Positions 1-64,000 of a DNA stretch of 64,000 nucleotides are shown here, in pieces. Below the pieces are notes generated by a model. That model saw nothing but the letters and a program-made list of their open reading frames with translations. It had not been told where the DNA came from and ran no database searches. Source of the DNA: Granulibacter bethesdensis (lineage in GTDB: Bacteria; Pseudomonadota; Alphaproteobacteria; Acetobacterales; Acetobacteraceae); NCBI RefSeq assembly GCF_001889545.1, contig NZ_CP018194.1, forward strand, positions 2,553,501-2,617,500, written 5' to 3'. Numbering within the stretch: position 1 is the stretch's first letter; every line of letters starts with the position of its first letter. Made by a program: the position numbers and the translations under genes.

Positions 1-132
1 ATCGAAATGCGCCGCCATACCGCCCGGCACCGCATCCGCTTCATAGACGGTAACATCATGACCGGCTTTGACCGCATGATAGGCCGCCGCCAATCCCATG
101 GCACCTGCACCGACAACTGCAACACGTGCCAT
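1..132 (-). CDS. FAD/NAD(P)-binding oxidoreductase, N-terminal fragment
   Basis: Only the first 44 codons are inside the window; the gene continues past the left edge. The ATG lies at 130-132 and the peptide opens with a dinucleotide-binding beta-alpha-beta fold: VAVVGAGAMGLAAAYHA (GxGxxG), then an acidic VYEAD at the end of strand 2 and a GGMA segment. This is typical of amine-oxidase or phytoene-desaturase-like flavoproteins. It begins 3 bases after the stop of the upstream epimerase gene, so it should belong to the same leftward operon as the DprE-like genes. The substrate cannot be told from the fragment. Confidence 0.75.
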   Translation of the reverse strand, partial: MARVAVVGAGAMGLAAAYHAVKAGHDVTVYEADAVPGGMAAHFD

Positions 133-135
133 CTC

Positions 136-1071
136 TCAGAACTCCAGAGCAATCTGCGCATAGGTCGGATCGCGGAAGGTCACCTCCAACGCCTTGCTCA
201 AGGGCGTTGGATGCACCCCGAAAATACCGGGCCAGTCGATGACTTCAAAAATATCCGGCGTCACCAGAGCCTTCAACTGGCTGGCGGTAAAAGGCGGATT
301 GCTGTTCACCAGCGCATAGATCTTGAGCAACAGCCAGAACAGGCCATAAGGAATCGTCACGATCCGCGCCTTTGCGCCCGTAGCTGTTTTTACGGCACGC
401 ATCAGGTCGATATAGTCGATACGCTCCAGCCCGGTGATGTTGAAAGCAGAGCCATGATGCGGTTTCTCAAGACAGGCACTGATGATGTCACAAAAATCAC
501 CGACAAATAGCGGTTGGCGCAGATAGCGCCCATTCCCCGGAATCGGGAAAACCGGCACTTTTTTCATGAAACGGGCCAGCCAGCCCAGATGCTTCCGATC
601 GAACCAGCCGAACATCAGGGTCGGGCGCAAAATAGTGACAGGCAGGCCGCTTTCGACAACCAGCTTTTCCTGTGCCTTTTTCGATTCCGTGTAAAAATCC
701 CGTGCGGCGGAATTCACCACCGACGAGGAAATATGCACGACATTGCTGATTCCTGCTTTTTGAGCGGCAGCAATGACCTTCTCTGTCGCCGTGATATTAT
801 TGGCGATAAAAGGCTCCTCCGTCAGGGCACCGATCTGAGCATGATTCAGCACCAGCGCATCCGCACCTGAAAAAGCATCCTGCCACGGCCCATCTTTTGA
901 AAGATCAGCCTCAATGACGTCGATCCCGGGATGCAGCTTGCGCAGCAACGCGGTATTGGACGGATGCTTGTCGATGGCAATGATCCGGCCAGCCTGGCGG
1001 GCCACCAGACGCTGAATCAGATTTTGTCCCACCAGACCGGCGGCTCCGGTGACGATAATCGTCCGTGTCAT
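136..1071 (-). CDS. Extended SDR, NAD-dependent epimerase/dehydratase family
   Basis: A 311-residue protein. The N-terminal GAAGLVGQNL is the extended-SDR nucleotide-binding motif (GxxGxxG), and YTESK supplies the YxxxK catalytic pair, preceded by a serine-rich SSSVV strand. The family acts on nucleotide sugars, sterols or isoprenoid-linked sugars. I chose the ATG at 1071; a TTG two codons upstream is also possible and has an AAAGGGA Shine-Dalgarno-like stretch at better spacing. The gene follows the DprE2-like gene by 17 bases and precedes the FAD oxidoreductase by 3, so it is probably co-transcribed with a lipid-linked sugar pathway. The substrate is not identifiable. Confidence 0.8.
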   Translation of the reverse strand: MTRTIIVTGAAGLVGQNLIQRLVARQAGRIIAIDKHPSNTALLRKLHPGIDVIEADLSKDGPWQDAFSGADALVLNHAQIGALTEEPFIANNITATEKVIAAAQKAGISNVVHISSSVVNSAARDFYTESKKAQEKLVVESGLPVTILRPTLMFGWFDRKHLGWLARFMKKVPVFPIPGNGRYLRQPLFVGDFCDIISACLEKPHHGSAFNITGLERIDYIDLMRAVKTATGAKARIVTIPYGLFWLLLKIYALVNSNPPFTASQLKALVTPDIFEVIDWPGIFGVHPTPLSKALEVTFRDPTYAQIALEF

Positions 1072-1088
1072 ATTCAAGGGTCGTCCCT

Positions 1089-1832
1089 TTACAGGCGGGT
1101 CTTGTGGAAAATACGGGCAGGTACCGAACGGATAACCAACATGATCAAACGCCAGAATCCCGGTGCATAAACAATGGTCCTGCCGTTTTCTGCAGCACCT
1201 GCAATGATTTTTCCAAGCTGCTCTGCACTGGCCCAGAGCGGTCCTTTGGAAAAGCCTGCCGTCATTGGCGTATCAACAAAACCCGGTTTGATGAGAACAG
1301 CGCGGGCACCGCTGCGAGCAAGCCGATGGGCAATACCCTGCACCAGCACCCCAAGCCCTGCTTTCGCAGCGCCATAGACATAGTTCGACTGCCGTCCCCG
1401 ATCCCCAGCCACCGAGCCGATGACAACCAGGCTACCGAATGTCTGCTTCTCAAGCAGATTGGACGCTGCCTGACACCACAAGGCAGCACTGACAAAATTC
1501 ACCTGCAGCAGATCGACCAAAGCAGTCGGGTTCCGCTCCAGCATTGTCTGATCACCGAGCACTCCATAAGCGAGCAGCACGATATCCAGCCCACCAAACC
1601 GGGCCGCAATGTCATCGAGCGCGGCAACAGACTCCGCCTTTGCACAGTCGCAGGAAACCGTCACGATTTCGGAGGCTCCCCGCGTGGCCAGATCATCGGC
1701 AATCACGGCCAGACGCCCCTCATCACGGGCAAGCAGCCCGATACGGGCGCCCTGCGCCGCCCAGAGACGCGCCGCTTCCTGTGCCATGGCAGAGGTTGCG
1801 CCCAAAATCAGAATCCGCTTGGGCGCTCTCAT
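1089..1832 (-). CDS. SDR reductase, DprE2-like (decaprenylphosphoryl-2-keto-ribose reductase type)
   Basis: A classical short-chain dehydrogenase of 247 residues. GATSAMAQEAAR at the N-terminus matches the DprE2 style of GATSxIG..A, and YGAAK is the catalytic YxxxK. In mycobacteria DprE2 reduces the keto intermediate made by DprE1, completing epimerisation of polyprenyl-phospho-ribose to the arabinose form. The call rests on the sequence and on the ATGA overlap (4 bases) with the DprE1-like gene immediately upstream, which implies translational coupling. A generic SDR role cannot be excluded from the sequence alone, but the pairing makes DprE2 function the best explanation. Confidence 0.8.
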   Translation of the reverse strand: MRAPKRILILGATSAMAQEAARLWAAQGARIGLLARDEGRLAVIADDLATRGASEIVTVSCDCAKAESVAALDDIAARFGGLDIVLLAYGVLGDQTMLERNPTALVDLLQVNFVSAALWCQAASNLLEKQTFGSLVVIGSVAGDRGRQSNYVYGAAKAGLGVLVQGIAHRLARSGARAVLIKPGFVDTPMTAGFSKGPLWASAEQLGKIIAGAAENGRTIVYAPGFWRLIMLVIRSVPARIFHKTRL

Positions 1833-3169
1833 TGCGACACACGCTGCCAGAAACTGGACGTCATGACCGGATCCTTGTGAGGAAGAAATTGATCGAGCCG
1901 GGGAAAAGACTGTCTGAACATGCTGGCGCTCATCCGCCCGTCTTTCGCCGGGTAGAGCGCCCCGCCCGCTTCCCGGACGATCTCATCCAGCCGCAGCAAA
2001 GTGGCCAAAGTCCCGGCGCCACGGAAGGGAAAATCCAGCGCCAGAGTGGCACCGGGGCGAGGAAACGATAACAGCCCTGGTGAGACTTTCTCACCGAACG
2101 TCTTGAGCACGGCGAGAAAAGACGCCTCCCCGCTGCTTGCGATGGCATCCAGCAGCACGGGCATAGCCGCACGGGCGGTCTCGAACGGAATGACGCATTG
2201 ATATTGCAGCATGCCGCGCGCGCCATACAGCCGGTTCCAGTTGCGGATGGCATCAAGCGGATAAAAATGCTGGCTGTAATGCTGGACCTGTTTTCCGGCT
2301 TTGCGTTGATGGGCGCGGTAGTACAATGCGTTGAAGGCATGCACGCTGAAGCGATTCAGGGCGAAACCGGGTGCATCCAGCGGAATGGATTTCCAGCTGC
2401 GATCATCATGCGGGTCAAGCCGTCCATCCCGCCGCCAGTTGGCGCGCGTGAAGATGCCGCGGCCTGCATGCGGGCCACGTGCCAGGCAATCAATCCAGGC
2501 CACAGTATGTTCGAAACCGCCTGCGCTCTCGGACGCCAGATCCCAGAAAGCATCGATATTCTCATAAGGGATGGTTTCCACATCCAGCCACGCGCTGGCA
2601 ATCGGGGAGAGCTGCAATTCCACCCATTCGATCACCCCTGTCAGGCCAAGCCCCCCGAGCGTCGCCGCAAACAGCCCATTATCACCTCTGGCATCGAGCA
2701 CACGCCGCTCTCCGTTGCCTCGCAAAAGACCGAGCGCACGCACAGAGCAACCGAAAGAACCGGCAGAATGGTGATTTTTGCCATGCACATCATTGGCAAC
2801 CGCGCCACCGAGCGTCACGAACCGCGTGCCGGGGCTGGTCGCGGTAAACCAGCCCTTTGGCACAATGAAGCGTAGCAGATCGGACAGACTCATGCCGGCA
2901 TCAGCCCGCACAATCCCGTTTTGTGCATCGAAATGGATAAACCGGTTCAGCCCGGTCATATCGATCAGGCGACCGCCCGCATTCAGCGGCGTATCACCAT
3001 AGGAGCGGCGTAACCCGATCGCCAGCAGACTGGAACTGTCACTTTCCGGTCCTGTCAGACCGGACAAATCGGCAGGAAAGGCCGGTCGGGCGACATAATG
3101 CGGCTCACGAACCACACGCCCCCAGGAGCAGATATCCGTCCGAAGCGTGAAAGGGGAAGCAGCCATCAT
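1829..3169 (-). CDS. FAD-dependent oxidase, DprE1-like (decaprenylphosphoryl-ribose 2'-epimerase subunit 1 type)
   Basis: A 446-residue vanillyl-alcohol-oxidase-fold flavoprotein. DVHGKNHHSAGSFG (residues 127-140) is almost identical to the mycobacterial DprE1 segment containing His132 and Lys134. Further matches are an LQYQCVIP segment near 321 and YPAKDGR (406-412), which carries the lysine equivalent to Lys418. The aligned position of Cys387, the residue that covalent benzothiazinones attack in mycobacteria, is alanine here (Ala377 in PGATLALDF). The gene overlaps the HAD-UbiA gene by one base (TGATG) and the DprE2-like gene by four. Expected role: oxidise the 2'-hydroxyl of polyprenyl-phospho-ribose at the inner membrane. 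Confidence 0.85.
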   Translation of the reverse strand: MMAASPFTLRTDICSWGRVVREPHYVARPAFPADLSGLTGPESDSSSLLAIGLRRSYGDTPLNAGGRLIDMTGLNRFIHFDAQNGIVRADAGMSLSDLLRFIVPKGWFTATSPGTRFVTLGGAVANDVHGKNHHSAGSFGCSVRALGLLRGNGERRVLDARGDNGLFAATLGGLGLTGVIEWVELQLSPIASAWLDVETIPYENIDAFWDLASESAGGFEHTVAWIDCLARGPHAGRGIFTRANWRRDGRLDPHDDRSWKSIPLDAPGFALNRFSVHAFNALYYRAHQRKAGKQVQHYSQHFYPLDAIRNWNRLYGARGMLQYQCVIPFETARAAMPVLLDAIASSGEASFLAVLKTFGEKVSPGLLSFPRPGATLALDFPFRGAGTLATLLRLDEIVREAGGALYPAKDGRMSASMFRQSFPRLDQFLPHKDPVMTSSFWQRVSQ

Positions 3170-4623
3170 CAGACCGGCACAATGGCAGCCACAAACAGGG
3201 CTATTGCGGTCGCGCCATAGAATAGTGACACACGATCCTTCAAAGCAAAGGCGACAGGATCATCCTGCAGTTCCTGACGTTGGCACAACAGCCAGATGCG
3301 GCCCAGGAACAGAAAAATGATCATGGGAAAACCCCATAACATGGCGGGGTGACGATAAAAACTGGCCTGAAACGCTTCGTCGATCAGATACAGCACCATG
3401 ATCGCGACCGCCCCCATGCTGGAAGCCACACCGAGCGCCAGAATCAGCGGCGCATCCCCGGCCAGGTAGCCACGTCCGAGCACTTTCCGGTGACCATGCT
3501 GCACCATGCGCATCACCTCGGTATGTCGCTTCACCAGCGACAGGGAGAGGAAAATAAACATGGAAAACACCAGCAGCCATGGTGCCAATGCAACACCGGT
3601 CACCACCTGCCCCAGCACAAGCCTCATTGTAAACATGCCAGCCAGTAGCAGCACATCGACGATCGGCTCACGCTTGAATTTATAGGAATAAGCAAGGCTC
3701 AGGGCCAGATAAATGGCAAGAGTCACGATAGCACCGACACCGTCGGCAGCGGCAAACAGCAGAGCGGCCAATCCACAGAGCATCAGCAGGAACAGGCCGT
3801 CATCCAGGGGCAATTGCCCACTGGCGAGCGGACGCTTTTTCTTTGACCAGTGGCGACGGTCCTCAGCCAGATCCCACATGTCATTGGCAATATATGTGCC
3901 TGAAGCAAGCAGCCCCATCGCTATGAAGGCCAGTATTGCCGCCCCCCACGCATGGGCCGAAAAAATTTGTCCCCCCAGCACCAGCGGCACAAAAACCAGT
4001 GCGTTTTTGGCCCATTGATGAAGCCGCGCCGCCCGCCGGAGCACATTCGCGCGTTGGCCGGAAGGGCGGATATGGGCTAGCACGGGCGTATCAGGCTGAA
4101 CCTTGCTTCTGAGGCGCTTGCCGCGTTCAACGATGACAGCAGCCCGGGCAGAGCGCCACACATGCAGATCCGCTTCGGAATCACCCGCATAGATGAAACC
4201 ATTGGGATAATGGCTTGTCAGAGCAGCAGCCTTGGCCGCTCCCTTGAGGTTGCCCCGATCATCAGAGGCCAGAATCTCCGAAATAAAAGGAAACCGGGCG
4301 CTTATTTTCTCCGCGATAGCCCGATTGGCAGCCGTTGCCAGGACAATTTTACGTCCCCTCGCCGCCTCCCGCTCCGCCAGCTCAATGATACCGGGCGTCG
4401 CAGGAAGCGCATCGATATCCTCCTGGGTCAGTACCTCGGCAAAGCGCTGCTTGAACTGCGCACGACCGGCCATCACCCACAGCGGAAGCCTGACAAGATC
4501 AGAAGGGGTATTTTTCAGATGTTGCAGCAGAGATTCATGCAGTGAATCAGTGGCAATGAGTGTTCCATCAAGGTCAAGTACAAGAGGAATTGAAATATCC
4601 TGATCCAAGTAAGCCTCTTGCAT
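3169..4623 (-). CDS. HAD phosphatase-UbiA prenyltransferase fusion (DPPR-synthase/NoeC-like)
   Basis: About 484 residues from the ATG at 4623; a GTG at 4641 is an alternative start, and neither has a clear ribosome-binding site. Residues 15-165 form a HAD domain with all its motifs: DLDGT (17-21), a threonine in LATAA, a lysine in NLKG and GDSEAD (147-152). The rest is a polytopic UbiA domain with ND-MWD-LAEDR (from 247), RPLASG (264-269) and a second polar loop. The closest known UbiA types are mycobacterial 5-phosphoribosyl-1-diphosphate:decaprenyl-phosphate phosphoribosyltransferase and rhizobial NoeC. The HAD half could remove the 5-phosphate of the product. It is the first gene of the operon. 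Confidence 0.85.
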   Translation of the reverse strand: MQEAYLDQDISIPLVLDLDGTLIATDSLHESLLQHLKNTPSDLVRLPLWVMAGRAQFKQRFAEVLTQEDIDALPATPGIIELAEREAARGRKIVLATAANRAIAEKISARFPFISEILASDDRGNLKGAAKAAALTSHYPNGFIYAGDSEADLHVWRSARAAVIVERGKRLRSKVQPDTPVLAHIRPSGQRANVLRRAARLHQWAKNALVFVPLVLGGQIFSAHAWGAAILAFIAMGLLASGTYIANDMWDLAEDRRHWSKKKRPLASGQLPLDDGLFLLMLCGLAALLFAAADGVGAIVTLAIYLALSLAYSYKFKREPIVDVLLLAGMFTMRLVLGQVVTGVALAPWLLVFSMFIFLSLSLVKRHTEVMRMVQHGHRKVLGRGYLAGDAPLILALGVASSMGAVAIMVLYLIDEAFQASFYRHPAMLWGFPMIIFLFLGRIWLLCQRQELQDDPVAFALKDRVSLFYGATAIALFVAAIVPV

Positions 4624-4741
4624 TGAAATATACGAACCCACGGAATTTTTCAGGCAAACCTGTCCGGCAGCATTCTAAACCTGCCCGTTATCCAGTGGAA
4701 GCGACGCCTGTCACAGAAACCGCCGCATGCCACGCATTATG

Positions 4742-4778
4742 GCAGGCTGGGGGCAGGATACCCCGCCTGCCAGCCTGC
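4742..4778. repeat. Inverted repeat after the 145-residue gene
   Basis: GCAGGCTGG (4742-4750) is repeated inverted as CCAGCCTGC (4770-4778). It lies just after the stop of the leftward gene ending at 4783. No T-run follows on the minus strand, so intrinsic termination is not supported; a hairpin that stabilises the 3' end is possible. Confidence 0.5.
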
Positions 4779-4782
4779 ATTT

Positions 4783-5220
4783 TCATTTTTTCAGCCCGTT
4801 CATCTGACTGTTCATCTGGGCCATATTCTGTTTCAGCATTATCTCCATCTGCTTACACAAAGCTGTTGGCGTGGTCTGCTGCCGCTTTGCCGCATCCTCT
4901 ATCGAGATTGTCTGACCACCCATGGAAACAGTGCCAGCCTTCCCGGTCTGTTCAGCGGCAGCTTCACCCGCATCGGCAGGGGGAGGCAGCATGGCGATGA
5001 TTTTTCGTTGAATATCCAGGGTCTCCGCACCGATATCCCCCCGTGACTGGCAATATTCCAACACACCGAGCTGATTGGCCGCAGCCAGACGCACGACTTT
5101 CATATCAGCCACGGGGGCAGGCGCGGCAGGGGCAGCGGAAGGGGCATCAGCGGCCTGTGCCACACCGATGCTGAACAGTCCTGCGACAAAAGCGGGCAGG
5201 ACATGACGGGTCAGAGTCAT
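4783..5220 (-). CDS. Exported protein of unknown function
   Basis: A 145-residue protein with a Sec-type signal peptide: positively charged MTLTRH, a hydrophobic core and AQA-A as the likely cleavage site near residue 23. An Ala/Pro-rich linker follows, then a helical body containing only two cysteines (in LEYCQSR and ALCKQME), which could form a disulfide in the periplasm. The C-terminus is rich in Met, Gln and Asn and ends in KK. I do not recognise the family. It is transcribed towards the HAD-UbiA gene but is 159 bases from it, so an operon link is uncertain. Confidence 0.75.
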   Translation of the reverse strand: MTLTRHVLPAFVAGLFSIGVAQAADAPSAAPAAPAPVADMKVVRLAAANQLGVLEYCQSRGDIGAETLDIQRKIIAMLPPPADAGEAAAEQTGKAGTVSMGGQTISIEDAAKRQQTTPTALCKQMEIMLKQNMAQMNSQMNGLKK

Positions 5221-5280
5221 GGTCGGCGTCTCCCTGATGTTATTTTCCAGTCCTGACGATAAAGTCTAACGCCCTCTCGG

Positions 5281-5853
5281 TCAGCCCTGTTGCAGATGCT
5301 CCGGGACCACCATGCCCAATCGGACGGGAATGTTCCAGCGCTCGACCATCTGGCGGTAGGGGTGAAATCCGACCCGGCGATACAACGGTAATGCCCGTGG
5401 ATGATCAGCGTTACAGGTATTCACCGTGACATAGCGCGTGGAACCGCTCGCCCAGGCCATATCCACCGCATGCCGCAGAAAAGCATGGCCCAGCCCACGC
5501 CCCACCCAGCCCGGCATCAAGCCGAAATAGCTCAGATTGACAGCAGGCGCATAGCGCGCATCCAGCTCATAAAAGCCGGCTGTCTGCCCGTCTGCTTCCA
5601 GGACGAACACCCCGACATGCGGATCGGACAACAGCGCCGCCAGATCCCGGTCCGGCATGACCCGCCGCAACCACCACAGATAGGGCGCCCCCACCGTCGC
5701 ATAGAGAAAGCGGTAGAATGCAAGGTCGGGTGAAATGACCCGAACGACGCGCACCCCCTCAGGCAATGCAGGCGCCGGGACGGCAGGCGGGCGGTCCATC
5801 CGCAGAAACGTCACCGTCACATGCGCGCGGATGACGGGTTCGGAACCGCTCAT
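5281..5853 (-). CDS. GNAT family N-acetyltransferase
   Basis: A 190-residue protein. The central part has the acetyl-CoA-binding motif A of the GNAT fold: LSYFGLMPGWVGRGLGHAFL (the GRGLG pyrophosphate loop). It is followed by a VNTCNADHPRALPLYRRVGF segment typical of motif B. The N-terminal 30 residues are not conserved-looking, so an internal ATG (MDRPP, near 5799) could be the real start. It lies 37 bases downstream of rpoD on the same strand. The acetylated substrate cannot be predicted. Confidence 0.8.
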   Translation of the reverse strand: MSGSEPVIRAHVTVTFLRMDRPPAVPAPALPEGVRVVRVISPDLAFYRFLYATVGAPYLWWLRRVMPDRDLAALLSDPHVGVFVLEADGQTAGFYELDARYAPAVNLSYFGLMPGWVGRGLGHAFLRHAVDMAWASGSTRYVTVNTCNADHPRALPLYRRVGFHPYRQMVERWNIPVRLGMVVPEHLQQG

Positions 5854-5890
5854 CCGGCCATGCCCCCGCCACAGGACACCCTCCAGCCGA

Positions 5891-7852
5891 TCAATCGTCC
5901 AGGAAGGAGCGCAGCTTGCGGCTCCGGCTGGGGTGTTTCAGCTTGCGGAGCGCCTTGGCCTCGATCTGACGGATGCGTTCACGGGTCACGTTGAACTGCT
6001 GGCCGACTTCTTCAAGCGTGTGATCTGTATTCATGCCGATCCCGAAGCGCATGCGCAGCACACGTTCCTCACGCGGGGTCAGGCTGGACAGAACGCGGGT
6101 GGTTGCTTCACGCAGATTGGCCTGAATCGCAGCATCCAGTGGAATGATCGCCGCCTTGTCCTCGATGAAATCACCCAGATGGCTGTCTTCCTCGTCACCG
6201 ATCGGGGTTTCCAGGCTGATCGGTTCCTTGGCGATCTTCAGAACTTTCCGCACTTTCTCCAGCGGCATGCCGAGTTTTTCAGCCAGTTCCTCCGGCTGCG
6301 GCTCACGCCCGATCTCGTGCAGCATCTGGCGGCTGGTGCGCACCAGCTTGTTGATCGTCTCGATCATATGCACCGGGATACGGATGGTGCGGGCCTGATC
6401 GGCGATGGAACGTGTGATCGCCTGACGGATCCACCATGTCGCATAGGTGCTGAACTTATAGCCACGGCGATATTCGAATTTGTCCACCGCCTTCATCAGG
6501 CCGATATTGCCTTCCTGAATCAGATCAAGGAACTGCAAGCCGCGATTGGTGTATTTCTTGGCAATAGAGATCACCAGACGCAGATTGGCCTCGATCATCT
6601 CCTTCTTGGCGCGGGCGCTATCGCGTTCACCGCGATTGACGGTCTTGTAAACACGCAGGAATTCGGGGATCGGCAGTCCGGCATCTGCCGCCACCTCACC
6701 GATCCGGCCACGAATCAGGCCCACTTCCTGCGGGTAACGGGCCGAAAAATTCTTCCATGCCTTGCCGGGCAGGGTGGAGACACGCTCCAGCCAGTTTGGC
6801 TCCAGCTCATGATTACGGTGCTGTTCCAGGAAGGAGTCACGCGGCACTTTGCAGCTTTCCGCCAGACGCAGCAGCTGTCCTTCCAATCCGGTCAGACGCT
6901 GGTTGAGCTGCTTGAGCTGAAGGACCAGCTCCTCCACCCGTCCGTTATGCAGCCTGACCTCACTGACCTTGGCGACCAGTTCATCACGCATTTTCTCATA
7001 GGTTTTTTCCGAGCGGGCGGTCACCTCCTCACCGGAGGTAAAGCTGTCGAGACGCTTTGACTGCATCTTGGACAATTTTTTATAGATCGCCTCGATTTCC
7101 TCGAACCGCTGGAGCGTCTCCGGCTTCAGCTTTTCCTCAAGCGCAGAGAGGGACATGCCGATACCGTCGGCATCGTCTCCATCCTCGGATTCTTCAGGCG
7201 GGGGCGGCGGGGCGAAGGCTTCGGCATCTGCCTCGCCTTCCTCGGCCCCTTCTTCTCCGCCTTCCACACCGGGCGGCGGACCGCCCTGGGTGGCTTCCAG
7301 ATCGATGATGTCACGCAGCAGCATCTCACCGGCCTTGAGACGTTCATGCCAGGTGATGATGGCGCGGAATGTCAGCGGGCTTTCGCACAACCCGCCGATC
7401 ATCATGTCGCGACCGGCCTCGATACGCTTGGCGATGGCGATTTCGCCCTCACGCGACAGCAGCTCCACGCTGCCCATCTCGCGCAGATACATGCGGACAG
7501 GGTCATCCGTGCGGCCGAGGCTTTCCTCGTCCACATTGCCGGAGCGTTCCTCATCCTCGGTTTCTTCCGCCCGTTCGGCACGGGCGGCGGGCTCGCCACT
7601 TTCCTCGGTCTCTTCACCCTCGACGACCTGAATGCCCATCTCACTGAGATTGGCCATCACGTCCTCGATCTGTTCGGAGCTGTTCTGCTCCGATGGCAGG
7701 ACAGCGTTCAGCTCGTCAAAGGTGATGTACCCCCGCTCCTTGCCACGCGCGATCAGGCGTTTCACCGATGCGGACTGCGTGTCGAGCAGGGTCGTTTCCA
7801 CATCCTGTTCTGACGACGCGCTCTCCGCGGTAGCAGCCTGCTTCGTTGCCAT
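5891..7852 (-). CDS. rpoD: RNA polymerase primary sigma factor (sigma-70)
   Basis: A 653-residue housekeeping sigma factor. Region 1.1 is at the N-terminus ([18 protein letters not shown]), then an acidic linker containing a Pro-rich PPPPPE stretch. Region 1.2 contains [16 protein letters not shown], regions 2.3-2.4 contain [14 protein letters not shown], and region 4.2 contains [20 protein letters not shown] near the C-terminus. It directs core polymerase to ordinary promoters. It lies 54 bases after dnaG on the same strand, the usual dnaG-rpoD pairing, and is likely co-transcribed with it. Confidence 0.98.
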
Positions 7853-7906
7853 CGATCAAACCACTCCTCAACACATCACAGGCGAGCCCGACACGGAAAC
7901 CGCGGC

Positions 7907-9757
7907 TTATGCCTCGGGATCATCCGATTCGCCTCGCCTTATCTTATCACGTGCCTGAACCAGCGCCGTCAGCCGCCGCTGGCTCTGCTCGTCCCCATGT
8001 TCATCCCACGCACGCTGCGCCGCCATGACTTCCTGATCCAGACGATCCTGATGCAGAAAGCCAAAAATGTGCCACCATGCCGCCTCGGCCTCCGCCGGCA
8101 TCACCGCGCCGCCGGAAACCGCACAGTTTGGAAGCGGAAAAGGATGAGGCGCGAAAACACGCTCCACCTCCCGACCAAGCCCCGAGCGTTGCAGGTGGTC
8201 TATCAGCCCCTCCGAGTCAAGCGGGTCCGTATGATCCGGGATCGCAAGGATCGCCCGGCGCAGCCTGTCCAGCCAGTCCGGCAGGTCGAGCGTGGCGAAA
8301 GCTTCCTCCACATCATGCAGCAGCGACGGATGGCTGAGCAGAATGGCGGTCAGAATACGCAAACGTTCGATCCCGGCCATTTCCGCAGCCAGAGCCGGGT
8401 CCAGACGGTTCGGCGCGGGCTGAGTGAACTGCCAGCCGCTCCACCGGCTTCCTCCGCCATAGTTTCCCCCTCTGCGAGCACCTGCGGCAGGGCGGCGCAG
8501 CGCGTAAAATTTTTCACGCAGGGCCGAGCGGTATTCAGCCGCCAGCGTCTTGTCTGCAATGCGGGCAGCGGCATCGTTCAGGCGGCGCTGAAACACGGCC
8601 CGCTGCTCCGGCGTGTCCAGCGCCTGCCCTTCCCGCAGCATGGCGAACAGCGCATCGGCAAAGCTGCGTCTGCGTGCATCGTCCAGCACAGCGGAGAATG
8701 CATCCGACCCACGCGCGCGGATCAGGCTGTCAGGATCTTCGCCGGGGGGCAGCCTCGCCACAGACAGGGTGCGTTCGGTCGTCAGCAAAGGCAGCGCCAG
8801 TTCCGCCACCCGCAGCGCGGCCCGCGCACCAGCCGCATCCCCGTCGAAGCACAGGATCGGCGCCGGGGAAAGCTGCCACAACGCATCAAGCTGCTCCTCC
8901 GTCAGCGCCGTGCCGAGCGGGGCCACGGCGCCGCTGAACCCGGCCTGATGCAGGGCGATGACATCCATATAGCCTTCGACAGCCAGCAATGCCGCGCCGC
9001 CACGCACTGCCTCCCGCGCCAGATCCAGCGCATAAAGTGACCGCCGCTTGGAAAAGACCGCCGTTTCAGGGCCATTCACATATTTGGGCTGTCCATCGCC
9101 CAGAATACGGCCCCCGAAGCTGATAATCCGGCCGCGCCGGTCACGGATCGGGAACATGACCCGCTCATGAAACTGGTCCCACGGACGGCGAGTCGGACCA
9201 TCCTCATCCAGCCGGAGCAACCCGGCCTCGGCGAGTTGCTCCGGGGTGATCCCCTTTCCGGCCATCGCCGCCGTCAGACTACCCCGCGCGGGCGCCCAGC
9301 CCAGACCGAAGCGGCGGATCGTCGCCTCGCTCAATCCCCGCTCCAGCAGATAGGTCAGGCCACGCTGACCCTCCGGCTGTAATAACAACGTCGCATAATA
9401 GTCACCGGCCTGCGCCAGAACCTCATGCACCCCGGCACGGGCCTCGGCCTGCCGGGCTTCTTCCCGGCTCGGCTTTGGCATATCCAGCCCGGCCTCGGCG
9501 GCAAGCTGCTCCACCGCCTCCAGAAAACCGGCCCCCTGCGACTGCATGACGAAACTGACGACATCCCCATGCACACCACAGCCAAAGCAGTGGAAATGGT
9601 CGTCATACACGTAAAAAGAGGGCGTTTTCTCACCATGGAAAGGGCAGCAGCCTTTCCAGTTGCGTCCGGCTTTGCTCAGCCGGACGCGACGACCGATCAC
9701 CGAAGCAATCGGCGTCCGCGCCCGCAACTCATCCAGAAAATCAGGCGACAAAGCCAT
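7907..9757 (-). CDS. dnaG: DNA primase
   Basis: A 616-residue protein. The CHC2 zinc finger is intact (Cys38, His41, Cys57, Cys60 in CPFHGEKTPSF and FHCFGCG). The catalytic core and TOPRIM domain follow (EGYMDVIALHQAG and CFDGDAAG), then a C-terminal helicase-binding region. It synthesises the RNA primers used at the replication fork. It lies between yqeY and rpoD on the same strand, matching a widespread replication/transcription cluster. Confidence 0.97.
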   Translation of the reverse strand: MALSPDFLDELRARTPIASVIGRRVRLSKAGRNWKGCCPFHGEKTPSFYVYDDHFHCFGCGVHGDVVSFVMQSQGAGFLEAVEQLAAEAGLDMPKPSREEARQAEARAGVHEVLAQAGDYYATLLLQPEGQRGLTYLLERGLSEATIRRFGLGWAPARGSLTAAMAGKGITPEQLAEAGLLRLDEDGPTRRPWDQFHERVMFPIRDRRGRIISFGGRILGDGQPKYVNGPETAVFSKRRSLYALDLAREAVRGGAALLAVEGYMDVIALHQAGFSGAVAPLGTALTEEQLDALWQLSPAPILCFDGDAAGARAALRVAELALPLLTTERTLSVARLPPGEDPDSLIRARGSDAFSAVLDDARRRSFADALFAMLREGQALDTPEQRAVFQRRLNDAAARIADKTLAAEYRSALREKFYALRRPAAGARRGGNYGGGSRWSGWQFTQPAPNRLDPALAAEMAGIERLRILTAILLSHPSLLHDVEEAFATLDLPDWLDRLRRAILAIPDHTDPLDSEGLIDHLQRSGLGREVERVFAPHPFPLPNCAVSGGAVMPAEAEAAWWHIFGFLHQDRLDQEVMAAQRAWDEHGDEQSQRRLTALVQARDKIRRGESDDPEA

Positions 9758-9789
9758 TCCGGCACGCCCCCTTGCAGGAGGTTCCGGCT

Positions 9790-10245
9790 TTAGCCGTTCA
9801 GACGTGCTTTCACCAGCGCCCCGGCGGACGCCATGTCGATGGTCGCCGCATATTTCCCCCGCAGCACCGCCATGACTTTCCCCATATCCTTTACACCGCT
9901 TGCGCCGCTTTCCGCGATCGCCGCATCGACAGCCGCCGCCGTCGCGGCTTCATCCATGGCCTGCGGCAGGAAGCTTTCGATCACCGCGATCTCTGCCTCT
10001 TCCTTTTCCGCCAGTTCCGGGCGATTTCCCTGAAGATAGAGGGTCACGCTCTCCCGCCGGGATTTGATCATGCCGCGCATCATCACCTGAAGCGCGGTAT
10101 CATCTACTGTTTCCCCTTTGGCCCGTGCCTCGATATCCTGCTCCTTCATTTTGGCGATGATCAGCCGGATGGCCGCGACACGCGCCGTATCGCCGCTTTT
10201 CATCGCGGTTTTCATCTGGTCCATGAAGTCATCGCGCAGGGCCAT
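9790..10245 (-). CDS. GatB/YqeY domain-containing protein
   Basis: A 151-residue stand-alone YqeY protein: DDFMDQMKTAMKSGD at the N-terminus, EEAEIAVIESFLPQAM in the middle and GKVMAVLRGKYAATIDMA near the end. The family resembles the C-terminal tail domain of the amidotransferase subunit GatB and is thought to bind tRNA or aminoacyl-tRNA, but its cellular role is not settled. It is divergent from carA and upstream of dnaG, 32 bases away, so it may be the first gene of a yqeY-dnaG-rpoD unit. Confidence 0.93.
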   Translation of the reverse strand: MALRDDFMDQMKTAMKSGDTARVAAIRLIIAKMKEQDIEARAKGETVDDTALQVMMRGMIKSRRESVTLYLQGNRPELAEKEEAEIAVIESFLPQAMDEAATAAAVDAAIAESGASGVKDMGKVMAVLRGKYAATIDMASAGALVKARLNG

Positions 10246-10270
10246 GGCGGGCCTCCATCTGGTATTTGAT

Positions 10271-10286
10271 TTCCCGAAATCGGGAA
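10271..10286. promoter_or_regulatory. Inverted repeat TTCCCG-N4-CGGGAA in the yqeY/carA intergenic region
   Basis: A perfect 6-4-6 inverted repeat in the 110-base divergent promoter region. With the second repeat at 10310-10324 it places four GGGAA/TTCCC half-sites within 54 bases, a layout typical of an operator. The protein that binds it is unknown; see the CarA entry for a candidate. Confidence 0.5.
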
Positions 10287-10309
10287 GTGAGAAAAATTAT
10301 GTCGAAAGT

Positions 10310-10324
10310 GGGAAATTATTTCCC
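10310..10324. promoter_or_regulatory. Palindrome GGGAAAT-T-ATTTCCC upstream of carA
   Basis: A perfect 7-1-7 palindrome centred at 10317, 39 bases before the carA ATG and just upstream of the likely -10 element. A bound dimer would be positioned to block or modulate carA transcription. Confidence 0.55.
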
Positions 10325-10342
10325 AAGCGCCTTTGGGTGCCC

Positions 10343-10348
10343 TATATT
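10343..10348 (+). promoter_or_regulatory. Possible -10 element of carA; transcript may be leaderless
   Basis: TATATT ends 7 bases before the carA ATG, and no Shine-Dalgarno sequence lies between them. If this is the -10 hexamer, transcription would begin at or beside the start codon. No good -35 hexamer is visible at the usual distance, so the element is tentative. Confidence 0.35.
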
Positions 10349-10355
10349 AGCACGC

Positions 10356-11702
10356 ATGACAACCAGTGTAGACGATATCATCGAACGCCTGGGCGGCGCG
10401 GACGGCGCTGCACGCAGGCTTGGCGTGGGCACGGAAGCCCTTCGCAAGTGGCGTCAGTCCCGCTCGATCCCCGCGCGCCACTGGCCCGCACTGATCGAGT
10501 CGCTCGGCATTACGCTGGAGGATATTCCCGGCGCCCCGGCCCGCACCACGCTGATGGAAGCGCCTCCGGAAGGGGCCACCGCCGTGCTGGCGCTCAGCGA
10601 TGGCACGCTGTTCTGGGGACGCGGCTTCGGCGCGCCGACACAGGCGACGCAGCCGGCTGAAATCTGCTTCAGCACCGGGCTGACCGGATATCAGGAAACC
10701 CTGACCGACCCGTCTTTCGCCGGACAGATCATCACCTTCACCTTCCCGCATATCGGCAATGTCGGCGCCAACAAGGATGATATGGAGGCCGCCACCATCG
10801 CCGCACGCGGGCTGGTGGTGAAGGAAGACATTACCGCCGCCTCGAACTGGCGGGCGGAAAGCAGCCTTGACGCCTGGCTTCAGCATCGCGGCATCACCGG
10901 CATTTCAGGTGTGGATACGCGCGCGCTGACATTGCGCATCCGTGATCTGGGCGCGCCGCATGGCATCATCTCCTTTCCTGCGGACGGGCATTTCGACATT
11001 GCCGCCCTGGTAGAAGCCGCCGCCGCATGGCCCGGACTGGAAGGGCTGGATCTGGCGAAGGACGTCTCCTGCACCCAGAGCTATGAATGGTCCGAAGGCA
11101 CCTGGTCCTGGCCCGGAGCCTTCTCCGCGCCCACGCCGAAGCATCATGTCGTGGCGGTGGATTACGGAGCGAAGCGCAACATCCTGCGCAGCCTCGCCAA
11201 TGCCGGATGCCGGGTGACGGTCGTGCCGGCCACCGCCTCCGCCGAGGATATCCTGCGGCACAATCCGGATGGCGTGTTCCTGTCCAACGGCCCTGGCGAT
11301 CCGGCCGCAACAGCCGCCTATGCCGTGCCTGCCATTCGTGGCGTGCTGGACGCTGGCAAGCCGGTTTTCGGCATCTGCCTTGGCCACCAGCTGCTGTCTC
11401 TGGCGCTGGGGGCCAAAACCTACAAGCTCGATCTCGGGCATCGCGGGGCCAACCAGCCGGTCAAGGAACTGGCAACCGGTCGCGTGGAGATCACCAGCCA
11501 GAATCATGGTTTCGCCGTGGATGCGTCCTCCCTGCCTGAGGGGGTGGAGGTCACGCATGTCAGCCTGTTCGACGGATCGAACGAGGGTATCGCCGCGCCG
11601 TCGAAGCGTTGCTTCAGCGTGCAATATCATCCGGAAGCCAGCCCCGGCCCCAGCGACAGCCATCATCTGTTCCATCGTTTCGTGGACATGCTGGGGTCGT
11701 AA
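10356..11702 (+). CDS. carA: Carbamoyl-phosphate synthase small subunit with N-terminal HTH-like extension
   Basis: 448 residues from the ATG at 10356. Residues about 72-448 are a normal CarA: GLTGYQETLTDPS, FTFPHIGNVG and a class I glutamine amidotransferase with GICLGH (nucleophile Cys341) and QYHPEA (His425, Glu427). It hydrolyses glutamine and passes ammonia to CarB for pyrimidine and arginine synthesis. Residues 1-57 are extra. They read like a small Cro/YdaS-type helix-turn-helix (GGADGAARRLGVGTEALRKWRQSRSIPARHW), in the same frame with no start signal between. A regulatory role through the upstream inverted repeats is inference. An ATG further upstream is less likely because it would run through those repeats. 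Confidence 0.95.
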   Translation: MTTSVDDIIERLGGADGAARRLGVGTEALRKWRQSRSIPARHWPALIESLGITLEDIPGAPARTTLMEAPPEGATAVLALSDGTLFWGRGFGAPTQATQPAEICFSTGLTGYQETLTDPSFAGQIITFTFPHIGNVGANKDDMEAATIAARGLVVKEDITAASNWRAESSLDAWLQHRGITGISGVDTRALTLRIRDLGAPHGIISFPADGHFDIAALVEAAAAWPGLEGLDLAKDVSCTQSYEWSEGTWSWPGAFSAPTPKHHVVAVDYGAKRNILRSLANAGCRVTVVPATASAEDILRHNPDGVFLSNGPGDPAATAAYAVPAIRGVLDAGKPVFGICLGHQLLSLALGAKTYKLDLGHRGANQPVKELATGRVEITSQNHGFAVDASSLPEGVEVTHVSLFDGSNEGIAAPSKRCFSVQYHPEASPGPSDSHHLFHRFVDMLGS

Positions 11703-11757
11703 GACCCGAGCCTGCGCCCCTTTTTTCAGGATAGCCCGGCCCTGCCTGCCGGGTTCG

Positions 11758-11780
11758 CCGCCCGGCTCCGAAGCGGGCGG
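11758..11780 (+). promoter_or_regulatory. Hairpin between carA and carB next to the carB ribosome-binding site
   Basis: CCGCCCG and CGGGCGG flank a 9-base loop and are followed directly by AAAGGAG, the carB Shine-Dalgarno sequence. A second short repeat (CCCGGC/GCCGGG) lies just before it. The 95-base intercistronic region may affect carB translation or mRNA processing; no T-run follows. Confidence 0.4.
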
Positions 11781-11797
11781 AAAGGAGAATTCCGGCC

Positions 11798-14700
11798 ATG
11801 CCGAAACGTACAGATATCCGCTCCATCCTGATCGTCGGCGCCGGGCCGATCGTGATCGGTCAGGCCTGCGAGTTCGACTATTCCGGCGCACAGGCCTGCA
11901 AGGCGCTGCGCGAAGAAGGCTACCGGGTGATTCTGGTGAATTCGAACCCCGCCACGATCATGACCGACCCCGATCTGGCCGATGCCACCTATATCGAGCC
12001 GATCACCCCGGATGTGGTCGAGCGCATCATCGCCAAGGAAAAGCCGGACGCGATTCTGCCCACCATGGGTGGACAAACTGCGCTGAACACCGCGATGCAG
12101 CTGCATGCCAACGGCGCGCTGGAGCGGCATGGGGTGGAACTGATCGGCGCGAAGGCCGATGTGATCGACCGTGCCGAGGACCGGCTGAAATTCCGCGATG
12201 CCATGGATGAAATCGGCATTGAAAGCCCACGCAGTGTCATCGCCCACACGCTGGAAGAAGCCCGTGCGGGGCTGGCCCATGTTGGCCTGCCGGCGGTGAT
12301 CCGCCCCAGCTTCACACTCGGCGGCACGGGCGGCGGCATCGCCTATAACAAGGAGGAGTTCGAACAGATCGTCACCTCCGGCCTCGATGCCTCCCCCACC
12401 ACCGAGGTGCTGATCGAGGAAAGCGTGCTCGGCTGGAAAGAGTATGAGATGGAAGTGGTCCGCGACAGCGCGGATAACTGCATCATCATCTGCTCCATCG
12501 AGAATATCGACCCGATGGGCGTGCATACCGGCGACAGCGTGACGGTAGCCCCGGCCCTGACCCTGACCGACCGCGAATACCAGCGCATGCGCGATGCCTC
12601 CATCGCCTGTCTGCGCAAGATCGGCGTCGATACGGGCGGCTCCAACGTCCAGTTCGGTGTAAACCCGGCTGACGGACGCATGGTGGTCATCGAAATGAAC
12701 CCCCGCGTGTCCCGCTCCTCCGCCCTTGCCTCCAAGGCGACCGGTTTCCCCATCGCCAAGATCGCCGCGAAACTCGCCGTCGGCTATACGCTGGACGAGC
12801 TGGCAAACGACATCACCAAAATGGAAATCGACGGCCAGCTTCGCACCACGCCGGCCAGTTTCGAGCCGACCATCGACTATGTAGTGGTGAAGATGCCGCG
12901 CTTCACCTTCGAGAAATTCCCCGGCACACCGGCCCTGCTGTCCACCAGCATGAAATCGGTGGGCGAGGCAATGGCCATTGGTCGCAATTTCTCCGAAGCG
13001 TTGCAGAAAGCCTTCCGCAGCATGGAAACCGGCCTGAACGGGCTGGATGACATCACGCTCGATGGCGAAGGCCCGGATGCATTCCGCGCCGCCCTGTCCA
13101 CGCCGCGCCCCGACCGTATTCTGGTCGCCGCACAGGCGCTGCGCCATGGCCTGTCGGTCGAGGATGTCAACGCGGCCTGCAAGTTCGATCCGTGGTTCCT
13201 GCGTGAAATCCAGAAGATCGTCACCACCGAAGCCCATATTCGTGCCCACGGCCTGCCGGAGGACACACGCTCCCTGCGCGCGCTGAAAGCGCTCGGTTTC
13301 TCCGATGCCCGCCTCGCCGCCCTGACCGGCAAGACCGAAGCGGACATTCTGGCGCATCGCGAGAAGCTCGGCGTCATGCCGGTCTACAAGCGCATCGACA
13401 CCTGCGCGGGCGAGTTCGCCTCCGCCACTTCCTACATGTATGGCACGTATGAGGGCGGGTTCGGGGTTCCGTCCTGCGAATCAAACCCCAACGACCGGCA
13501 GAAAATCGTCATCCTCGGTGGCGGCCCGAACCGGATCGGGCAGGGAATCGAGTTCGATTACTGCTGCGTGCATGCCGCCTACGCCCTGCGTGAGGCCGGG
13601 TTCGAGACCATCATGGTCAACTGCAACCCGGAAACCGTCAGCACTGATTACGACACCTCCGACCGGCTGTATTTCGAGCCGCTGACCGCCGAGGACGTCA
13701 TCAACCTGATCCGCCGGGAACAGCAGAGCGGCACCGTGCTGGGCTGCATCGTGCAGTATGGCGGCCAGACCCCGCTCAAGCTGTCCCATGCCCTGTCCCG
13801 CGCCGGAATCCCGATTCTCGGCACCAGCGTGGATGCGATCGACGCGGCGGAGGACCGGGAGCGCTTCCAGGCTCTGCTCAACAGCCTCTCCCTGCTTCAG
13901 CCGGAAAACGGTATCGCCCGCTCGGCGCAGGAAGCGGAAGCCATCACCGCCCGCATCGGCTATCCGGTGGTGATCCGCCCGAGCTATGTGCTGGGCGGAC
14001 GGGCCATGGAAATCGTCTATGACCATGCCGGGCTGAACCGCTACATGCGCGAAGCCGTGCGCGTCTCCGGCGACAATCCGGTGCTGATCGACCGCTATCT
14101 GAACGACGCCATCGAGGTGGATGTGGACTGCATCGCCGATGGCGAGCGCGTCTATGTCGCCGGGGTGATGGAGCATATCGAGGAAGCCGGGATCCATTCC
14201 GGCGACAGCGCCTGCTCCCTGCCGCCCTACTCCCTCTCTCCCGCGCTGGTGGATGAGCTGGGAGCACAGACGGAGGCGCTTGCACGCGGCCTTCAGGTCG
14301 TCGGGCTGATGAACGTCCAGTTCGCGATCAAGCGGGAAACCGATGGCAGTGACCGCATCTATGTGCTGGAGGTCAATCCGCGCGCCAGTCGCACCGTGCC
14401 CTTCGTCGCCAAGGCGACCGGCGTAGCGGTGGCGAAAATCGGCGCCCGTGTCATGGCCGGGGCCAGACTGACCGAATTCGACCTCGGCCCCACCCCGCGT
14501 CTGCCGCATGTCGCGGTCAAGGAAGCGGTGTTCCCCTTCGCCCGGCTGGCTAATGTCGACACCATTCTGGGGCCGGAGATGAAATCCACCGGCGAGGTCA
14601 TGGGGCTGGATACCAGCTTCGAACGCGCTTTCGCGAAAAGCCAGCTCGGTGCCGGGGTCAAGCTGCCGGATTCCGGCACGGTGTTCCTGTCCGTCCGCGA

Positions 14701-15076
14701 TACCGACAAGACTGCGCTGCTGCCGGTCGCCCGCAAGCTGGTGGAGCTGGGCTTCCGTCTGGCCGCCACGCGCGGCACCGCCGCACGGTTGCAGGAGGCC
14801 GGGCTGAAAGTGAATGTGCTGAACAAGGTGCTGGAAGGCCGCCCGCATTGCGTGGATGCGATCCGCTCCGGCGATATTCAGCTGATCATCAACACCAATT
14901 CCGGTGCGCAGTCGGTCAGCGACAGTTTCGATATCCGGCGCAGCGCCCTGACGCACGGTATTCCGAACTACACGACAATGGCCGGGGCACGGGCCGCCGT
15001 CCATGCCATAGCCGCCCTGCGTGAAGGAACACTTGAAGTCGCGCCGCTGCAATCATACTTTCATCGTTCGTTCTGA
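11798..15076 (+). CDS. carB: Carbamoyl-phosphate synthase large subunit
   Basis: A full-length 1092-residue protein. Two homologous ATP-grasp halves are visible ([19 protein letters not shown] near the start and [18 protein letters not shown] in the middle), followed by a C-terminal MGS-like allosteric domain with [10 protein letters not shown]. It forms carbamoyl phosphate from bicarbonate, ATP and the ammonia supplied by CarA. AAAGGAG lies at good spacing before the ATG. It follows carA by 95 bases and ends before a strong terminator. Confidence 0.98.
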
Positions 15077-15133
15077 TCGCCCGGTACTGCCGGATACCTC
15101 TGCTCAATGCCGTGGTATCTGGCGGCACGGGCC

Positions 15134-15161
15134 GATCATGTTTGGACATGATCCGTTTTTT
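15134..15161 (+). terminator. Rho-independent terminator after carAB
   Basis: GATCATGT-TTGG-ACATGATC forms a perfect 8-bp stem with a 4-base loop, followed by CG and six T residues. It lies 58 bases after the carB stop and 19 before greA, so greA probably needs its own promoter or readthrough. Confidence 0.8.
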
Positions 15162-15179
15162 GCCGAGGACTGACCCAAA

Positions 15180-15653
15180 GTGCAGAAGTTTCCGATGACC
15201 GCCGGCGGTTTGCAGCGCCTGGAGGACGAGCTTCGCCAACTGAAATCAGTGGAGCGTCCCGCCGTCATCCGCGCCATCGCCGAGGCCCGCAGCCATGGCG
15301 ATCTCAGCGAAAACGCCGAATATCATGCCGCAAGGGAGCGCCAGAGCTTCATCGAAGGCCGCATCGAGGAGCTGGAGGTCATCGTCTCCGCCGCGGAAGT
15401 GATCGACCCTTCCACGCTGAGCGGCGATCAGGTGAAATTCGGCGCCCATGTCCAGATCGTGGATGAGGAAACCGACAAGGAAGCCTCCTATCAGATCGTC
15501 GGGCTGCATGAGGCCGATATCAAGCAGGGACTGCTCTCCGTCTCCTCTCCGCTCGCCAAGGCGCTGATCGGGAAGAAGCCCGGTGACACCATCTCCGTGC
15601 CGGCGCCAGGTGGCGACCGGAGCTATGAAATCCTGAGCGTCCGTTTCTTCTGA
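15180..15653 (+). CDS. greA: Transcription elongation factor GreA
   Basis: A 157-residue protein with a GTG start; the opening [18 protein letters not shown] is the usual GreA N-terminus, which supports this start. The coiled-coil tip segment ([18 protein letters not shown]) carries the acidic residues that reach the polymerase active site, and the C-terminal FKBP-like domain ends [12 protein letters not shown]. It stimulates cleavage of backtracked transcripts. The carB-greA order is common in alphaproteobacteria. Confidence 0.97.
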
Positions 15654-15662
15654 GCCATTCCC

Positions 15663-16859
15663 ATGATCGGTCTTGAAGATGTCCGGGCGGCTGCGGAGCG
15701 GATCGCCGGAAAGGTGGTGCGTACTCCCACCCTGCGAAACGGTACGCTCAGCCAGCTTGCCGGTGCCGATATCTGGCTGAAGCTGGATGTTCTGCAGGCA
15801 ACCGGTGCGTTCAAGGAGCGGGGCGCCGCCAATCGTCTGGCCATGCTCTCCGCCGGAGAGCGGGCCGCCGGTGTGATCGCCATGTCAGCCGGCAACCATG
15901 CCCAGGCCGTCGCCCGCCATGCCCAGTTGCTGGGGATCGAGGCCACGATCGTGATGCCTCAGTTCACCCCGGCCACCAAGGTGACCCGCACGGCGCAATG
16001 GGGCGCGCATGTCGTGCTGCACGGCAAGACACTCGCCGAAGCCGCCGAGCATGCATGGACCCTCGCCGCCGAGCGGAGCCTGACCTTCATCCACCCCTAT
16101 GATGATGAAGGGGTGATGGCCGGTCAGGGCACCCATGCGCTTGAGATGCTGGAGGATGCGCCGGATCTCGATACGCTGATCATCCCCATCGGCGGGGGCG
16201 GACTGATCGCGGGCTGTGCCGTGGCAGCCAAAGCCATCAATCCGGCCATCCGCATCTATGGTGTCGAGGCCGAAGGATATGACGCGATGGTGCAGGCCCT
16301 GCAGGGCCGTACGGTCGAGGTCGGTGGCTCAACCATCGCCGAAGGGATTGCCGTGCGCGATGTCGGGCAGCTTCCGCTCGACGTGGTGCGCACCTATGTG
16401 GACGATATTCTGGTCGTTACCGAGGTCGCAATCGAAAACGCCATCTCCCTGCTGGCCGAAAATGCCAAGATCGTCACGGAAGGAGCCGGTGCGGCAGGAG
16501 TCGCCGGGCTGCTGTCCTTTCCCGATCTGTTCAGGGGCCGCAAGGTTGGTATTCCCCTCTGCGGGGCCAATATCGACAGCCGTATTCTGGCCCATGTGCT
16601 GCAACGCGTGATGCTGCGGGACGGGCGCCTGATGCGTCTGGTGCTGGATATTCCGGACCGTCCCGGCGTGCTGGCCGAAATCTCCGCCCATATCGGCGAT
16701 TCCGGCGGCAATATCATCGAAGTGTCCCATCATCGCCTCTTCACCTCCCCCAGCGTCAAGGCCGCAAGGCTGGAAATCATGTTCGAGGCCCGCGACCCCG
16801 AACATGGCGCGGCAGTAGCGGCAGAGCTGGAGAAGCATTACACCGTCACCCGGCTGTAA
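15663..16859 (+). CDS. Threonine ammonia-lyase (PLP-dependent, catabolic type)
   Basis: 398 residues of the tryptophan-synthase-beta PLP fold. The PLP lysine lies in GAFKERGA, SAGNHAQAVA is the substrate loop and GGGGL binds the phosphate. A C-terminal ACT-like domain follows (LVLDIPDRPGVLAEIS). It converts L-threonine, and possibly serine, to 2-oxobutyrate and ammonia. The length of about 400 residues with one ACT domain fits the TdcB/short IlvA type rather than the longer regulated IlvA. It starts 9 bases after greA and is probably translated from the same mRNA. Confidence 0.92.
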   Translation: MIGLEDVRAAAERIAGKVVRTPTLRNGTLSQLAGADIWLKLDVLQATGAFKERGAANRLAMLSAGERAAGVIAMSAGNHAQAVARHAQLLGIEATIVMPQFTPATKVTRTAQWGAHVVLHGKTLAEAAEHAWTLAAERSLTFIHPYDDEGVMAGQGTHALEMLEDAPDLDTLIIPIGGGGLIAGCAVAAKAINPAIRIYGVEAEGYDAMVQALQGRTVEVGGSTIAEGIAVRDVGQLPLDVVRTYVDDILVVTEVAIENAISLLAENAKIVTEGAGAAGVAGLLSFPDLFRGRKVGIPLCGANIDSRILAHVLQRVMLRDGRLMRLVLDIPDRPGVLAEISAHIGDSGGNIIEVSHHRLFTSPSVKAARLEIMFEARDPEHGAAVAAELEKHYTVTRL

Positions 16860-16891
16860 GCCTTCACCACACGCTCAGGAGCTCCGTCCCG

Positions 16892-18226
16892 ATGTCCAGC
16901 GCCGCACCTTATTTCGATCTGCTGGTCCGGAACGGTCGCTGCATTCTGCCCTGGGGTGAAGTACAGACGGATATCGGTATCCGGGATGGAGTCATCGTCA
17001 CCCTCTCCGCCCCTGCCTCCGCAAGTGCCGGGCAGGTGCTGGATGCATCCGGCCTGCATGTGCTGCCGGGGCTGACCGATCCGCATGTCCATCTGCGTGA
17101 CCCCGGCAATGCCAGCGTGGAGACCATCGAAACCGGTACACGCGGCGCGGTGCTGGGTGGTCTGACGGCGGTCTATGACATGCCGAACACCAGCCCTTCC
17201 ATCATCGATGCGGAAACAGTGCGATGGAAACAGGAGCATATCGGCCGTACCGCCTGGTGCGACATGGGGTTCTATGTCGGAGCCACCAAGACCAACATTC
17301 AGGATCTGGCCACGCTGGAACATCAGCCCGGGATCTGCGCCATCAAGGTGTTCGCAGGCAGCTCCACCGGTGACCTGCTGGTCGAGGATGATGCCAGCAT
17401 CGAAGCCGTGATGCGCAGCGGCCATCGTCGCATCGCCTTCCACAGCGAGGATGAATACCGGCTGCAGGAGCGCCGCCCGTCATTTTCCAGCGGCATGCCC
17501 TATGTAAACCATATGATCTGGCGGGATGAGGAATGCGCTTTCCTCGGCACACGCCGCATCATGGCGCTGGCACGCAAGACCGGGCGCCCGGCGCATATTC
17601 TGCACACCTCCACAGCGGAGGAATTCGAGTATCTGAAAGATTTCCGCGATGTCGCCACCAGCGAGGTGCTGGTGAACCATCTGACCCAGATTGCTCCCGA
17701 ATGCTACGAAACGCTCGGCGGTTATGCGGTGATGAACCCGCCCCTGCGGGACCGGCGGCATTACGAAGCGGCCTGGAAGGCGGTCAATGACGGTCTGGTC
17801 GATACGATCGGCAGCGACCATGCTCCGCATCCGCGGGAAGCAAAGGAGCGTCCCTGGCCAGACTGCGCTGCCGGTCTGACGGGGGTGCAAACCTTGCTTC
17901 CGGTCATGCTTGATCATGTTTCAGCCGGACGGCTCAGCCTGGCCAGGCTGGTCGATCTGCTGGCGGCCGGTCCGGCGCGCGTTTATGGCGCGACTGGCAA
18001 GGGCCGTCTGGCTGTCGGCTATGATGGCGATCTGACGCTGGTGGATATGGGACGGGAGCAGCGGATTGAAGCTTCCTGGCTTGTCTCCCCCTGCGGCTGG
18101 AGTCCGTTCGAAGGCAAGCTCTGCAAAGGCTGGCCGGTTGGCACCGTCCTGCGCGGCCATGTCGCAATGCGCGATGGAGAGTTACAGGGTGAGGCCACTG
18201 GCCGGCTGATCTCCTTCCTGCCGTGA
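16892..18226 (+). CDS. pyrC: Dihydroorotase (class I)
   Basis: A 444-residue amidohydrolase. DPHVHLRDPG holds the first two zinc histidines and the substrate arginine, later metal ligands occur in ILHTSTAEE and the catalytic aspartate lies in IGSDHAPH. It closes carbamoyl-aspartate to dihydroorotate in pyrimidine synthesis. The position near carAB fits this pathway. In place of the usual carboxylated lysine, a lysine in AIKVFAGSS is a candidate fourth ligand. Enzymatically inactive PyrC paralogues exist in some bacteria, but the ligands visible here are intact. Confidence 0.93.
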   Translation: MSSAAPYFDLLVRNGRCILPWGEVQTDIGIRDGVIVTLSAPASASAGQVLDASGLHVLPGLTDPHVHLRDPGNASVETIETGTRGAVLGGLTAVYDMPNTSPSIIDAETVRWKQEHIGRTAWCDMGFYVGATKTNIQDLATLEHQPGICAIKVFAGSSTGDLLVEDDASIEAVMRSGHRRIAFHSEDEYRLQERRPSFSSGMPYVNHMIWRDEECAFLGTRRIMALARKTGRPAHILHTSTAEEFEYLKDFRDVATSEVLVNHLTQIAPECYETLGGYAVMNPPLRDRRHYEAAWKAVNDGLVDTIGSDHAPHPREAKERPWPDCAAGLTGVQTLLPVMLDHVSAGRLSLARLVDLLAAGPARVYGATGKGRLAVGYDGDLTLVDMGREQRIEASWLVSPCGWSPFEGKLCKGWPVGTVLRGHVAMRDGELQGEATGRLISFLP

Positions 18227-18254
18227 TCTCCCTGATTGGGGAAGGGCGTGCCGA

Positions 18255-19580
18255 TCAGCGTTCCGGTGCGTCCTTCGTCTCCGGCATCAGTGCGACGGCG
18301 ATCATGCTGATCAGGGCCGCCACGGTCAGATAATATCCGACCCAGTGCAGACCACCCAGATCGGACAGGCGCTGTGCGATATAGGGCGCCAGCGACGCCC
18401 CGGCGATCCCCCCCAGACTGAACGACAACGACGCACCGGTATAGCGGAGCTTCACCGGAAACAGTTCCGGCAGCAGCGCGCCCATTGGCCCCAGCAGCAT
18501 GCCGGTGGTCATCAGGCCGGCGCAGAGAAACAGGAAAACCGCCTCCACACTGCCGCTGCCGAGCGCAGGGCCGAGCAGGCAGCCCAGCACCCCTGCCAGA
18601 CCCATCACCGCCATCAGCACGGGCCGCCTGCCGTAACGGTCCGCAAGCAGGGCAGCGAGCGGTGCTCCCACCACCATGAAAGCAATGGCCGCACATTGCA
18701 GGCCCAGAAATACCGGGCGGGAATAATGCAGCACCGTGGTGCCATATCCAAGGATGAACACAGTGCAGAGATAAAACAGGGCGTAGCAGCACACCATGGA
18801 AAGCATGCCGAGCACCGTCGCCCGCCCATGCCCGACCAGCACGGCGCGGAACGGCACTGCAACCGGCTCCTTCCGTTCCAGCACGCGGCGAAAAGCCGGC
18901 GTTTCCGTCAGCTTCAGCCGCACATACAGCCCGAGGATCACCAGCAGCAGCGACAGGAGGAACGGCACCCGCCAGCCCCAGCTGCGAAAGGCTTCGTCAC
19001 TGAGCGTCAGGGCCAGAATCAGGAACAGCCCGTTGGCGGCAATAAATCCAATGGGGGCACCCAGTTGTGGGAACATGCCGTACCAGGCGCGTTTTCCCTC
19101 CGGCGCATTCTCCATGGCCAGCAGAGCCGCCCCGCCCCACTCCCCTCCCAGCCCGAGTCCCTGCCCGAAACGCAGCAGGCACAGCAAAGCAGGCGCCAAA
19201 GCGCCGATCCTGTCATGGCCGGGCAATAATCCGACCAGAGCCGTCGAAATACCCATGATCAGAAGAGAGGCAACAAGAGTGGATTTACGCCCGATCCTGT
19301 CGCCGAAATGCCCGAACAAAGCAGCCCCTATGGGCCGGGCGACGAAGGCAATGGCAAAGGTCGCAAAGGCATTCAGCAACTGCGCCGCGGGGGAGGCCGC
19401 CGGAAACATCAACGGTCCCAGCACCAGTGCCGTCGCCGTGGCGTAGATATAGAAATCATAGAACTCGACCGCCGTACCGATAAAACTGGCCACCACGATG
19501 CGGCGCAGCGGCACGGCCTCCATCGCTGGCTCCGCACTGATGTTGCCGGATGCTGTCGCGGGATATGCCGACTGAGTCAT
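18255..19580 (-). CDS. MFS transporter, metabolite:H+ symporter (MHS) family
   Basis: 441 residues from the ATG at 19580, with about twelve hydrophobic segments. FIGTAVEFYDFYIYATA at TM1 and GHFGDRIGRKSTL in the loop between TM2 and TM3 are hallmarks of the MHS family (ProP, ShiA, KgtP). RFGQGLGLGGEWGGAALL is the TM4-TM5 family motif. Likely substrates are organic acids or osmolytes; the sequence does not decide. It converges with pyrC, and no terminator is visible in the 28-base gap. Confidence 0.9.
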   Translation of the reverse strand: MTQSAYPATASGNISAEPAMEAVPLRRIVVASFIGTAVEFYDFYIYATATALVLGPLMFPAASPAAQLLNAFATFAIAFVARPIGAALFGHFGDRIGRKSTLVASLLIMGISTALVGLLPGHDRIGALAPALLCLLRFGQGLGLGGEWGGAALLAMENAPEGKRAWYGMFPQLGAPIGFIAANGLFLILALTLSDEAFRSWGWRVPFLLSLLLVILGLYVRLKLTETPAFRRVLERKEPVAVPFRAVLVGHGRATVLGMLSMVCCYALFYLCTVFILGYGTTVLHYSRPVFLGLQCAAIAFMVVGAPLAALLADRYGRRPVLMAVMGLAGVLGCLLGPALGSGSVEAVFLFLCAGLMTTGMLLGPMGALLPELFPVKLRYTGASLSFSLGGIAGASLAPYIAQRLSDLGGLHWVGYYLTVAALISMIAVALMPETKDAPER

Positions 19581-19793
19581 GAAAGCTGCATACCGTTGCA
19601 AAAGAGACCTGTCGCCTGAAAATCGCACCGCTTCTCGAACATTGTTCCGGAAAAAGACGGATTTTCCGGCCTGGATGCCCTGTTCTGCGTCCTCACCGTT
19701 TGCTCCGGAGGCTTGGCGCGGCTATGGTCCGCGGCCATTATTCAGGCAATCCCATTCTTCAGGCAATCGTTGCCAGATTTGCGAGGACACTGC

Positions 19794-20462
19794 GTGGCCG
19801 ACATCTTTGATGAGGTCGAGGAAGATCTGCGTGCAGAACGCGCCAAAAAACTGCTGGTCCGCTATGGCGGCCCGGCAGTCGGGCTTGTGCTGCTGGTCAT
19901 TCTCGGCGCCGCTGGCTGGCAGGGCTGGCTTTGGTACAAGCATCGTCAGGATGCAGCCGCGGCAGAGCGTTTCCTTGCCCTCACCCGTAATCCTGTCGAT
20001 CCGCTGGCCCCGCCTGTTCATATCGTGCCCGATGCGAAAACCGAACAGGCCCTGATCGCCTTCGCCAAGGACAGCCCGGAAAGCTATACAACGCTGGCGC
20101 GGATGCGGGCTGCCGCCCTGCTGACGGCTGGCGGAGACAAAAAAGGGGCCGAAGCCATTTACGCGACGGTCAGCAATGATAGGGCGGCGCTGCCGGCGCT
20201 GCGCGATCTGGCCACACTGCAATCGGTCTTGAACCAGCTTGATGATGGCGATCCCGCGACCCTGCGCGGGCAGCTGGCCCCCCTGCTGGCCGATGGTAAT
20301 CCATGGCAGCCATTTGCACGGGAAGGCACCGCTCTGCTCGACATCCGGCAGGGCCGCATGGATGATGCCAAGCGGGGGCTTCAGAGGCTTTCCCAAGATG
20401 AAAACGCTCCTCCAGGCGTGCGGAACCGGGCAACCGGGCTGCTCGCGAAGTTCGGTGGTTGA
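19794..20462 (+). CDS. YfgM-like tetratricopeptide membrane protein
   Basis: 222 residues from a GTG at 19794, chosen because GAGGA lies 6 bases upstream and the protein then begins VADIFDEVEEDLRAERAKKLL, the usual start of this family. One transmembrane helix follows (about residues 24-46), then a periplasmic TPR-like body. In E. coli YfgM is an ancillary subunit of the SecYEG translocon that hands proteins to periplasmic chaperones. It is followed by bamB (3-base gap) and der, as in E. coli, which supports the assignment. Confidence 0.85.
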   Translation: MADIFDEVEEDLRAERAKKLLVRYGGPAVGLVLLVILGAAGWQGWLWYKHRQDAAAAERFLALTRNPVDPLAPPVHIVPDAKTEQALIAFAKDSPESYTTLARMRAAALLTAGGDKKGAEAIYATVSNDRAALPALRDLATLQSVLNQLDDGDPATLRGQLAPLLADGNPWQPFAREGTALLDIRQGRMDDAKRGLQRLSQDENAPPGVRNRATGLLAKFGG

Positions 20463-20465
20463 GAC

Positions 20466-21839
20466 ATGACATTCCGTATTCGCCCGGCTCGTCCATCCGC
20501 TCGGAATAAAGCAGCCGCCGGAAAACGCTCCGCGATGGCGCTGCTGGCCCTGTCTGCTGTCAGCCTTGGCGGGTGCAGCATGCTGGACAGCTGGTTCGCG
20601 GCGGACAAACCGCCTTTGCCCGGTCGGCGTGAAACCGTGCTGCCGCTCAGCGACGTGCTGCCTGTGGCCTCCTCGCCCCCTGCGATCGCGTTTCCCTCGG
20701 ATGCGCCGCTGCAGAACTGGTCACAGCCGGGTGCCAATCCCACGCATCATGTCGATAATGTCGCCATCAAGGGCATGAAGGAAGTATGGACCGCACAGGT
20801 CGGTGACGGCAGCGGTTATCGCCAGAAGATCACCAGCACGCCCATCGTCAAATACAATCTGGTCTATACGATCGACAGCAATGCGCTGGTACGAGCCTTT
20901 GACGTCAAGACCGGGGCCATGGCCTGGGAATTCGTGACCCAGCAGGAAGACGACCGCAGCACCAATATCGGCGGCGGTCTGACCTCCGACGATACCGGCA
21001 CGCTCTATGCCGTCACCGGACGCGGCGATCTGATTGCGCTGGATGCCGCCAAGGGACGGCAGAAATGGCGCGTGAAAATCGGTGTACCGTCCCGCTCCAG
21101 CCCGACCTATGCCGAAGGCAAGCTGTTCCTGACCACTCTGGAACAGCAGATTGTGGCCTTTGATGCCTCCAACGGTAAAAAACTCTGGTCGCATCAGGCC
21201 AGCGAGGCCGATACCAGCCTGCTCGGTGACCCCGCCCCTGCCTATGCGGATGGTCTGGTTATTGCCGGCTTCGGCTCCGGCGATGTCATCGGCCTGCGCG
21301 CCGCCACTGGATCAGTGGTATGGACCGACAGCATCGCCTCGGCCTCCGGCCGCACCAGCCTGTCTGATCTGTCAGCCGTCACCGGCCTGCCGGTGATCGA
21401 CGGCAATCAGGTCTATGTCATCGGGCTGGGTGGTCAGTTCGTTTCACTGGATCTGCGCACCGGCCGACGTCTGTGGGAGCGTCCGGCGGGCGGAGGACAG
21501 ACCCCGTGGCTGGCCGGAGACTGGCTGTTCACTACCCTGACCAGCCAGCAGGTGATCGCCATATCCCGCAATGATGGGGTGGTGGCATGGGAAACCCAGC
21601 TGCCGCGTTGGAGCAAGGCCAATAATCGCGGCGAGCGTGCGCAATGGTTCGGCCCGATCATGGCGGGCTATCGTCTGGTGCTGGTCAGCAATTACGGCAA
21701 AATGATCACGCTCAATCCGGTTTCCGGCAAGATCAGCAGCGTCCGTGATCTGTCCGATGCGGCCGCCGTTCCGCCCATCGTCGCGCAGGGCACGGTCTTC
21801 GTGATCACCGCCGACGGCCTGTTGCACGCATACCGTTGA
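20466..21839 (+). CDS. bamB: Outer membrane assembly lipoprotein BamB-like (PQQ-type beta-propeller)
   Basis: A 457-residue protein. The N-terminal signal ends in a lipobox, SLGGC near residue 37, so it should be a lipoprotein. The body holds repeated beta-propeller blades of the PQQ-enzyme type (for example VYTIDSNALVRAFDVKTGAMAWEF). BamB assists beta-barrel insertion by the BAM complex. The gene sits between yfgM and der exactly as in E. coli, ending 1 base before the der ATG. A quinoprotein role is unlikely because there is no dehydrogenase signature. Confidence 0.9.
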   Translation: MTFRIRPARPSARNKAAAGKRSAMALLALSAVSLGGCSMLDSWFAADKPPLPGRRETVLPLSDVLPVASSPPAIAFPSDAPLQNWSQPGANPTHHVDNVAIKGMKEVWTAQVGDGSGYRQKITSTPIVKYNLVYTIDSNALVRAFDVKTGAMAWEFVTQQEDDRSTNIGGGLTSDDTGTLYAVTGRGDLIALDAAKGRQKWRVKIGVPSRSSPTYAEGKLFLTTLEQQIVAFDASNGKKLWSHQASEADTSLLGDPAPAYADGLVIAGFGSGDVIGLRAATGSVVWTDSIASASGRTSLSDLSAVTGLPVIDGNQVYVIGLGGQFVSLDLRTGRRLWERPAGGGQTPWLAGDWLFTTLTSQQVIAISRNDGVVAWETQLPRWSKANNRGERAQWFGPIMAGYRLVLVSNYGKMITLNPVSGKISSVRDLSDAAAVPPIVAQGTVFVITADGLLHAYR

Positions 21840-21840
21840 G

Positions 21841-23292
21841 ATGACCGATTTGCCCCCTCCCTCCGAGACTGCTGCCGAAGCCCCTGCGGAACGCCTGCCT
21901 GTCGTGGCGATCGCGGGGCGGCCCAATGTCGGCAAATCCACCCTGTTCAACCGTCTGGTCGGCCGCCGCATGGCGCTGGTTGCCGATACGCCCGGCGTCA
22001 CCCGTGACCGCAAAGAGGCGGAAGCAATGCTGCGCGGACGTCTGGTCAAATTGATCGACACGGCCGGGCTGGAAGAAGCGCCGCAGGACACAATTGCCGG
22101 GCGGATGCGGCAATCCTCGGAAACGGCTGTCTCGCAGGCCGATCTGGTGGTGTTCGTGGTCGATGCCCGCAGCGGCATCACCCCCGCCGACACACATTTC
22201 GCCAGTTGGCTGCGCCGCCAGAACCGTCCGGTGCTGCTGGTCACCAACAAGGCCGAGGCACGCGGCGCGGGGGCAGAGGCGCTGGAAGCCTACCGGCTGG
22301 GTCTGGGTGATCCGCTGGCGGTCTCTGCCGAGCACGGGCTGGGGATTGCCGATCTGATGCGGGAAATCGCCGACCGGCTCTCCACAGAAGCGGACCGGCC
22401 CTCCGACATGCCGAAGCGCAAGCGCCGGGGCGAGGCCGAAGCATGGGAAGACGAAGAAAACACCGTTGAGCAGGGGCCACCCAAGCCCCTGAAACTGGCG
22501 ATCGTCGGTCGTCCGAACGCTGGCAAATCCACCCTGCTGAATCGTCTGCTGGGTGAAGACCGCGTCATTACCGGGCCGGAACCGGGGCTGACGCGCGATT
22601 CCATCAGCGTCACCCTGTCCGATGAGATCGGCGAGATCGAACTGGTGGATACAGCAGGTCTGCGCCGCCGGGCGCGGATCGACGAATCGCTGGAAAAAAT
22701 GTCTGTCAGTGCCTCCATCGAAGCGCTCAAAATGGCGGAAATCGTGGTGCTGGCCGTGGATGCCACGGAAGGGCTGCACGAACAGGATCTTCAGATCGCC
22801 CGTCTGGTGGAGCGCGAGGGACGCGGCGCGGTGCTCGCCCTGACCAAATGGGATGCGGTGGAAGATCGCGGCAAGGCCGCCCGCGCCATTTCCGACCGGC
22901 TGGAGACAAGCCTGACGCAGTGCCGCGGCATTCCGGTGGTGACCCTGTCCGGCCTGACCGGATCCGGGGTACAGCGTCTGCTGCCTGCCGTGCGGGAGGC
23001 GCATGCAATCTGGAACAAGCGCGTAGCGACCGGTGAGCTGAACCGCTGGTTCGAGGCGATGCTGGAACGCCACCAGCCACCGCTGGTGGACGGGCGGCGC
23101 CTGAAACTGCGCTATATGACGCAGGCCAAGGCACGGCCACCCACCTTTGTGCTGTTTGGTACCCGCGCGGAACAATTGCCGGAAGATTATCAGCGTTATC
23201 TGGTCAATGGCCTGCGTGAAGCGTTCGGACTGAAAGGCACACCGATCCGCCTGCAACTCCGTGGCACCAAAAATCCGTACGCAGATAAATGA
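21841..23292 (+). CDS. der: Ribosome biogenesis GTPase Der (EngA)
   Basis: A 483-residue tandem GTPase. Both G1 loops are intact (GRPNVGKST near residue 26 and GRPNAGKST near 224), with NKAE and TKWD as the two G4 motifs and DTAGL as G3 in both domains. A C-terminal KH-like domain follows. Der is essential for 50S subunit maturation. It is the third gene of the yfgM-bamB-der group. Confidence 0.97.
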   Translation: MTDLPPPSETAAEAPAERLPVVAIAGRPNVGKSTLFNRLVGRRMALVADTPGVTRDRKEAEAMLRGRLVKLIDTAGLEEAPQDTIAGRMRQSSETAVSQADLVVFVVDARSGITPADTHFASWLRRQNRPVLLVTNKAEARGAGAEALEAYRLGLGDPLAVSAEHGLGIADLMREIADRLSTEADRPSDMPKRKRRGEAEAWEDEENTVEQGPPKPLKLAIVGRPNAGKSTLLNRLLGEDRVITGPEPGLTRDSISVTLSDEIGEIELVDTAGLRRRARIDESLEKMSVSASIEALKMAEIVVLAVDATEGLHEQDLQIARLVEREGRGAVLALTKWDAVEDRGKAARAISDRLETSLTQCRGIPVVTLSGLTGSGVQRLLPAVREAHAIWNKRVATGELNRWFEAMLERHQPPLVDGRRLKLRYMTQAKARPPTFVLFGTRAEQLPEDYQRYLVNGLREAFGLKGTPIRLQLRGTKNPYADK

Positions 23293-23302
23293 ACCGGGTA
23301 GT

Positions 23303-24724
23303 ATGAACGGCGTCCCGCAGAATGAGCAGCACAGTGTCCGTGATTTTCACGGCCTGACGGCAGACCCGTTTGCCCCGGCGCATGGTCCCTCCCTGACCGC
23401 ATCACAGCAGGCCGCGGCGAACGAAATCGCCGCAGCGATACAATCCGGTCGGGCGCTGATCATCATCGACGGAGAAGTCGGCACCGGCCGCAGGACAGTT
23501 CTGACATCTGCCCTGTCCGCTTCCTCCATCGGCGACGTGATCGAGATCGCCAACACTTTGCTGCTGAGTGGAGAACAGCTCCGGCAGCAGGCCCATACGG
23601 AAGAGGAACGCGCTGCCGGGACCGGACAGCAACCCCCTTTCATTCTGATCTTTCAGACCGCCGATACGTTGCAGAATACTGCACAGGCTGCCCTCGTCGA
23701 TCTGCTGCATGAACGGAAAGGCGTGTTTCAGGCTATCCTGATCGGGGGACAGGGGGCTGGTAAGGCCCTGTTGGACGGGCCGCTCGGCTCACTTGCCGAA
23801 ACGGAACGGCTGCATGTCACGCTGCCTGCGCCGACTGCTTCGGAAATGCGGGATATTCTGCGCCTTGCCATCGAACAGGCCGGACAGACCCTGTCCTCCG
23901 TCATAACGCCGGATGCTGTGGAACTGTTGCTGGCTCAGGCCCGGTTCAGCCCGGCACGGCTGGCAGGACTGACCCGTCAGGCGCTGGTACTGGCACAGGA
24001 GCGAGGCATCAGGCCGGTGGATGCTTCCATCGTCGCCATGGTGGCAGGCAGAAGCCTGACGGCGGAAAAGGCCAATGGCAAAACACGCGAACCCGGCCTG
24101 ATCTCGCCCCCCATGATCCTGTCCATCGTTGTAGCGGTTCTTGCGCTGCTGAGCTGGTGGGCAGCCGCACGCTACCTGCCCGACCTTATCAGATCAGGCA
24201 CCCCATCCGCCGTATCAGCCGGGCCCGTTCCGGCGCAGCCGGAGGAAGTGCAACAAACCGGTATGGCCGCAACGCCGGAAGCGCCTCCGCCGCCTCCGGA
24301 CAGCCGGCCTGAAACGAAGGCCGCGGCCGAAGCGCCCTCTCTCATCACCCAGCCCGAGCCTCAGCCTTCATCCTCCGGCCCCGCTGACGAGTCTGACGAT
24401 CTGCCCCAGCCGCCGCATCCCTATCGGCTGACGCGTTCCGGCACGATCGGCGAGATTCTGCTGGGCACAATCGACCGTGATGATGATGCGGCGGTGGAGG
24501 CCTTGCTGGAAGTCAATCCCGGCCTGACCCGCAATGCTCGTCTGCCGGCCGGGGTGATATTGCTGATGCCCTCGGTCTGGCCAGACCCACCGGATTCAAC
24601 CCAGGTGCCGAAATCATCGTCACGGCCAAAACGCCCACGCCATCCCCGCCCGTCCTGGTGCGACCGCGCACATCCCACCACACCGGCTTCCATCGCCTAT
24701 GTGCGTCAGCATTGCGGACGGTGA
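23303..24724 (+). CDS. Membrane-anchored AAA-like protein with periplasmic tail-X/LysM-like domain
   Basis: 473 residues from the ATG at 23303, 10 bases after der. Residues 1-250 resemble the ExeA/GspA or DamX-type AAA domain. The P-loop reads GEVGTGRRT (about 57-65), with Arg in place of the invariant Lys. The Walker B position reads ILIFQTAD without the normal acidic pair, so ATP hydrolysis is doubtful. A single transmembrane helix follows (about 272-293), then a Pro/Ala/Glu-rich linker. Near residues 405-450 is a segment like phage tail protein X or LysM (YRLTRSGTIGEIL ... LPAGVILLMP), probably binding peptidoglycan. The tail is rich in Pro, Arg and His. The overall plan suggests an envelope-tethering role; no family name is certain. 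Confidence 0.75.
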   Translation: MNGVPQNEQHSVRDFHGLTADPFAPAHGPSLTASQQAAANEIAAAIQSGRALIIIDGEVGTGRRTVLTSALSASSIGDVIEIANTLLLSGEQLRQQAHTEEERAAGTGQQPPFILIFQTADTLQNTAQAALVDLLHERKGVFQAILIGGQGAGKALLDGPLGSLAETERLHVTLPAPTASEMRDILRLAIEQAGQTLSSVITPDAVELLLAQARFSPARLAGLTRQALVLAQERGIRPVDASIVAMVAGRSLTAEKANGKTREPGLISPPMILSIVVAVLALLSWWAAARYLPDLIRSGTPSAVSAGPVPAQPEEVQQTGMAATPEAPPPPPDSRPETKAAAEAPSLITQPEPQPSSSGPADESDDLPQPPHPYRLTRSGTIGEILLGTIDRDDDAAVEALLEVNPGLTRNARLPAGVILLMPSVWPDPPDSTQVPKSSSRPKRPRHPRPSWCDRAHPTTPASIAYVRQHCGR

Positions 24725-24755
24725 GACCGGCACGGTTCCGGGCTCCTTACCCCGA

Positions 24756-26030
24756 TCAGGCTGAGCGCAAGGCGCGCCAGCCAATATCACGACGGAAAAA
24801 TCCTTCCGGCCAGCGCAGCGCCGCCACGGCACGATAGGCCACGTCACGGGCCGTCTGAATATCAGGACCGCGCCCTACCACCGTCAGCACACGGCCACCG
24901 GCAGGATGGATTTCATCCCCCCGTCGGACGGTTCCGGCATGGAACACCAGCGCGCCCGGCACGGCAGCCGCATCCTCCAGCCCTCCGATCGGTCCAGATG
25001 GCTCCGGCGTGCCGGGATAGCCTTTCGCTGCCACCACGACAGCGACCGTCGCATCCTCGCTCCAGCGCAGATCGAACGCGCCCAGCTCTCCGTCACAGGC
25101 CGCCCGCAAGGCCGCCAGCAGGTCAGATTTCAGACGCGGCAGCAGGGCCTGACATTCCGGGTCACCAAAACGGACATTGAATTCAATCAGTTGAGGACCA
25201 TCCGCCGTCAGCATCAGACCGGCAAACAACACACCCCTGAACGGTGTGCCCCGACGCGCCATTTCCGCCAGAGCGGGGGTAACGATGCGTTTCATCGCTG
25301 CATCCGCCGCTTCCGGCGTCAGAAACGGGGTCGGGGTGTAGGCCCCCATGCCGCCAGTATTCGGGCCGGTATCGCCTTCGCCCACCCGCTTGTGATCCTG
25401 AGCCCCGCCCAGCAGCAGCGCGTGCTCCCCATCACACAGGGCGAACAGCGAGGCTTCCTCACCGATCAGGCATTCCTCGATCACCACGGAAGCCCCCGCC
25501 GCACCGAGGCTGCCATCCTCCAGCATGGCGGTAATCGCGGCCTCCGCTTCCTCCACCGTGGCCGCCACCACAACGCCCTTGCCAGCCGCCAGTCCATCCG
25601 CTTTCACAACGATCGGCGCACCGCGGCGGCGCACGAAGGCGCGGGCTTCTTCCGCATCCTCAAACCGTTCCCAGCGGGCGGTGGGAATACCGGCAGCATC
25701 GGCCACTTCCTTGGTGAAAGTCTTGCTGCCCTCCAGCTGCGCTGCCGCCGCGCTCGGACCGAAGCAGCGGATTCCCGCTTCTTTCAGCGCATCGGCCAGT
25801 CCCGCCACCAGCGGCGCTTCAGGGCCGGGGACCACCAGATCAACCGCATGATCCCGTGCGAAAGCAACCAGAGCCGCGATATCCGTCACAGCAAGGGGGA
25901 CAAGCTCCGCATGGGCGGCGATGCCCGGATTACCGGGGGCGCACCACAATTTTTCCAGCATCGGGCTGGCGGCAAGCGCCCAGCACAAAGCATGTTCCCG
26001 GCCGCCCGATCCGATCACCAGAACCCGCAT
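24756..26030 (-). CDS. purD: Phosphoribosylamine-glycine ligase
   Basis: A 424-residue ATP-grasp enzyme of purine synthesis, second step (GAR synthetase). The N-terminus VLVIGSGGREHALCW, the central GAQDHKRVGEGDTGPNTGGMGAYTP and the FNVRFGDPECQ metal-binding segment are diagnostic. It converges with the preceding gene across 31 bases and is divergent from xseA. Confidence 0.97.
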   Translation of the reverse strand: MRVLVIGSGGREHALCWALAASPMLEKLWCAPGNPGIAAHAELVPLAVTDIAALVAFARDHAVDLVVPGPEAPLVAGLADALKEAGIRCFGPSAAAAQLEGSKTFTKEVADAAGIPTARWERFEDAEEARAFVRRRGAPIVVKADGLAAGKGVVVAATVEEAEAAITAMLEDGSLGAAGASVVIEECLIGEEASLFALCDGEHALLLGGAQDHKRVGEGDTGPNTGGMGAYTPTPFLTPEAADAAMKRIVTPALAEMARRGTPFRGVLFAGLMLTADGPQLIEFNVRFGDPECQALLPRLKSDLLAALRAACDGELGAFDLRWSEDATVAVVVAAKGYPGTPEPSGPIGGLEDAAAVPGALVFHAGTVRRGDEIHPAGGRVLTVVGRGPDIQTARDVAYRAVAALRWPEGFFRRDIGWRALRSA

Positions 26031-26091
26031 TACGATCCCGCCTTCTGCCTGCGTTCTTCAAAGCTGGCCGCATGTAGCATAGGCTGCGGCC

Positions 26092-27723
26092 ATGGACGAT
26101 TCATCCAATCCACATCCGACCCCAGAAACCCCTGCCGTGGTATCCGGCAACCGGGGGCTGGACAATATTCCCGAATATTCGGTCTCCGACCTGTCCGGCA
26201 CAATCAAACGCACGCTGGAAGGCGCATTCGGACGTGTGCGCGTGCGCGGCGAGCTGACCGAGGTCAAGCGCTACCCATCCGGCCATATCTATCTGTCGCT
26301 GAAGGATGAGGGCGGCAAAATTGCAGGCGTCGTATGGAAATTCGCCGTTCCCCGCCTCGGTATGCTGCCTGAAAACGGAGTTGAGGTGGTCGCGACCGGC
26401 AAAATCTCCTCCTATGCGGATCGTTCCTCCTACCAGCTCATCATCGACCGGATGGAGTATGCGGGAGCTGGAGCGCTGCTGGCGCGAATCGAGATGCTGC
26501 GTCAGCGTCTGGCGGAGGAAGGGCTGTTCGATGCCGCCCGCAAACGCGCCCTGCCGCTGCTGCCGCACGTCGTGGGAGTGGTCAGCTCTGAAAAAGGGGC
26601 CGTTCTTCAGGACATCCGCACCACCATCGCCCGGCGCTTTCCCCGCACGGTCCTGCTCTGGCCGGTGCCGGTGCAAGGCGAAGGGGCCGCCGCGAAAATC
26701 GCCGCCGCGATCGACGGATTCGGCAGGCTGCCACCGGATGGACCGGTCCCCCGTCCCGATGTGCTGATCGTGGCGCGAGGAGGCGGTAGTCTGGAAGATC
26801 TGATGGCGTTCAATGAGGAAGTCGTCATCCGCGCCGCCGCCGCCTGCCCGATCCCCCTGATTTCCGCGGTCGGCCATGAAACCGATACAACCCTGATCGA
26901 CTATGCCTCCGACCGGCGTGCGCCCACCCCGACGGCCGCGGCCGAACTGGCGGTGCCGATGCGGGCCGAACTCGCGGCTGATCTGGCTCACAAGACTGCG
27001 CGGCTCGGCGGGGCGCTGAGCCGGATGACGCAGGGCGCGCGGCTGGTGCTGGCTCAGGCCGAGCGTCTTCTGCCTGATCTGCCCTCCCTGCTTGGTCATG
27101 CGCGACAGAGGCTGGATGACCGCTCGCTGCGACTGGGCATGGCGCTGCCTGGCCTGCTGGCGGCAAGACGGGCCGCGTTACGGAATACAGCATTACGGCT
27201 GCCTCGTCCCGCCCATATTATTGCCGAAACCCGCCAGCACCTGCGAGGGGCCGAAAACCGTCTGCATGTGGCGATGCCCATGCTGCTGGCCCATAAAAGC
27301 AGTGCCCTGCGGCTGCATGCGCTGCAACTGGGGGCTGGTCTGCGGCACAGTCTTCATCTGCATCTGCGTGACGCCCGGCCCCTGTTTGCCCGCATGAAGG
27401 CAGCCCCCCTGCCCGGACGGCTGCGGGAGGCACAGGCGCGGCTGGACGGGCTTGGCGCAAGGCTGGAGAGCGTTTCCTATCAGGCGGTGCTGGCGCGCGG
27501 CTATGCGCTGGTGCTGGATCATGATGGCCATGCCGTCACCCGGGCGGCCCGGATCGCCAGCGGGCAGACGCTCACCTTGCGCTTCAGCGATGGCGAGAAA
27601 ACCGTACAGGAAACAGGCCATCCGGCAGGGAGCACGCCACCGGCTGGAAACGGCGATGTCTCTGTCAGACGCACGGCCCGAAAAAAGTCAGGCCAGCAGA
27701 AGCAGGGGGATCTGCTGCTGTAA
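26092..27723 (+). CDS. xseA: Exodeoxyribonuclease VII large subunit
   Basis: A 543-residue protein. The N-terminal OB-fold domain (VRGELTEVKRYPSGHIYLSLKDE) is followed by the catalytic core with VVSSEKGAVLQDI and ARGGGSLEDLMAFN, then a long helical region and a final conserved YALV segment. The enzyme degrades single-stranded DNA with the small subunit XseB, which is not in this window. The last 45 residues are basic and probably not part of the fold. Confidence 0.95.
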   Translation: MDDSSNPHPTPETPAVVSGNRGLDNIPEYSVSDLSGTIKRTLEGAFGRVRVRGELTEVKRYPSGHIYLSLKDEGGKIAGVVWKFAVPRLGMLPENGVEVVATGKISSYADRSSYQLIIDRMEYAGAGALLARIEMLRQRLAEEGLFDAARKRALPLLPHVVGVVSSEKGAVLQDIRTTIARRFPRTVLLWPVPVQGEGAAAKIAAAIDGFGRLPPDGPVPRPDVLIVARGGGSLEDLMAFNEEVVIRAAAACPIPLISAVGHETDTTLIDYASDRRAPTPTAAAELAVPMRAELAADLAHKTARLGGALSRMTQGARLVLAQAERLLPDLPSLLGHARQRLDDRSLRLGMALPGLLAARRAALRNTALRLPRPAHIIAETRQHLRGAENRLHVAMPMLLAHKSSALRLHALQLGAGLRHSLHLHLRDARPLFARMKAAPLPGRLREAQARLDGLGARLESVSYQAVLARGYALVLDHDGHAVTRAARIASGQTLTLRFSDGEKTVQETGHPAGSTPPAGNGDVSVRRTARKKSGQQKQGDLLL

Positions 27724-27731
27724 ATCCCACG

Positions 27732-28562
27732 TCAGCCGTGGGTACGCATCCGGTAGAGAAAACGTGCGATCGCATCGAGTAAAAACCCGAGCAGACCGAT
27801 CACGAGCACGACCGCCGTCAACTCGCCATACGCCATGCGGTCTCTGGTATCGAGCACGAGATAACCAAGTCCGCCGGCCACACCGAGCATTTCCGCCGGC
27901 ACCAGCACGATCCACAAAACACCGATCGCCAGCCGGACACCCGTCAGGACAGGTGCCAGAACCCCCGGCAGGACGATACGTGTCAGGGTTTCCCACCGTG
28001 TTGCCGCAAGGCTCTGCGCCAGCAGCAGCCAGCGCCGGTCAAGCTGCTTCACACCATCAGCGGTACTGAGCAGGATGGGCCAGACCGCGGCAAAAGACAG
28101 CAGGAAATAGATCGGCGCATCCCCCACCCCCAGCACCATGACGGCCACCGGCATCCAGGAAAGCGGGGAGATCATACGCAAAAACTGGAACACCGGCGAT
28201 GTGGCGGCTTCCACCACTCGCAAGCTGCCGACCGCCAGCCCCAGCGGTACACCCACCGCCAACGCCACCACCAATCCTACCAGCACGCGCTTCAGGCTGA
28301 GCCAGACATGGGTCAGTAAATCACCATGCCACCCCATCTCGATCAGGCTGGTCAGAGCCAGCCCGGGTGCGAAGCGACGGCTGAAACTGCCTTCCGCGGC
28401 CAATGGTCCGGTGAACAGCCACCAGACAGCCAGCAATATCCCCAAGCCTCCCACGCCCAGCAGGAAGCGCCCCACACGACCAGACAGGCTGAGACGCAGG
28501 CGGCCATCACGCGGACGGATACCGGGAAAAGAAACCGGCAGGGACACAGACAGATCGCTCAC
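27732..28562 (-). CDS. ABC transporter permease (nitrate/sulfonate/taurine-type)
   Basis: A 276-residue protein with about six membrane segments and the BPD_transp_1 coupling loop (EAATSPVFQFLRMISPLSWMPVAVMVLG, then LAATRWETLTRIVLPG). This is typical of SsuC/TauC/NrtB permeases. It is the last gene of a five-gene leftward operon and overlaps the solute-binding gene by 4 bases. The stop lies in a short hairpin shared with the end of xseA. The substrate is unknown. Confidence 0.9.
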   Translation of the reverse strand: MSDLSVSLPVSFPGIRPRDGRLRLSLSGRVGRFLLGVGGLGILLAVWWLFTGPLAAEGSFSRRFAPGLALTSLIEMGWHGDLLTHVWLSLKRVLVGLVVALAVGVPLGLAVGSLRVVEAATSPVFQFLRMISPLSWMPVAVMVLGVGDAPIYFLLSFAAVWPILLSTADGVKQLDRRWLLLAQSLAATRWETLTRIVLPGVLAPVLTGVRLAIGVLWIVLVPAEMLGVAGGLGYLVLDTRDRMAYGELTAVVLVIGLLGFLLDAIARFLYRMRTHG

Positions 28563-29761
28563 GCCGCAATCGTCTCCGTGCGGGTGAAGCTGTCGGAGAT
28601 TCCGAACACGCCCGGACCACCTGCCGCCGCAATGGCGTGACGCACGAAACGGTCATCCACCAGTTCACGCGTGGCAGCAGCCGGGTCCAGTGCCGTCAGG
28701 AAGCCGCGATCACCCTCGACAAGGGTATCTTGCAACCTCCGCACCAGTTCCTCGGTATAGGAAGGAAAGGGATAAGGCTGAAAATCGATCCGTCGATTGG
28801 TCCAGTCGGCATGGTGGATCGCGCCGGAGGCCACATAATCCGCGTGCGCCGTTTCCGATGGCGCCAGCACCTTCGCCAGCACCGCAGCGGGATGCGGTGT
28901 ATAGCGATTGGGATTCTCGCGTGAGATCAATTGAGCCGTCTCTGCGCGATGATCGCGGATCCATGCCTGCGCCTTGACGACTGCCGTCACGGCCTTCTGG
29001 GACCATTCCGGTCGCCTTGTCAGGTCTTCCTCATGCATCGCCACGACGCAGCAGGCGTGATCACGCCAGACATCCCCCGTGAAACGCAGCACTTTTCCTA
29101 TATTCTGTGCCTCTGCCGCCGCGTTGAAAGGCTCTGCCACGATATACCCGGCAATACGCCGGGCCGCGAGCGCCGGAAGCATGTCGGAGGGAGCCATCAC
29201 CACCAGCGCCACCTCATCCGCAGCAGGGGCTTTGCCGTTGCGGGCAATGACGGGCTTCAATCCATTGGCCTTCAGCAGCGTACCCAGCACGACATTATGG
29301 ATGGAATACCAGAACGGCACAGCGACCGTCTGACCCCCCAGCTCTTTCACACTGTTGATGCCGGGCTGCACCGTCAGGCCGGAGCCATCGAGATGATTCC
29401 ATGCCACCACCTTCAACGGTGCCTGGCTGCCGAAACGGGCCCAGATGGTCATGGGGGACAGCAGATGAACCATATCGACCTGGCCCGAGAGAAACGCCTC
29501 GATCACCTGTGACCAGGAACGCAGCATCACCGGCTTTTCCGCGCGGATCCCTTCGGCTTCGAAAAAACCCTGCCCATGCGCGACCAGAAGCGGAGTCGAA
29601 TCCGTGATCGGCAGATACCCGATCCGCAATGGCGCATCTGGTCCCGCCTGCGCCTTGGCCTTTCTGGCCTGCAACAACGGCAATGCCCCCGCCGCCGTGA
29701 AAAGCCCGGCCAGTCGCAGGGCATCCCGTCGCGAAAAAAATTCATTGTCCATGGCGCTCAT
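28559..29761 (-). CDS. ABC transporter substrate-binding protein (NrtA/SsuA-like) with Tat signal
   Basis: 400 residues from the ATG at 29761. The N-terminus has a twin-arginine signal (FFSRRDALRLAGLF) and a hydrophobic stretch, then the mature domain RIGYLPITDSTPLLVAHGQGFFE. This opening is typical of the NMT1/NrtA/SsuA group, whose ligands are nitrate, bicarbonate, sulfonates or pyrimidine precursors. A second ATG (MDNEFF) three codons on is also plausible. It follows the ATPase gene by 4 bases. Tat export implies a pre-folded or cofactor-dependent protein, or merely lineage habit. Confidence 0.88.
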   Translation of the reverse strand: MSAMDNEFFSRRDALRLAGLFTAAGALPLLQARKAKAQAGPDAPLRIGYLPITDSTPLLVAHGQGFFEAEGIRAEKPVMLRSWSQVIEAFLSGQVDMVHLLSPMTIWARFGSQAPLKVVAWNHLDGSGLTVQPGINSVKELGGQTVAVPFWYSIHNVVLGTLLKANGLKPVIARNGKAPAADEVALVVMAPSDMLPALAARRIAGYIVAEPFNAAAEAQNIGKVLRFTGDVWRDHACCVVAMHEEDLTRRPEWSQKAVTAVVKAQAWIRDHRAETAQLISRENPNRYTPHPAAVLAKVLAPSETAHADYVASGAIHHADWTNRRIDFQPYPFPSYTEELVRRLQDTLVEGDRGFLTALDPAAATRELVDDRFVRHAIAAAGGPGVFGISDSFTRTETIAA

Positions 29762-29765
29762 TCCA

Positions 29766-30530
29766 TCAATGGCTCCGCAGGGCCGTGCGCAAGGTTTGGA
29801 GAATATCGATACGCAGCCTGCCCAGTTCAGCCAGCATCGCCGCACGCGGTTGAGGAAGGTCTATGTCCCAATCTCCCACCACACCGGCCGGAGTGCCCCC
29901 CAGCAGAAGAACACGATCGGCCAACAGCAGAGCCTCATCGATATCGTGGGTAATCAGCAGCGTAGCCGGGCGGCGCTCTGCCACGATGCGCAGCAGAAGC
30001 TGCTGCATTTCGGCCCGCGTCACCTCATCGAGCGCACCGAACGGCTCATCCAGCAACAGCACGGCAGGATGACGGGCGAGACAGCGCGCCAGCGCCGCAC
30101 GGCTGGCCATGCCACCGGAGAGCTGCGAAGGATGAAGATGCCGAGCCGCCTGCAAGCCGACGGCAGCAATCGCATCCTGCACCCGCGCCTTACGCTGCGA
30201 TGCCGTCAGGGCGGGCTGATGTTTAAAATCAAGGCCGAACCCGACATTCTTCTCCAGCGTCAGCCAGGGCAGCAAAGCCGGGTTCTGGAAAGCCAGCGCC
30301 ACAGCGGGATGAGCCCCCTCAATGGCGCTTCCCCCCACCATAATCCGGCCAAAGCTGGCTGTTTCCAGCCCGGCCAAAGTTCGTAACAGGCTGGATTTGC
30401 CGATACCGCTCGGCCCCAGCAGAGCCACGATCCGGCCCGGATGAAGATCGAGATCCAACCCCGACAGCACAGGCTGAGGCGAGCCGGGATAATGCAGGGC
30501 TATGTCACGCGCCGACAGGGCAGCATTCAT
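29766..30530 (-). CDS. ABC transporter ATP-binding protein (NrtD/SsuB/TauB type)
   Basis: 254 residues from the ATG at 30530, which forms an ATGA overlap with the upstream gene. Walker A is GPSGIGKSS, the signature is LSGGM (Met instead of the commoner Gln), Walker B is VLLLDEPFGALD and the switch histidine lies in LLITHDID. It energises the importer formed with the adjacent permease and binding protein. Confidence 0.93.
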   Translation of the reverse strand: MNAALSARDIALHYPGSPQPVLSGLDLDLHPGRIVALLGPSGIGKSSLLRTLAGLETASFGRIMVGGSAIEGAHPAVALAFQNPALLPWLTLEKNVGFGLDFKHQPALTASQRKARVQDAIAAVGLQAARHLHPSQLSGGMASRAALARCLARHPAVLLLDEPFGALDEVTRAEMQQLLLRIVAERRPATLLITHDIDEALLLADRVLLLGGTPAGVVGDWDIDLPQPRAAMLAELGRLRIDILQTLRTALRSH

Positions 30531-31609
30531 GCCGCGCACTCCCGGTTGCGTGTGTGTCTGGCCAGAGCATCCTGCAACTGCACCAGGCTGGGGGTAATCA
30601 CCGGAATGAAAGCAGCCTCCCGCCACCGCCGGGCGAAGGCGGAGCCATGCGGCTGAAGATACGCCTTGCCGCCCGATGCCTGTAATTCCAGCCCCACTGC
30701 CTCGGCCACAATGGCGGCCAGACGGATGCGGATTTCAAACAGCGCCTCCGGCACGGCCAGAAACCGTTCCGTCCTCAGCCCGGCATACAGGGCGCGCTCC
30801 TCATCCCGAAGACGCGCGGTCAGATTGTCCAGCGGTTCATGCAGGACATCGCGGGCCGCCCCTTCGTGCCGCAGCGCTTCAGCCAGAGAGCGACGGGCCA
30901 GGCCGATCGACAGGCCGCATTGCAGACCCAGAAAAGCTGGCCGCACCTGCGGCAGCCAGACAGAAGCGTCAGGATGAATGATCTGATCCGCGTCGATCCA
31001 TGTCTCGTGCAGGGTGATCGCCGCCGTATTCGCCGCGCGCAGGCCGAGCAGGTTGAGATCGTCACTGCGCGTCAGCCCCGGCGCATCATGCGGCAGGGCA
31101 GCGATGAACGCCCCGCTTCCATCCGCATGGCCGATCGCAGCGGCCACCTGAAATCCTTCCACCCGCAGATTGGTCACCCATGGCATCCGACCGGACAGCC
31201 TGTATCCCTGTCCTTCCGGCTGCGCGGTAATCTGAAGCGGCTCCAGCCCCGACAGGAACTTCATCGCATTGGACAGGCCGGTCGCCCCTGCTTCCTCCCC
31301 CCGCAGCAAAGCGGGCAACAGACGGTTGCGGAGCCCTTCATTCGGGCTTTGCAGCAGATATTCGATGAAGGAGCGATGGCTCCAGAACACGAAGCCGGCC
31401 GCCAGAGAATGCGATGAAACCGAGGCGATGGCCTCCACAGCCTCCGGAAGAGTGCTGCCTGCGCTGCCCTCCGCGCCGGAAAGACCCACGGCGAACAGGC
31501 CTGCCTGTGCCAGTCCGGGCAGCAGCAGGGCCGGATCGATATGGCCTTCATCCAGCGCCAGAGCGTTTTGCTCCAGCCATTCGGACAGGGCAGCGGGAAG
31601 AGCAGACAT
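30527..31609 (-). CDS. Acyl-CoA dehydrogenase/flavin monooxygenase-fold protein
   Basis: A 360-residue protein with the acyl-CoA dehydrogenase layout: an N-terminal helical domain, a central beta domain (SGRMPWVTNLRVEGFQVAAAI) and a C-terminal helical bundle. The FAD-facing motifs are weak and I see no clear catalytic glutamate. This makes the SfnB/DszC-type flavin-dependent monooxygenases, which use the same fold, a serious alternative. Coupling to an NrtA/SsuA-type importer suggests it handles the imported compound, perhaps a sulfur-containing or aromatic one; that is inference. Confidence 0.75.
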   Translation of the reverse strand: MSALPAALSEWLEQNALALDEGHIDPALLLPGLAQAGLFAVGLSGAEGSAGSTLPEAVEAIASVSSHSLAAGFVFWSHRSFIEYLLQSPNEGLRNRLLPALLRGEEAGATGLSNAMKFLSGLEPLQITAQPEGQGYRLSGRMPWVTNLRVEGFQVAAAIGHADGSGAFIAALPHDAPGLTRSDDLNLLGLRAANTAAITLHETWIDADQIIHPDASVWLPQVRPAFLGLQCGLSIGLARRSLAEALRHEGAARDVLHEPLDNLTARLRDEERALYAGLRTERFLAVPEALFEIRIRLAAIVAEAVGLELQASGGKAYLQPHGSAFARRWREAAFIPVITPSLVQLQDALARHTRNRECAA

Positions 31610-31615
31610 CAGCGC

Positions 31616-32191
31616 TTACCCGACGGAGCCGGTGGTGAGACCATTCCAGCGGAACGGCTCCAGCTGTTCATTCAACGGGGGCTGACCCAGATTGTTGGCG
31701 AAATTGCACAAGGTCGCCAGGCTGACGCCCAGCACCACTTCCAGCGCCTGTTGATCCGTGAAACCGGCTGCCTTGAAAGTGGCCAGCGCTTCATCCGATA
31801 CGGCCCCGCGCGATGAGATGACGGCCCGCGTAAAATCGGCCAGCGCCGCCAGTCTGGCATCGGCCACCCGGTCAAGCTGACGCAGAGCCTCCACAGTGGC
31901 GACATCCAGCCCGGCTTTTTTGGTTGCCAGTGCGGTATGGCCCGCCACACAGAAACCGCATCCGTGGGTGGCTGCGGCGGTGATCTGCACAACCTCCCTT
32001 TCCTGCAAGGTCAGGCTGGCGCGTGCGTTGATTCCGGAAACGGTCAGATAGGTCTCCAGCGCGACCGGAGCATTGGCCAGCACGCGGAGCAGATTGGGCA
32101 GGAAACCGTTATTTTTCTCTGCCGCCACCAAAGCGGGTTGCGCCTCGGTCGGCGCATTTTCCAGGGTACGAAGAGGGAAACGAGACATCAC
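31616..32191 (-). CDS. AhpD-like/carboxymuconolactone decarboxylase-family protein
   Basis: A 191-residue protein. HGCGFCVAGH holds the CxxC and following histidine of the AhpD redox centre, with EREVVQITAAATHG before it supplying the conserved glutamate. AhpD-type proteins reduce peroxides or act as thiol oxidoreductases. The N-terminus resembles peroxidase-related family members. It is the promoter-proximal gene of the ABC-importer operon, starting 6 bases before the monooxygenase-like gene, next to an AT-rich regulatory region. A neighbouring ATG one codon on is equally possible. Confidence 0.85.
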   Translation of the reverse strand: MMSRFPLRTLENAPTEAQPALVAAEKNNGFLPNLLRVLANAPVALETYLTVSGINARASLTLQEREVVQITAAATHGCGFCVAGHTALATKKAGLDVATVEALRQLDRVADARLAALADFTRAVISSRGAVSDEALATFKAAGFTDQQALEVVLGVSLATLCNFANNLGQPPLNEQLEPFRWNGLTTGSVG

Positions 32192-32298
32192 TTCGGCTCA
32201 CATGTTATACGTGAATCCTTAGTGCTTATTCGTTTAAACTTCAATCATACGTTTTTAAAAACTGGCTCAAAATATCCTTCAAAAAAGTGATTATTTTA

Positions 32299-32317
32299 TA
32301 TAAATCATTGATTTATA
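32299..32317. promoter_or_regulatory. Perfect 19-base palindrome TATAAATCA-T-TGATTTATA
   Basis: A 9-1-9 palindrome about 108 bases upstream of the AhpD-like start. Its size and symmetry fit a dimeric regulator site. No regulator gene is adjacent. Confidence 0.5.
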
Positions 32318-32369
32318 ATAATAAAATAAATTTTGTAGATCCATGATGCACGCTTGGAAAATCACATAG

Positions 32370-32396
32370 AAAATTACCATTATGCATGGTAATTTT
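32370..32396. repeat. Perfect inverted repeat, 11-bp stem with 5-base loop
   Basis: AAAATTACCAT (32370-32380) and ATGGTAATTTT (32386-32396) flank TATGC. The A-run on one side and T-run on the other would allow a weak bidirectional terminator, serving queD leftward transcripts or insulating the operon. The stem has few GC pairs, so an operator is an equal option. Confidence 0.5.
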
Positions 32397-32558
32397 ACGT
32401 TTCAAAAAGATGATTTTATGAATCAGCCTGTCATGATGCGACTGAAATCCCCCGTCTCAAACCGGAGAAGCGGGAGGCCGGATCAGTCAGCAATCACAGC
32501 GGAAAAAATGTACGATCGTGACGAAGCAGCCGGCCAACCAGCCGACAAGCCCGTTCTT

Positions 32559-32951
32559 TTATGCCCCCCGGCAGGTGCAACGTTCGCCCAGCGTGTCACG
32601 GAACACGCTGACTTCCGCCAGCGCGGGAAGATCAGGGGCGAGATGCCGCCATATGAACAGAGCGATGTTCTCCATCGTCGCGGGAGCAAGACCCGGCACC
32701 TCGTCCAGCAGACGATGATCCAGCGCGTTGCGGACCGCATCCATCTTCCGTTGCAACAGGCCGAGATCCATCAGCATGCCGCTAGCCGGATCAACCCCGC
32801 CACGCAGCACCACCTCCACACGGTAGGAATGGCCGTGAACACGCAGGCTGGAATCGGTCTCGATCTCCCGATGCAGCGTATGGGCGGCCTCAAAGGTGAA
32901 CTGCTTGCCAATTTCAAGCACACGGGGGGTAGAGGAAGAAACGATCGTCAT
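32559..32951 (-). CDS. queD: 6-carboxytetrahydropterin synthase (QueD-like)
   Basis: A 130-residue PTPS/QueD fold. The zinc histidines are present: FEAAH (His24) and HGHSY (His39, His41). The catalytic LDH pair (Asp78, His79) is present too. Unlike canonical QueD, the position four residues before HGH, normally the catalytic Cys (CxxxHGH), is Ser35. The usual C-terminal Glu appears as Asp119 (RDTLGERC). QueD makes the second intermediate of queuosine from dihydroneopterin triphosphate. It shares one base (TGATG) with queE, which strongly supports a queuosine role, but catalysis by these residues needs checking. Confidence 0.88.
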   Translation of the reverse strand: MTIVSSSTPRVLEIGKQFTFEAAHTLHREIETDSSLRVHGHSYRVEVVLRGGVDPASGMLMDLGLLQRKMDAVRNALDHRLLDEVPGLAPATMENIALFIWRHLAPDLPALAEVSVFRDTLGERCTCRGA

Positions 32952-33613
32952 CAGGGTATGCCCAGCGTCTTATGGGTCTGCACCGACAGGCGCCAGCGCG
33001 GATGATGGAGGCAGTATTCAATCGCAGCCCTTGTGTGATCCGCGCGCCGCGAATCGTCCAGCGGCTGTAGCAGGAAATGCCGGAAATCCAGAGCCTCAAA
33101 CCGCTCCGGCGGCGCATCCGGCTGGGGAAACACCAGTTTCAGTTCGTCCCCCCGTGTCAGGGCCAGAGAATTATCCGCCTTGGGGCTGACACAGATCCAG
33201 TCCAGCCCCTCCGGAGCCGGTTGCGTCCCGTTGGTCTCCACCGCAATCTGAAAACCGGCCTCATGCAGCGCGTCGATCAGGGCGGCATCCACCTGTAACA
33301 GCGGCTCCCCCCCGGTCAGCACGACGAAGCGATGCTCTGCCCCGCCCTGCCAGCACGCAGCAATGGCCCGCGCCAGACTGGCGGCATCGGGATAGCGACC
33401 ACCGTTTTCGCCATCCATGCCGATAAAATCAGTGTCGCAGAAGGTACAGCGTGCCGTCTGCCGATCTTCTTCCCGACCGCTCCAGAGATTGCAGCCCGCA
33501 AAACGGCAGAACACCGCCGGACGGCCGGCATGGATGCCCTCCCCCTGCAAGGTCAGGAAAATTTCCTTCACGGTGTAAGTACGGGCGGGCTGCGTCATGA
33601 CAGCGCCGCACAT
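32951..33613 (-). CDS. queE: 7-carboxy-7-deazaguanine synthase
   Basis: A 220-residue radical SAM protein. The three cluster cysteines are spaced CX14CX2C (Cys41, Cys56, Cys59) instead of CX3CX2C, a variant known from Burkholderia QueE. LQGEGIHAGRPAVFCRFAGCN precedes it, TGGEPLLQ binds SAM, and VETNGT and SPKADN follow. It rearranges carboxytetrahydropterin to carboxydeazaguanine for queuosine. A start at 33598 (MTQPAR) is also possible. It overlaps queD by one base. Confidence 0.93.
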   Translation of the reverse strand: MCGAVMTQPARTYTVKEIFLTLQGEGIHAGRPAVFCRFAGCNLWSGREEDRQTARCTFCDTDFIGMDGENGGRYPDAASLARAIAACWQGGAEHRFVVLTGGEPLLQVDAALIDALHEAGFQIAVETNGTQPAPEGLDWICVSPKADNSLALTRGDELKLVFPQPDAPPERFEALDFRHFLLQPLDDSRRADHTRAAIEYCLHHPRWRLSVQTHKTLGIP

Positions 33614-33707
33614 AGGGGGTCCGTGACCTTATGTCATGCGCCGGATAGCCATGGCTCCGCTTCGCCCCATGCAGGGGCGGGGGGACGACACCCCATAGGG
33701 AGACAGT

Positions 33708-34379
33708 TTAAGCCGGCGATGGCTCATCCGGTGGAACGGCGACACGTTGCTCCGGGGCGGCATGCACCCCGGCATCCTCCTCATCAGCCTCCGATCCGAC
33801 CGGCTGAACAGAAGGCAGCAGGGAGGCAAACTGTTCCGCCCGTTCCAGAGACACATCCAGCGCCGCCAGGGTAGGGCCGAGTTCTTCGGTCTCGTCGCGG
33901 CTCCATGCCCGGATGGTCCACGCCCAGACGGCCAGCAATCCCTTGATCCGCAGGCCGCCCAGAATCCCGCCGGAGGGAATGCCGGCCCCTTCCAGCAGCC
34001 AGCCCATACTGGCGCGATCACGTCGGGCCAGAAACAGCGCCAGCACCGGATCGAACGGCACCGCTCTCAACAGCGCCAGCACGCCCTGACGATGAAGCTG
34101 CAATACGTCGATACGACGCATGAGAATATCCAGCAGGCGATCCCTGATCTCCCCCCCCGGCAGAGGTCTGGCCAAGGCGGCTTCATCTGCCTGCCGTCCG
34201 AACGCCGACAGGATCGCAAACCGGTCAGGAAAGCGCCGACGCGCCTGATCGAGCGGCAGACCGGCCCGCCGTGCCGCCTCCGCCACAGTCAACCCACGCC
34301 AGCCACGCTCAGCAATCACGGAAAATGCCGCGGCGGTCAGGGCATGATCGAAAGCGGTATCATCGCGTTCCTGCGTCAT
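33708..34379 (-). CDS. TetR-family transcriptional regulator
   Basis: A 223-residue protein. The N-terminal helix-turn-helix is GWRGLTVAEAARRAGLPLDQARRRFPDRFAIL, in the standard TetR position (residues 25-60). A helical C-terminal ligand domain and an acidic, low-complexity tail follow. The gene is 45 bases downstream of proC on the same strand, so it may be carried on the ybjN-proC transcript; no target is evident in its neighbourhood. Confidence 0.85.
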   Translation of the reverse strand: MTQERDDTAFDHALTAAAFSVIAERGWRGLTVAEAARRAGLPLDQARRRFPDRFAILSAFGRQADEAALARPLPGGEIRDRLLDILMRRIDVLQLHRQGVLALLRAVPFDPVLALFLARRDRASMGWLLEGAGIPSGGILGGLRIKGLLAVWAWTIRAWSRDETEELGPTLAALDVSLERAEQFASLLPSVQPVGSEADEEDAGVHAAPEQRVAVPPDEPSPA

Positions 34380-34424
34380 TGGCCCTGCTCCCTGACAGAC
34401 CGGTTCGAGGGATTCATCGCACTC

Positions 34425-35252
34425 CTACCGCACCGGTTCCATAACCGGCGCACCAGACAATTCGCCTGCCCGTCTGATCGCCGCCTTGACGGCGCGTGAA
34501 AAAGCAGAAGGCAGGGCGTCGTCGGCCATCAGTACTTTCAACGCCTGTTCCGTGGTCCCCCCGGGGCTGGTCACAGCGCGGCGCAATACCGCCGCATCGG
34601 CGTCCTCCCGCTCCAGCAGCGAGGCCGCCCCAATCACTGTCTGACGGGCCATGCTGCGCGCCAGAGCAGGCTCCAGCCCCTGTTCCAGGGCACAACGCTC
34701 CAGCAATTCCGCGATCAGAAACACATAGGCCGGGCCACCACCGGAAATCGCCGTGGCTGCCAGAAGCTCGGTTTCCTGCTCCGCCCATGCCACGGTACCG
34801 ACGGCCTCCAGCAGGGTGTGGCACAGACTACACTGTGCGCCATCCACATGCGGACCGGCATGCGCCATGGTGAACCCTTTACCAATCGCTGAAGGGGTAT
34901 TCGGCATGGAACGGATAATCGCCGCTTCCTCACCCAGTATCCCGGCCAGAGCGGCCTGCGTCAGCCCGGCCATGACGGACAGAAACACCGCATGCCCGGC
35001 AAAGCGGGCGTAAGCGGGCAAAATGGACGGCGCGACCTGCGGCTTCACCGCCAGAATTACGGCAGCCGGACGAAAATCAGCGGGAATATGCGTCGCATCC
35101 GGCACAACGCTCACGTTCTCCCCCAAAGCACGCGGGGAGGGTGAAACGACAAAGGAGCGGGACAATCCCCGCTCCTGCCATGAACGTAACATGGCGCCGC
35201 CCATCTTGCCGCAACCGACCAGCAGGATGGGCGGGATCGGGGGAAGGCTCAT
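34425..35252 (-). CDS. proC: Pyrroline-5-carboxylate reductase
   Basis: 275 residues from the ATG at 35252, which overlaps the YbjN gene as ATGA. LLVGCGKMGGAM is the NADPH-binding Rossmann motif, AVKPQV and IIRSMPNTP are family signatures, and SGGGPAYVFLIAE plus SPGGTTEQALKVL mark the C-terminal dimer domain. It performs the last step of proline synthesis. Confidence 0.96.
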   Translation of the reverse strand: MSLPPIPPILLVGCGKMGGAMLRSWQERGLSRSFVVSPSPRALGENVSVVPDATHIPADFRPAAVILAVKPQVAPSILPAYARFAGHAVFLSVMAGLTQAALAGILGEEAAIIRSMPNTPSAIGKGFTMAHAGPHVDGAQCSLCHTLLEAVGTVAWAEQETELLAATAISGGGPAYVFLIAELLERCALEQGLEPALARSMARQTVIGAASLLEREDADAAVLRRAVTSPGGTTEQALKVLMADDALPSAFSRAVKAAIRRAGELSGAPVMEPVR

Positions 35253-35752
35253 GCCTCCCCCACACATTCGAGCATTGCCGCAGCCATGGCCTCGGTCGGG
35301 GCCTTGCCACCCCACAGCACGAACTGGAAGGCCGGGAAAAACCGTTCGCATTCCGTAATGGCGATATCCATCATGTCCTCCAGACTTTCCGCCGACGCAC
35401 CCGGCGCGCCACGCAACAGAACGGAATGCCGGAACAGCGGCATGCCATCCTCACTATCCATTCCGAAATGGCCGATCCAGAGCTTGTCATTGGCCAGCGC
35501 CAACAGCTCATAAAGGGCGGCGCGCCGCTTTTCCGGTACTTTCAGATCGAATGTACAGGTGAAATGCATAGCGCTGATTTCAGACGACCAACTGAAATAC
35601 AGCCCGTAATCACACCATTTTCCGGGGGCCTCAGCGGCCATTTCGTGATCGCTGCGGCGATCGAAAATCCAGTCATTTGCGGTGACGATCTGCTCCAGCA
35701 TATCCAGCGGATTGGAGGAACGCTCCTGCACGGAGAAGGACAGGGCAGTCAT
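35249..35752 (-). CDS. YbjN-domain protein
   Basis: 167 residues from the ATG at 35752, preceded by AGGTGGGAG. NPLDMLEQIVTANDWIFDR at the start and WCDYGLYFSWSSEISAMHFTCTFDL in the middle are typical of the YbjN family, whose fold resembles type III secretion chaperones. In E. coli YbjN affects stress tolerance and motility, but its molecular role is unknown. Pairing with proC is common in alphaproteobacteria. Confidence 0.88.
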   Translation of the reverse strand: MTALSFSVQERSSNPLDMLEQIVTANDWIFDRRSDHEMAAEAPGKWCDYGLYFSWSSEISAMHFTCTFDLKVPEKRRAALYELLALANDKLWIGHFGMDSEDGMPLFRHSVLLRGAPGASAESLEDMMDIAITECERFFPAFQFVLWGGKAPTEAMAAAMLECVGEA

Positions 35753-35921
35753 GATGGGTCTCCCACCTGGAGGAAGGCCAAATGTGGCCAGGGGGACGCA
35801 ACGGCACCGGCGCGGTTCCGGTCGTACCCTGGATACCACTCCGGCAGCCTAACGATGTGTCAGGCCGTGCCGCAAGGGCTGCTGAATCATCAGGCGGCAC
35901 AGAATGGCGTTCCCGGCCCGT

Positions 35922-36221
35922 TCAGGCGCCGGAAGGCTTGTCCTGTTGCGCAACAGAGACAGAATTGGCCTCCAGTGCGGCCACACGCTGCTCCAGCGCA
36001 TCGACCCTGGCCTGAAGGGCTTCCTGCGCATCACGGGCGGTGGCGGCCAGCTCCAGCGCAACATCCAGATCCTCACGCCGGGCGACATCCAGACGGCGCA
36101 GCGTTTCCTCGACCCGCGCCCGCACCAGTGCCTCCACCTCCTCCCTCAGTCCGGAAACTGCGGAGAGGGCACCACCGGCCAGACCGGCCAGATCGTCCAA
36201 AAAACGGGGGCGGGATGTCAT
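35922..36221 (-). CDS. UbiK-type ubiquinone biosynthesis accessory factor (BMFP domain)
   Basis: 99 residues from the ATG at 36221, with AGGAG 9 bases upstream. The protein is almost entirely helical: an amphipathic N-terminal segment (FLDDLAGLAGGALSAV), then a coiled coil rich in Arg, Glu and Ala (LRREDLDVA and ALQARVDALEQRVAALE). This matches the BMFP/UbiK family, which binds membranes and promotes aerobic ubiquinone synthesis. It is divergent from lgt. Confidence 0.88.
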   Translation of the reverse strand: MTSRPRFLDDLAGLAGGALSAVSGLREEVEALVRARVEETLRRLDVARREDLDVALELAATARDAQEALQARVDALEQRVAALEANSVSVAQQDKPSGA

Positions 36222-36422
36222 TGCGAACGCTCCTTGCACGTCGGGATGGGCAGGGATCCCTTTTTAAAAATCACCCCCCATCTGGGGTCGATACAGCATT
36301 GAACGGGCAGCCACGTAAAGAGAGCATCCACCATAGCAGAGGTGGTCCATTTGACCGCCCGCGAAGCACTGCCTATTCACCCTCAGGACAGCCCCATCAG
36401 GCGTGACGCCGCGAGGAGTAAC

Positions 36423-37271
36423 ATGCTGCCCGTGATGATGTTTCCCGGCTTCGATCCCGTTCTGGTGCAGGTCGGCCCCTTTGCGATCCGCTGGTATGCC
36501 CTGGCCTATATTGTCGGGCTGGTGCTGGGTTGGCGACTGATGCGGCGGCTGGTTCGGCTTGACCCCGCCGTCGCATCAGTCGAACAGGTGGACGATTTCC
36601 TGACCTGGGCCACGCTGGGCGTGGTGCTGGGGGGGCGGCTTGGATACGTGCTGTTCTACCAGCCATCATTTTTTCTGACGCATCCCGGAGCCATCATTCA
36701 GGTCTGGCATGGGGGAATGAGCTTCCATGGCGGCATGCTGGGGGTGGTCGTGGCCACCATCCTGTTCTGCCACCGCAATCGCATTTCTTTTCTGGGTTTT
36801 GCCGACCGGCTGGTCGTCTGTGTGCCGCTCGGCCTGATGCTGGGGCGCATCGCCAATTTCATCAATGGCGAGCTGTGGGGCCGCGCTGCACCGGACTGGC
36901 TGCCCTGGGCGATGATTTTTCCCTCCGGCGGTCCTGTGCCGCGTCATCCCAGCCAGCTTTACGAGGCGGGGCTGGAAGGCGCGTTGCTGTTCATCGTCAT
37001 GCTGCTGCTGGTGCGTCGCCCTGCGGTACGGGCGCGGTTCGGACAGCTCGGCGGCTCGTTTCTGATCGGATACAGCATTGCCCGCATCCTTTCCGAGCAT
37101 TTCAGAGAGCCGGATTCGTTCCTCGGCTTTCTGACATTTGGCCTGACGATGGGACAAATTCTCTGCCTGCCCATGGCCATGGCGGGGCTCTGGCTGGTCC
37201 TGCGTGCCCGCACCAATGCCCCTGCCAATGCTCCTTCCACAGGGCAGACGGATATCCGGTCCGCCCCATGA
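36423..37271 (+). CDS. lgt: Prolipoprotein diacylglyceryl transferase
   Basis: 282 residues from the ATG at 36423, preceded by GAGGAG. There are about seven membrane helices, with the family signature GRIANFINGELWGR and a conserved HPSQLYEA stretch. Lgt adds diacylglycerol to the lipobox cysteine of lipoprotein precursors such as BamB and MltA in this window. The stop overlaps the next ATG as ATGA. Confidence 0.97.
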   Translation: MLPVMMFPGFDPVLVQVGPFAIRWYALAYIVGLVLGWRLMRRLVRLDPAVASVEQVDDFLTWATLGVVLGGRLGYVLFYQPSFFLTHPGAIIQVWHGGMSFHGGMLGVVVATILFCHRNRISFLGFADRLVVCVPLGLMLGRIANFINGELWGRAAPDWLPWAMIFPSGGPVPRHPSQLYEAGLEGALLFIVMLLLVRRPAVRARFGQLGGSFLIGYSIARILSEHFREPDSFLGFLTFGLTMGQILCLPMAMAGLWLVLRARTNAPANAPSTGQTDIRSAP

Positions 37272-38302
37272 CCGCATGCCCGGAGCGGCTGGACCGTTTC
37301 ATGGCCCGGGCGAACGCGGCCTATTACGCCACACATGACCCGTTTGCGGATTTCACCACCGCACCGGAAATCAGTCAGGCGTTCGGCGAAGTGCTGGGTC
37401 TGTGGGCCGCCATGGGGTGGCAGCAGATGGGCGCGCCTGCTCAGATCGTGCTGGCTGAAGCCGGACCGGGGCGCGGGACGCTGATGGCTGATGCTCTGTC
37501 CGCGATCCGCCGGGCCATGCCCGCTTTTGCTGATGCAGCCACGATCATTTTCATCGAAACCTCTCCAAGGCTGCGCGCCATTCAGGCGGAGCGCGTGCCG
37601 GAGGCCCGCTTTGCCGCCGATCTCGATGAGATTCCGGATACGCCCCTGATCCTGCTGGGCAATGAGTTTCTGGATGCCCTGCCGATCCGCCGCTTCGTCC
37701 GACAGAAAACAGAATGGCGGGAGCAGTTTGTAGACGTGCAGCCCGATGGGAGTTCCACCCTTACAACAGGCGCCATGGAGCCTCCCTCCCCCTGCCTGCC
37801 GGAAATGGCAGCGGAAGGCAGCCTCCGGGAATGGTCGGAAGCGTCGCATGACATCATCACCCGCCTCGCCGGACGGCTGATACGCCAGAGTGGAATGGCT
37901 CTGTTTCTGGATTACGGTCCGGCTCAAAGCGGTTTCGGCGATAGTTTGCAGGCTCTGGCGCAGGGTGTTCCGGTCGATCCGTTCAGCCTGCCCGCCGGAG
38001 CAGCCGATCTGACCGCCCATGTCGATTTCTCCGCGCTGATGGACACCGCCCGCACCGCAGGTGCCAACGGATACGGACCGGTGGCGCAGGGGCGGTTTCT
38101 GCTGTCGCTCGGTCTGATGCAGCGTTGCCAGCGTCTGGCATCCGGCCAGCCCGCCGCTACGGCCCGCCGGATCATGAATGCAGGGCAGAGGCTGACACAG
38201 GCGGAATATATGGGCACCCTGTTCAAGGCGATGGCCCTGACTTCGCCCGGCCTGCCGGTTCCGGCAGGTTTCGAACCTCTCCCGACGCGGGATATTGTCT
38301 GA
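37268..38302 (+). CDS. SAM-dependent methyltransferase, MidA/NDUFAF7 family
   Basis: 344 residues from the ATG at 37268. YYATHDPFADFTTAPEISQAFGE is the family N-terminus, EAGPGRGTLMAD the SAM-binding loop and LGNEFLDALPIRRF the following conserved strand. In mitochondria NDUFAF7 dimethylates an arginine of complex I, and bacterial members are less well understood. It is translationally coupled on both sides (ATGA with lgt, TGATG with pgeF), an arrangement common in alphaproteobacteria. Confidence 0.92.
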   Translation: MTACPERLDRFMARANAAYYATHDPFADFTTAPEISQAFGEVLGLWAAMGWQQMGAPAQIVLAEAGPGRGTLMADALSAIRRAMPAFADAATIIFIETSPRLRAIQAERVPEARFAADLDEIPDTPLILLGNEFLDALPIRRFVRQKTEWREQFVDVQPDGSSTLTTGAMEPPSPCLPEMAAEGSLREWSEASHDIITRLAGRLIRQSGMALFLDYGPAQSGFGDSLQALAQGVPVDPFSLPAGAADLTAHVDFSALMDTARTAGANGYGPVAQGRFLLSLGLMQRCQRLASGQPAATARRIMNAGQRLTQAEYMGTLFKAMALTSPGLPVPAGFEPLPTRDIV

Positions 38303-39141
38303 TGACCGATCTGGCCCAAGCTGCTGCTGCGCCCACACTGCCCGAGCGGATCATGGGGCCCGAGCGGATCATGGGGCCCGAGCGGATCATAGGGCCACTT
38401 GCAGCCCCGCATGGTTTTTTCACCCGGCGCGGCGGCGTTTCATCCGGGCCTTATGCCAGTCTGAACGGATCGCTGTCCGGCGGAGATGATCCTGTGGCCG
38501 TGCACGAAAACCGCGCCCGGATCGCGCATTGTCTGGGGGCTGACACGCTGCTGGGGCTGCGGCAGGTGCATGGCACCACGGTTATCAGGGTCGAAACGCC
38601 CTGGGCTGCCGGTTCCGGCCCGGATGCGGATGCGATGATCACCGACCGGCCCGGTATCGCTCTGGGCGTCATCACGGCCGATTGCGGCCCGGTACTGTTC
38701 GAGGGCAGACGCGAGGATGGCTCCCTGATCGTCGGCGCAGCCCATGCCGGATGGCGCGGAGCGGTGGCGGGGATTCTGGAAGCCACAGCAGACTCCATGC
38801 GGTCATGGGGAGCAGTCTCTTTGCGCGCCTGTATCGGCCCCTGCATCGCCCGGAACAGCTATGAGGTCGGGGCCGATCTGCGGGCCGCCCTGCTGGAAGC
38901 CGACCCGTGTGGCAGCCTCTATCTGCATGACGGACGGGATTCGGAACACTGGCAATTCGATCTGGCGGGTTACTGCCTGCATCGTCTGACCCGGAACGGA
39001 ATCGAGGCCGAGGCTCTGTTGATCGATACTCTGACGGATACCGAACGCTTCTACAGTCATCGCCGCCGCACCCTCGCCGGTGGGGGTGCCATCGGCCATC
39101 AGGTCTCCGCCATTCTTTGCCCGCAACCCGGCGCAGCCTGA
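38302..39141 (+). CDS. pgeF: Purine nucleoside phosphorylase/laccase-domain protein (YfiH family)
   Basis: A 279-residue protein. GFFTRRGGVSSGPYASLN begins the conserved domain, ITADCGPVLF and AHAGWRGAVAGI supply the zinc-binding Cys and His, and CIGPCIARNSYEV follows. The family has been described as peptidoglycan-editing and as purine nucleoside phosphorylase. Residues 14-31 are three copies of the hexapeptide PERIMG (the last PERIIG), from an 18-base tandem repeat, and lie outside the fold. Confidence 0.93.
   Translation: MTDLAQAAAAPTLPERIMGPERIMGPERIIGPLAAPHGFFTRRGGVSSGPYASLNGSLSGGDDPVAVHENRARIAHCLGADTLLGLRQVHGTTVIRVETPWAAGSGPDADAMITDRPGIALGVITADCGPVLFEGRREDGSLIVGAAHAGWRGAVAGILEATADSMRSWGAVSLRACIGPCIARNSYEVGADLRAALLEADPCGSLYLHDGRDSEHWQFDLAGYCLHRLTRNGIEAEALLIDTLTDTERFYSHRRRTLAGGGAIGHQVSAILCPQPGAA
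38341..38394 (+). repeat. Coding tandem repeat, 18 bp x 3
   Basis: CCCGAGCGGATCATGGGG occurs twice exactly and a third time with one change (ATAGGG), in frame near the start of pgeF. The copy number can change without altering the frame. Confidence 0.95.
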
Positions 39142-39147
39142 CCAGCC

Positions 39148-39186
39148 AGAAACGCCCACCAGAAACGCCCACCAGAAACGCCCACC
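39148..39186 (+). repeat. Intergenic tandem repeat, 13 bp x 3
   Basis: AGAAACGCCCACC repeats three times exactly between pgeF and the following lipoprotein gene. It ends 22 bases before that gene's ATG, so a copy-number change would move the upstream region of the start site. Confidence 0.95.
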
Positions 39187-39208
39187 AGGGACAATCGGGA
39201 AAGCTTTC

Positions 39209-40246
39209 ATGATCCGCCTGCCCTTCTGCCTGAACCGCTTCCCTATTATGCTTGTCTGCCTGAGCGGTCTGCTCGGCCTGTCCGGCTGCGGCGATCTGCC
39301 ACGTCCTTTCATGGGGCATCCCGGTCAGACCGCCATGAAGCTCGCCGCGCCGCCACCTGCGCGTCTGGCAGTACCCACGCCCGGCAATGCATTGCTGGAT
39401 GACAATTCCAGCAAGCTGCTCGCGACCTCCATTGCCCATGCTCTGGATGACCACACCGTGCCTGCCGTGGCCGGGCCGGTGAAAAAAGGTGACTGGTGGC
39501 TGGGAATCACGGCCACTACACAGGGCAACACCGTCGTGCCTCATTACGAAGTCTTTGACCCGACCGGAAAATCTCACGGCAAGGCCGACGGTCTGTCCAT
39601 GCCCGTTTCAGGCTGGGCCGCCGGAGACCGTACGATGCTCAGGCAGGAGGCGCTGACCTCCGCCGACAAAATCTCCGACCTGCTGAACGACGTCGATGCG
39701 GCGATGAAACAGAGCGATCCGAACAGCCTGTTCAACCGTCCGGCCCGGATCGCCGTGCTGGACGGAATCGGCGCACCGGGCGATGGCAATACGACGCTGT
39801 CTATGCAGATGAAAATGGCGCTGCCCAAAATCGGGATCACCATCGCCAGTGACGAATCGGCCCAGACCGCACCCGCCGATTTTACGGTGCAACCACGCGT
39901 CAGAACCGCACCGGGGGCCAATGGATCGGAGCGGATCGAAATTCAGTGGATCGTCACCGATAGCAGTGGCCAGGAAAGCGGTCGCACCATCCAGATCAAC
40001 GAAATTCCCCCCGGCACGCTGGACCTGCACTGGGGGGACGTCGCCTATGTCGCCTCCACCGAGGCCGCGGGCGGTATCAAGCAGGTGATCCAGAATGCCA
40101 CTGGCCTCAACCGGGCCAAGGCCAAGGCTGCTGCCGGAAAAACCGCGGAAAAACCGGCCGAGACCGCATCCTCCACCGCTTTGTCCGTCCCGCCGGAGGA
40201 CGCCTTGCATAAAGCCCCTGTTTCCCCACAATCCCCCTTGCCGTGA
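39209..40246 (+). CDS. Lipoprotein of unknown function
   Basis: 345 residues from the ATG at 39209. The signal (MIRLPFCLNRFPIMLVCLSGLLGLSGC) ends in a lipobox with Cys27, so the protein should be lipidated by Lgt. The body contains WWLGITATTQGNTVVPHYEVFDPTGKSHG and a repeat-like beta-rich region; the C-terminal 50 residues are Ala/Pro/Lys-rich and probably disordered. I do not recognise a family. It is on the same strand as pgeF, 67 bases downstream. Confidence 0.82.
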   Translation: MIRLPFCLNRFPIMLVCLSGLLGLSGCGDLPRPFMGHPGQTAMKLAAPPPARLAVPTPGNALLDDNSSKLLATSIAHALDDHTVPAVAGPVKKGDWWLGITATTQGNTVVPHYEVFDPTGKSHGKADGLSMPVSGWAAGDRTMLRQEALTSADKISDLLNDVDAAMKQSDPNSLFNRPARIAVLDGIGAPGDGNTTLSMQMKMALPKIGITIASDESAQTAPADFTVQPRVRTAPGANGSERIEIQWIVTDSSGQESGRTIQINEIPPGTLDLHWGDVAYVASTEAAGGIKQVIQNATGLNRAKAKAAAGKTAEKPAETASSTALSVPPEDALHKAPVSPQSPLP

Positions 40247-40387
40247 TGGCGGAAACATCACTGAAACAACACGCATGGCGGATTTGCTGCACAGGATGGT
40301 TGGACACGGTTCCGACACATTGGTAGAAGGCGCGCGCCGCCGGGCATCCGGGCCGCAAAGGCGGTTAAGACGCGGGATCTGAAAATC

Positions 40388-41320
40388 ATGAAGATTGTGG
40401 CTTGCAACAGCAACCGTCCACTGGCAGAGGCGGTCGCGGCAGCCCTCAACCTGCCCCTGACGAAAGCCTCCGTCAGGCGCTTCGCGGATATGGAAGTGTT
40501 CGTGGAAATCCACGAAAACGTCCGCGGTGAGGATGTGTTCGTCATTCAGTCGACCTCCTATCCCGCCAATGACAATCTGATGGAGCTGCTGATCACGCTG
40601 GATGCGCTGCGGCGCGGTTCCGCACGGCGTGTCACGGCGGTGATCCCGTATTTCGGCTATGCCCGGCAGGATCGTAAGTCCGGCCCCCGCACCCCGATCA
40701 GCGCCAAGCTGGTGGCCAACCTGATTACCGAGGCCGGCGCCAACCGCGTGCTGACCATGGATCTGCATGCCGGCCAGATTCAGGGTTTCTTTGATATTCC
40801 GGTGGATAATCTCTATGCCGCCCCGCTTTTCGCCCGCGACATCGCGGAGCGTTTCCACGGGCGTGACATCATGATCGTCTCCCCCGATGTCGGCGGCGTG
40901 CTGCGCGCCCGCGCCATCGCCACGCGCCTGAACACCGACCTTGCCATTATCGACAAGCGCCGTGAACGGGCGGGCGTCTCCGAGGTGATGAACGTGATCG
41001 GGGATGTGGAGGGACGAGACTGCATCCTGATCGACGATATCTGCGACTCCGGCGGAACGCTCTGCAATGCCGCCGCGGCCCTGATCGCCAATGGCGCAGC
41101 CTCCGCCAGCGTCTATACCACGCATGGCGTGCTGTCCGGCGGTGCGGTCGCCCGGATCGCCTCCAGCCCGATCAGCATGATGACCATCACTGACAGCATT
41201 CTGGCCACCGAAGCCGTCAGGCTGGCCCAGAATGTCCGTCAGCTGACCATTGCCCCGCTTCTGGCCGAGGCGATGCGCCGCATCAGCGACGAAAGCTCAG
41301 TCAGCTCTCTCTTCGATTGA
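40388..41320 (+). CDS. prs: Ribose-phosphate pyrophosphokinase (PRPP synthetase)
   Basis: A 310-residue protein. VDNLYA and [11 protein letters not shown] flank the flag loop, [13 protein letters not shown] binds ribose phosphate and [14 protein letters not shown] is the PRPP-binding motif. It makes PRPP from ribose-5-phosphate and ATP for purines, pyrimidines, histidine and tryptophan, and here also for the UbiA-type phosphoribosyltransferase at the left edge. A 141-base gap without recognised elements precedes it. Confidence 0.98.
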
Positions 41321-41333
41321 GGCCAGGGGTATC

Positions 41334-41942
41334 ATGGGCCTTCCCCCTGCCTCCACCAGCCGCATGCCGCCCGCGCAGGGTCCTGAACTGGCCCCTGTGC
41401 CGTTCTGGTTCCTGCGCCATGGCGAAACGGACTGGAACACGCTCAATCTGGCGCAGGGTGCCACAGACGTGAAACTCAACGCCGCCGGGCTGGCTCAGGC
41501 GCGTCTCGCGGCGGAGCGTCTGCGCGGACGCGGCATTCGGACGCTGGTCAGCTCCCCGCTGTCCCGGGCGCGGGATACGGCGGAACTGGTCAGTCAGCAT
41601 ATCGGGGTGCCGGTGCAGATTGATCCCAAGCTGCGTGAATGCGCCTTCGGAGAACGCGAAGGCCAGCCGATGAGCGAATGGTTCGACGCCTGGGTGCGCG
41701 GCGAATCGACCCCGCCCGGCGCGGAAAGCTTCAGTGATCTGAAGCGCCGCGCCGCTGTAGCGGTGGGCAATGCGCTGCAACTGCCGGGACCCGTGCTGAT
41801 CATCGCCCATGGCGCCCTGTTTCGTGCGGTGCGGGCGCTGATGGGCATGCCGCCCAATGTCCGTACCCCCAATGCCGTGCCTTATCTGTGCCGTCCCCCC
41901 ACCGGCAGCGACCGGCCCTGGACCCTGATGCCCGCCACCTGA
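41334..41942 (+). CDS. Histidine phosphatase family protein
   Basis: 202 residues from the ATG at 41334, with AGGGG upstream. WFLRHGETDWN holds the catalytic RHGE motif, SSPLSRARDTAEL the second arginine, ECAFGEREGQ the acid and IIAHGALFRAV the second histidine. It resembles phosphoglycerate-mutase-like phosphatases (CobC/GpmB type). It starts 13 bases after prs and is likely co-transcribed. The substrate is unknown. Confidence 0.9.
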   Translation: MGLPPASTSRMPPAQGPELAPVPFWFLRHGETDWNTLNLAQGATDVKLNAAGLAQARLAAERLRGRGIRTLVSSPLSRARDTAELVSQHIGVPVQIDPKLRECAFGEREGQPMSEWFDAWVRGESTPPGAESFSDLKRRAAVAVGNALQLPGPVLIIAHGALFRAVRALMGMPPNVRTPNAVPYLCRPPTGSDRPWTLMPAT

Positions 41943-42026
41943 GCAACGGTGGACCCGTTTCTTGCAGAACAGGCAGGAAACAGAAGCGTGTTGCCGGAAC
42001 GGATACGATTCGCTAAACCGCGCCCC

Positions 42027-42065
42027 ACGCCGGCACCCCTGGAGGCCGGCGTTTAACGTTTTTGC
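42027..42065 (+). terminator. Intrinsic terminator or attenuator before rplY
   Basis: ACGCCGGC and GCCGGCGT pair across a 10-base loop (42027-42052) and are followed by TTTAACGTTTTT. It ends the preceding phosphatase transcript or attenuates rplY, whose ATG is 14 bases further on. Confidence 0.6.
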
Positions 42066-42078
42066 TTAGGAGCATTCC

Positions 42079-42720
42079 ATGGCCACTTTCACACAGATCG
42101 AGGCCGAGGCACGCTCGCGAGCCGGTAAGGGGGCGGCGCGGGCGACTCGGCGTGAGGGTAAGGTTCCGGCCGTCATCTACGGTGCGCGACAGACCCCGGA
42201 GCTGATCAAGCTGGACCCCCGTATCATTCATCGCGAGCTCAATCGCGGTGGCTGGCGGTCCCGCCTCTACGAAATCAACGTCGATGGCGCCTCCACCCGC
42301 GCCCTGATCCGCGACGTGCAGTTCCACCCGGTGACCGATGCGCCGGAGCATGTGGACTTCCAGCGCCTTGCCGCCGGTGAGCAGGTACGCGTGGCCGTGG
42401 CTGTGCAGTTCCAGAACGAAGCCACCAGCCCGGGCCTGAAGCGCGGCGGCGTGCTGAACATCGTTCGTCACACCGTGGAAGTGCTGTGCGACCCGGATCA
42501 CGTGCCGGAGCATTTCGAAGCTGATCTCGGCACGCTGGATATCGGCGACAACATCCGCTGGTCCGATCTGAAGGGCACCGGCGAAGCAAAGCCGACCATT
42601 CTGGACCGCGACTTCGTCGTTGCCACCGTCGCACCGCCGACCACCATCGCCGAAGCAGCCGCCCCGGTCGCCGAAGCAGCAGCGCCCGCCAAGGCTCCGG
42701 CCAAAGGCGCGAAGAAGTAA
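42079..42720 (+). CDS. rplY: 50S ribosomal protein L25 (CTC form)
   Basis: A 213-residue long form. The L25 domain at the N-terminus ([28 protein letters not shown]) binds 5S rRNA, and a second TL5-like beta domain ends near residue 185. An Ala/Pro/Lys-rich tail follows. TAGGAG precedes the ATG. It sits ahead of pth and ychF, a common bacterial order. Confidence 0.96.
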
Positions 42721-42732
42721 CGAGGCCGTATC

Positions 42733-43317
42733 GTGCCGTCCCTGCTGCTCTGGACCGGATTAGGGAATCCCGAACCCGGTATGGCGCTTCAGCGGCACAA
42801 TATCGGCTTCATGGCCGTCGATGCCATCGCGCAGCGCCATGGGTTCACCCCATGGCGCAACCGATTCAAGGGTCTGACGGCGGAAGGAACCCTTGCCGGG
42901 CGCAAGATCATCCTGCTGAAACCGATGACCTACATGAACGCCTCCGGCGAAAGCGTTCAGCCTGCCACCGCGTTTTTCAAACTGCCTGCTGACGCTGTCA
43001 GCGCCTTTCACGATGAGCTTGATCTTGCCCCCGGCAAGGTGCGGGTCAAACGGGGCGGGGGTGCCGCCGGGCATAACGGCCTGCGCAGCCTGGACCGGAT
43101 GCTTGGGACACCGGAATACTGGCGGATTCGCCTCGGGATCGGCCATCCGGGCAGCAAGGAGCGGGTGCACGGCCATGTGCTGGGCAATTTCGCCAAAAGC
43201 GATCAGGAATGGCTCGGTCCCCTGCTGGATGCCGTCGCCGATGCCGCCCCGATTCTGGCAGAAGGCCGCGCGGAGGATTTCATGACACGCATTGCCCTGC
43301 TGACCCATCGTCAGTGA
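42733..43317 (+). CDS. pth: Peptidyl-tRNA hydrolase
   Basis: A 194-residue protein with a GTG start 12 bases after rplY. TGLGNPEPGMALQRHNIGF carries the catalytic His and Asn, and FHDELDLAPGKVRVKRGGGAAGHNGL holds the conserved Asp and the tRNA-binding loop. It recycles peptidyl-tRNAs from stalled ribosomes. Confidence 0.96.
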   Translation: MPSLLLWTGLGNPEPGMALQRHNIGFMAVDAIAQRHGFTPWRNRFKGLTAEGTLAGRKIILLKPMTYMNASGESVQPATAFFKLPADAVSAFHDELDLAPGKVRVKRGGGAAGHNGLRSLDRMLGTPEYWRIRLGIGHPGSKERVHGHVLGNFAKSDQEWLGPLLDAVADAAPILAEGRAEDFMTRIALLTHRQ

Positions 43318-43362
43318 GTTTCCCGCCTGCATGCAGGCGCCTTATCCGAAGGTTAAGACCCC

Positions 43363-44457
43363 ATGGGATTTAATTGCGGCATCGTTGGCCTGCCCAATGT
43401 CGGTAAATCCACTCTGTTCAATGCGCTGACCGCCACGGTTGCGGCGCAGGCGGCAAACTACCCGTTCTGCACCATCGAGCCGAATGTAGGGCGGGTCGCC
43501 GTGCCCGATCCACGCATGGAAAAGCTGGCAGCAGCAGCGAAATCCCAGAAAATCGTGCCGACCAGTCTGGAATTCGTGGACATTGCCGGTCTGGTACGCG
43601 GCGCATCGCGCGGTGAGGGTCTGGGCAACCAGTTCCTGGGCAATATCCGTGAAGTGGATGCGATCATCCACGTGCTTCGCTGCTTCGAGGATGACGACAT
43701 CACCCATGTCGAGGGCAGTGTTGATCCGGTGCGCGATGCAGAAACGGTCGAGACCGAACTGATGCTCGCCGATCTGGAAAGCCTGGAGAAGCGCGTGCCG
43801 CTGCTTCAGAAAAAAGCACGCGGCAACGACAAGGAAGCCGCAGCCCAGCTGGAACTGATCGAGCCGATCATCACCGCCCTGCAAGCCGGCCAGCCTGCCC
43901 GCACCGCCATCCCGGCGGATCAGCGTGTCGCCGCATCCCGCCTGCAACTGATGACCTCCAAGCCCGTGCTGTATGTCGCCAATGTGGAGGAAGCCTCAGC
44001 CGCCACCGGCAATGCGATTTCCGCCCGTGTCGCAGACCTCGCCGCCCGGCAGGGAACACGCTCCGTGGTTATCTCCGCCGCGATCGAGGCCGAAGTCAGC
44101 CAGCTGGGCGATGAGGACCGCGCCGAATTTCTCGCCGGTCTCGGTCTGGTGGATAGCGGGCTGGATCGCGTCATCCGCGCCGGATACGACCTGCTGGGTC
44201 TGCTGACCTATTTCACCTGCGGCCCGAAAGAAACCCGCGCCTGGACTATCGAGCAGGGCACCCGTGCCCCGCAGGCCGCCGGTGTTATCCATGGCGATTT
44301 CGAGCGCGGATTCATCGCCGCCGAAGTGATCGGCTACGATGATTACATCACTCTGGGCGGCGAGGCCGGTGCCAAGGAAGCAGGCAAAGCCCGCGTCGAA
44401 GGCAAGGAATATGTCGTGAAGGATGGCGACGTCATTCTGTTCCGCTTCAACGTGTGA
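43363..44457 (+). CDS. ychF: Redox-regulated ATPase/GTPase YchF
   Basis: A 364-residue Obg-family protein. [15 protein letters not shown] is the P-loop, [22 protein letters not shown] the G3/switch region, and a C-terminal TGS domain ends [15 protein letters not shown]. The family prefers ATP and acts in ribosome-linked and stress processes. It is 46 bases after pth, the usual pair. Confidence 0.97.
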
Positions 44458-44585
44458 GCGAAACCATCTGATCCTGTCCTGATAACGACCTGTATGCGCG
44501 CCAGTGGATTTCCACTTGGGAAAATACGGGCCGTCGCCATATCCTTCCCGGATAATGATAACAATGATGGCCGGGAAACGATTCA

Positions 44586-45440
44586 ATGCGCGCCAGATAT
44601 CTGCTGATGGGCATGCTGCTGCTGACAGTTGCCCATCTCCCCTCTATCGCACAGGCAGCGGAAGATGAGGACGATCCGGCCCGGCAGCATCGCTGGGCCG
44701 ATCTGAAACACGCGGTGTTTGCTCAACGCCCGGTAGAAGTCGAGCCTGCCTCCGCGCATCTGATCGCGCTGGAAGCGCCAGCCCGCGCCCTGGATGCGGC
44801 ACTGGTTCCCGTAACGGTCACAGTGTCCGATCCCTCGGCAAAGGGGATTTATCTGCTGATCGATGACAATCCCTCTCCTCTGGCCGCGCATGTGGTGTTC
44901 GGCCCGGCCATCGATCCACGCAGCATGAGTTTCCGGGTGCGGGTGAACACCTACACCTTCATGCATGCCGTGCTGGAGAGGGCTGACGGCTCCCTGATCG
45001 AAACCGCACGCTTCGTCAAAGCCTCCGGCGGATGCTCTGCGCCGGCCGGCAGCGACGCCGAGGAAGCGTTGCAGAATATCGGCAAGATGAAGCTGAAACT
45101 GGCCGGAACGGACTCCCCTCTGGCCGCCACGCTGATGATCCGGCATCCGAATTTCAACGGCATGCAGATGGACCCCCTCACGCAGGCCTACACGCCTGCG
45201 CATTACGTCCAGAAAATCAAGGCCACCTATGACGGCAAGCTGGTTTTCAGCCTTGATACGGATATCTCCATGGCGTCTGACCCCGTGCTGGGCTTCTTCC
45301 TGCGCACCGCCCCAGGCAACGATCACTCCCTGACCGTCAGCGTCCTCGACAATCAGGATGAACATTGGGAAAAGACCTTTCCCGTTGTCGCACCCGGCCC
45401 GGCACCGGTTGCGAAACCGGAGGCCAAACCCCGCGGTTAA
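44586..45440 (+). CDS. Quinoprotein dehydrogenase-associated SoxYZ-like carrier
   Basis: A 284-residue exported protein with a signal peptide cleaved near AQAAE (residue 25). The first half resembles SoxY, with ASGGCSAP at its end in the position of the SoxY carrier cysteine. The second half resembles SoxZ (MLIRHPNFNGMQMDPLTQAYTPAHYV). Such fusions are reported beside PQQ-dependent alcohol dehydrogenases, though none is next to it here. A role in periplasmic electron transfer or sulfur handling is likely but unproven. Confidence 0.87.
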   Translation: MRARYLLMGMLLLTVAHLPSIAQAAEDEDDPARQHRWADLKHAVFAQRPVEVEPASAHLIALEAPARALDAALVPVTVTVSDPSAKGIYLLIDDNPSPLAAHVVFGPAIDPRSMSFRVRVNTYTFMHAVLERADGSLIETARFVKASGGCSAPAGSDAEEALQNIGKMKLKLAGTDSPLAATLMIRHPNFNGMQMDPLTQAYTPAHYVQKIKATYDGKLVFSLDTDISMASDPVLGFFLRTAPGNDHSLTVSVLDNQDEHWEKTFPVVAPGPAPVAKPEAKPRG

Positions 45441-45517
45441 TGACGGGGCTGTTGAAAGACGGCCCTGCTACGTTCCGGTCTTTCTGCCTTGCAAACGATG
45501 CTGACATGGGAAGGCTG

Positions 45518-45539
45518 GTCGGCGGAGCGTTCCGCCGAC
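45518..45539. repeat. Hairpin between two convergent genes
   Basis: GTCGGCGGA-GCGT-TCCGCCGAC gives a perfect 9-bp stem in the 113-base gap between the SoxYZ-like gene and the VOC gene. There is no T-run, so it is not a canonical terminator on either strand. Confidence 0.6.
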
Positions 45540-45553
45540 TATAGGGGATCGCC

Positions 45554-45946
45554 TTAACAGGCTTCCCTGGGGTGGACCGGGGTCAATGTCGTAACCTCGA
45601 TGAAGTATCCCCCCTTGGCCCGGAAGTAGAAACACCAGGCGCCATGTGCATCGTGCGGCATCTGGGTTTCCCAGCCATCCTCACGCAGGCGCACATACAT
45701 CGCATCCACGGCCTCACGCGTTTCCTGGATGAAGCCGATATGCAGGATATCCAGTTGCCCGGGATAATCGAACCCTTCGCGCTTCGTCTCGAAATGATTG
45801 ACGATCAGCACCAGCCCGCCATCGTCCTGCATGATCGCCATCTTGTTGCCACGCACAACAAGCGTGCGCAGCCCGAAATAACGCTCGAACATCGCCCGAT
45901 CGGCTTCAGTGTCGTGGCTGTAGAGATTGATATGATTCAGCTTCAT
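45554..45946 (-). CDS. VOC-family (glyoxalase/dioxygenase fold) protein
   Basis: 130 residues from the ATG at 45946, with AAAGG upstream. The first motif MKLNHINLYSHDTEADRAMFERYFGL and the later ILHIGFIQET and KGGYFIEVTTL mark the paired beta-alpha-beta modules and metal ligands of the fold. Members act in dioxygenase, glyoxalase, epimerase and resistance roles. It is preceded by an unusually long, structured leader. Confidence 0.85.
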   Translation of the reverse strand: MKLNHINLYSHDTEADRAMFERYFGLRTLVVRGNKMAIMQDDGGLVLIVNHFETKREGFDYPGQLDILHIGFIQETREAVDAMYVRLREDGWETQMPHDAHGAWCFYFRAKGGYFIEVTTLTPVHPREAC

Positions 45947-46175
45947 GGTTGTGCCTTTCCGTTTGAAAAACGGACACGGATCAACCAAAGCCCTTGAGCG
46001 GCCATGACCGATCACCTGCATGGAGCGTGGCTCCCTGCTGTGTCCGGCCAAGGCCAAGAGCGAGTATCACCCGCTCAAGCGTGACTGTCTCCTGAGAGAC
46101 CGCAGGTTGTCACCATACCTGCATCGCTGTCTTTTTAGGCACTCCAGTATTTGGATAAAGGGTGGATCGCGTCAA
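45947..46175 (-). promoter_or_regulatory. Promoter and long structured leader of the VOC gene
   Basis: On the minus strand TTGACG (46170-46175) and AATACT (46146-46151) are separated by 18 bases, a fair sigma-70 promoter. Transcription from it would give a leader of about 190 bases containing three short perfect hairpins: GCAGGT/ACCTGC, GAGCG/CGCTC and CCGTTT/AAACGG. The last ends directly at the AAAGG ribosome-binding site. I do not recognise a known riboswitch. Confidence 0.4.
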
Positions 46176-46218
46176 GCTGGCCTCGCCACACCCGATTGTT
46201 GACGGGGGAACATCGTTC

Positions 46219-46809
46219 TTATTCCGTGTAGGCACAACGGACAGCACCAGTCTGATGAACGGTAGCATCCGCATAGCGAAAGCTGGTTTCCGCCTCGATC
46301 ACGGCTCCGCCCCCCTGAGCCTTGAACTTCTTCAGATCGGGGCAGTTGGCCTGCGTGACGGGACGGTCCGTGACCACCCATAACGTCACATCCGTTTTGC
46401 CGTATCGCGGCTGATCCTGCGTCGCCCCGTTATACAGACGCTTTCGACTGGCCATGTCATAGATGCTGAAGCCGCGCATCGCCGAAGTTCCGCTGTCGAT
46501 GAACAGATAGGGTTCGATCACTTTCTGAACGTAATCCGCATCATCCCGCCCGCTGACAATCCAGTCCCCCGTTTTTTGATCAAACCGGCAAGGTCCCGTT
46601 ACCCGACCGCGCACCACGATATCCTGTCCGACCTCCGCCGTCCGGTCCCGTGCAATGACTCTGTGCCGATTCGTATCGAAACAAACCGGCTTTGCCACCG
46701 GATCGGGGCTGTTATCCGTAGCTGAAGCGGACACAGGACGCAGAACACAGGCCACAGCCATCAAAACTGCAACCCGAAAGCCACAGTGAAATAAGGTTCT
46801 TGTTGTCAT
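46219..46809 (-). CDS. Exported protein of unknown function
   Basis: A 196-residue protein with a signal peptide (FRVAVLMAVACVLRPVSASA, cleaved near 29). The mature part has four cysteines (PVCFD, GPCRF, ANCPDL, VRCAYTE), compatible with two periplasmic disulfides, and a beta-rich composition. I cannot assign a family. It is divergent from the 161-residue gene across 169 bases that may hold promoters for both. Confidence 0.75.
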   Translation of the reverse strand: MTTRTLFHCGFRVAVLMAVACVLRPVSASATDNSPDPVAKPVCFDTNRHRVIARDRTAEVGQDIVVRGRVTGPCRFDQKTGDWIVSGRDDADYVQKVIEPYLFIDSGTSAMRGFSIYDMASRKRLYNGATQDQPRYGKTDVTLWVVTDRPVTQANCPDLKKFKAQGGGAVIEAETSFRYADATVHQTGAVRCAYTE

Positions 46810-46978
46810 GATGCCACATCACCCTGAAAAGAGATTTTCATTCATCCCGCATGTCCACAGACAGATTATAGTCGGTCAGAATACATCACCGGAACATTCC
46901 AGCCTGATCTGCATGCTCGAAACCAGAGCCATCAGCATGGGCAGAGAATGAAACCGCAAGACTGCTCAAGGCAACAGA

Positions 46979-47464
46979 ATGACGCTCACAATGCCACGCT
47001 TCATGACGGCCTTGATATGCGCCTTCGCTCTCAGTCTTGCATCCTGTCCTGCCCATGCGGTGCCACAGAACCCGGATGAGTGGGCCAAAAATATCGAAAC
47101 GGCTTTTCGCAACGGCAAGCTGATGACCATCGGCAAACTGATGGATCAGGCCGTCGATGACCATGATCCGGGAGAGGCCAAACGAGCCCACCAGATCATC
47201 GCTGATAATATCCGCATGATGGTTGAAAGCTTCGGCAAGGAGGGGCCAAACTGCGCCGAATTGTTCGATACCCGTCGCATCGGCAGTTTTTTCCGCCGCT
47301 ATGATTTCGCAGTGTGCAACGGTACCGAGCGTATCTTCTTCCGTTTCGATCTGGTCCGGCGGGAGAAGCTGGGCTGGCTGCTGCGCTCATGGCAGGCCAG
47401 TGAGAATCTCGACAAAATCGTCAACGCGCCTCTGCCGGGCAACGCCAATTACGACCGGGACTGA
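46979..47464 (+). CDS. Exported protein of unknown function
   Basis: A 161-residue protein with a signal peptide ending near PAHA-V (residue 28). The body has two cysteines (GPNCAELF, AVCNGTE) and amphipathic helices such as KNIETAFRNGKLMTIGKLMDQAV. No family is recognised. It converges with the YceI gene, 17 bases away. Confidence 0.72.
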   Translation: MTLTMPRFMTALICAFALSLASCPAHAVPQNPDEWAKNIETAFRNGKLMTIGKLMDQAVDDHDPGEAKRAHQIIADNIRMMVESFGKEGPNCAELFDTRRIGSFFRRYDFAVCNGTERIFFRFDLVRREKLGWLLRSWQASENLDKIVNAPLPGNANYDRD

Positions 47465-47481
47465 TCTCCCCCCGTCCCGTA

Positions 47482-48123
47482 TTACGGTTTCTCAAAGGGG
47501 GCGCTGATGATCAACTGCACGTCATCGCCTACCATATCCAGATAGCGTGATATCCCGAATGCAGAACGGCGGATATTGCCCCGTGCCTCGAAGCCGATCG
47601 TATAGCGGCCTGACAGCGGATTGATCCCGCCACCATTGAAGCGCACTGCCAGAGTGACGGGGCGGGTTATCCCGTGCAGGGTCAGATCGCCGGTTATTTC
47701 CCCGCTATCCGGTCCCGTTGCACGGGCGGAGGTGGAGCGGAACGTTGCCACCGGCCAGCGCTGCACATCGAACCATTCCGCACCGACCAGATGCTGGTTC
47801 AGAACCGGGCTGGTCGTGGACAGGCTGGAGACTGGCACCGTTATCTCCAGATGACTGGCCTCCGGGTGAGCGGGCACGAAATCCAGCCAGCCGGATGCCT
47901 CGCCGAACCGGCCATAATAGGTGCTGAACCCCATATGCGAGAGTGCGAACTCAATCTGCGTATGGGATGGTTCCAGCATATAACGCGCAGCCGGCACCTG
48001 AGCCGGATTCCTCGTGGCCATCATCTGAGCCTGCGCGCCCGTCGGCACCGCGAGGGGAAGCCACGACGCGGCGCCCATCAGCACTAACCCGCATCGCCAC
48101 CATGAAGCCCGATATTTTTTCAT
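47482..48123 (-). CDS. YceI-family periplasmic protein
   Basis: 213 residues from the ATG at 48123, with GGGAGG upstream. A signal peptide (LVLMGAASWLPLAVPTGAQA) is followed by the YceI lipocalin-like beta barrel: YMLEPSHTQIEFALSHMGFSTYYGRF near the start, and GDLTLHGITRPVTL and IRRSAFGISRYLDMVGDDVQL near the end. The family binds long isoprenoids such as ubiquinone-type molecules. It is divergent from the DUF1489 gene. Confidence 0.92.
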   Translation of the reverse strand: MKKYRASWWRCGLVLMGAASWLPLAVPTGAQAQMMATRNPAQVPAARYMLEPSHTQIEFALSHMGFSTYYGRFGEASGWLDFVPAHPEASHLEITVPVSSLSTTSPVLNQHLVGAEWFDVQRWPVATFRSTSARATGPDSGEITGDLTLHGITRPVTLAVRFNGGGINPLSGRYTIGFEARGNIRRSAFGISRYLDMVGDDVQLIISAPFEKP

Positions 48124-48188
48124 CTCTTTTCCTCCCTGCCTCATGGCCCGGCTTGCATCATGCCCAGTCAGACCGCACATGACACGCC

Positions 48189-48626
48189 ATGCTGCATCTC
48201 ATGAAGCTGGCGGTCGGTGTGGAGTCTCCTGCGCATCTTGCCGCTCTACAGGCTGAACGCGCCAGAGAGCGGACGGGATCACAAAGCGGGGAATTATGGC
48301 ATCTGACCCGCCAAACGCCGCGTCAGGGAGCAGCCCTGCTGGCGGGTGGCTCGCTCTACTGGGTGATTGGCCGATTACTGTCTGTGCGCCAGCCTGTTAC
48401 CGGACTGAGTGAGCAGCATAAGCCGGATGGCACGCCGTGCTGTGCCATTCATCTGGCACCCGACCTGATTCCTGTGTCGGCTCGTGTGATCAAGCCCTTT
48501 CAGGGCTGGCGCTACCTCAAGCCTGAAGATGCCCCACCTGATCTTACCCATGCCGGCAACCATGATGATATTGCCCGTCTGCCTGAGCCCTTGCGGCGGG
48601 AATTGCAGGCGTTGAGCCTGATCTGA
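48189..48626 (+). CDS. DUF1489-family protein
   Basis: A 145-residue protein. The opening HLMKLAVGVESPAHL, the HLTRQTPRQ stretch and CCAIHLAPDLIPVSARVIKPFQGWRYLKPEDAPPDL match the alphaproteobacterial DUF1489 family. Its function is unknown. It is likely cytoplasmic, with no signal or membrane segment. Confidence 0.9.
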   Translation: MLHLMKLAVGVESPAHLAALQAERARERTGSQSGELWHLTRQTPRQGAALLAGGSLYWVIGRLLSVRQPVTGLSEQHKPDGTPCCAIHLAPDLIPVSARVIKPFQGWRYLKPEDAPPDLTHAGNHDDIARLPEPLRRELQALSLI

Positions 48627-48964
48627 ACCACAGACAGGCTACCCGCTGTTGGCACTGCCCGCCCGGCAGCCAAATGATCCGGCAGGCATCGGGGTAGGAC
48701 AATTTGTCCATGCCAGACAGCAAAACGGGCGCCTATTGTCCTGAATAAGGACTTGCGCGCCCGCTTCGCAGCTTTTATGTTGCAGTGCAGCAGCCATTAG
48801 GTGGCTGTCTATTGGATGTTTCTTCCCCAAACTTGGCAGTGTCATAGGGTTGCCCTATTGGCGCTGCCGAATTTTCTTTAGACCTGTGTGCCCTGCCATG
48901 CAACAGGCAATTTTTCCGTTGTTTACCCTTGCACCAGCCGCCGTGGTCTGATTCATCTGATATC
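48627..48964 (+). other. 338-base intergenic region with several inverted repeats
   Basis: No supported gene. It holds GGACAA-T-TTGTCC (48697-48709), a nested hairpin GGGCGC...GTCCT...AGGAC...GCGCCC (48727-48762) and a long hairpin (48835-48868) followed by a T-rich stretch. A structured RNA or a long leader of the methyltransferase gene are both possible. Confidence 0.5.
48835..48880 (+). terminator. Possible terminator hairpin upstream of the methyltransferase gene
   Basis: GGCAGTGTCATAGGG and CCCTATTGGCGCTGCC pair with two G.U pairs and one bulge across the loop TTG, followed by GAATTTTCTTTA. It is 209 bases past the DUF1489 stop and 97 before the methyltransferase ATG. It could end an upstream small RNA or attenuate the downstream gene. 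Confidence 0.45.
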
Positions 48965-49903
48965 ATGAAACAGCAGGCGATCACGCCGCCCGCGCCTTGT
49001 ACGGATGACTCTGCCAACCCTACACCTTCTGGCGGACGTGCCCGTGCCAAAGCGGACAGGCCATCGAAAAAAAAAACCTCTTCACCCTCTCTCCGGCCGG
49101 TCTGGCCCAGTCCTGCTTCTGCCAAGGATCGGCATCGGCTGTATTGTGGGGACTGCCTGACCGTTCTGCCTTTCCTGGCAGAGGGCAGTGTGGATGTGAT
49201 TGTCACGTCACCGCCCTATAATCTCGATCTCGGCTATGCCAGCTATCTGGATAGCCGGGGGGAAGAAGAGTATCTTGACTGGATGACGCAGGTTGCCGCC
49301 GCGCTCAAAAGGGTAATGGCACCAGGCGGTTCGTTTTTCCTCAATGTTTCCGGCTCGCCTTCCCGCCCGTGGCTGCCGTTCGAGCTGATCGTGCGACTGC
49401 GCACATTGTTCGTGTTGCAGAACCATATTGTCTGGATCAAATCCGTGGCCACCCCCACCGTCTCGGTCGGGCATTACAAGCCGGTGAACGGTAAGCGTTT
49501 TCTCAATCATGCCCAGGAGCACATCTTTCATCTCACCCATAAAGGAGATGTAAAGCTGGACCGGCTTGCCATCGGGGTGCCTTATAAGGACAAGTCGAAT
49601 ATTGTCCGCCGCGGGCATGCCCAGGATCTGCGATGCCGCGGCAATACCTGGTTCATTCCTTATGAGACCGTACGCAGCAAAACCCAGAAATTCCTGCATC
49701 CCGGCACGTTTCCGGTGACATTGCCGCGCTGGTGCATACGGCTGCATGGCGTGGCCGATGCACTGGTGCTGGACCCGTTCATGGGCACCGGCACCACCGG
49801 CGTTGCCGCACAGGCTGAAGGGGCGCGCAGCATCGGCATTGAGCTTGACCAAGGCTATATTAGCATTGCCGCAAACCGCATGATGGAAGCAGAAGGCGGC
49901 TGA
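48965..49903 (+). CDS. Site-specific DNA methyltransferase (orphan, beta-group, N4/N6 type)
   Basis: 312 residues from the ATG at 48965; a TTG at 48929 is an alternative. The catalytic motif TSPPYN (81-86) precedes the SAM-binding DPFMGTGTTG (about 265), the motif order of the beta class. SPPY is commonest in N4-cytosine enzymes, although some N6-adenine enzymes carry it. Residues 1-55 are a basic, low-complexity extension encoded partly by a run of ten A residues (49067-49076; KKK at 35-37). Insertion or deletion there would abolish the methyltransferase, as no start codon lies between the tract and the catalytic domain. No restriction enzyme is adjacent. Confidence 0.9.
   Translation: MKQQAITPPAPCTDDSANPTPSGGRARAKADRPSKKKTSSPSLRPVWPSPASAKDRHRLYCGDCLTVLPFLAEGSVDVIVTSPPYNLDLGYASYLDSRGEEEYLDWMTQVAAALKRVMAPGGSFFLNVSGSPSRPWLPFELIVRLRTLFVLQNHIVWIKSVATPTVSVGHYKPVNGKRFLNHAQEHIFHLTHKGDVKLDRLAIGVPYKDKSNIVRRGHAQDLRCRGNTWFIPYETVRSKTQKFLHPGTFPVTLPRWCIRLHGVADALVLDPFMGTGTTGVAAQAEGARSIGIELDQGYISIAANRMMEAEGG
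49067..49076 (+). repeat. A10 homopolymer within the DNA methyltransferase gene
   Basis: Ten consecutive A residues after TCG, near codon 35 and upstream of all catalytic motifs. Runs this long are rare in a GC-rich coding sequence and are prone to slipped-strand length change, which would shift the frame. Confidence 0.95.
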
Positions 49904-49954
49904 CAGCCACCGTTTTCTCATTATCCGCCCCTCCCCAAGGCAGGAAGCGAGACC

Positions 49955-50743
49955 ATGCCCCAACCCTCGACCGCCCGCCTGAAGACAGAACCGCGCGTCG
50001 CCCTGTTCGTCACCTGTCTGGTCGACCTCTATCGGCCCAGCGTCGCCTTCTCCGCGATCAGGCTGCTGGAGCAGGCCGGATGCAAGGTTTCCGTTCCACG
50101 TGGACAGACCTGCTGCGGCCAGCCCGCTTTCAACACCGGGGACCGTGTGACGGCCAGAGCACTGGCACGCGACATTCTGGCCCATTTTCAGGGATATGAT
50201 TACGTCGTCATTCCGTCCGGCTCCTGCGGAGGGATGCTGCGTCATCAATTGCCCGACCTTCTGGCGGATGACCCCGCTCTGGCGCCTCGGGCTGCTGATC
50301 TTGCCAGCCGCTGTCATGAACTCGTCAGTTTCCTGACCGACATACGCGGCGTGACGACGACCCCGGCCCCTTCACCGGGCCGTGTCACCTATCACGACAG
50401 TTGCGCCGGATTGAGGGAGCTGGGGATCAAGCAACAACCCCGCGACCTGCTGCACGCCATCGATGCGGAGATCGTCGAAATGGAGGCCCCGGAAACATGC
50501 TGTGGCTTCGGCGGTACATTCTGCGTCAAATATCCGGAGATCTCGACCCGCATGGCCCGTGACAAGGTGGCGGACATCGTGGCCACGGGTGCCGACACGG
50601 TTCTGGCCGGAGATATGGGCTGTCTGCTGAACATGGCCGGCACGCTGCTGCGCGAAGGATCAACGGTGCAGGTCCGCCACGTGGCGGAGGTGCTGGCCGG
50701 CCCCACTGGCCCCGCAATCGGTCAGCCAACAACCGGCACATAA
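49955..50743 (+). CDS. lutA: (Fe-S)-binding protein, LutA-type lactate utilisation subunit
   Basis: A 262-residue protein with two cysteine-rich CCG modules: VPRGQTCCGQPAFNTG near residue 48 and EAPETCCGFGGTFCVKYPEIS near 180. This is the layout of LutA/YkgE and of heterodisulfide-reductase-like subunits. With LutB and LutC it oxidises L-lactate to pyruvate through an Fe-S/flavin relay. It is separated from lutB by a MaoC-like gene. Confidence 0.93.
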   Translation: MPQPSTARLKTEPRVALFVTCLVDLYRPSVAFSAIRLLEQAGCKVSVPRGQTCCGQPAFNTGDRVTARALARDILAHFQGYDYVVIPSGSCGGMLRHQLPDLLADDPALAPRAADLASRCHELVSFLTDIRGVTTTPAPSPGRVTYHDSCAGLRELGIKQQPRDLLHAIDAEIVEMEAPETCCGFGGTFCVKYPEISTRMARDKVADIVATGADTVLAGDMGCLLNMAGTLLREGSTVQVRHVAEVLAGPTGPAIGQPTTGT

Positions 50744-50919
50744 CCGTTACCGCCAATCCGAAGCCGGTTTCAGGCGGCAAATGACCTGCGACAAAACGAT
50801 GACAGGGCTACCGCTGACAGCTATTGCGAACGAGTGACCTTCACTTTAATTTCGTCTTACCCTCTGGATACGCAATTTTTATTATGCCAATGCCTGCTGC
50901 ACGGATGGAGACCTTCAAC

Positions 50920-51435
50920 ATGGACGGACATGCCGCCTCTTTCCGGCTCAGCCATGAGAAAGCGGACATCCATACGCGTTACTTTGACGATTTCCGTCTG
51001 GGGGAGCGTTTTATCCTGCCTCCGATTGCACTGACCCATTCCCTGGTTGATTCTTTTCGCCTCATCAGTGGCGAGACTCATCCCCTGCATCATGATCCGG
51101 TCTGGTGTCGGGAGAACGGACATCCCGGCGTGCTGGTGCATGGATTTCAGGTTCTGGCCGTCACCACGGCAGGCGCATCACCGTTTCATGCCATGGTGGA
51201 GAACAGCCTGCTGGGTCTGGTCGAACAGAGCAGCCGCTTCATCCGTCCCGTCTATGCCGGGGATACGCTGCATCCGGTGCTCCAGATCGTGGAGCTGACA
51301 CCCAATACATCTACCGGGATTCTTGCCTTGCGCAGCACCGTGCATAACCAGCGCCGGGAACTGGTTCTGGAAGGCTCCCAGCGCTATCTTCTGCGCATGC
51401 GTGACCGTTTGCAGCCGGACGATAATCAGGCATAA
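50920..51435 (+). CDS. MaoC-like (R)-specific enoyl-CoA hydratase-family protein
   Basis: 171 residues from the ATG at 50920, chosen because GGAG lies 9 bases upstream; ATGs at 50884, 50890 and 50905 or an earlier non-ATG start are possible. The hotdog motif is present: YFDDFRLGERF, then DSFRLISGETHPLHHDP with the catalytic Asp and His, and VLVHGFQVLAV. Members hydrate (R)-enoyl-CoAs. Its place between lutA and lutB is unusual for the lut operon. Confidence 0.85.
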   Translation: MDGHAASFRLSHEKADIHTRYFDDFRLGERFILPPIALTHSLVDSFRLISGETHPLHHDPVWCRENGHPGVLVHGFQVLAVTTAGASPFHAMVENSLLGLVEQSSRFIRPVYAGDTLHPVLQIVELTPNTSTGILALRSTVHNQRRELVLEGSQRYLLRMRDRLQPDDNQA

Positions 51436-51521
51436 CGCCAGCATCCCCAGGCTGCTCCGGTTGTTTCGCGTGACAATCTTCCGCCGGGAGAGACGCGAAG
51501 GCAGCGCAGGAGGACAGCCAG

Positions 51522-52964
51522 ATGCAGGCCCGGTCAGCCATCTTCAAGGATAATGCGGCCTCTGCCCTTGCTGACCAGAGGTTGCAACAGGCGCTGAAAC
51601 AGGTACGCCCGCGCTTTACCGGCGGCCGCGCCCGGGCCAAGGAAGCGTTGCCCGAATTCGAAACGCTGCGCAACACTGCCCGCGATATCCGCAATCATAC
51701 GCTGACGAATCTGGATTTTTATCTGGAACGCTATGCCGCACAGGTCGAGGCATCGGGCGGCCATGTCCATTGGGCCCCCACCGCCGAGGATGCCCGCCAG
51801 ACCATTCTGGATATCTGCCGCCGTGTGGGTGCCCGGCGCGTGGTCAAGGGCAAGTCGATGGTCAGTGAGGAAATCGCCCTGAACGATTTTCTTCAGCAGG
51901 ACGGGCTATCGGTCGTGGAGACCGATCTCGGCGAATATGTGCTGCAACTGGCGCATGAAGCGCCCAGCCACATCGTCGCGCCCGCCTTTCATCTGAACCG
52001 CGATGACTGGGAAAGGCGGTTCCGGGAAGCCCATCAGCATCTTCCCGCCGACCGGGCCTTCGAAGAGCGACAGGATATCATGCGCGAAGCCCGCACCGTG
52101 CTGCGTCATCAGTTTCTGGAGGCTGATGTCGGTATCACCGGGGCCAATTTTCTGATTGCCGAGACCGGCAGTTCCGTCATCGTCACCAATGAAGGCAATG
52201 GCGATCTCAGCCAGACCCTGCCGCGTGTCCATATCGTGCTGACCGGGATCGAAAAGGTCGTGCCGACGCTGGAGGACACGATGACGCTGCTGCGACTGCT
52301 TGGCCGTTCCGCCACCGGTCAGGATCTGACGGCCTACACCAGTTTCTCTACCGGCGCGCGTCGGCCCGGTGATCTGGACGGGCCGGAGGAATATCATGTC
52401 GTGCTGCTGGATAATGGCCGTGGCGCCATGGTCGGAACCGAATTTCAGGACATGCTGCGCTGCATACGCTGTGCCGCCTGCATGAATCACTGCCCGGTAT
52501 TCGGGGCAGTCGGCGGCCATGCTTATGGCTGGGTCTATCCCGGACCGATGGGCAGCGTTCTCACACCCGGCCTGATCGGCATCGAACAGGCCGCCCTGCT
52601 GCCGAATGCCAGCACGTTCTGCGGCGCCTGCGAATCCGTCTGCCCCGTCAAAATCCCTCTGCCGGGCCTGATGCGGCACTGGCGTGAAAGAGAATTCGAG
52701 CGCCATCTGACCCCTTCAGCGGCGCGGCGCGGTCTGGCAATCTGGGCTTTTCTGGTCCGCAACCCTGCCCTGTATCGTCTGGCAACCGGTCTGGCCGCCC
52801 GACTGCTGTCTCTGGCCGGAGGACGAAGCGGACGGTTGCGGCGTCTGCCGCTGGCCTCCGGCTGGACCGACGGACGTGACATGCCTGCCCCGGAAGGGAC
52901 CAGCTTTTTTACCCAATGGGCTGTCCACCAAAGAAAGGCCCGGAGAAGGGTAGTGTCGTCATGA
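51522..52964 (+). CDS. lutB: Lactate utilisation protein LutB
   Basis: A 480-residue protein. The N-terminal LUD domain (TGANFLIAETGSSVIVTNEGNGDL) is followed by two 4Fe-4S clusters: CIRCAACMNHCP near residue 312 and CGACESVCPVKIP near 367. It passes electrons from lactate oxidation with LutA and LutC. The stop overlaps lutC as ATGA. Confidence 0.95.
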   Translation: MQARSAIFKDNAASALADQRLQQALKQVRPRFTGGRARAKEALPEFETLRNTARDIRNHTLTNLDFYLERYAAQVEASGGHVHWAPTAEDARQTILDICRRVGARRVVKGKSMVSEEIALNDFLQQDGLSVVETDLGEYVLQLAHEAPSHIVAPAFHLNRDDWERRFREAHQHLPADRAFEERQDIMREARTVLRHQFLEADVGITGANFLIAETGSSVIVTNEGNGDLSQTLPRVHIVLTGIEKVVPTLEDTMTLLRLLGRSATGQDLTAYTSFSTGARRPGDLDGPEEYHVVLLDNGRGAMVGTEFQDMLRCIRCAACMNHCPVFGAVGGHAYGWVYPGPMGSVLTPGLIGIEQAALLPNASTFCGACESVCPVKIPLPGLMRHWREREFERHLTPSAARRGLAIWAFLVRNPALYRLATGLAARLLSLAGGRSGRLRRLPLASGWTDGRDMPAPEGTSFFTQWAVHQRKARRRVVSS

Positions 52965-53674
52965 GCGCAGGCTCCTCAGCAAATCCCTCCGGAAAGGAGA
53001 CAATCCTTGCCACGCTCCGGCGCGGTCTGCGGCGCGGGGTATTGCCGCCGGATCAGGCTGCCATGCTGGACTCCCGGCTGGCGACGCATCCGCGCCATAC
53101 CATCCCCGAACGCGCACGGAAACCAGCCGCAGAGCGCAGGACCGATTTCATCGCGCGGGTACAGAAAGAATTCGGCACCACTGAGGAAGTCGCATCCTCC
53201 AGCGATATTCCTTCTGCCATCGCCCGTTATCTGGCCTCACGCGGCCTGCCCGGTGCCGTGACAGTCGCGCCGCATCCTGCCCTGCACAGCCTTGACTGGT
53301 CAGCTTCAGGGATTGAGACGGAATGGGGCCGCGTTCATGGAACGGAAAGCGTCTCGGTCCAGTATGCGTTTGCCGGGATATCCGAAACCGGCACCCTGAT
53401 GATGCCCTCCGCGCCGGAGCGTCCGGTGACGCTCAACGTGCTGACGGAAACCGCCATTGCCGTCCTGCCGGTGGAACGCATTGTGGGCGCTTACGAGGAT
53501 GCGTGGGATCTGCTGCGCACGGAGATCGGAGCCATGCCACGCTCCGTCATGCTGATCACAGGCCCATCCCGCTCCGGCGATATAGAACAGCAACTGGAGC
53601 TGGGCGCGCACGGTCCCCGTAACACCCATATCATTCTGTTCAGCCAACACACCCCACCCGCGCCGCATGGCTAA
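52961..53674 (+). CDS. lutC: Lactate utilisation protein LutC
   Basis: 237 residues from the ATG at 52961. It has a LUD domain: TESVSVQYAFAGISETGTLMM and VITGPSRSGDIEQQLELGAHGP, the glycine-rich binding segments. It completes the LutABC complex. The last 8 bases overlap the start of the Smr-domain gene. Confidence 0.93.
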   Translation: MSAGSSANPSGKETILATLRRGLRRGVLPPDQAAMLDSRLATHPRHTIPERARKPAAERRTDFIARVQKEFGTTEEVASSSDIPSAIARYLASRGLPGAVTVAPHPALHSLDWSASGIETEWGRVHGTESVSVQYAFAGISETGTLMMPSAPERPVTLNVLTETAIAVLPVERIVGAYEDAWDLLRTEIGAMPRSVMLITGPSRSGDIEQQLELGAHGPRNTHIILFSQHTPPAPHG

Positions 53675-54323
53675 ACGGCCCTACAACGTTCCTCCGGTCA
53701 CGCCCGGCAAGGCGCTGACCCGGCCCGGACCTCCCTCCCGTCGCTCCGCACGGAAACTGAGCGAGGCCGAGCGCACGGAATGGACACGCTATACCGTGGC
53801 AGTGATTCCGCTGCACGGCAAAGCCGGACATGTGGAGAATACGATTCCTCCTGCTCCTGCGGCAGCAACCGCAGACTCTCCGATACACAGCGCCAGGCAA
53901 AGCCCCGTTGTCGCGCCCTCATTCCGCCAGACTGAATCCGGGGCCGGGACACCCACCTTCGCCCAGCTTTTTCCTCTGCCGGCCGGGGCGCAGCCTCCCG
54001 GGGTGGACACCGGCACATGGAACCGGTTCCGCAATGGGCGACTGGGCGCAACACGGACGCTGGATCTGCACGGGCATACCCTGCAGCGCGCCTATCATAC
54101 GTTCGAGGCGATGCTGCTGCGCGCCCATGCGGACGGGCTGCGCTGCATTGAGGTCATTACCGGACGTGGCCGGACCGGATCAGGTGAAACCGTCGGTGCG
54201 ATCCGAAGGGAGCTTCCCCTCTGGATCAATCTTCCGCATCTGCGTCCTCTGGTGCTGGGCATAACCTATCCCCACGCCGCCAATACCGGATCAGTGCGCA
54301 TCCTGCTTCGTAAGCAGAAATGA
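53667..54323 (+). CDS. Smr-domain protein
   Basis: A 218-residue protein. The N-terminal half is low-complexity and rich in Pro and Ala. The C-terminal Smr domain carries TLDLHGHTLQRAYHTFEAMLLRAHA (the DLHG signature) and VITGRGRTGSGETVGAIRRELPLWI. Smr domains bind or cleave nucleic acid. In many alphaproteobacteria this gene is close to mltA; here a hybrid kinase gene lies between. Confidence 0.92.
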   Translation: MAKRPYNVPPVTPGKALTRPGPPSRRSARKLSEAERTEWTRYTVAVIPLHGKAGHVENTIPPAPAAATADSPIHSARQSPVVAPSFRQTESGAGTPTFAQLFPLPAGAQPPGVDTGTWNRFRNGRLGATRTLDLHGHTLQRAYHTFEAMLLRAHADGLRCIEVITGRGRTGSGETVGAIRRELPLWINLPHLRPLVLGITYPHAANTGSVRILLRKQK

Positions 54324-54511
54324 TCAACCGACTGATTGTGCTGCCCCGATCAAGACATTTTAAATTTACCGCCTTCATGATACCTGGGTGAATGCATTAT
54401 CCAGCCATGGACAGCGCTGATCCTGGGCATAAGTGCGCGTGTGGTTTTGCTTTTTCTGCCGGCCAGGCCTGAGCGTCATTCAGGTCCAGTACTCGTATTT
54501 GAAAAGAGTGG

Positions 54512-57220
54512 ATGCCCATGTGCCCGCCTGAATCTTTCTCCGGCCGCGACGATTCAGCCCCGATCCTTTTTCCCGATGCGGCCCCCGGAGAAATCATCAC
54601 GTATCTGCGCGCCATGGACTGGGATGCATCCCTCATCGGTCCACCTGAAAGCTGGTCTGAACCGTTTCGTCATGCGGTTGCGCTCATGCTCAATGCCAAA
54701 GCGCAGATTGCCATGTTCTGCGGATCGGACCTCATCGCGCTGTACAACGATGCCTACGCCCCCGCCATCGGCAGTCACCATCCGGGTGCGCTCGGTCGGC
54801 CGGCACAGGAAAACTGGCAGGAAGTGTGGGATGTACTGGAACCACTGCTCCGCTCGGTGCTGGAGACCGGCCAGACGGTGTCTGGCCAGAACTATCCGTT
54901 CAGGGTCAACCGGCACGGGTATATGGAAGAAGTATTCTTCGATATTTCCTACAGCCCCGTGCATGGTCCGGATGGGAAGGTGGAAGCCGTTTTCTGCATT
55001 GTCGCCGACCGCACCCAGCGGGTCATTGATGATCGCCGCCTGCGCACCCTGCAGGCGATCAGCCTGAATATTCTCAGCAACACGGTTGAAAGCTGTGCGA
55101 CCTCGGCACTGGATATTCTGGCCCGTGAAAGCACACAGGATATACCGCATGCCGCGCTCTATATCCGCAGGGAAGACCCGGAGCGGCTGGAATGCATCGG
55201 CTGGTACGGTGCCCAGCCTGCAACGCTGAGTATCCCCCTCGTCCAGCATACCCTTCCGGCAGTAGAAGATGATGCAACTTCACAGTCCTGGAAAAACCTG
55301 ATCAGGACGGCTCTGGACAGCGGTAATGCCGTCTATGGCCCGTCACGGGCGCTGTTTCCCACTTTGCCGGCTTTGAGTGCGGAGCGGATGGCCATTCTTC
55401 CGCTTCAGGTGACGCACCATATCGCCGGTGTGCTGATTGCAGGCAAAAGCAGGCTCTATCCACCGGATGCGGAGTATTATCGCTTTTTCCAGCTCGTAAC
55501 CAATCTGGTCTCCACCGGACTGACCACCGCCATTGCCCTGCGCGAGCAGCGACACCGGGCCAAGGTTCTGGAACAGAAAGTCGCCGCTGCCATTGCCGAG
55601 CGGGAAATTTCCGAAACCAGACTGCGTCAGGCCCAGAAAATGGAAATGATCGGTCGTCTGGCGGGTGGCGTTGCCCATGATTTCAACAATCTGCTTCAGG
55701 TGATCGGCAGCAATCTGGAACTGACGATCCTGCAATTGCCCGAAACATCAGCGGAACGCAGACGCCTGACCTCAGCGTTGGAGGCGATGCAGCGCGGCTC
55801 CCGTCTGGCCTCCCAGATGCTGGCCTTCGGGCGGCGGCAGCCCCTGTCTCCCAAAGCGGTCAGCCCGTCGCGACTGTTGCAGACAGTGCAGGATATTCTG
55901 CTCCGCACTTTGGGGGCCGGAATTACACTGAAAATCCATACGCCTCCCGAGTCATGGAATATTCGCGTTGATCGGGGACAGATCGAGGCAGCCATCCTGA
56001 ACCTGACCCTGAATGCACGGGATGCGATGAAAGGCCATGGCAGCCTGACCATCACCACTGCCAACACGGTGGTAAAGCCCAGCCAGAACGGCTCGATTCT
56101 GGAAATACAGCCGGGGGATTATGTCACGCTGACCGTCACCGATACGGGGTGCGGCATGGCGCCCGATGTCATCACCCACGTGTTCGAGCCATTCTTCACC
56201 ACCAAATCCGAAGGGCAGGGCACCGGGCTTGGCATGTCGATGGTATATGGCTTCGTCAAACAGAGCGGGGGCGATATCAGGATCGATTCCACCCCCGGTC
56301 GCGGTACATCCATCAGCCTTATCCTGCCACGAGCCCATGAAGAAGACAGCCTGCCGGATACGCCCCTTCTGGCGCTGGATAATACCATGCTGGAGGGACA
56401 CGAAACGATCCTGGTGGTCGAAGATGAGGACGCCGTGCGGCAAAGCGTGCAGGAAACCCTCAGTCAGCTGGGCTACAACGTTCTCACCGCCTGCGATGCC
56501 GACGAAGCCCTTTCAATTCTTGACAGCACGATCCGGATTGATCTGGTGTTCACGGACATCATCATGCCGGGAAGGATGCGAGGCACCGATCTTGCCGTCA
56601 GAATCCGACAACTGCGACCCGAAACCGCCATCCTGTTCACCTCAGGATATACCGATACCTCGGTTTATAGTGATGATGAGAACCCGATTCATCTGCTGAA
56701 CAAGCCCTATTCACGCGACAGGTTGGCGCAGAGCATCCGTGCCGCACTGATAACCGCACGCTCCACGCCGCCTCTTCCGCATACAGCCTCCCTCCAGACA
56801 GTCGGTGATGTCTTGTCCTCCAACCTTTCTCTTTCCTCACCATTGCCGAAGCAACAATGGACTATTCTGGTGACGGAGGATGATCCGCTGATCCGCATGA
56901 ATCTGATCGACCTGCTGGAGGAAGCAGGGCATAGCCCGATCGAGGCGGAGGACGCGGAGCAGGCGCTGGATTATCTGAAAACCCATGCTCCCGACATTTT
57001 GTTCACAGATATCAGCCTGCCGGGCCTGTCCGGCATTGAGCTGGCCTGTCGGGCACGTGAACAATACCCTTCTATCGGGGTCATTTTTTCCAGCGGCTAC
57101 GCGGATATTCCCGGCCTGCCGACGGAGATGAGGCAAAACAGCTGCCTGTTGGGAAAGCCCTTCACCTCCCATGAGCTGATCAAAACACTGCTGCAGGCCT
57201 GGGAAAACCGCCCACGATAA
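54512..57220 (+). CDS. Hybrid histidine kinase with two receiver domains
   Basis: A 902-residue protein. PAS-like region (about 25-165), GAF-like region (about 195-350), HisKA with the phospho-accepting His in VAHDFNN (about 388), then the ATPase boxes NLTLNARD, DTGCGM and GTGLGMSM. Two receivers follow: VVEDEDAVRQ with Asp in FTDIIMP (about 681) and VTEDDPLIR with Asp in FTDISLP (about 830). There is no transmembrane helix, so it senses a cytoplasmic signal. No DNA-binding output or separate partner is adjacent. Confidence 0.93.
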   Translation: MPMCPPESFSGRDDSAPILFPDAAPGEIITYLRAMDWDASLIGPPESWSEPFRHAVALMLNAKAQIAMFCGSDLIALYNDAYAPAIGSHHPGALGRPAQENWQEVWDVLEPLLRSVLETGQTVSGQNYPFRVNRHGYMEEVFFDISYSPVHGPDGKVEAVFCIVADRTQRVIDDRRLRTLQAISLNILSNTVESCATSALDILARESTQDIPHAALYIRREDPERLECIGWYGAQPATLSIPLVQHTLPAVEDDATSQSWKNLIRTALDSGNAVYGPSRALFPTLPALSAERMAILPLQVTHHIAGVLIAGKSRLYPPDAEYYRFFQLVTNLVSTGLTTAIALREQRHRAKVLEQKVAAAIAEREISETRLRQAQKMEMIGRLAGGVAHDFNNLLQVIGSNLELTILQLPETSAERRRLTSALEAMQRGSRLASQMLAFGRRQPLSPKAVSPSRLLQTVQDILLRTLGAGITLKIHTPPESWNIRVDRGQIEAAILNLTLNARDAMKGHGSLTITTANTVVKPSQNGSILEIQPGDYVTLTVTDTGCGMAPDVITHVFEPFFTTKSEGQGTGLGMSMVYGFVKQSGGDIRIDSTPGRGTSISLILPRAHEEDSLPDTPLLALDNTMLEGHETILVVEDEDAVRQSVQETLSQLGYNVLTACDADEALSILDSTIRIDLVFTDIIMPGRMRGTDLAVRIRQLRPETAILFTSGYTDTSVYSDDENPIHLLNKPYSRDRLAQSIRAALITARSTPPLPHTASLQTVGDVLSSNLSLSSPLPKQQWTILVTEDDPLIRMNLIDLLEEAGHSPIEAEDAEQALDYLKTHAPDILFTDISLPGLSGIELACRAREQYPSIGVIFSSGYADIPGLPTEMRQNSCLLGKPFTSHELIKTLLQAWENRPR

Positions 57221-57265
57221 AACCACCCACCACACAGGCGGCTGACCACGGATGACCGAGCCACT

Positions 57266-58420
57266 CTATTCGATCGACTTTGGCAGCAGCACATAAAGCC
57301 GCCCCTGCTGGTTCATCTGCCCTGCCACAGCCTTTGCCTGCGGACCATAACCAAAATAAATATCCGCCCGTGTCATCCCGCTGATGGCTGAGCCGGTATC
57401 CTGCGCCACCATCAGGCGCTGAAGGGCCGTCTGCCCGCCCGGATCGGTGGTATCCACCCAGACCGGTGCGCCCAGCGGAATGATACGGCGATCCACCGCC
57501 ACCGAACGTCCTGCGCTGAGCGGCACCCCCAGCGTTCCCGGCGCCCCTTCATTGCCAGGCATTCCAGTCAGTTCACGGAAGAACACAAAGGACGGATTGG
57601 CGTTCATGATCTCCTTCGCCTGATCAGGATGGGCATGCAACCAGTCACGGATGGAGGCTTCCGAGACCTGATCCTCCGTCATCTCGCCCCGTTCGATCAG
57701 AACTTTCCCGATTGGCACATAGGGACGGCCGTTTTTACCGGCATAGGTCACACGTACCACATGCCCATCAGGCAGGCGCACCCTGCCTGATCCCTGAATC
57801 TGCAGGAAGAAAGCGTCAATCGGATCAGCCAGCCATAAAATACCCAGACGCTGCTTTTTCAGGGCACCGGCATCAATCTCCGCCCGCGTATAATAAGGTT
57901 CCAGGTGCCCACCGACCATACGACCGATCAGATACTTCCCGCCGGGATCCGCCGGGTCCGGCATGGACACCAGATCATCAGGCCGGCGCAGCAGCGGCGT
58001 GCGGTAACGCCCGATCGGAGAACGGGAGCCTTCTACCTCCGGCTCATAATATCCCGTAAAAAGCGTGGGGGCAGAGGAGATGGCATAAGCCTGAAAATAG
58101 CGCTGCACAAAGGCTCTTGCCGCTTCCTCATCCCCTTCGGGCACGGATCGGACAGCATTGCAGGCCGGGCGCCACTGATCGGGCTGTCCGCCCAGCCTCG
58201 CTGCCTGATCGGCGGCTCCCCCCAATGTCTGATCGTTCGGCAGCGTTAGAAGCCGGTCGCATTCCCGGGCGAAAACAGCAACGCCACGGGCCACATGATC
58301 TGTTTTCCAGCCGGGCAGATCATTCAGCGCCACAGGCTGAAGCTGGCCCACACGCCCCCTTTGAGCACAGGCAGCCAGCACCGCCATCAGAAACAACGCA
58401 TACAGGGATTTTATCTGCAT
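57266..58420 (-). CDS. mltA: Membrane-bound lytic murein transglycosylase A
   Basis: 384 residues from the ATG at 58420; an ATG at 58432 is possible. The signal ends in the lipobox VLAAC (Cys near residue 18). The MltA core (TGYYEPEVEGSR) is followed by the 3D barrel with the catalytic aspartate in AQDTGSAI. It cleaves peptidoglycan glycan strands to anhydromuropeptides. The usual partner, the Tim44-like gene, is upstream on the same strand. Confidence 0.95.
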   Translation of the reverse strand: MQIKSLYALFLMAVLAACAQRGRVGQLQPVALNDLPGWKTDHVARGVAVFARECDRLLTLPNDQTLGGAADQAARLGGQPDQWRPACNAVRSVPEGDEEAARAFVQRYFQAYAISSAPTLFTGYYEPEVEGSRSPIGRYRTPLLRRPDDLVSMPDPADPGGKYLIGRMVGGHLEPYYTRAEIDAGALKKQRLGILWLADPIDAFFLQIQGSGRVRLPDGHVVRVTYAGKNGRPYVPIGKVLIERGEMTEDQVSEASIRDWLHAHPDQAKEIMNANPSFVFFRELTGMPGNEGAPGTLGVPLSAGRSVAVDRRIIPLGAPVWVDTTDPGGQTALQRLMVAQDTGSAISGMTRADIYFGYGPQAKAVAGQMNQQGRLYVLLPKSIE

Positions 58421-58505
58421 GGTGCATAGCATGCATCATGTTGCAGCCGCAAAAAACCCCTTAACCTTCTGAAAGGTCACATATTATGTCGTCTACTGAC
58501 CTGTC

Positions 58506-59201
58506 TCAGGCATTGTCCGTGCCGGACAGCCGCCAGGTCGGGTCACGGCTGGCAAGATCCCGCTCAAACGTCCAGATATCGACGATTTCGGTCAGCCCCT
58601 CGACGCCTTCGACCGGCTCCCCTGTGCGGCTGAGCGTGACATTATGCTGATCACTGACAAAACGAACAGTCAAAGCGGCCTGTGTTTGCTCCAGTCGGGC
58701 CTTTTCGATCCGGATATCCCTGATGGACTGGATCTCCGTCTGCTGCCTGGCGCCTTCCTGTTCCCGCGCATCAATGGCCTGACAGAAAATCGTGAACGTC
58801 GCCTCAGTCAGCAGGGGACGCAGCGCCTCACGCTCACCCTGTGCGTAGGCCGTCACGATGACCCGGAAGGCCTGCTCCGCATTATTCAGAAAGCGCACCG
58901 CATCAAAGCTGCGATCAACCTCCCTCATACGTGCAAGAACCTGCCCGGTCGGGCTGGATACATCAGGCAGGACATGAATCCGCGCTTCGGCCGCCGCGGC
59001 ATCGGGCCGCCGCAGGCGAACCGGCAGGCCGGGCATCCGGTTGCCGGGCTGGGCCTGATTCGCCGGCACCTCCGGACGTTCAAAACCGACACGTCGCCCC
59101 AACACACTGCGAAGACGCAGAATCAGAAAAACCGCTATCATCCCCAGCAACACCAGATCGACGGGAATATCGCCGTTCCTGATAGCCTCCATACCTGCCA
59201 T
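58506..59201 (-). CDS. Tim44-like (TimA) domain protein
   Basis: A 231-residue protein. One N-terminal membrane anchor (VDLVLLGMIAVFLILRLR), a Pro/Arg-rich linker, then the Tim44 lipid-binding domain (FLNNAEQAFRVIVTAYAQGEREALRPLL). Bacterial members are related to the mitochondrial import motor subunit and are usually beside secB and mltA, as here. Confidence 0.92.
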   Translation of the reverse strand: MAGMEAIRNGDIPVDLVLLGMIAVFLILRLRSVLGRRVGFERPEVPANQAQPGNRMPGLPVRLRRPDAAAAEARIHVLPDVSSPTGQVLARMREVDRSFDAVRFLNNAEQAFRVIVTAYAQGEREALRPLLTEATFTIFCQAIDAREQEGARQQTEIQSIRDIRIEKARLEQTQAALTVRFVSDQHNVTLSRTGEPVEGVEGLTEIVDIWTFERDLASRDPTWRLSGTDNA

Positions 59202-59441
59202 CCAATCGCGCCATTAAAATTCAAAAGACGGTTTCTTCCCATTCAGATAAGGGGCCAGGCTGTTCTGCACAACCTTTGTATCCCGTGACTCTGTGCTGTC
59301 GGGCTTTCTCGCCGAATCAGAAAATACCGTCTTTAGAGATTTCATCGCCTGACCGGAAACAAAAGGCCCGGCAAAAAAGAATTCCTCCTGTCAGCATGAT
59401 CCCCGATTGCCGAGGATGGCAGCACAGGCCATACAGGATGC

Positions 59442-59996
59442 ATGATTTTGCTGCGCCATGGACAGAGCGAGTTCAACCTTCACTTCACGGCCACACGCCA
59501 GGATCCGGGCATTCACGACCCGGTCCTGACCGAGGCTGGTCTGGCACAGGCCGAAACCGCCGCCATGACTCTTGCCGGGGAAGGGATCCAGCGCATCTTT
59601 GTATCCCCCTACACCCGGACCCTGCAAACAGCACGACCCATTGCGCAGAAGCTTGGCCTGCCTTTGATCATCACCCCGCTGATCCGGGAACGCTATGCCT
59701 TTGCGTGTGATATCGGCACACCTGCCAGCCATCTGGCGAAAAACTGGCCCGAACATGATTTCTCCATGCTTGATGAAATCTGGTGGCCCTCCTTAACGGA
59801 AAGCGAGGCGTCAATCCTCGCTCGGGCCGCACGTTTTCGCGCAGAAATGGCTGCCATCGAAGGGTGGGAAAATACTCTTGTAGTCACCCATTGGGGTTTT
59901 ATTCTGTCAATGACAGGACAATCATTAACAAATGGTGAATGGATACGCTGCGATCCACATCAGGCAGGACCGGATTCAATTATCTGGTCGGCATGA
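59442..59996 (+). CDS. Histidine phosphatase family protein
   Basis: A 184-residue protein. ILLRHGQSEFN is the catalytic RHG motif, VSPYTRTLQTA the second arginine, IRERYAF the acid and VVTHWGFIL the second histidine. It lies between the Tim44-like gene and secB, which normally adjoin. The ATG is the first available start and no clear Shine-Dalgarno sequence precedes it. The substrate is unknown. Confidence 0.88.
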   Translation: MILLRHGQSEFNLHFTATRQDPGIHDPVLTEAGLAQAETAAMTLAGEGIQRIFVSPYTRTLQTARPIAQKLGLPLIITPLIRERYAFACDIGTPASHLAKNWPEHDFSMLDEIWWPSLTESEASILARAARFRAEMAAIEGWENTLVVTHWGFILSMTGQSLTNGEWIRCDPHQAGPDSIIWSA

Positions 59997-60056
59997 ATAT
60001 GTCTTTTGTTTAAGGCTGTCTTATGCTGGCGCCTGCTTTTTAAATGTGATATCGCT

Positions 60057-60074
60057 CTCTTAATCATTTAAGAG
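60057..60074 (+). repeat. Inverted repeat in the secB leader
   Basis: CTCTTAA-TCAT-TTAAGAG, a 7-bp stem ending 5 bases before the secB Shine-Dalgarno GGAG. It could influence initiation. Confidence 0.55.
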
Positions 60075-60089
60075 CCTTGGAGATACTAG

Positions 60090-60635
60090 ATGGCTGACAT
60101 TGACGATACGACTGACGAGGACGTGCAGGACGAGGGTGTAACCGAAAACACCGCCAGCACTGGCCCGCAGGCAGGTCCGCCGCTCGTGGTCAATGTCCAG
60201 TATGTAAAAGATCTCTCTTTTGAAGTTCCGGGCGCACCGCAGATTTTCGCAGCCCTGCGCACGCAGCCGCAGGTTGATCTGAATCTGGACGTTCAGGTTC
60301 GTCGGCTGGAAGAACAGGCTCACATCTACGAAGTCGTCCTGGCCATCCGTGCAGAGGCCGTCGAGCGGATCGAAGGCGAAGAAAAGGCCAATACCGTCTT
60401 CATCGCCGAGCTGTCCTATGGTGGCGTATTCACGCTGAACGGTATCCCGGATGAAAGCATCGAACCGGTTCTGCTGGTTGAATGCCCCCGTCTTCTGTTC
60501 CCCTTTGCCCGCACGATCCTCGCGACCGTCACCCGCGAAGGCGGTTTCCCGCCGGTCCAGCTTCAGCCGATCGACTTTGTCGCACTGTGGCAGGCGCGTC
60601 GTGCCCAGCAGCAGCAGACGGTCGGAAACGCCTGA
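60090..60635 (+). CDS. secB: Protein-export chaperone SecB
   Basis: A 181-residue protein. The SecB core runs from VNVQYVKDLSFEVPGAP to VTREGGFPPVQLQPIDFVALW, with the strand-forming LNGIPDESIEPVLLVECPRLLFPFAR in between. The N-terminal 25 residues and the tail are flexible. It keeps preproteins unfolded for SecA. GGAG precedes the ATG by 7 bases. Confidence 0.97.
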   Translation: MADIDDTTDEDVQDEGVTENTASTGPQAGPPLVVNVQYVKDLSFEVPGAPQIFAALRTQPQVDLNLDVQVRRLEEQAHIYEVVLAIRAEAVERIEGEEKANTVFIAELSYGGVFTLNGIPDESIEPVLLVECPRLLFPFARTILATVTREGGFPPVQLQPIDFVALWQARRAQQQQTVGNA

Positions 60636-60668
60636 TCCCACAGGCTTCTGCATGATGCTGAACAGGAA

Positions 60669-60695
60669 ACGGGCCTCTCACGAGGCCCGTTTTTT
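60669..60695 (+). terminator. Rho-independent terminator after secB
   Basis: ACGGGCCTC-TCAC-GAGGCCCGT forms a perfect 9-bp GC-rich stem with a 4-base loop, followed by a run of T residues. It is 34 bases after the secB stop. Confidence 0.92.
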
Positions 60696-60715
60696 GTTAT
60701 TAGGAGAGGATATGT

Positions 60716-60877
60716 TCAGAGGGTGCAGGCAACCGCTTCAGTTGTCACCCCGCAGGCTGCGTCATGCGCATGATTAGCGGAAGCGATCATGATCAGGGCC
60801 GCCAGAACCAGACCGGACAGCATCAGGACAGCGGCCCGGATTGGGGTGGGACAACGCATCAGAATGGATGTTTTCAT
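60716..60877 (-). CDS. Possible small exported peptide (53 residues)
   Basis: A 53-residue frame, MKTSILMRCPTPIRAAV..., with a basic start, a hydrophobic core (LMLSGLVLAALIMIASA) and a short mature part with two cysteines (DAACGV, AVACTL). A signal peptide cleaved near ANHA is plausible. The Shine-Dalgarno is weak. It is divergent from the LysR gene across 98 bases, the arrangement of many LysR targets. It is short and unsupported by homology. Confidence 0.4.
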   Translation of the reverse strand: MKTSILMRCPTPIRAAVLMLSGLVLAALIMIASANHAHDAACGVTTEAVACTL

Positions 60878-60888
60878 GGAACGAGGAC

Positions 60889-60903
60889 CTTCTCAGCGAG
60901 AAG
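60889..60903. promoter_or_regulatory. Inverted repeat CTTCTC-AGC-GAGAAG between the small peptide and LysR genes
   Basis: A perfect 6-3-6 repeat beside a CCGGC/GCCGG repeat in the 98-base divergent interval. LysR proteins usually bind interrupted palindromes in such intervals, so it is a candidate site. Confidence 0.4.
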
Positions 60904-60975
60904 CCGGCCCCGTGCCGGCCTTGCAAAGAGAATGTGATCTTTCCTACAGTATTAATCCAATCGATCCTTATCATA

Positions 60976-61902
60976 ATGTCCATCGTTCATCGTAATCTGT
61001 CCCGCCTTGATCTGAACCTCCTGACCGCCTTCGATGCGATCTATACTGAACGCAGCGTGACGAAGGCTGCCGAATGCATCGGGGTCGGGCAATCAGCGAT
61101 GAGTCATAATCTCGCCAGGCTGCGCGAAGCCTTACAGGATGAGCTGTTCGTGCGGACCCCGTCCGGCATGGAGCCAACGCCCCGCGCCCGTGCGATTGCC
61201 GATACGGTCCGTAATCTGCTCTGGACCGTGCAGGACAAGCTGCTGACCACTCGCAGCTTCAACCCTGCTACGGCAGAGCGCATCTGGCGGATCGGACTGG
61301 CCGATAATATCGAAAGCCTGCTGATGCCGCCTTTGCTGGAAATGATGCTGAAAGAGGCTCCCGGCATGCGTATCCAGGCAATCTTCACCGACGGCCTGCG
61401 CGTGCTGGAAGCGCTCGACCGGGATGAGCTGGATATGGGCATTGGCGTTTTCCGCCATGGAGGTAACGTCCATAAACGGCGCAACTTCGCGCCGGATTCC
61501 TATCTGTGCCTGTACGATCCGAAGCAGATCGGGCTGGAGGGGCCGATCACGCTGGACCAATACACCTCCCTGCCGCATGTGCTGGTCAGCCTGCGCGGCA
61601 TTTTTCATGGCGTGGCGGATGATGCACTGTCACTGCTGGGACGGACGCGGACCATCGTGATGACCACACCGCATTTTCTCTCCGTGCCCTATATATTGCG
61701 GGGTGCGCCGGTCATTACGACCCTGCCGGGAACGCTGGCACGCTCGGCCGCCTCGGCGCATGGGCTGTGCGTCAGCGCGTTGCCTTTTGAACTGGCGCCG
61801 TTCCGCCTCTCGATGCTGTGGCACAGCTCCTATGACAATGACCCGGCCCATCGCTGGCTGCGCAATACGGTCGCCAGCCTGATGGACCAGATGCACAGAT
61901 GA
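60976..61902 (+). CDS. LysR-family transcriptional regulator
   Basis: 308 residues from the ATG at 60976. The winged helix-turn-helix (LDLNLLTAFDAIYTERSVTKAAECIGVGQSAMSHNLARLREAL) is typical of LysR, and a C-terminal PBP-fold co-inducer domain follows. The NodD/SyrM-like subgroup is suggested by RLDLNLL and FVRTPSGMEPTPRA. Its ligand and targets are unknown; it may control the divergent small gene and itself. Confidence 0.92.
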   Translation: MSIVHRNLSRLDLNLLTAFDAIYTERSVTKAAECIGVGQSAMSHNLARLREALQDELFVRTPSGMEPTPRARAIADTVRNLLWTVQDKLLTTRSFNPATAERIWRIGLADNIESLLMPPLLEMMLKEAPGMRIQAIFTDGLRVLEALDRDELDMGIGVFRHGGNVHKRRNFAPDSYLCLYDPKQIGLEGPITLDQYTSLPHVLVSLRGIFHGVADDALSLLGRTRTIVMTTPHFLSVPYILRGAPVITTLPGTLARSAASAHGLCVSALPFELAPFRLSMLWHSSYDNDPAHRWLRNTVASLMDQMHR

Positions 61903-61909
61903 GCATCCG

Positions 61910-63715
61910 TCAGGACATCTCCTGCACCAGCCCCATCGCCTGCCGTTCGAACAATCTGCGATACAACCCGTCCTCGCGTTGGATCAGGCTGTCATGGGTG
62001 CCTTCCTCGACAATCTGACCATGATCGAACACCAGAATCCGGTCCATTGACCGAACGGTGGAAAGCCGATGCGCAATCACGATCGAGGTTCGGCCGGCCA
62101 TCAGCCGCTCCATCGCCTGCTGGATCAGCGCCTCCGACTCGGAATCGAGGCTGGCCGTTGCCTCATCCAGAATCAACACCGGTGCATCGGCCAGAAAGGC
62201 GCGGGCAATCGCCACACGCTGGCGCTCGCCTCCTGACAACTTGACACCGCGTTCTCCCACCATGGTGCGATACCCTTGTGGCAGGGCACGAATGAACGCA
62301 TCCGCATTCGCAAGCCGGGCCGCCTGCACGATCTCCTCCATTGAGGCACCGGGACGGGCATAGGCAATATTTTCAGCCAGAGACCGATGAAACAGCACAG
62401 CCTCCTGCGGGACCAGCGCCATCTGACTGCGCAAGGATGACTGGGTCACGGCAGCAATATCCTGCCCATCTACCAGAATGCGGCCACCGGTGACGTCATA
62501 CAGACGCTGCAACAGCTTGACGAAGCTGCTTTTGCCGGAACCGGAATGTCCGACCAGCCCGACCCGCTCCCCCGCTGCAATGCGCAGGGAAAAATCTTCA
62601 AACAGGGGCGTGGTGTGATTGCCATAGCGGAACGTCACGTGATCGAACGTGATTTCTCCCTGGCTGACCCGCAAGAGTGCAGCGCCGGGGCGGTCCTCCA
62701 CGCCAAGCGGATGGGATTGCATCTCCACCAGCTCCTCCATCTCATTCACGCAGCGCTGGAGATTGGCGACATGCTGGCCGATATCCCGCAAATAGCCATG
62801 AACCACGAAATAGGACGTCATCACGAAGGTCACATCGCCTGGTGTCGCCTGTCCCCGTGACCACAGCACAATGGCGTAGCCGATAATCACCGTCCGCAAG
62901 GCCAGCAGCACCAGCATCTGGGCCGAGCCGCTATTGGTGCCGTATATCCAGGTGCGCCGGGTGCGCTGCCTCCATTTAGTGAGGATCCTGCCCAGTACCC
63001 TGTCCTCCCGCGCTTCCGCACCGAAGGCCTTGACGACAGCATTGCATGTCACAGCATCCGCCATGGCCCCTCCCATCCTTGTATCCTGACGGTTGGACAG
63101 GCGGGCTGCAGGGGCCACACAGAGCAGGGACAACGTCACCGACAGCCCGATATAGAAAACGGCGCCGATCCCGACTGCCAGCCCCATACCCGGCCAGTAC
63201 CAGCCCAGCAGCAGCGCGGAGCCGAGCAGAACCGTCAGAGCCGGCAACAGCGAGGTCAGCAAGGTATCGTCCAGCAGATCGACCGCCCAGATTCCACGCG
63301 TGACTTTCCGGACAATCGAGCCTGCGAAATTATTGGCGTGCCAGTCCGTGGAAAAACGCTGCACGCGATAAAATGCATCGGCAGCAATCTGCGCCATCAG
63401 GCGCAGCGTCAGAGCCGTGATCGCGACGAACGAAACATGGCGGGCACCGACCACCAGAGCCCCCAGCAATCCCATCATCACCAGAATCGTCCATGGATCC
63501 CAAGGTCGCAGCCCCGGTCGCAGCATCGCATCAGGAGCGGCCGATACGGCATCCACCAGCCAGCCGGACAAAACCGGCAGCCCCAGATCAGCAATGGTTC
63601 CGGCCATCATCGTCAGCGCCGTCAGCAGCACCATCCGCCATTGCCGACCCCAATGATGGAATAAAAATCTGAGCACCATGGCAACGGCACCCATGCGATC
63701 ACGATAAACTGTCAT
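61910..63715 (-). CDS. ABC exporter half-transporter (membrane plus ATPase domains)
   Basis: 601 residues from the ATG at 63715. The N-terminal half has about six membrane helices. The ATPase domain has Walker A GHSGSGKSS, signature LSGGERQRVAIARAFL, Walker B VLILDEATASLDSE and the switch histidine in IAHRLSTV. Such homodimeric exporters move lipids, peptides or drugs; the substrate is not evident. It converges with the LysR gene and is divergent from glgC. Confidence 0.92.
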   Translation of the reverse strand: MTVYRDRMGAVAMVLRFLFHHWGRQWRMVLLTALTMMAGTIADLGLPVLSGWLVDAVSAAPDAMLRPGLRPWDPWTILVMMGLLGALVVGARHVSFVAITALTLRLMAQIAADAFYRVQRFSTDWHANNFAGSIVRKVTRGIWAVDLLDDTLLTSLLPALTVLLGSALLLGWYWPGMGLAVGIGAVFYIGLSVTLSLLCVAPAARLSNRQDTRMGGAMADAVTCNAVVKAFGAEAREDRVLGRILTKWRQRTRRTWIYGTNSGSAQMLVLLALRTVIIGYAIVLWSRGQATPGDVTFVMTSYFVVHGYLRDIGQHVANLQRCVNEMEELVEMQSHPLGVEDRPGAALLRVSQGEITFDHVTFRYGNHTTPLFEDFSLRIAAGERVGLVGHSGSGKSSFVKLLQRLYDVTGGRILVDGQDIAAVTQSSLRSQMALVPQEAVLFHRSLAENIAYARPGASMEEIVQAARLANADAFIRALPQGYRTMVGERGVKLSGGERQRVAIARAFLADAPVLILDEATASLDSESEALIQQAMERLMAGRTSIVIAHRLSTVRSMDRILVFDHGQIVEEGTHDSLIQREDGLYRRLFERQAMGLVQEMS

Positions 63716-63928
63716 GACGTGTTCGTTATCTTTCAGGCAGTGCAGCAGCCATGCCGAATGACGTATTCGTCCCCATAAAGAGAGCAACTGGGGAGATATG
63801 AAGCATGACGAACAGAATAATGTTCGATCATTCCATGCATCCACCCTGTGCGGATCGTGGCAGACCTTCTACAGTTTCATAATCGACTGACGCCTTGCCC
63901 CTGCAATTAAGATCCGGGAAATATCAGC

Positions 63929-64000
63929 ATGAGCGGTACCAGCAGCATCGCCCGCAGCACAATGGCTTATGTCCTGGCGGGGGGGCGTGGCTCCCGGTTG
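63929..64000 (+). CDS. glgC: Glucose-1-phosphate adenylyltransferase, N-terminal fragment
   Basis: Only 24 codons before the window ends. MAYVLAGGRGSRL is the characteristic N-terminal nucleotide-binding motif of GlgC, in the usual place after a short leader. The enzyme makes ADP-glucose for glycogen. The 213 bases before it separate it from the divergent ABC exporter. Confidence 0.88.
   Translation, partial: MSGTSSIARSTMAYVLAGGRGSRL

Follow-up and report, generated by a model that had tools for sequence, protein, structure and literature searches.

A HAD domain fused to a UbiA-type synthase is known from ORF15 of Citrobacter youngae O1; a 2024 study demonstrated that this protein synthesises prenyl-phosphate-ribofuranose, with the HAD domain acting as the phosphatase (PMC11127046). 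The fusion itself is therefore not new. The C. youngae locus serves ribofuranose (O1) or, with ORF13, xylofuranose (O2) and includes a MATE flippase and GT136 (PMC11127046). The mycobacterial DPA pathway comprises Rv3806c, Rv3807c, DprE1 and DprE2. A PPPRS and a predicted Araf donor also occur in Gram-negatives, in the pilin arabinosylation of P. aeruginosa and P. syringae; the phosphatase of the former is separate and the PRP domain of the latter is C-terminal (PMC11127046). Homologues of DprE1 and DprE2 in Araf systems have likewise been described (PMC11127046).

The G. bethesdensis operon analysed here shares with C. youngae ORF15 the fusion of a HAD domain, N-terminal in contrast to P. syringae, to a UbiA-type synthase with conservation of the tested active-site residues. 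It shares with mycobacteria a homologous synthase, oxidase and reductase. In contrast to the C. youngae locus, it encodes DprE1/E2-like proteins, an extended SDR (SDRe), a flavoprotein (FADox) and a GtrA protein, and has no linked transferase. Compared with the mycobacterial pathway, two redox enzymes and GtrA are additional, and the phosphatase would be the HAD part of the fusion, whereas Rv3807c is unrelated to the HAD family (PMC11127046). With respect to the three-component pentofuranose glycosylation system, a predicted lipid-donor synthase is present, and in place of the MATE flippase of the prototype stands a GtrA family protein (Pfam GtrA, 63.4 bits), a predicted flippase. The operon probably supplies a pentofuranose donor linked to polyprenyl phosphate and exports it, which would extend PRPP-derived synthesis of lipid-linked pentofuranoses to a genus that causes infections in people with chronic granulomatous disease.

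Operon layout and predicted enzymes

The genes are listed below with positions in the window, which is the whole stretch of 64,000 nucleotides analysed.

3169..4623, minus strand: HAD-UbiA fusion (P0001), PRK08238 family; Pfam HAD and UbiA; residues matching C. youngae ORF15
P0001, about residues 21-160, N-terminal: predicted HAD phosphoribose phosphatase domain
P0001, about residues 198-475, C-terminal: predicted UbiA polyprenyl-phosphate phosphoribosyltransferase domain
1829..3169, minus strand: DprE1-like FAD oxidase, 446 aa; match to DprE1 4aut, NF053785, FAD_binding_4
1089..1832, minus strand: DprE2-like SDR reductase, 247 aa; PRK07102, NF053786, adh_short, YxxxK
136..1071, minus strand: SDRe (P0004), extended NAD-dependent SDR; GxxGxxG and YxxxK
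1..132 in the window, the rest past its left edge (L004:16329-17633), minus strand: FADox, PRK07233-type flavoprotein, 434 aa
L004:15916-16332, outside the window: GtrA-type predicted flippase, 138 aa; last gene of the operon

The first-pass annotation had described three overlapping genes as a complete candidate pathway. Their reading frames, coordinates, overlaps and Pfam domains were all confirmed; HAD-UbiA and the DprE1-like gene share one base (TGATG), and the DprE1-like and DprE2-like genes four (ATGA). Completeness as then described is not supported. Position 1089 is not the end of the operon, which also contains SDRe, FADox and GtrA (the last two overlapping by 4 bases) and thus amounts to six genes, and the transferase was not found. 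The start of HAD-UbiA is likelier the ATG at 4623 (484 aa) than the GTG at 4641.

Both Pfam domains of the fusion lie within one protein (HAD 45.5 bits, UbiA 68.1 bits), which matched the NCBIfam model PRK08238 with 604 bits, above its curated cut-off of 351, DPPR synthase being next best. The UbiA domain scored 141, 132 and 82 bits against the DPPR synthase PRK12324 models and 54 bits against an unnamed prenyltransferase model, set against 27 bits or less for the named quinone, tocopherol and heme enzymes; it also matched PDB 8j8j (E=1.8e-19). The kinship with DPPR synthases suggested earlier is supported by these profile scores and the PDB match. In a tree of UbiA domains, P0001 joined Bosea (99/99). 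Two further UbiA-family genes of the genome, read by eye as CtaB and UbiA, had branches of about 10 and were placed, though weakly, among different fusion rows. With the deep forks open, the tree did not settle the placement of the domain relative to quinone and heme enzymes.

In the HAD domain, D23/D25, T103, K137, G153-D154 and D158 (P0001 numbering) make up the HAD motifs, and the Asp nucleophile is residue 17 counted from the ATG and 18 in ORF15. When the protein is counted from the ATG at 4623, N247, D248, D251, D255, R366 and E369 fall at the positions that PMC11127046 gives for the corresponding ORF15 residues. With its motifs present and the same role described for ORF15, the HAD domain stands as the candidate phosphatase that it had been suggested to be.

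The DprE1-like protein matched DprE1 4aut (E=1e-76 over 419 residues) and kept the flavin motif HGKNHHSAGSFG. It scored 363 bits against NF053785 (equivalog cut-off 500), and the DprE2-like protein scored 187 bits against NF053786 (equivalog cut-off 250) and 251 bits against PRK07102 (cut-off 267). Since both lie under their NCBIfam equivalog cut-offs, we use the names DprE1-like and DprE2-like, and epimerisation at C2 by the two proteins is therefore likely but not certain. Of the earlier DprE1/DprE2 assignment, the homology, the flavin motif and YxxxK stood, whereas neither equivalog score was reached.

SDRe is a remote relative of NDUFA9- and HpnA-type proteins and is about 23-28% identical to other SDRs adjoining HAD-UbiA genes. 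It carries TGxxGxxG and YxxxK, the motifs named for ORF13 in PMC11127046, a likeness at the level of motifs. FADox belongs to the amine oxidase/HpnE/protoporphyrinogen oxidase superfamily. Its first profile was PRK07233, a 'hypothetical protein' in NCBIfam, followed by HpnE (85 bits), the uncharacterised PRK07208 models and phytoene desaturases (42 bits).

In the mechanism we propose, HAD-UbiA would form prenyl-phosphate-ribofuranose as ORF15 does, judging from the matching residues, and the DprE1-like and DprE2-like proteins would oxidise and re-reduce C2, as is known for their mycobacterial homologues. SDRe and FADox, a second pair of SDR and flavoprotein, might further alter the lipid-linked sugar, perhaps at C3. 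GtrA, going by its family, would flip the donor to the periplasm, and an unlinked transferase may attach the pentose to LPS or a different glycan.

Conservation of the cassette and candidate transferases

All six genes were kept in both congeners examined and are under purifying selection between the genome and these two congeners (dN/dS 0.03-0.12). The identical gene order recurred in Bosea sp. 117 and on four annotated plasmids (Agrobacterium, Rhodobacteraceae, Burkholderia and Rhizobium). SDRe and FADox were present in 12 of 80 HAD-UbiA loci, always alongside DprE1 and DprE2; they shared one cluster in all 12 named loci with either gene, and GtrA was found in each of the 12 loci. Beyond the named loci, the pair accompanied pentose genes in six of eight other genomes. 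The cassette, with its two uncharacterised redox enzymes, is thus recurrent; a search of the literature by annotated gene names returned no published description, and the supplement of PMC11127046 may show it. Other arrangements were found as well. In two family genomes (L151 and L157), SDRe, FADox and GtrA occurred in the stretch without HAD-UbiA, DprE1 and DprE2, and at L181 a remote FADox relative stood without other cassette genes, next to a GtrB-like synthase (by eye). Because of these arrangements, SDRe and FADox may serve another step.

A search for a GT-C arabinosyltransferase past the left edge of the window had been suggested; the operon ends there with GtrA and contains no GT-C transferase. 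Of the 12 named loci, 8 have putative GT-C proteins of two multi-TM families (A2 and A5) within the sequence retrieved, as do three of the four plasmids; neither family matched Pfam or PDB entries convincingly. A search of the three congeners (G000, G386 and G442) turned up no member of either. A2 was present in G330, G486, Bosea, Methylovulum and Pseudohongiella and not found in G464 and G291, and in Bosea the match is interrupted by an internal stop codon. The other family, A5, was present in G463 and not found in G330, G460 and Bosea. Of the three GtrA genes located in G000, one stands apart, in a 15.5-kb stretch in which no transferase-like gene was recognised by eye. Two ArnT-like PMT_2 proteins are encoded elsewhere in the genome, one of them next to a gene that by eye resembles a polyprenyl-P glycosyltransferase; there was no case for either as the final transferase.

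Identity of the pentofuranose

The donor could be plain polyprenyl-phosphate-D-arabinofuranose, with SDRe and FADox accessory or devoted to a different sugar within that glycan, a reading we hold to be quite possible, if somewhat short of probable. DprE1 and DprE2 are the best-fitting named functions, their homologues are tied to Araf glycans in PMC11127046, and 22 of the 80 loci have both without SDRe or FADox, many of these stretches being incomplete. The tight linkage of SDRe, FADox and GtrA to the cassette speaks against it, as does the published LPS composition. For LPS of the G. bethesdensis type strain, analysed via TMS methyl glycosides, rhamnose, glucose, xylose and heptose are named as predominant, and arabinose is not among them (PMC8036547). 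The suggestion that D-arabinofuranose is placed on a surface glycan is not supported by this composition.

A UDP-xylose synthase probe returned nothing at E<=1e-10 in G000, G386 and G442. It scored more than 200 bits in 24 of 60 genomes and had no match in 27, the three congeners included, so the missing match is not peculiar to the genus. A check through PF01370 gave 19 hits; of nine scanned with NCBIfam (limit 1e-40), five were named, none as the synthase, and four had no match at that limit. One of these four, L115, was nearest to CDP-tyvelose 2-epimerase (1e-35) and also matched structures of UDP-xylose synthases (4e-23). The result is no proof that the synthase is absent. Given an LPS for which xylose is listed and arabinose is not, and no match for this enzyme, the final pentofuranose may be other than arabinofuranose.

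Inversion of C3 by SDRe and FADox, which we regard as rather unlikely, would make the donor either a lyxofuranose, with both C2 and C3 inverted, or a xylofuranose. Such an inversion would explain the LPS xylose without UDP-xylose; that the cassette yields a xylo- or lyxofuranose through FADox and SDRe and is in this way the source of the Granulibacter LPS xylose appears unlikely. A single SDR suffices to convert Ribf to Xylf in C. youngae O2 (PMC11127046), and FADox and SDRe parallel DprE1 and DprE2 as a pair of flavoprotein and SDR. However, SDRe has low identity to the other HAD-UbiA-adjacent SDRs, the synthase match is missing from many other genomes, the cassette bearer G291 has a UDP-xylose synthase too, and the xylose could stem from the medium or from an unrecognised SDR such as L115. 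Lyxofuranose occurs in no solved carbohydrate structure according to PMC11127046, which for Xanthomonas mentions 'multiple candidate epimerases or GT-Cs', and a literature search joining lyxofuranose with polyprenyl found nothing. If true, a second DprE1/E2-like pair would make xylo- or lyxofuranose, and PRK07233 would gain a function.

SDRe and FADox might instead modify the polyprenyl carrier, for example by saturation, which we consider doubtful. HpnE and phytoene desaturases among the FADox profiles, the matches of the PRK07233 profile in two archaeal control genomes and the neighbour of the L181 relative are consistent with such a role, whereas the best solved relative of FADox is protoporphyrinogen oxidase 3lov, no lipid enzyme, and the two genes keep company with pentose genes in all 12 named loci that have them and in six of the eight other genomes. 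A quinone or heme prenyltransferase in a cluster unrelated to pentoses, for which the shared UbiA fold and the unresolved deep branches of the tree are the arguments, is highly improbable, and this identity was rejected on the profile scores and the match to 8j8j, with CtaB- and UbiA-like genes present elsewhere in the genome.

An operon around the HAD-UbiA fusion

At the left edge of the window, three genes for a HAD-UbiA fusion (P0001), a DprE1-like oxidase (P0002) and a DprE2-like reductase (P0003) had been described as a complete candidate pathway for polyprenyl-phospho-arabinofuranose, which would place D-arabinofuranose on a surface glycan. The three genes were confirmed on the minus strand with overlaps of one and four bases, respectively. 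The operon extends leftward into L004, a stretch of the source genome that reaches beyond the window. There, the FADox and GtrA genes overlap by four bases, and an opposite-strand gene comes next.

4623-3169, minus: HAD-UbiA fusion, 484 aa, starting with the ATG at 4623
3169-1829, minus: DprE1-like oxidase, 446 aa
1832-1089, minus: DprE2-like reductase, 247 aa
1071-136, minus: SDRe, an extended SDR
132 to beyond the left window edge (L004:17633-16329), minus: FADox, a PRK07233-type flavoprotein
L004:16332-15916, left of the window: GtrA-type putative flippase, 138 aa

In profile searches, P0001 matched PRK08238 with 604 bits, followed by decaprenyl-phosphate phosphoribosyltransferases (141, 132 and 82 bits) and an unnamed prenyltransferase model (54 bits). 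Named quinone, tocopherol or heme enzyme profiles reached at most 27 bits; by these scores the UbiA domain goes with DPPR synthases, which supports the first-pass annotation. The solved mycobacterial enzyme 8j8j was matched with E=1.8e-19. The homologous fusion ORF15 of C. youngae converts PRPP to farnesyl-P-ribofuranose; its HAD aspartate D18 serves the removal of the 5-phosphate, and a D18A variant retained some activity (PMC11127046). ORF15 residues N247, D248, D251, D255, R366 and E369 have counterparts in our fusion, with identical numbers when counted from ATG 4623 (P0001 numbers minus 6). The core proposal, formation of a lipid-linked pentofuranose from PRPP with the HAD domain as predicted phosphatase, is well supported by homology. 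P0002 aligned with a DprE1 structure across 419 residues at E=1e-76; it retains the HGKNHHSAGSFG stretch. P0003 matched the DprE2 profile. Since both scored below the curated equivalog cut-offs (363 vs 500 for P0002, 187 vs 250 for P0003), they are labelled "DprE1-like" and "DprE2-like".

Distribution of the fusion and of the six-gene cassette

The HAD-UbiA family is widespread, yet patchy. In a scan of genome contigs, a relative was confirmed in at least 439 stretches, and all 80 that were kept matched through both domains (from residue 31 or earlier to 469 or later). Plasmid records contributed 97 matches, 81 of them covering at least 80% of the protein. At E<=1e-30, 22 of 289 genomes of the class matched, some via the UbiA part only; the list names three genomes of the same family, none of them a match. 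Plasmids of nodule rhizobia, including Devosia, Mesorhizobium and Sinorhizobium fredii NGR234 (plasmid matches H1-H9 and H15), also carry HAD-UbiA genes, which may be tied to Nod factor arabinosylation.

Among the 80 loci, HAD-UbiA stood alone in 40, with DprE1 only in 6, with DprE1 and DprE2 in 22, and with DprE1, DprE2, SDRe and FADox in 12; these counts are lower bounds because many stretches end at contig ends. At the score limits used, neither SDRe nor FADox was seen there without the others. GtrA was present in all 12 five-gene loci, from which three of its query proteins had been taken. The six genes are consecutive as here in Bosea sp. 117, Xanthomonas albilineans, Roseateles and Lysobacter; most other five-gene loci have a multi-TM gene or GtrA interposed. 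FADox occurred in eight plasmid records, and the four annotated ones examined all had the identical six genes and order. In a phylum sample, PRK07233 was found at E<=1e-80 in 9 of 349 genomes. Besides the source genome (G000), six of the remaining eight held all six genes; one of them, L183, apparently represents the same Acidovorax strain as L040. Locus L182 showed a contig edge followed by SDRe-FADox-GtrA, and L181 had a remote FADox as its only cassette gene. At L181:8386-11741, this relative (32% identity) lies near a gene that by eye resembles a polyprenyl-phosphate glycosyltransferase. The PRK07233 family is also archaeal, given matches over the cut-off in the control genomes Haloferax volcanii and Methanosarcina acetivorans.

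Within the taxonomic family, 11 of 249 genomes had FADox at E<=1e-60, among them the three congeners (G000, G386 and G442), and SDRe adjoined FADox in all ten loci listed. The three congeners kept all six genes, with dN/dS values of 0.03-0.12 for G000 against the other two. Wider stretches from eight FADox genomes contained SDRe, FADox and GtrA in every case, HAD-UbiA and DprE1 in six and DprE2 in five (limits used). The trio stood at L151:7435-10148, with an A2-family match nearby, and at L157:9604-12211; HAD-UbiA, DprE1 and DprE2 had no match at E<0.01 in either stretch. SDRe-FADox-GtrA may be a separable module. The route from PRPP to a lipid-linked pentofuranose with a HAD phosphatase is biochemistry already known; what is new is the six-gene variant that includes SDRe and FADox, and it merits a direct test.

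The pentose and a possible second flavoprotein-SDR pair

The assignment of the pentose as arabinose was not established. LPS of the G. bethesdensis type strain, measured as TMS methyl glycosides, contained 'predominantly Rha, Glc, Xyl, Hep', and the paper mentions arabinose once, as 4-amino-L-arabinose in the discussion of ArnT (PMC8036547). As the bulk of the LPS appeared to be a rhamnose-glucose polymer (PMC8036547), xylose may belong to the core or be a minor component. With a probe for UDP-xylose synthase, 24 of 60 genomes gave more than 200 bits and 27, including the three congeners, gave no match (E<=1e-10); the xylose of this genus thus seems to come from another source. In C. youngae O2, a PRPP-derived xylofuranose is made by one SDR, and lyxofuranose is described as absent from every solved structure (PMC11127046).

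The DprE1-like/DprE2-like pair is expected to invert C2 of the lipid-linked pentose. SDRe and FADox could form a second flavoprotein-SDR pair inverting C3, which would yield lyxofuranose, or xylofuranose where the final C2 reduction uses the opposite face. Xylose among the predominant LPS sugars (PMC8036547) and the missing UDP-xylose synthase match in the congeners favour such a donor. However, the LPS composition comes without ring form, other glycans or medium sugars may contribute, genome G291 combines the cassette with a UDP-xylose synthase, and SDRe and FADox sometimes occur without pentose genes nearby, as in L151 and L157. Action of the pair on the polyprenyl carrier is a live rival, because the nearest named profile of FADox is HpnE. 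In an alphaproteobacterial MAG, a HAD-UbiA gene accompanied by DprE1/E2 homologues has a UDP-xylose synthase-like gene (L037:13071-14027) at a distance of 1.6 kb.

Candidate transferases, and traits of the genus

Two multi-TM families are cassette-linked in other genomes: A2 (577-727 aa) and A5 (called lengths 657-917 aa, the upper values probably inflated by overlong starts). Neither had a convincing match in Pfam or PDB; judging from topology and an acidic motif in the N-terminal part, both may be GT-C enzymes. A2 and/or A5 occurred in 8 of the 12 five-gene stretches (nine with a partly similar protein in L045) and in three of four plasmid stretches. Examples of these candidate pentofuranosyltransferases are L155:3203-5500 (A5) and L057:15610-17388 (A2). 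Neither family was found in the three congeners, and SDRe, FADox and GtrA extend the operon; the three genes are hence not established as a complete pathway.

The three congeners very probably belong to Granulibacter. No KdsC above the curated cut-off of 107 bits was detected in them (weak matches of 24-28 bits), and G. bethesdensis is described as having no obvious KdsC (PMC8036547). Of 150 genomes of the family that were searched, five had any IucA/IucC siderophore synthase; G442 is absent from these five and may have been outside the sample. G000 and G386 have two each, and two IucA/IucC-type genes have been reported for G. bethesdensis (PMC8776678).
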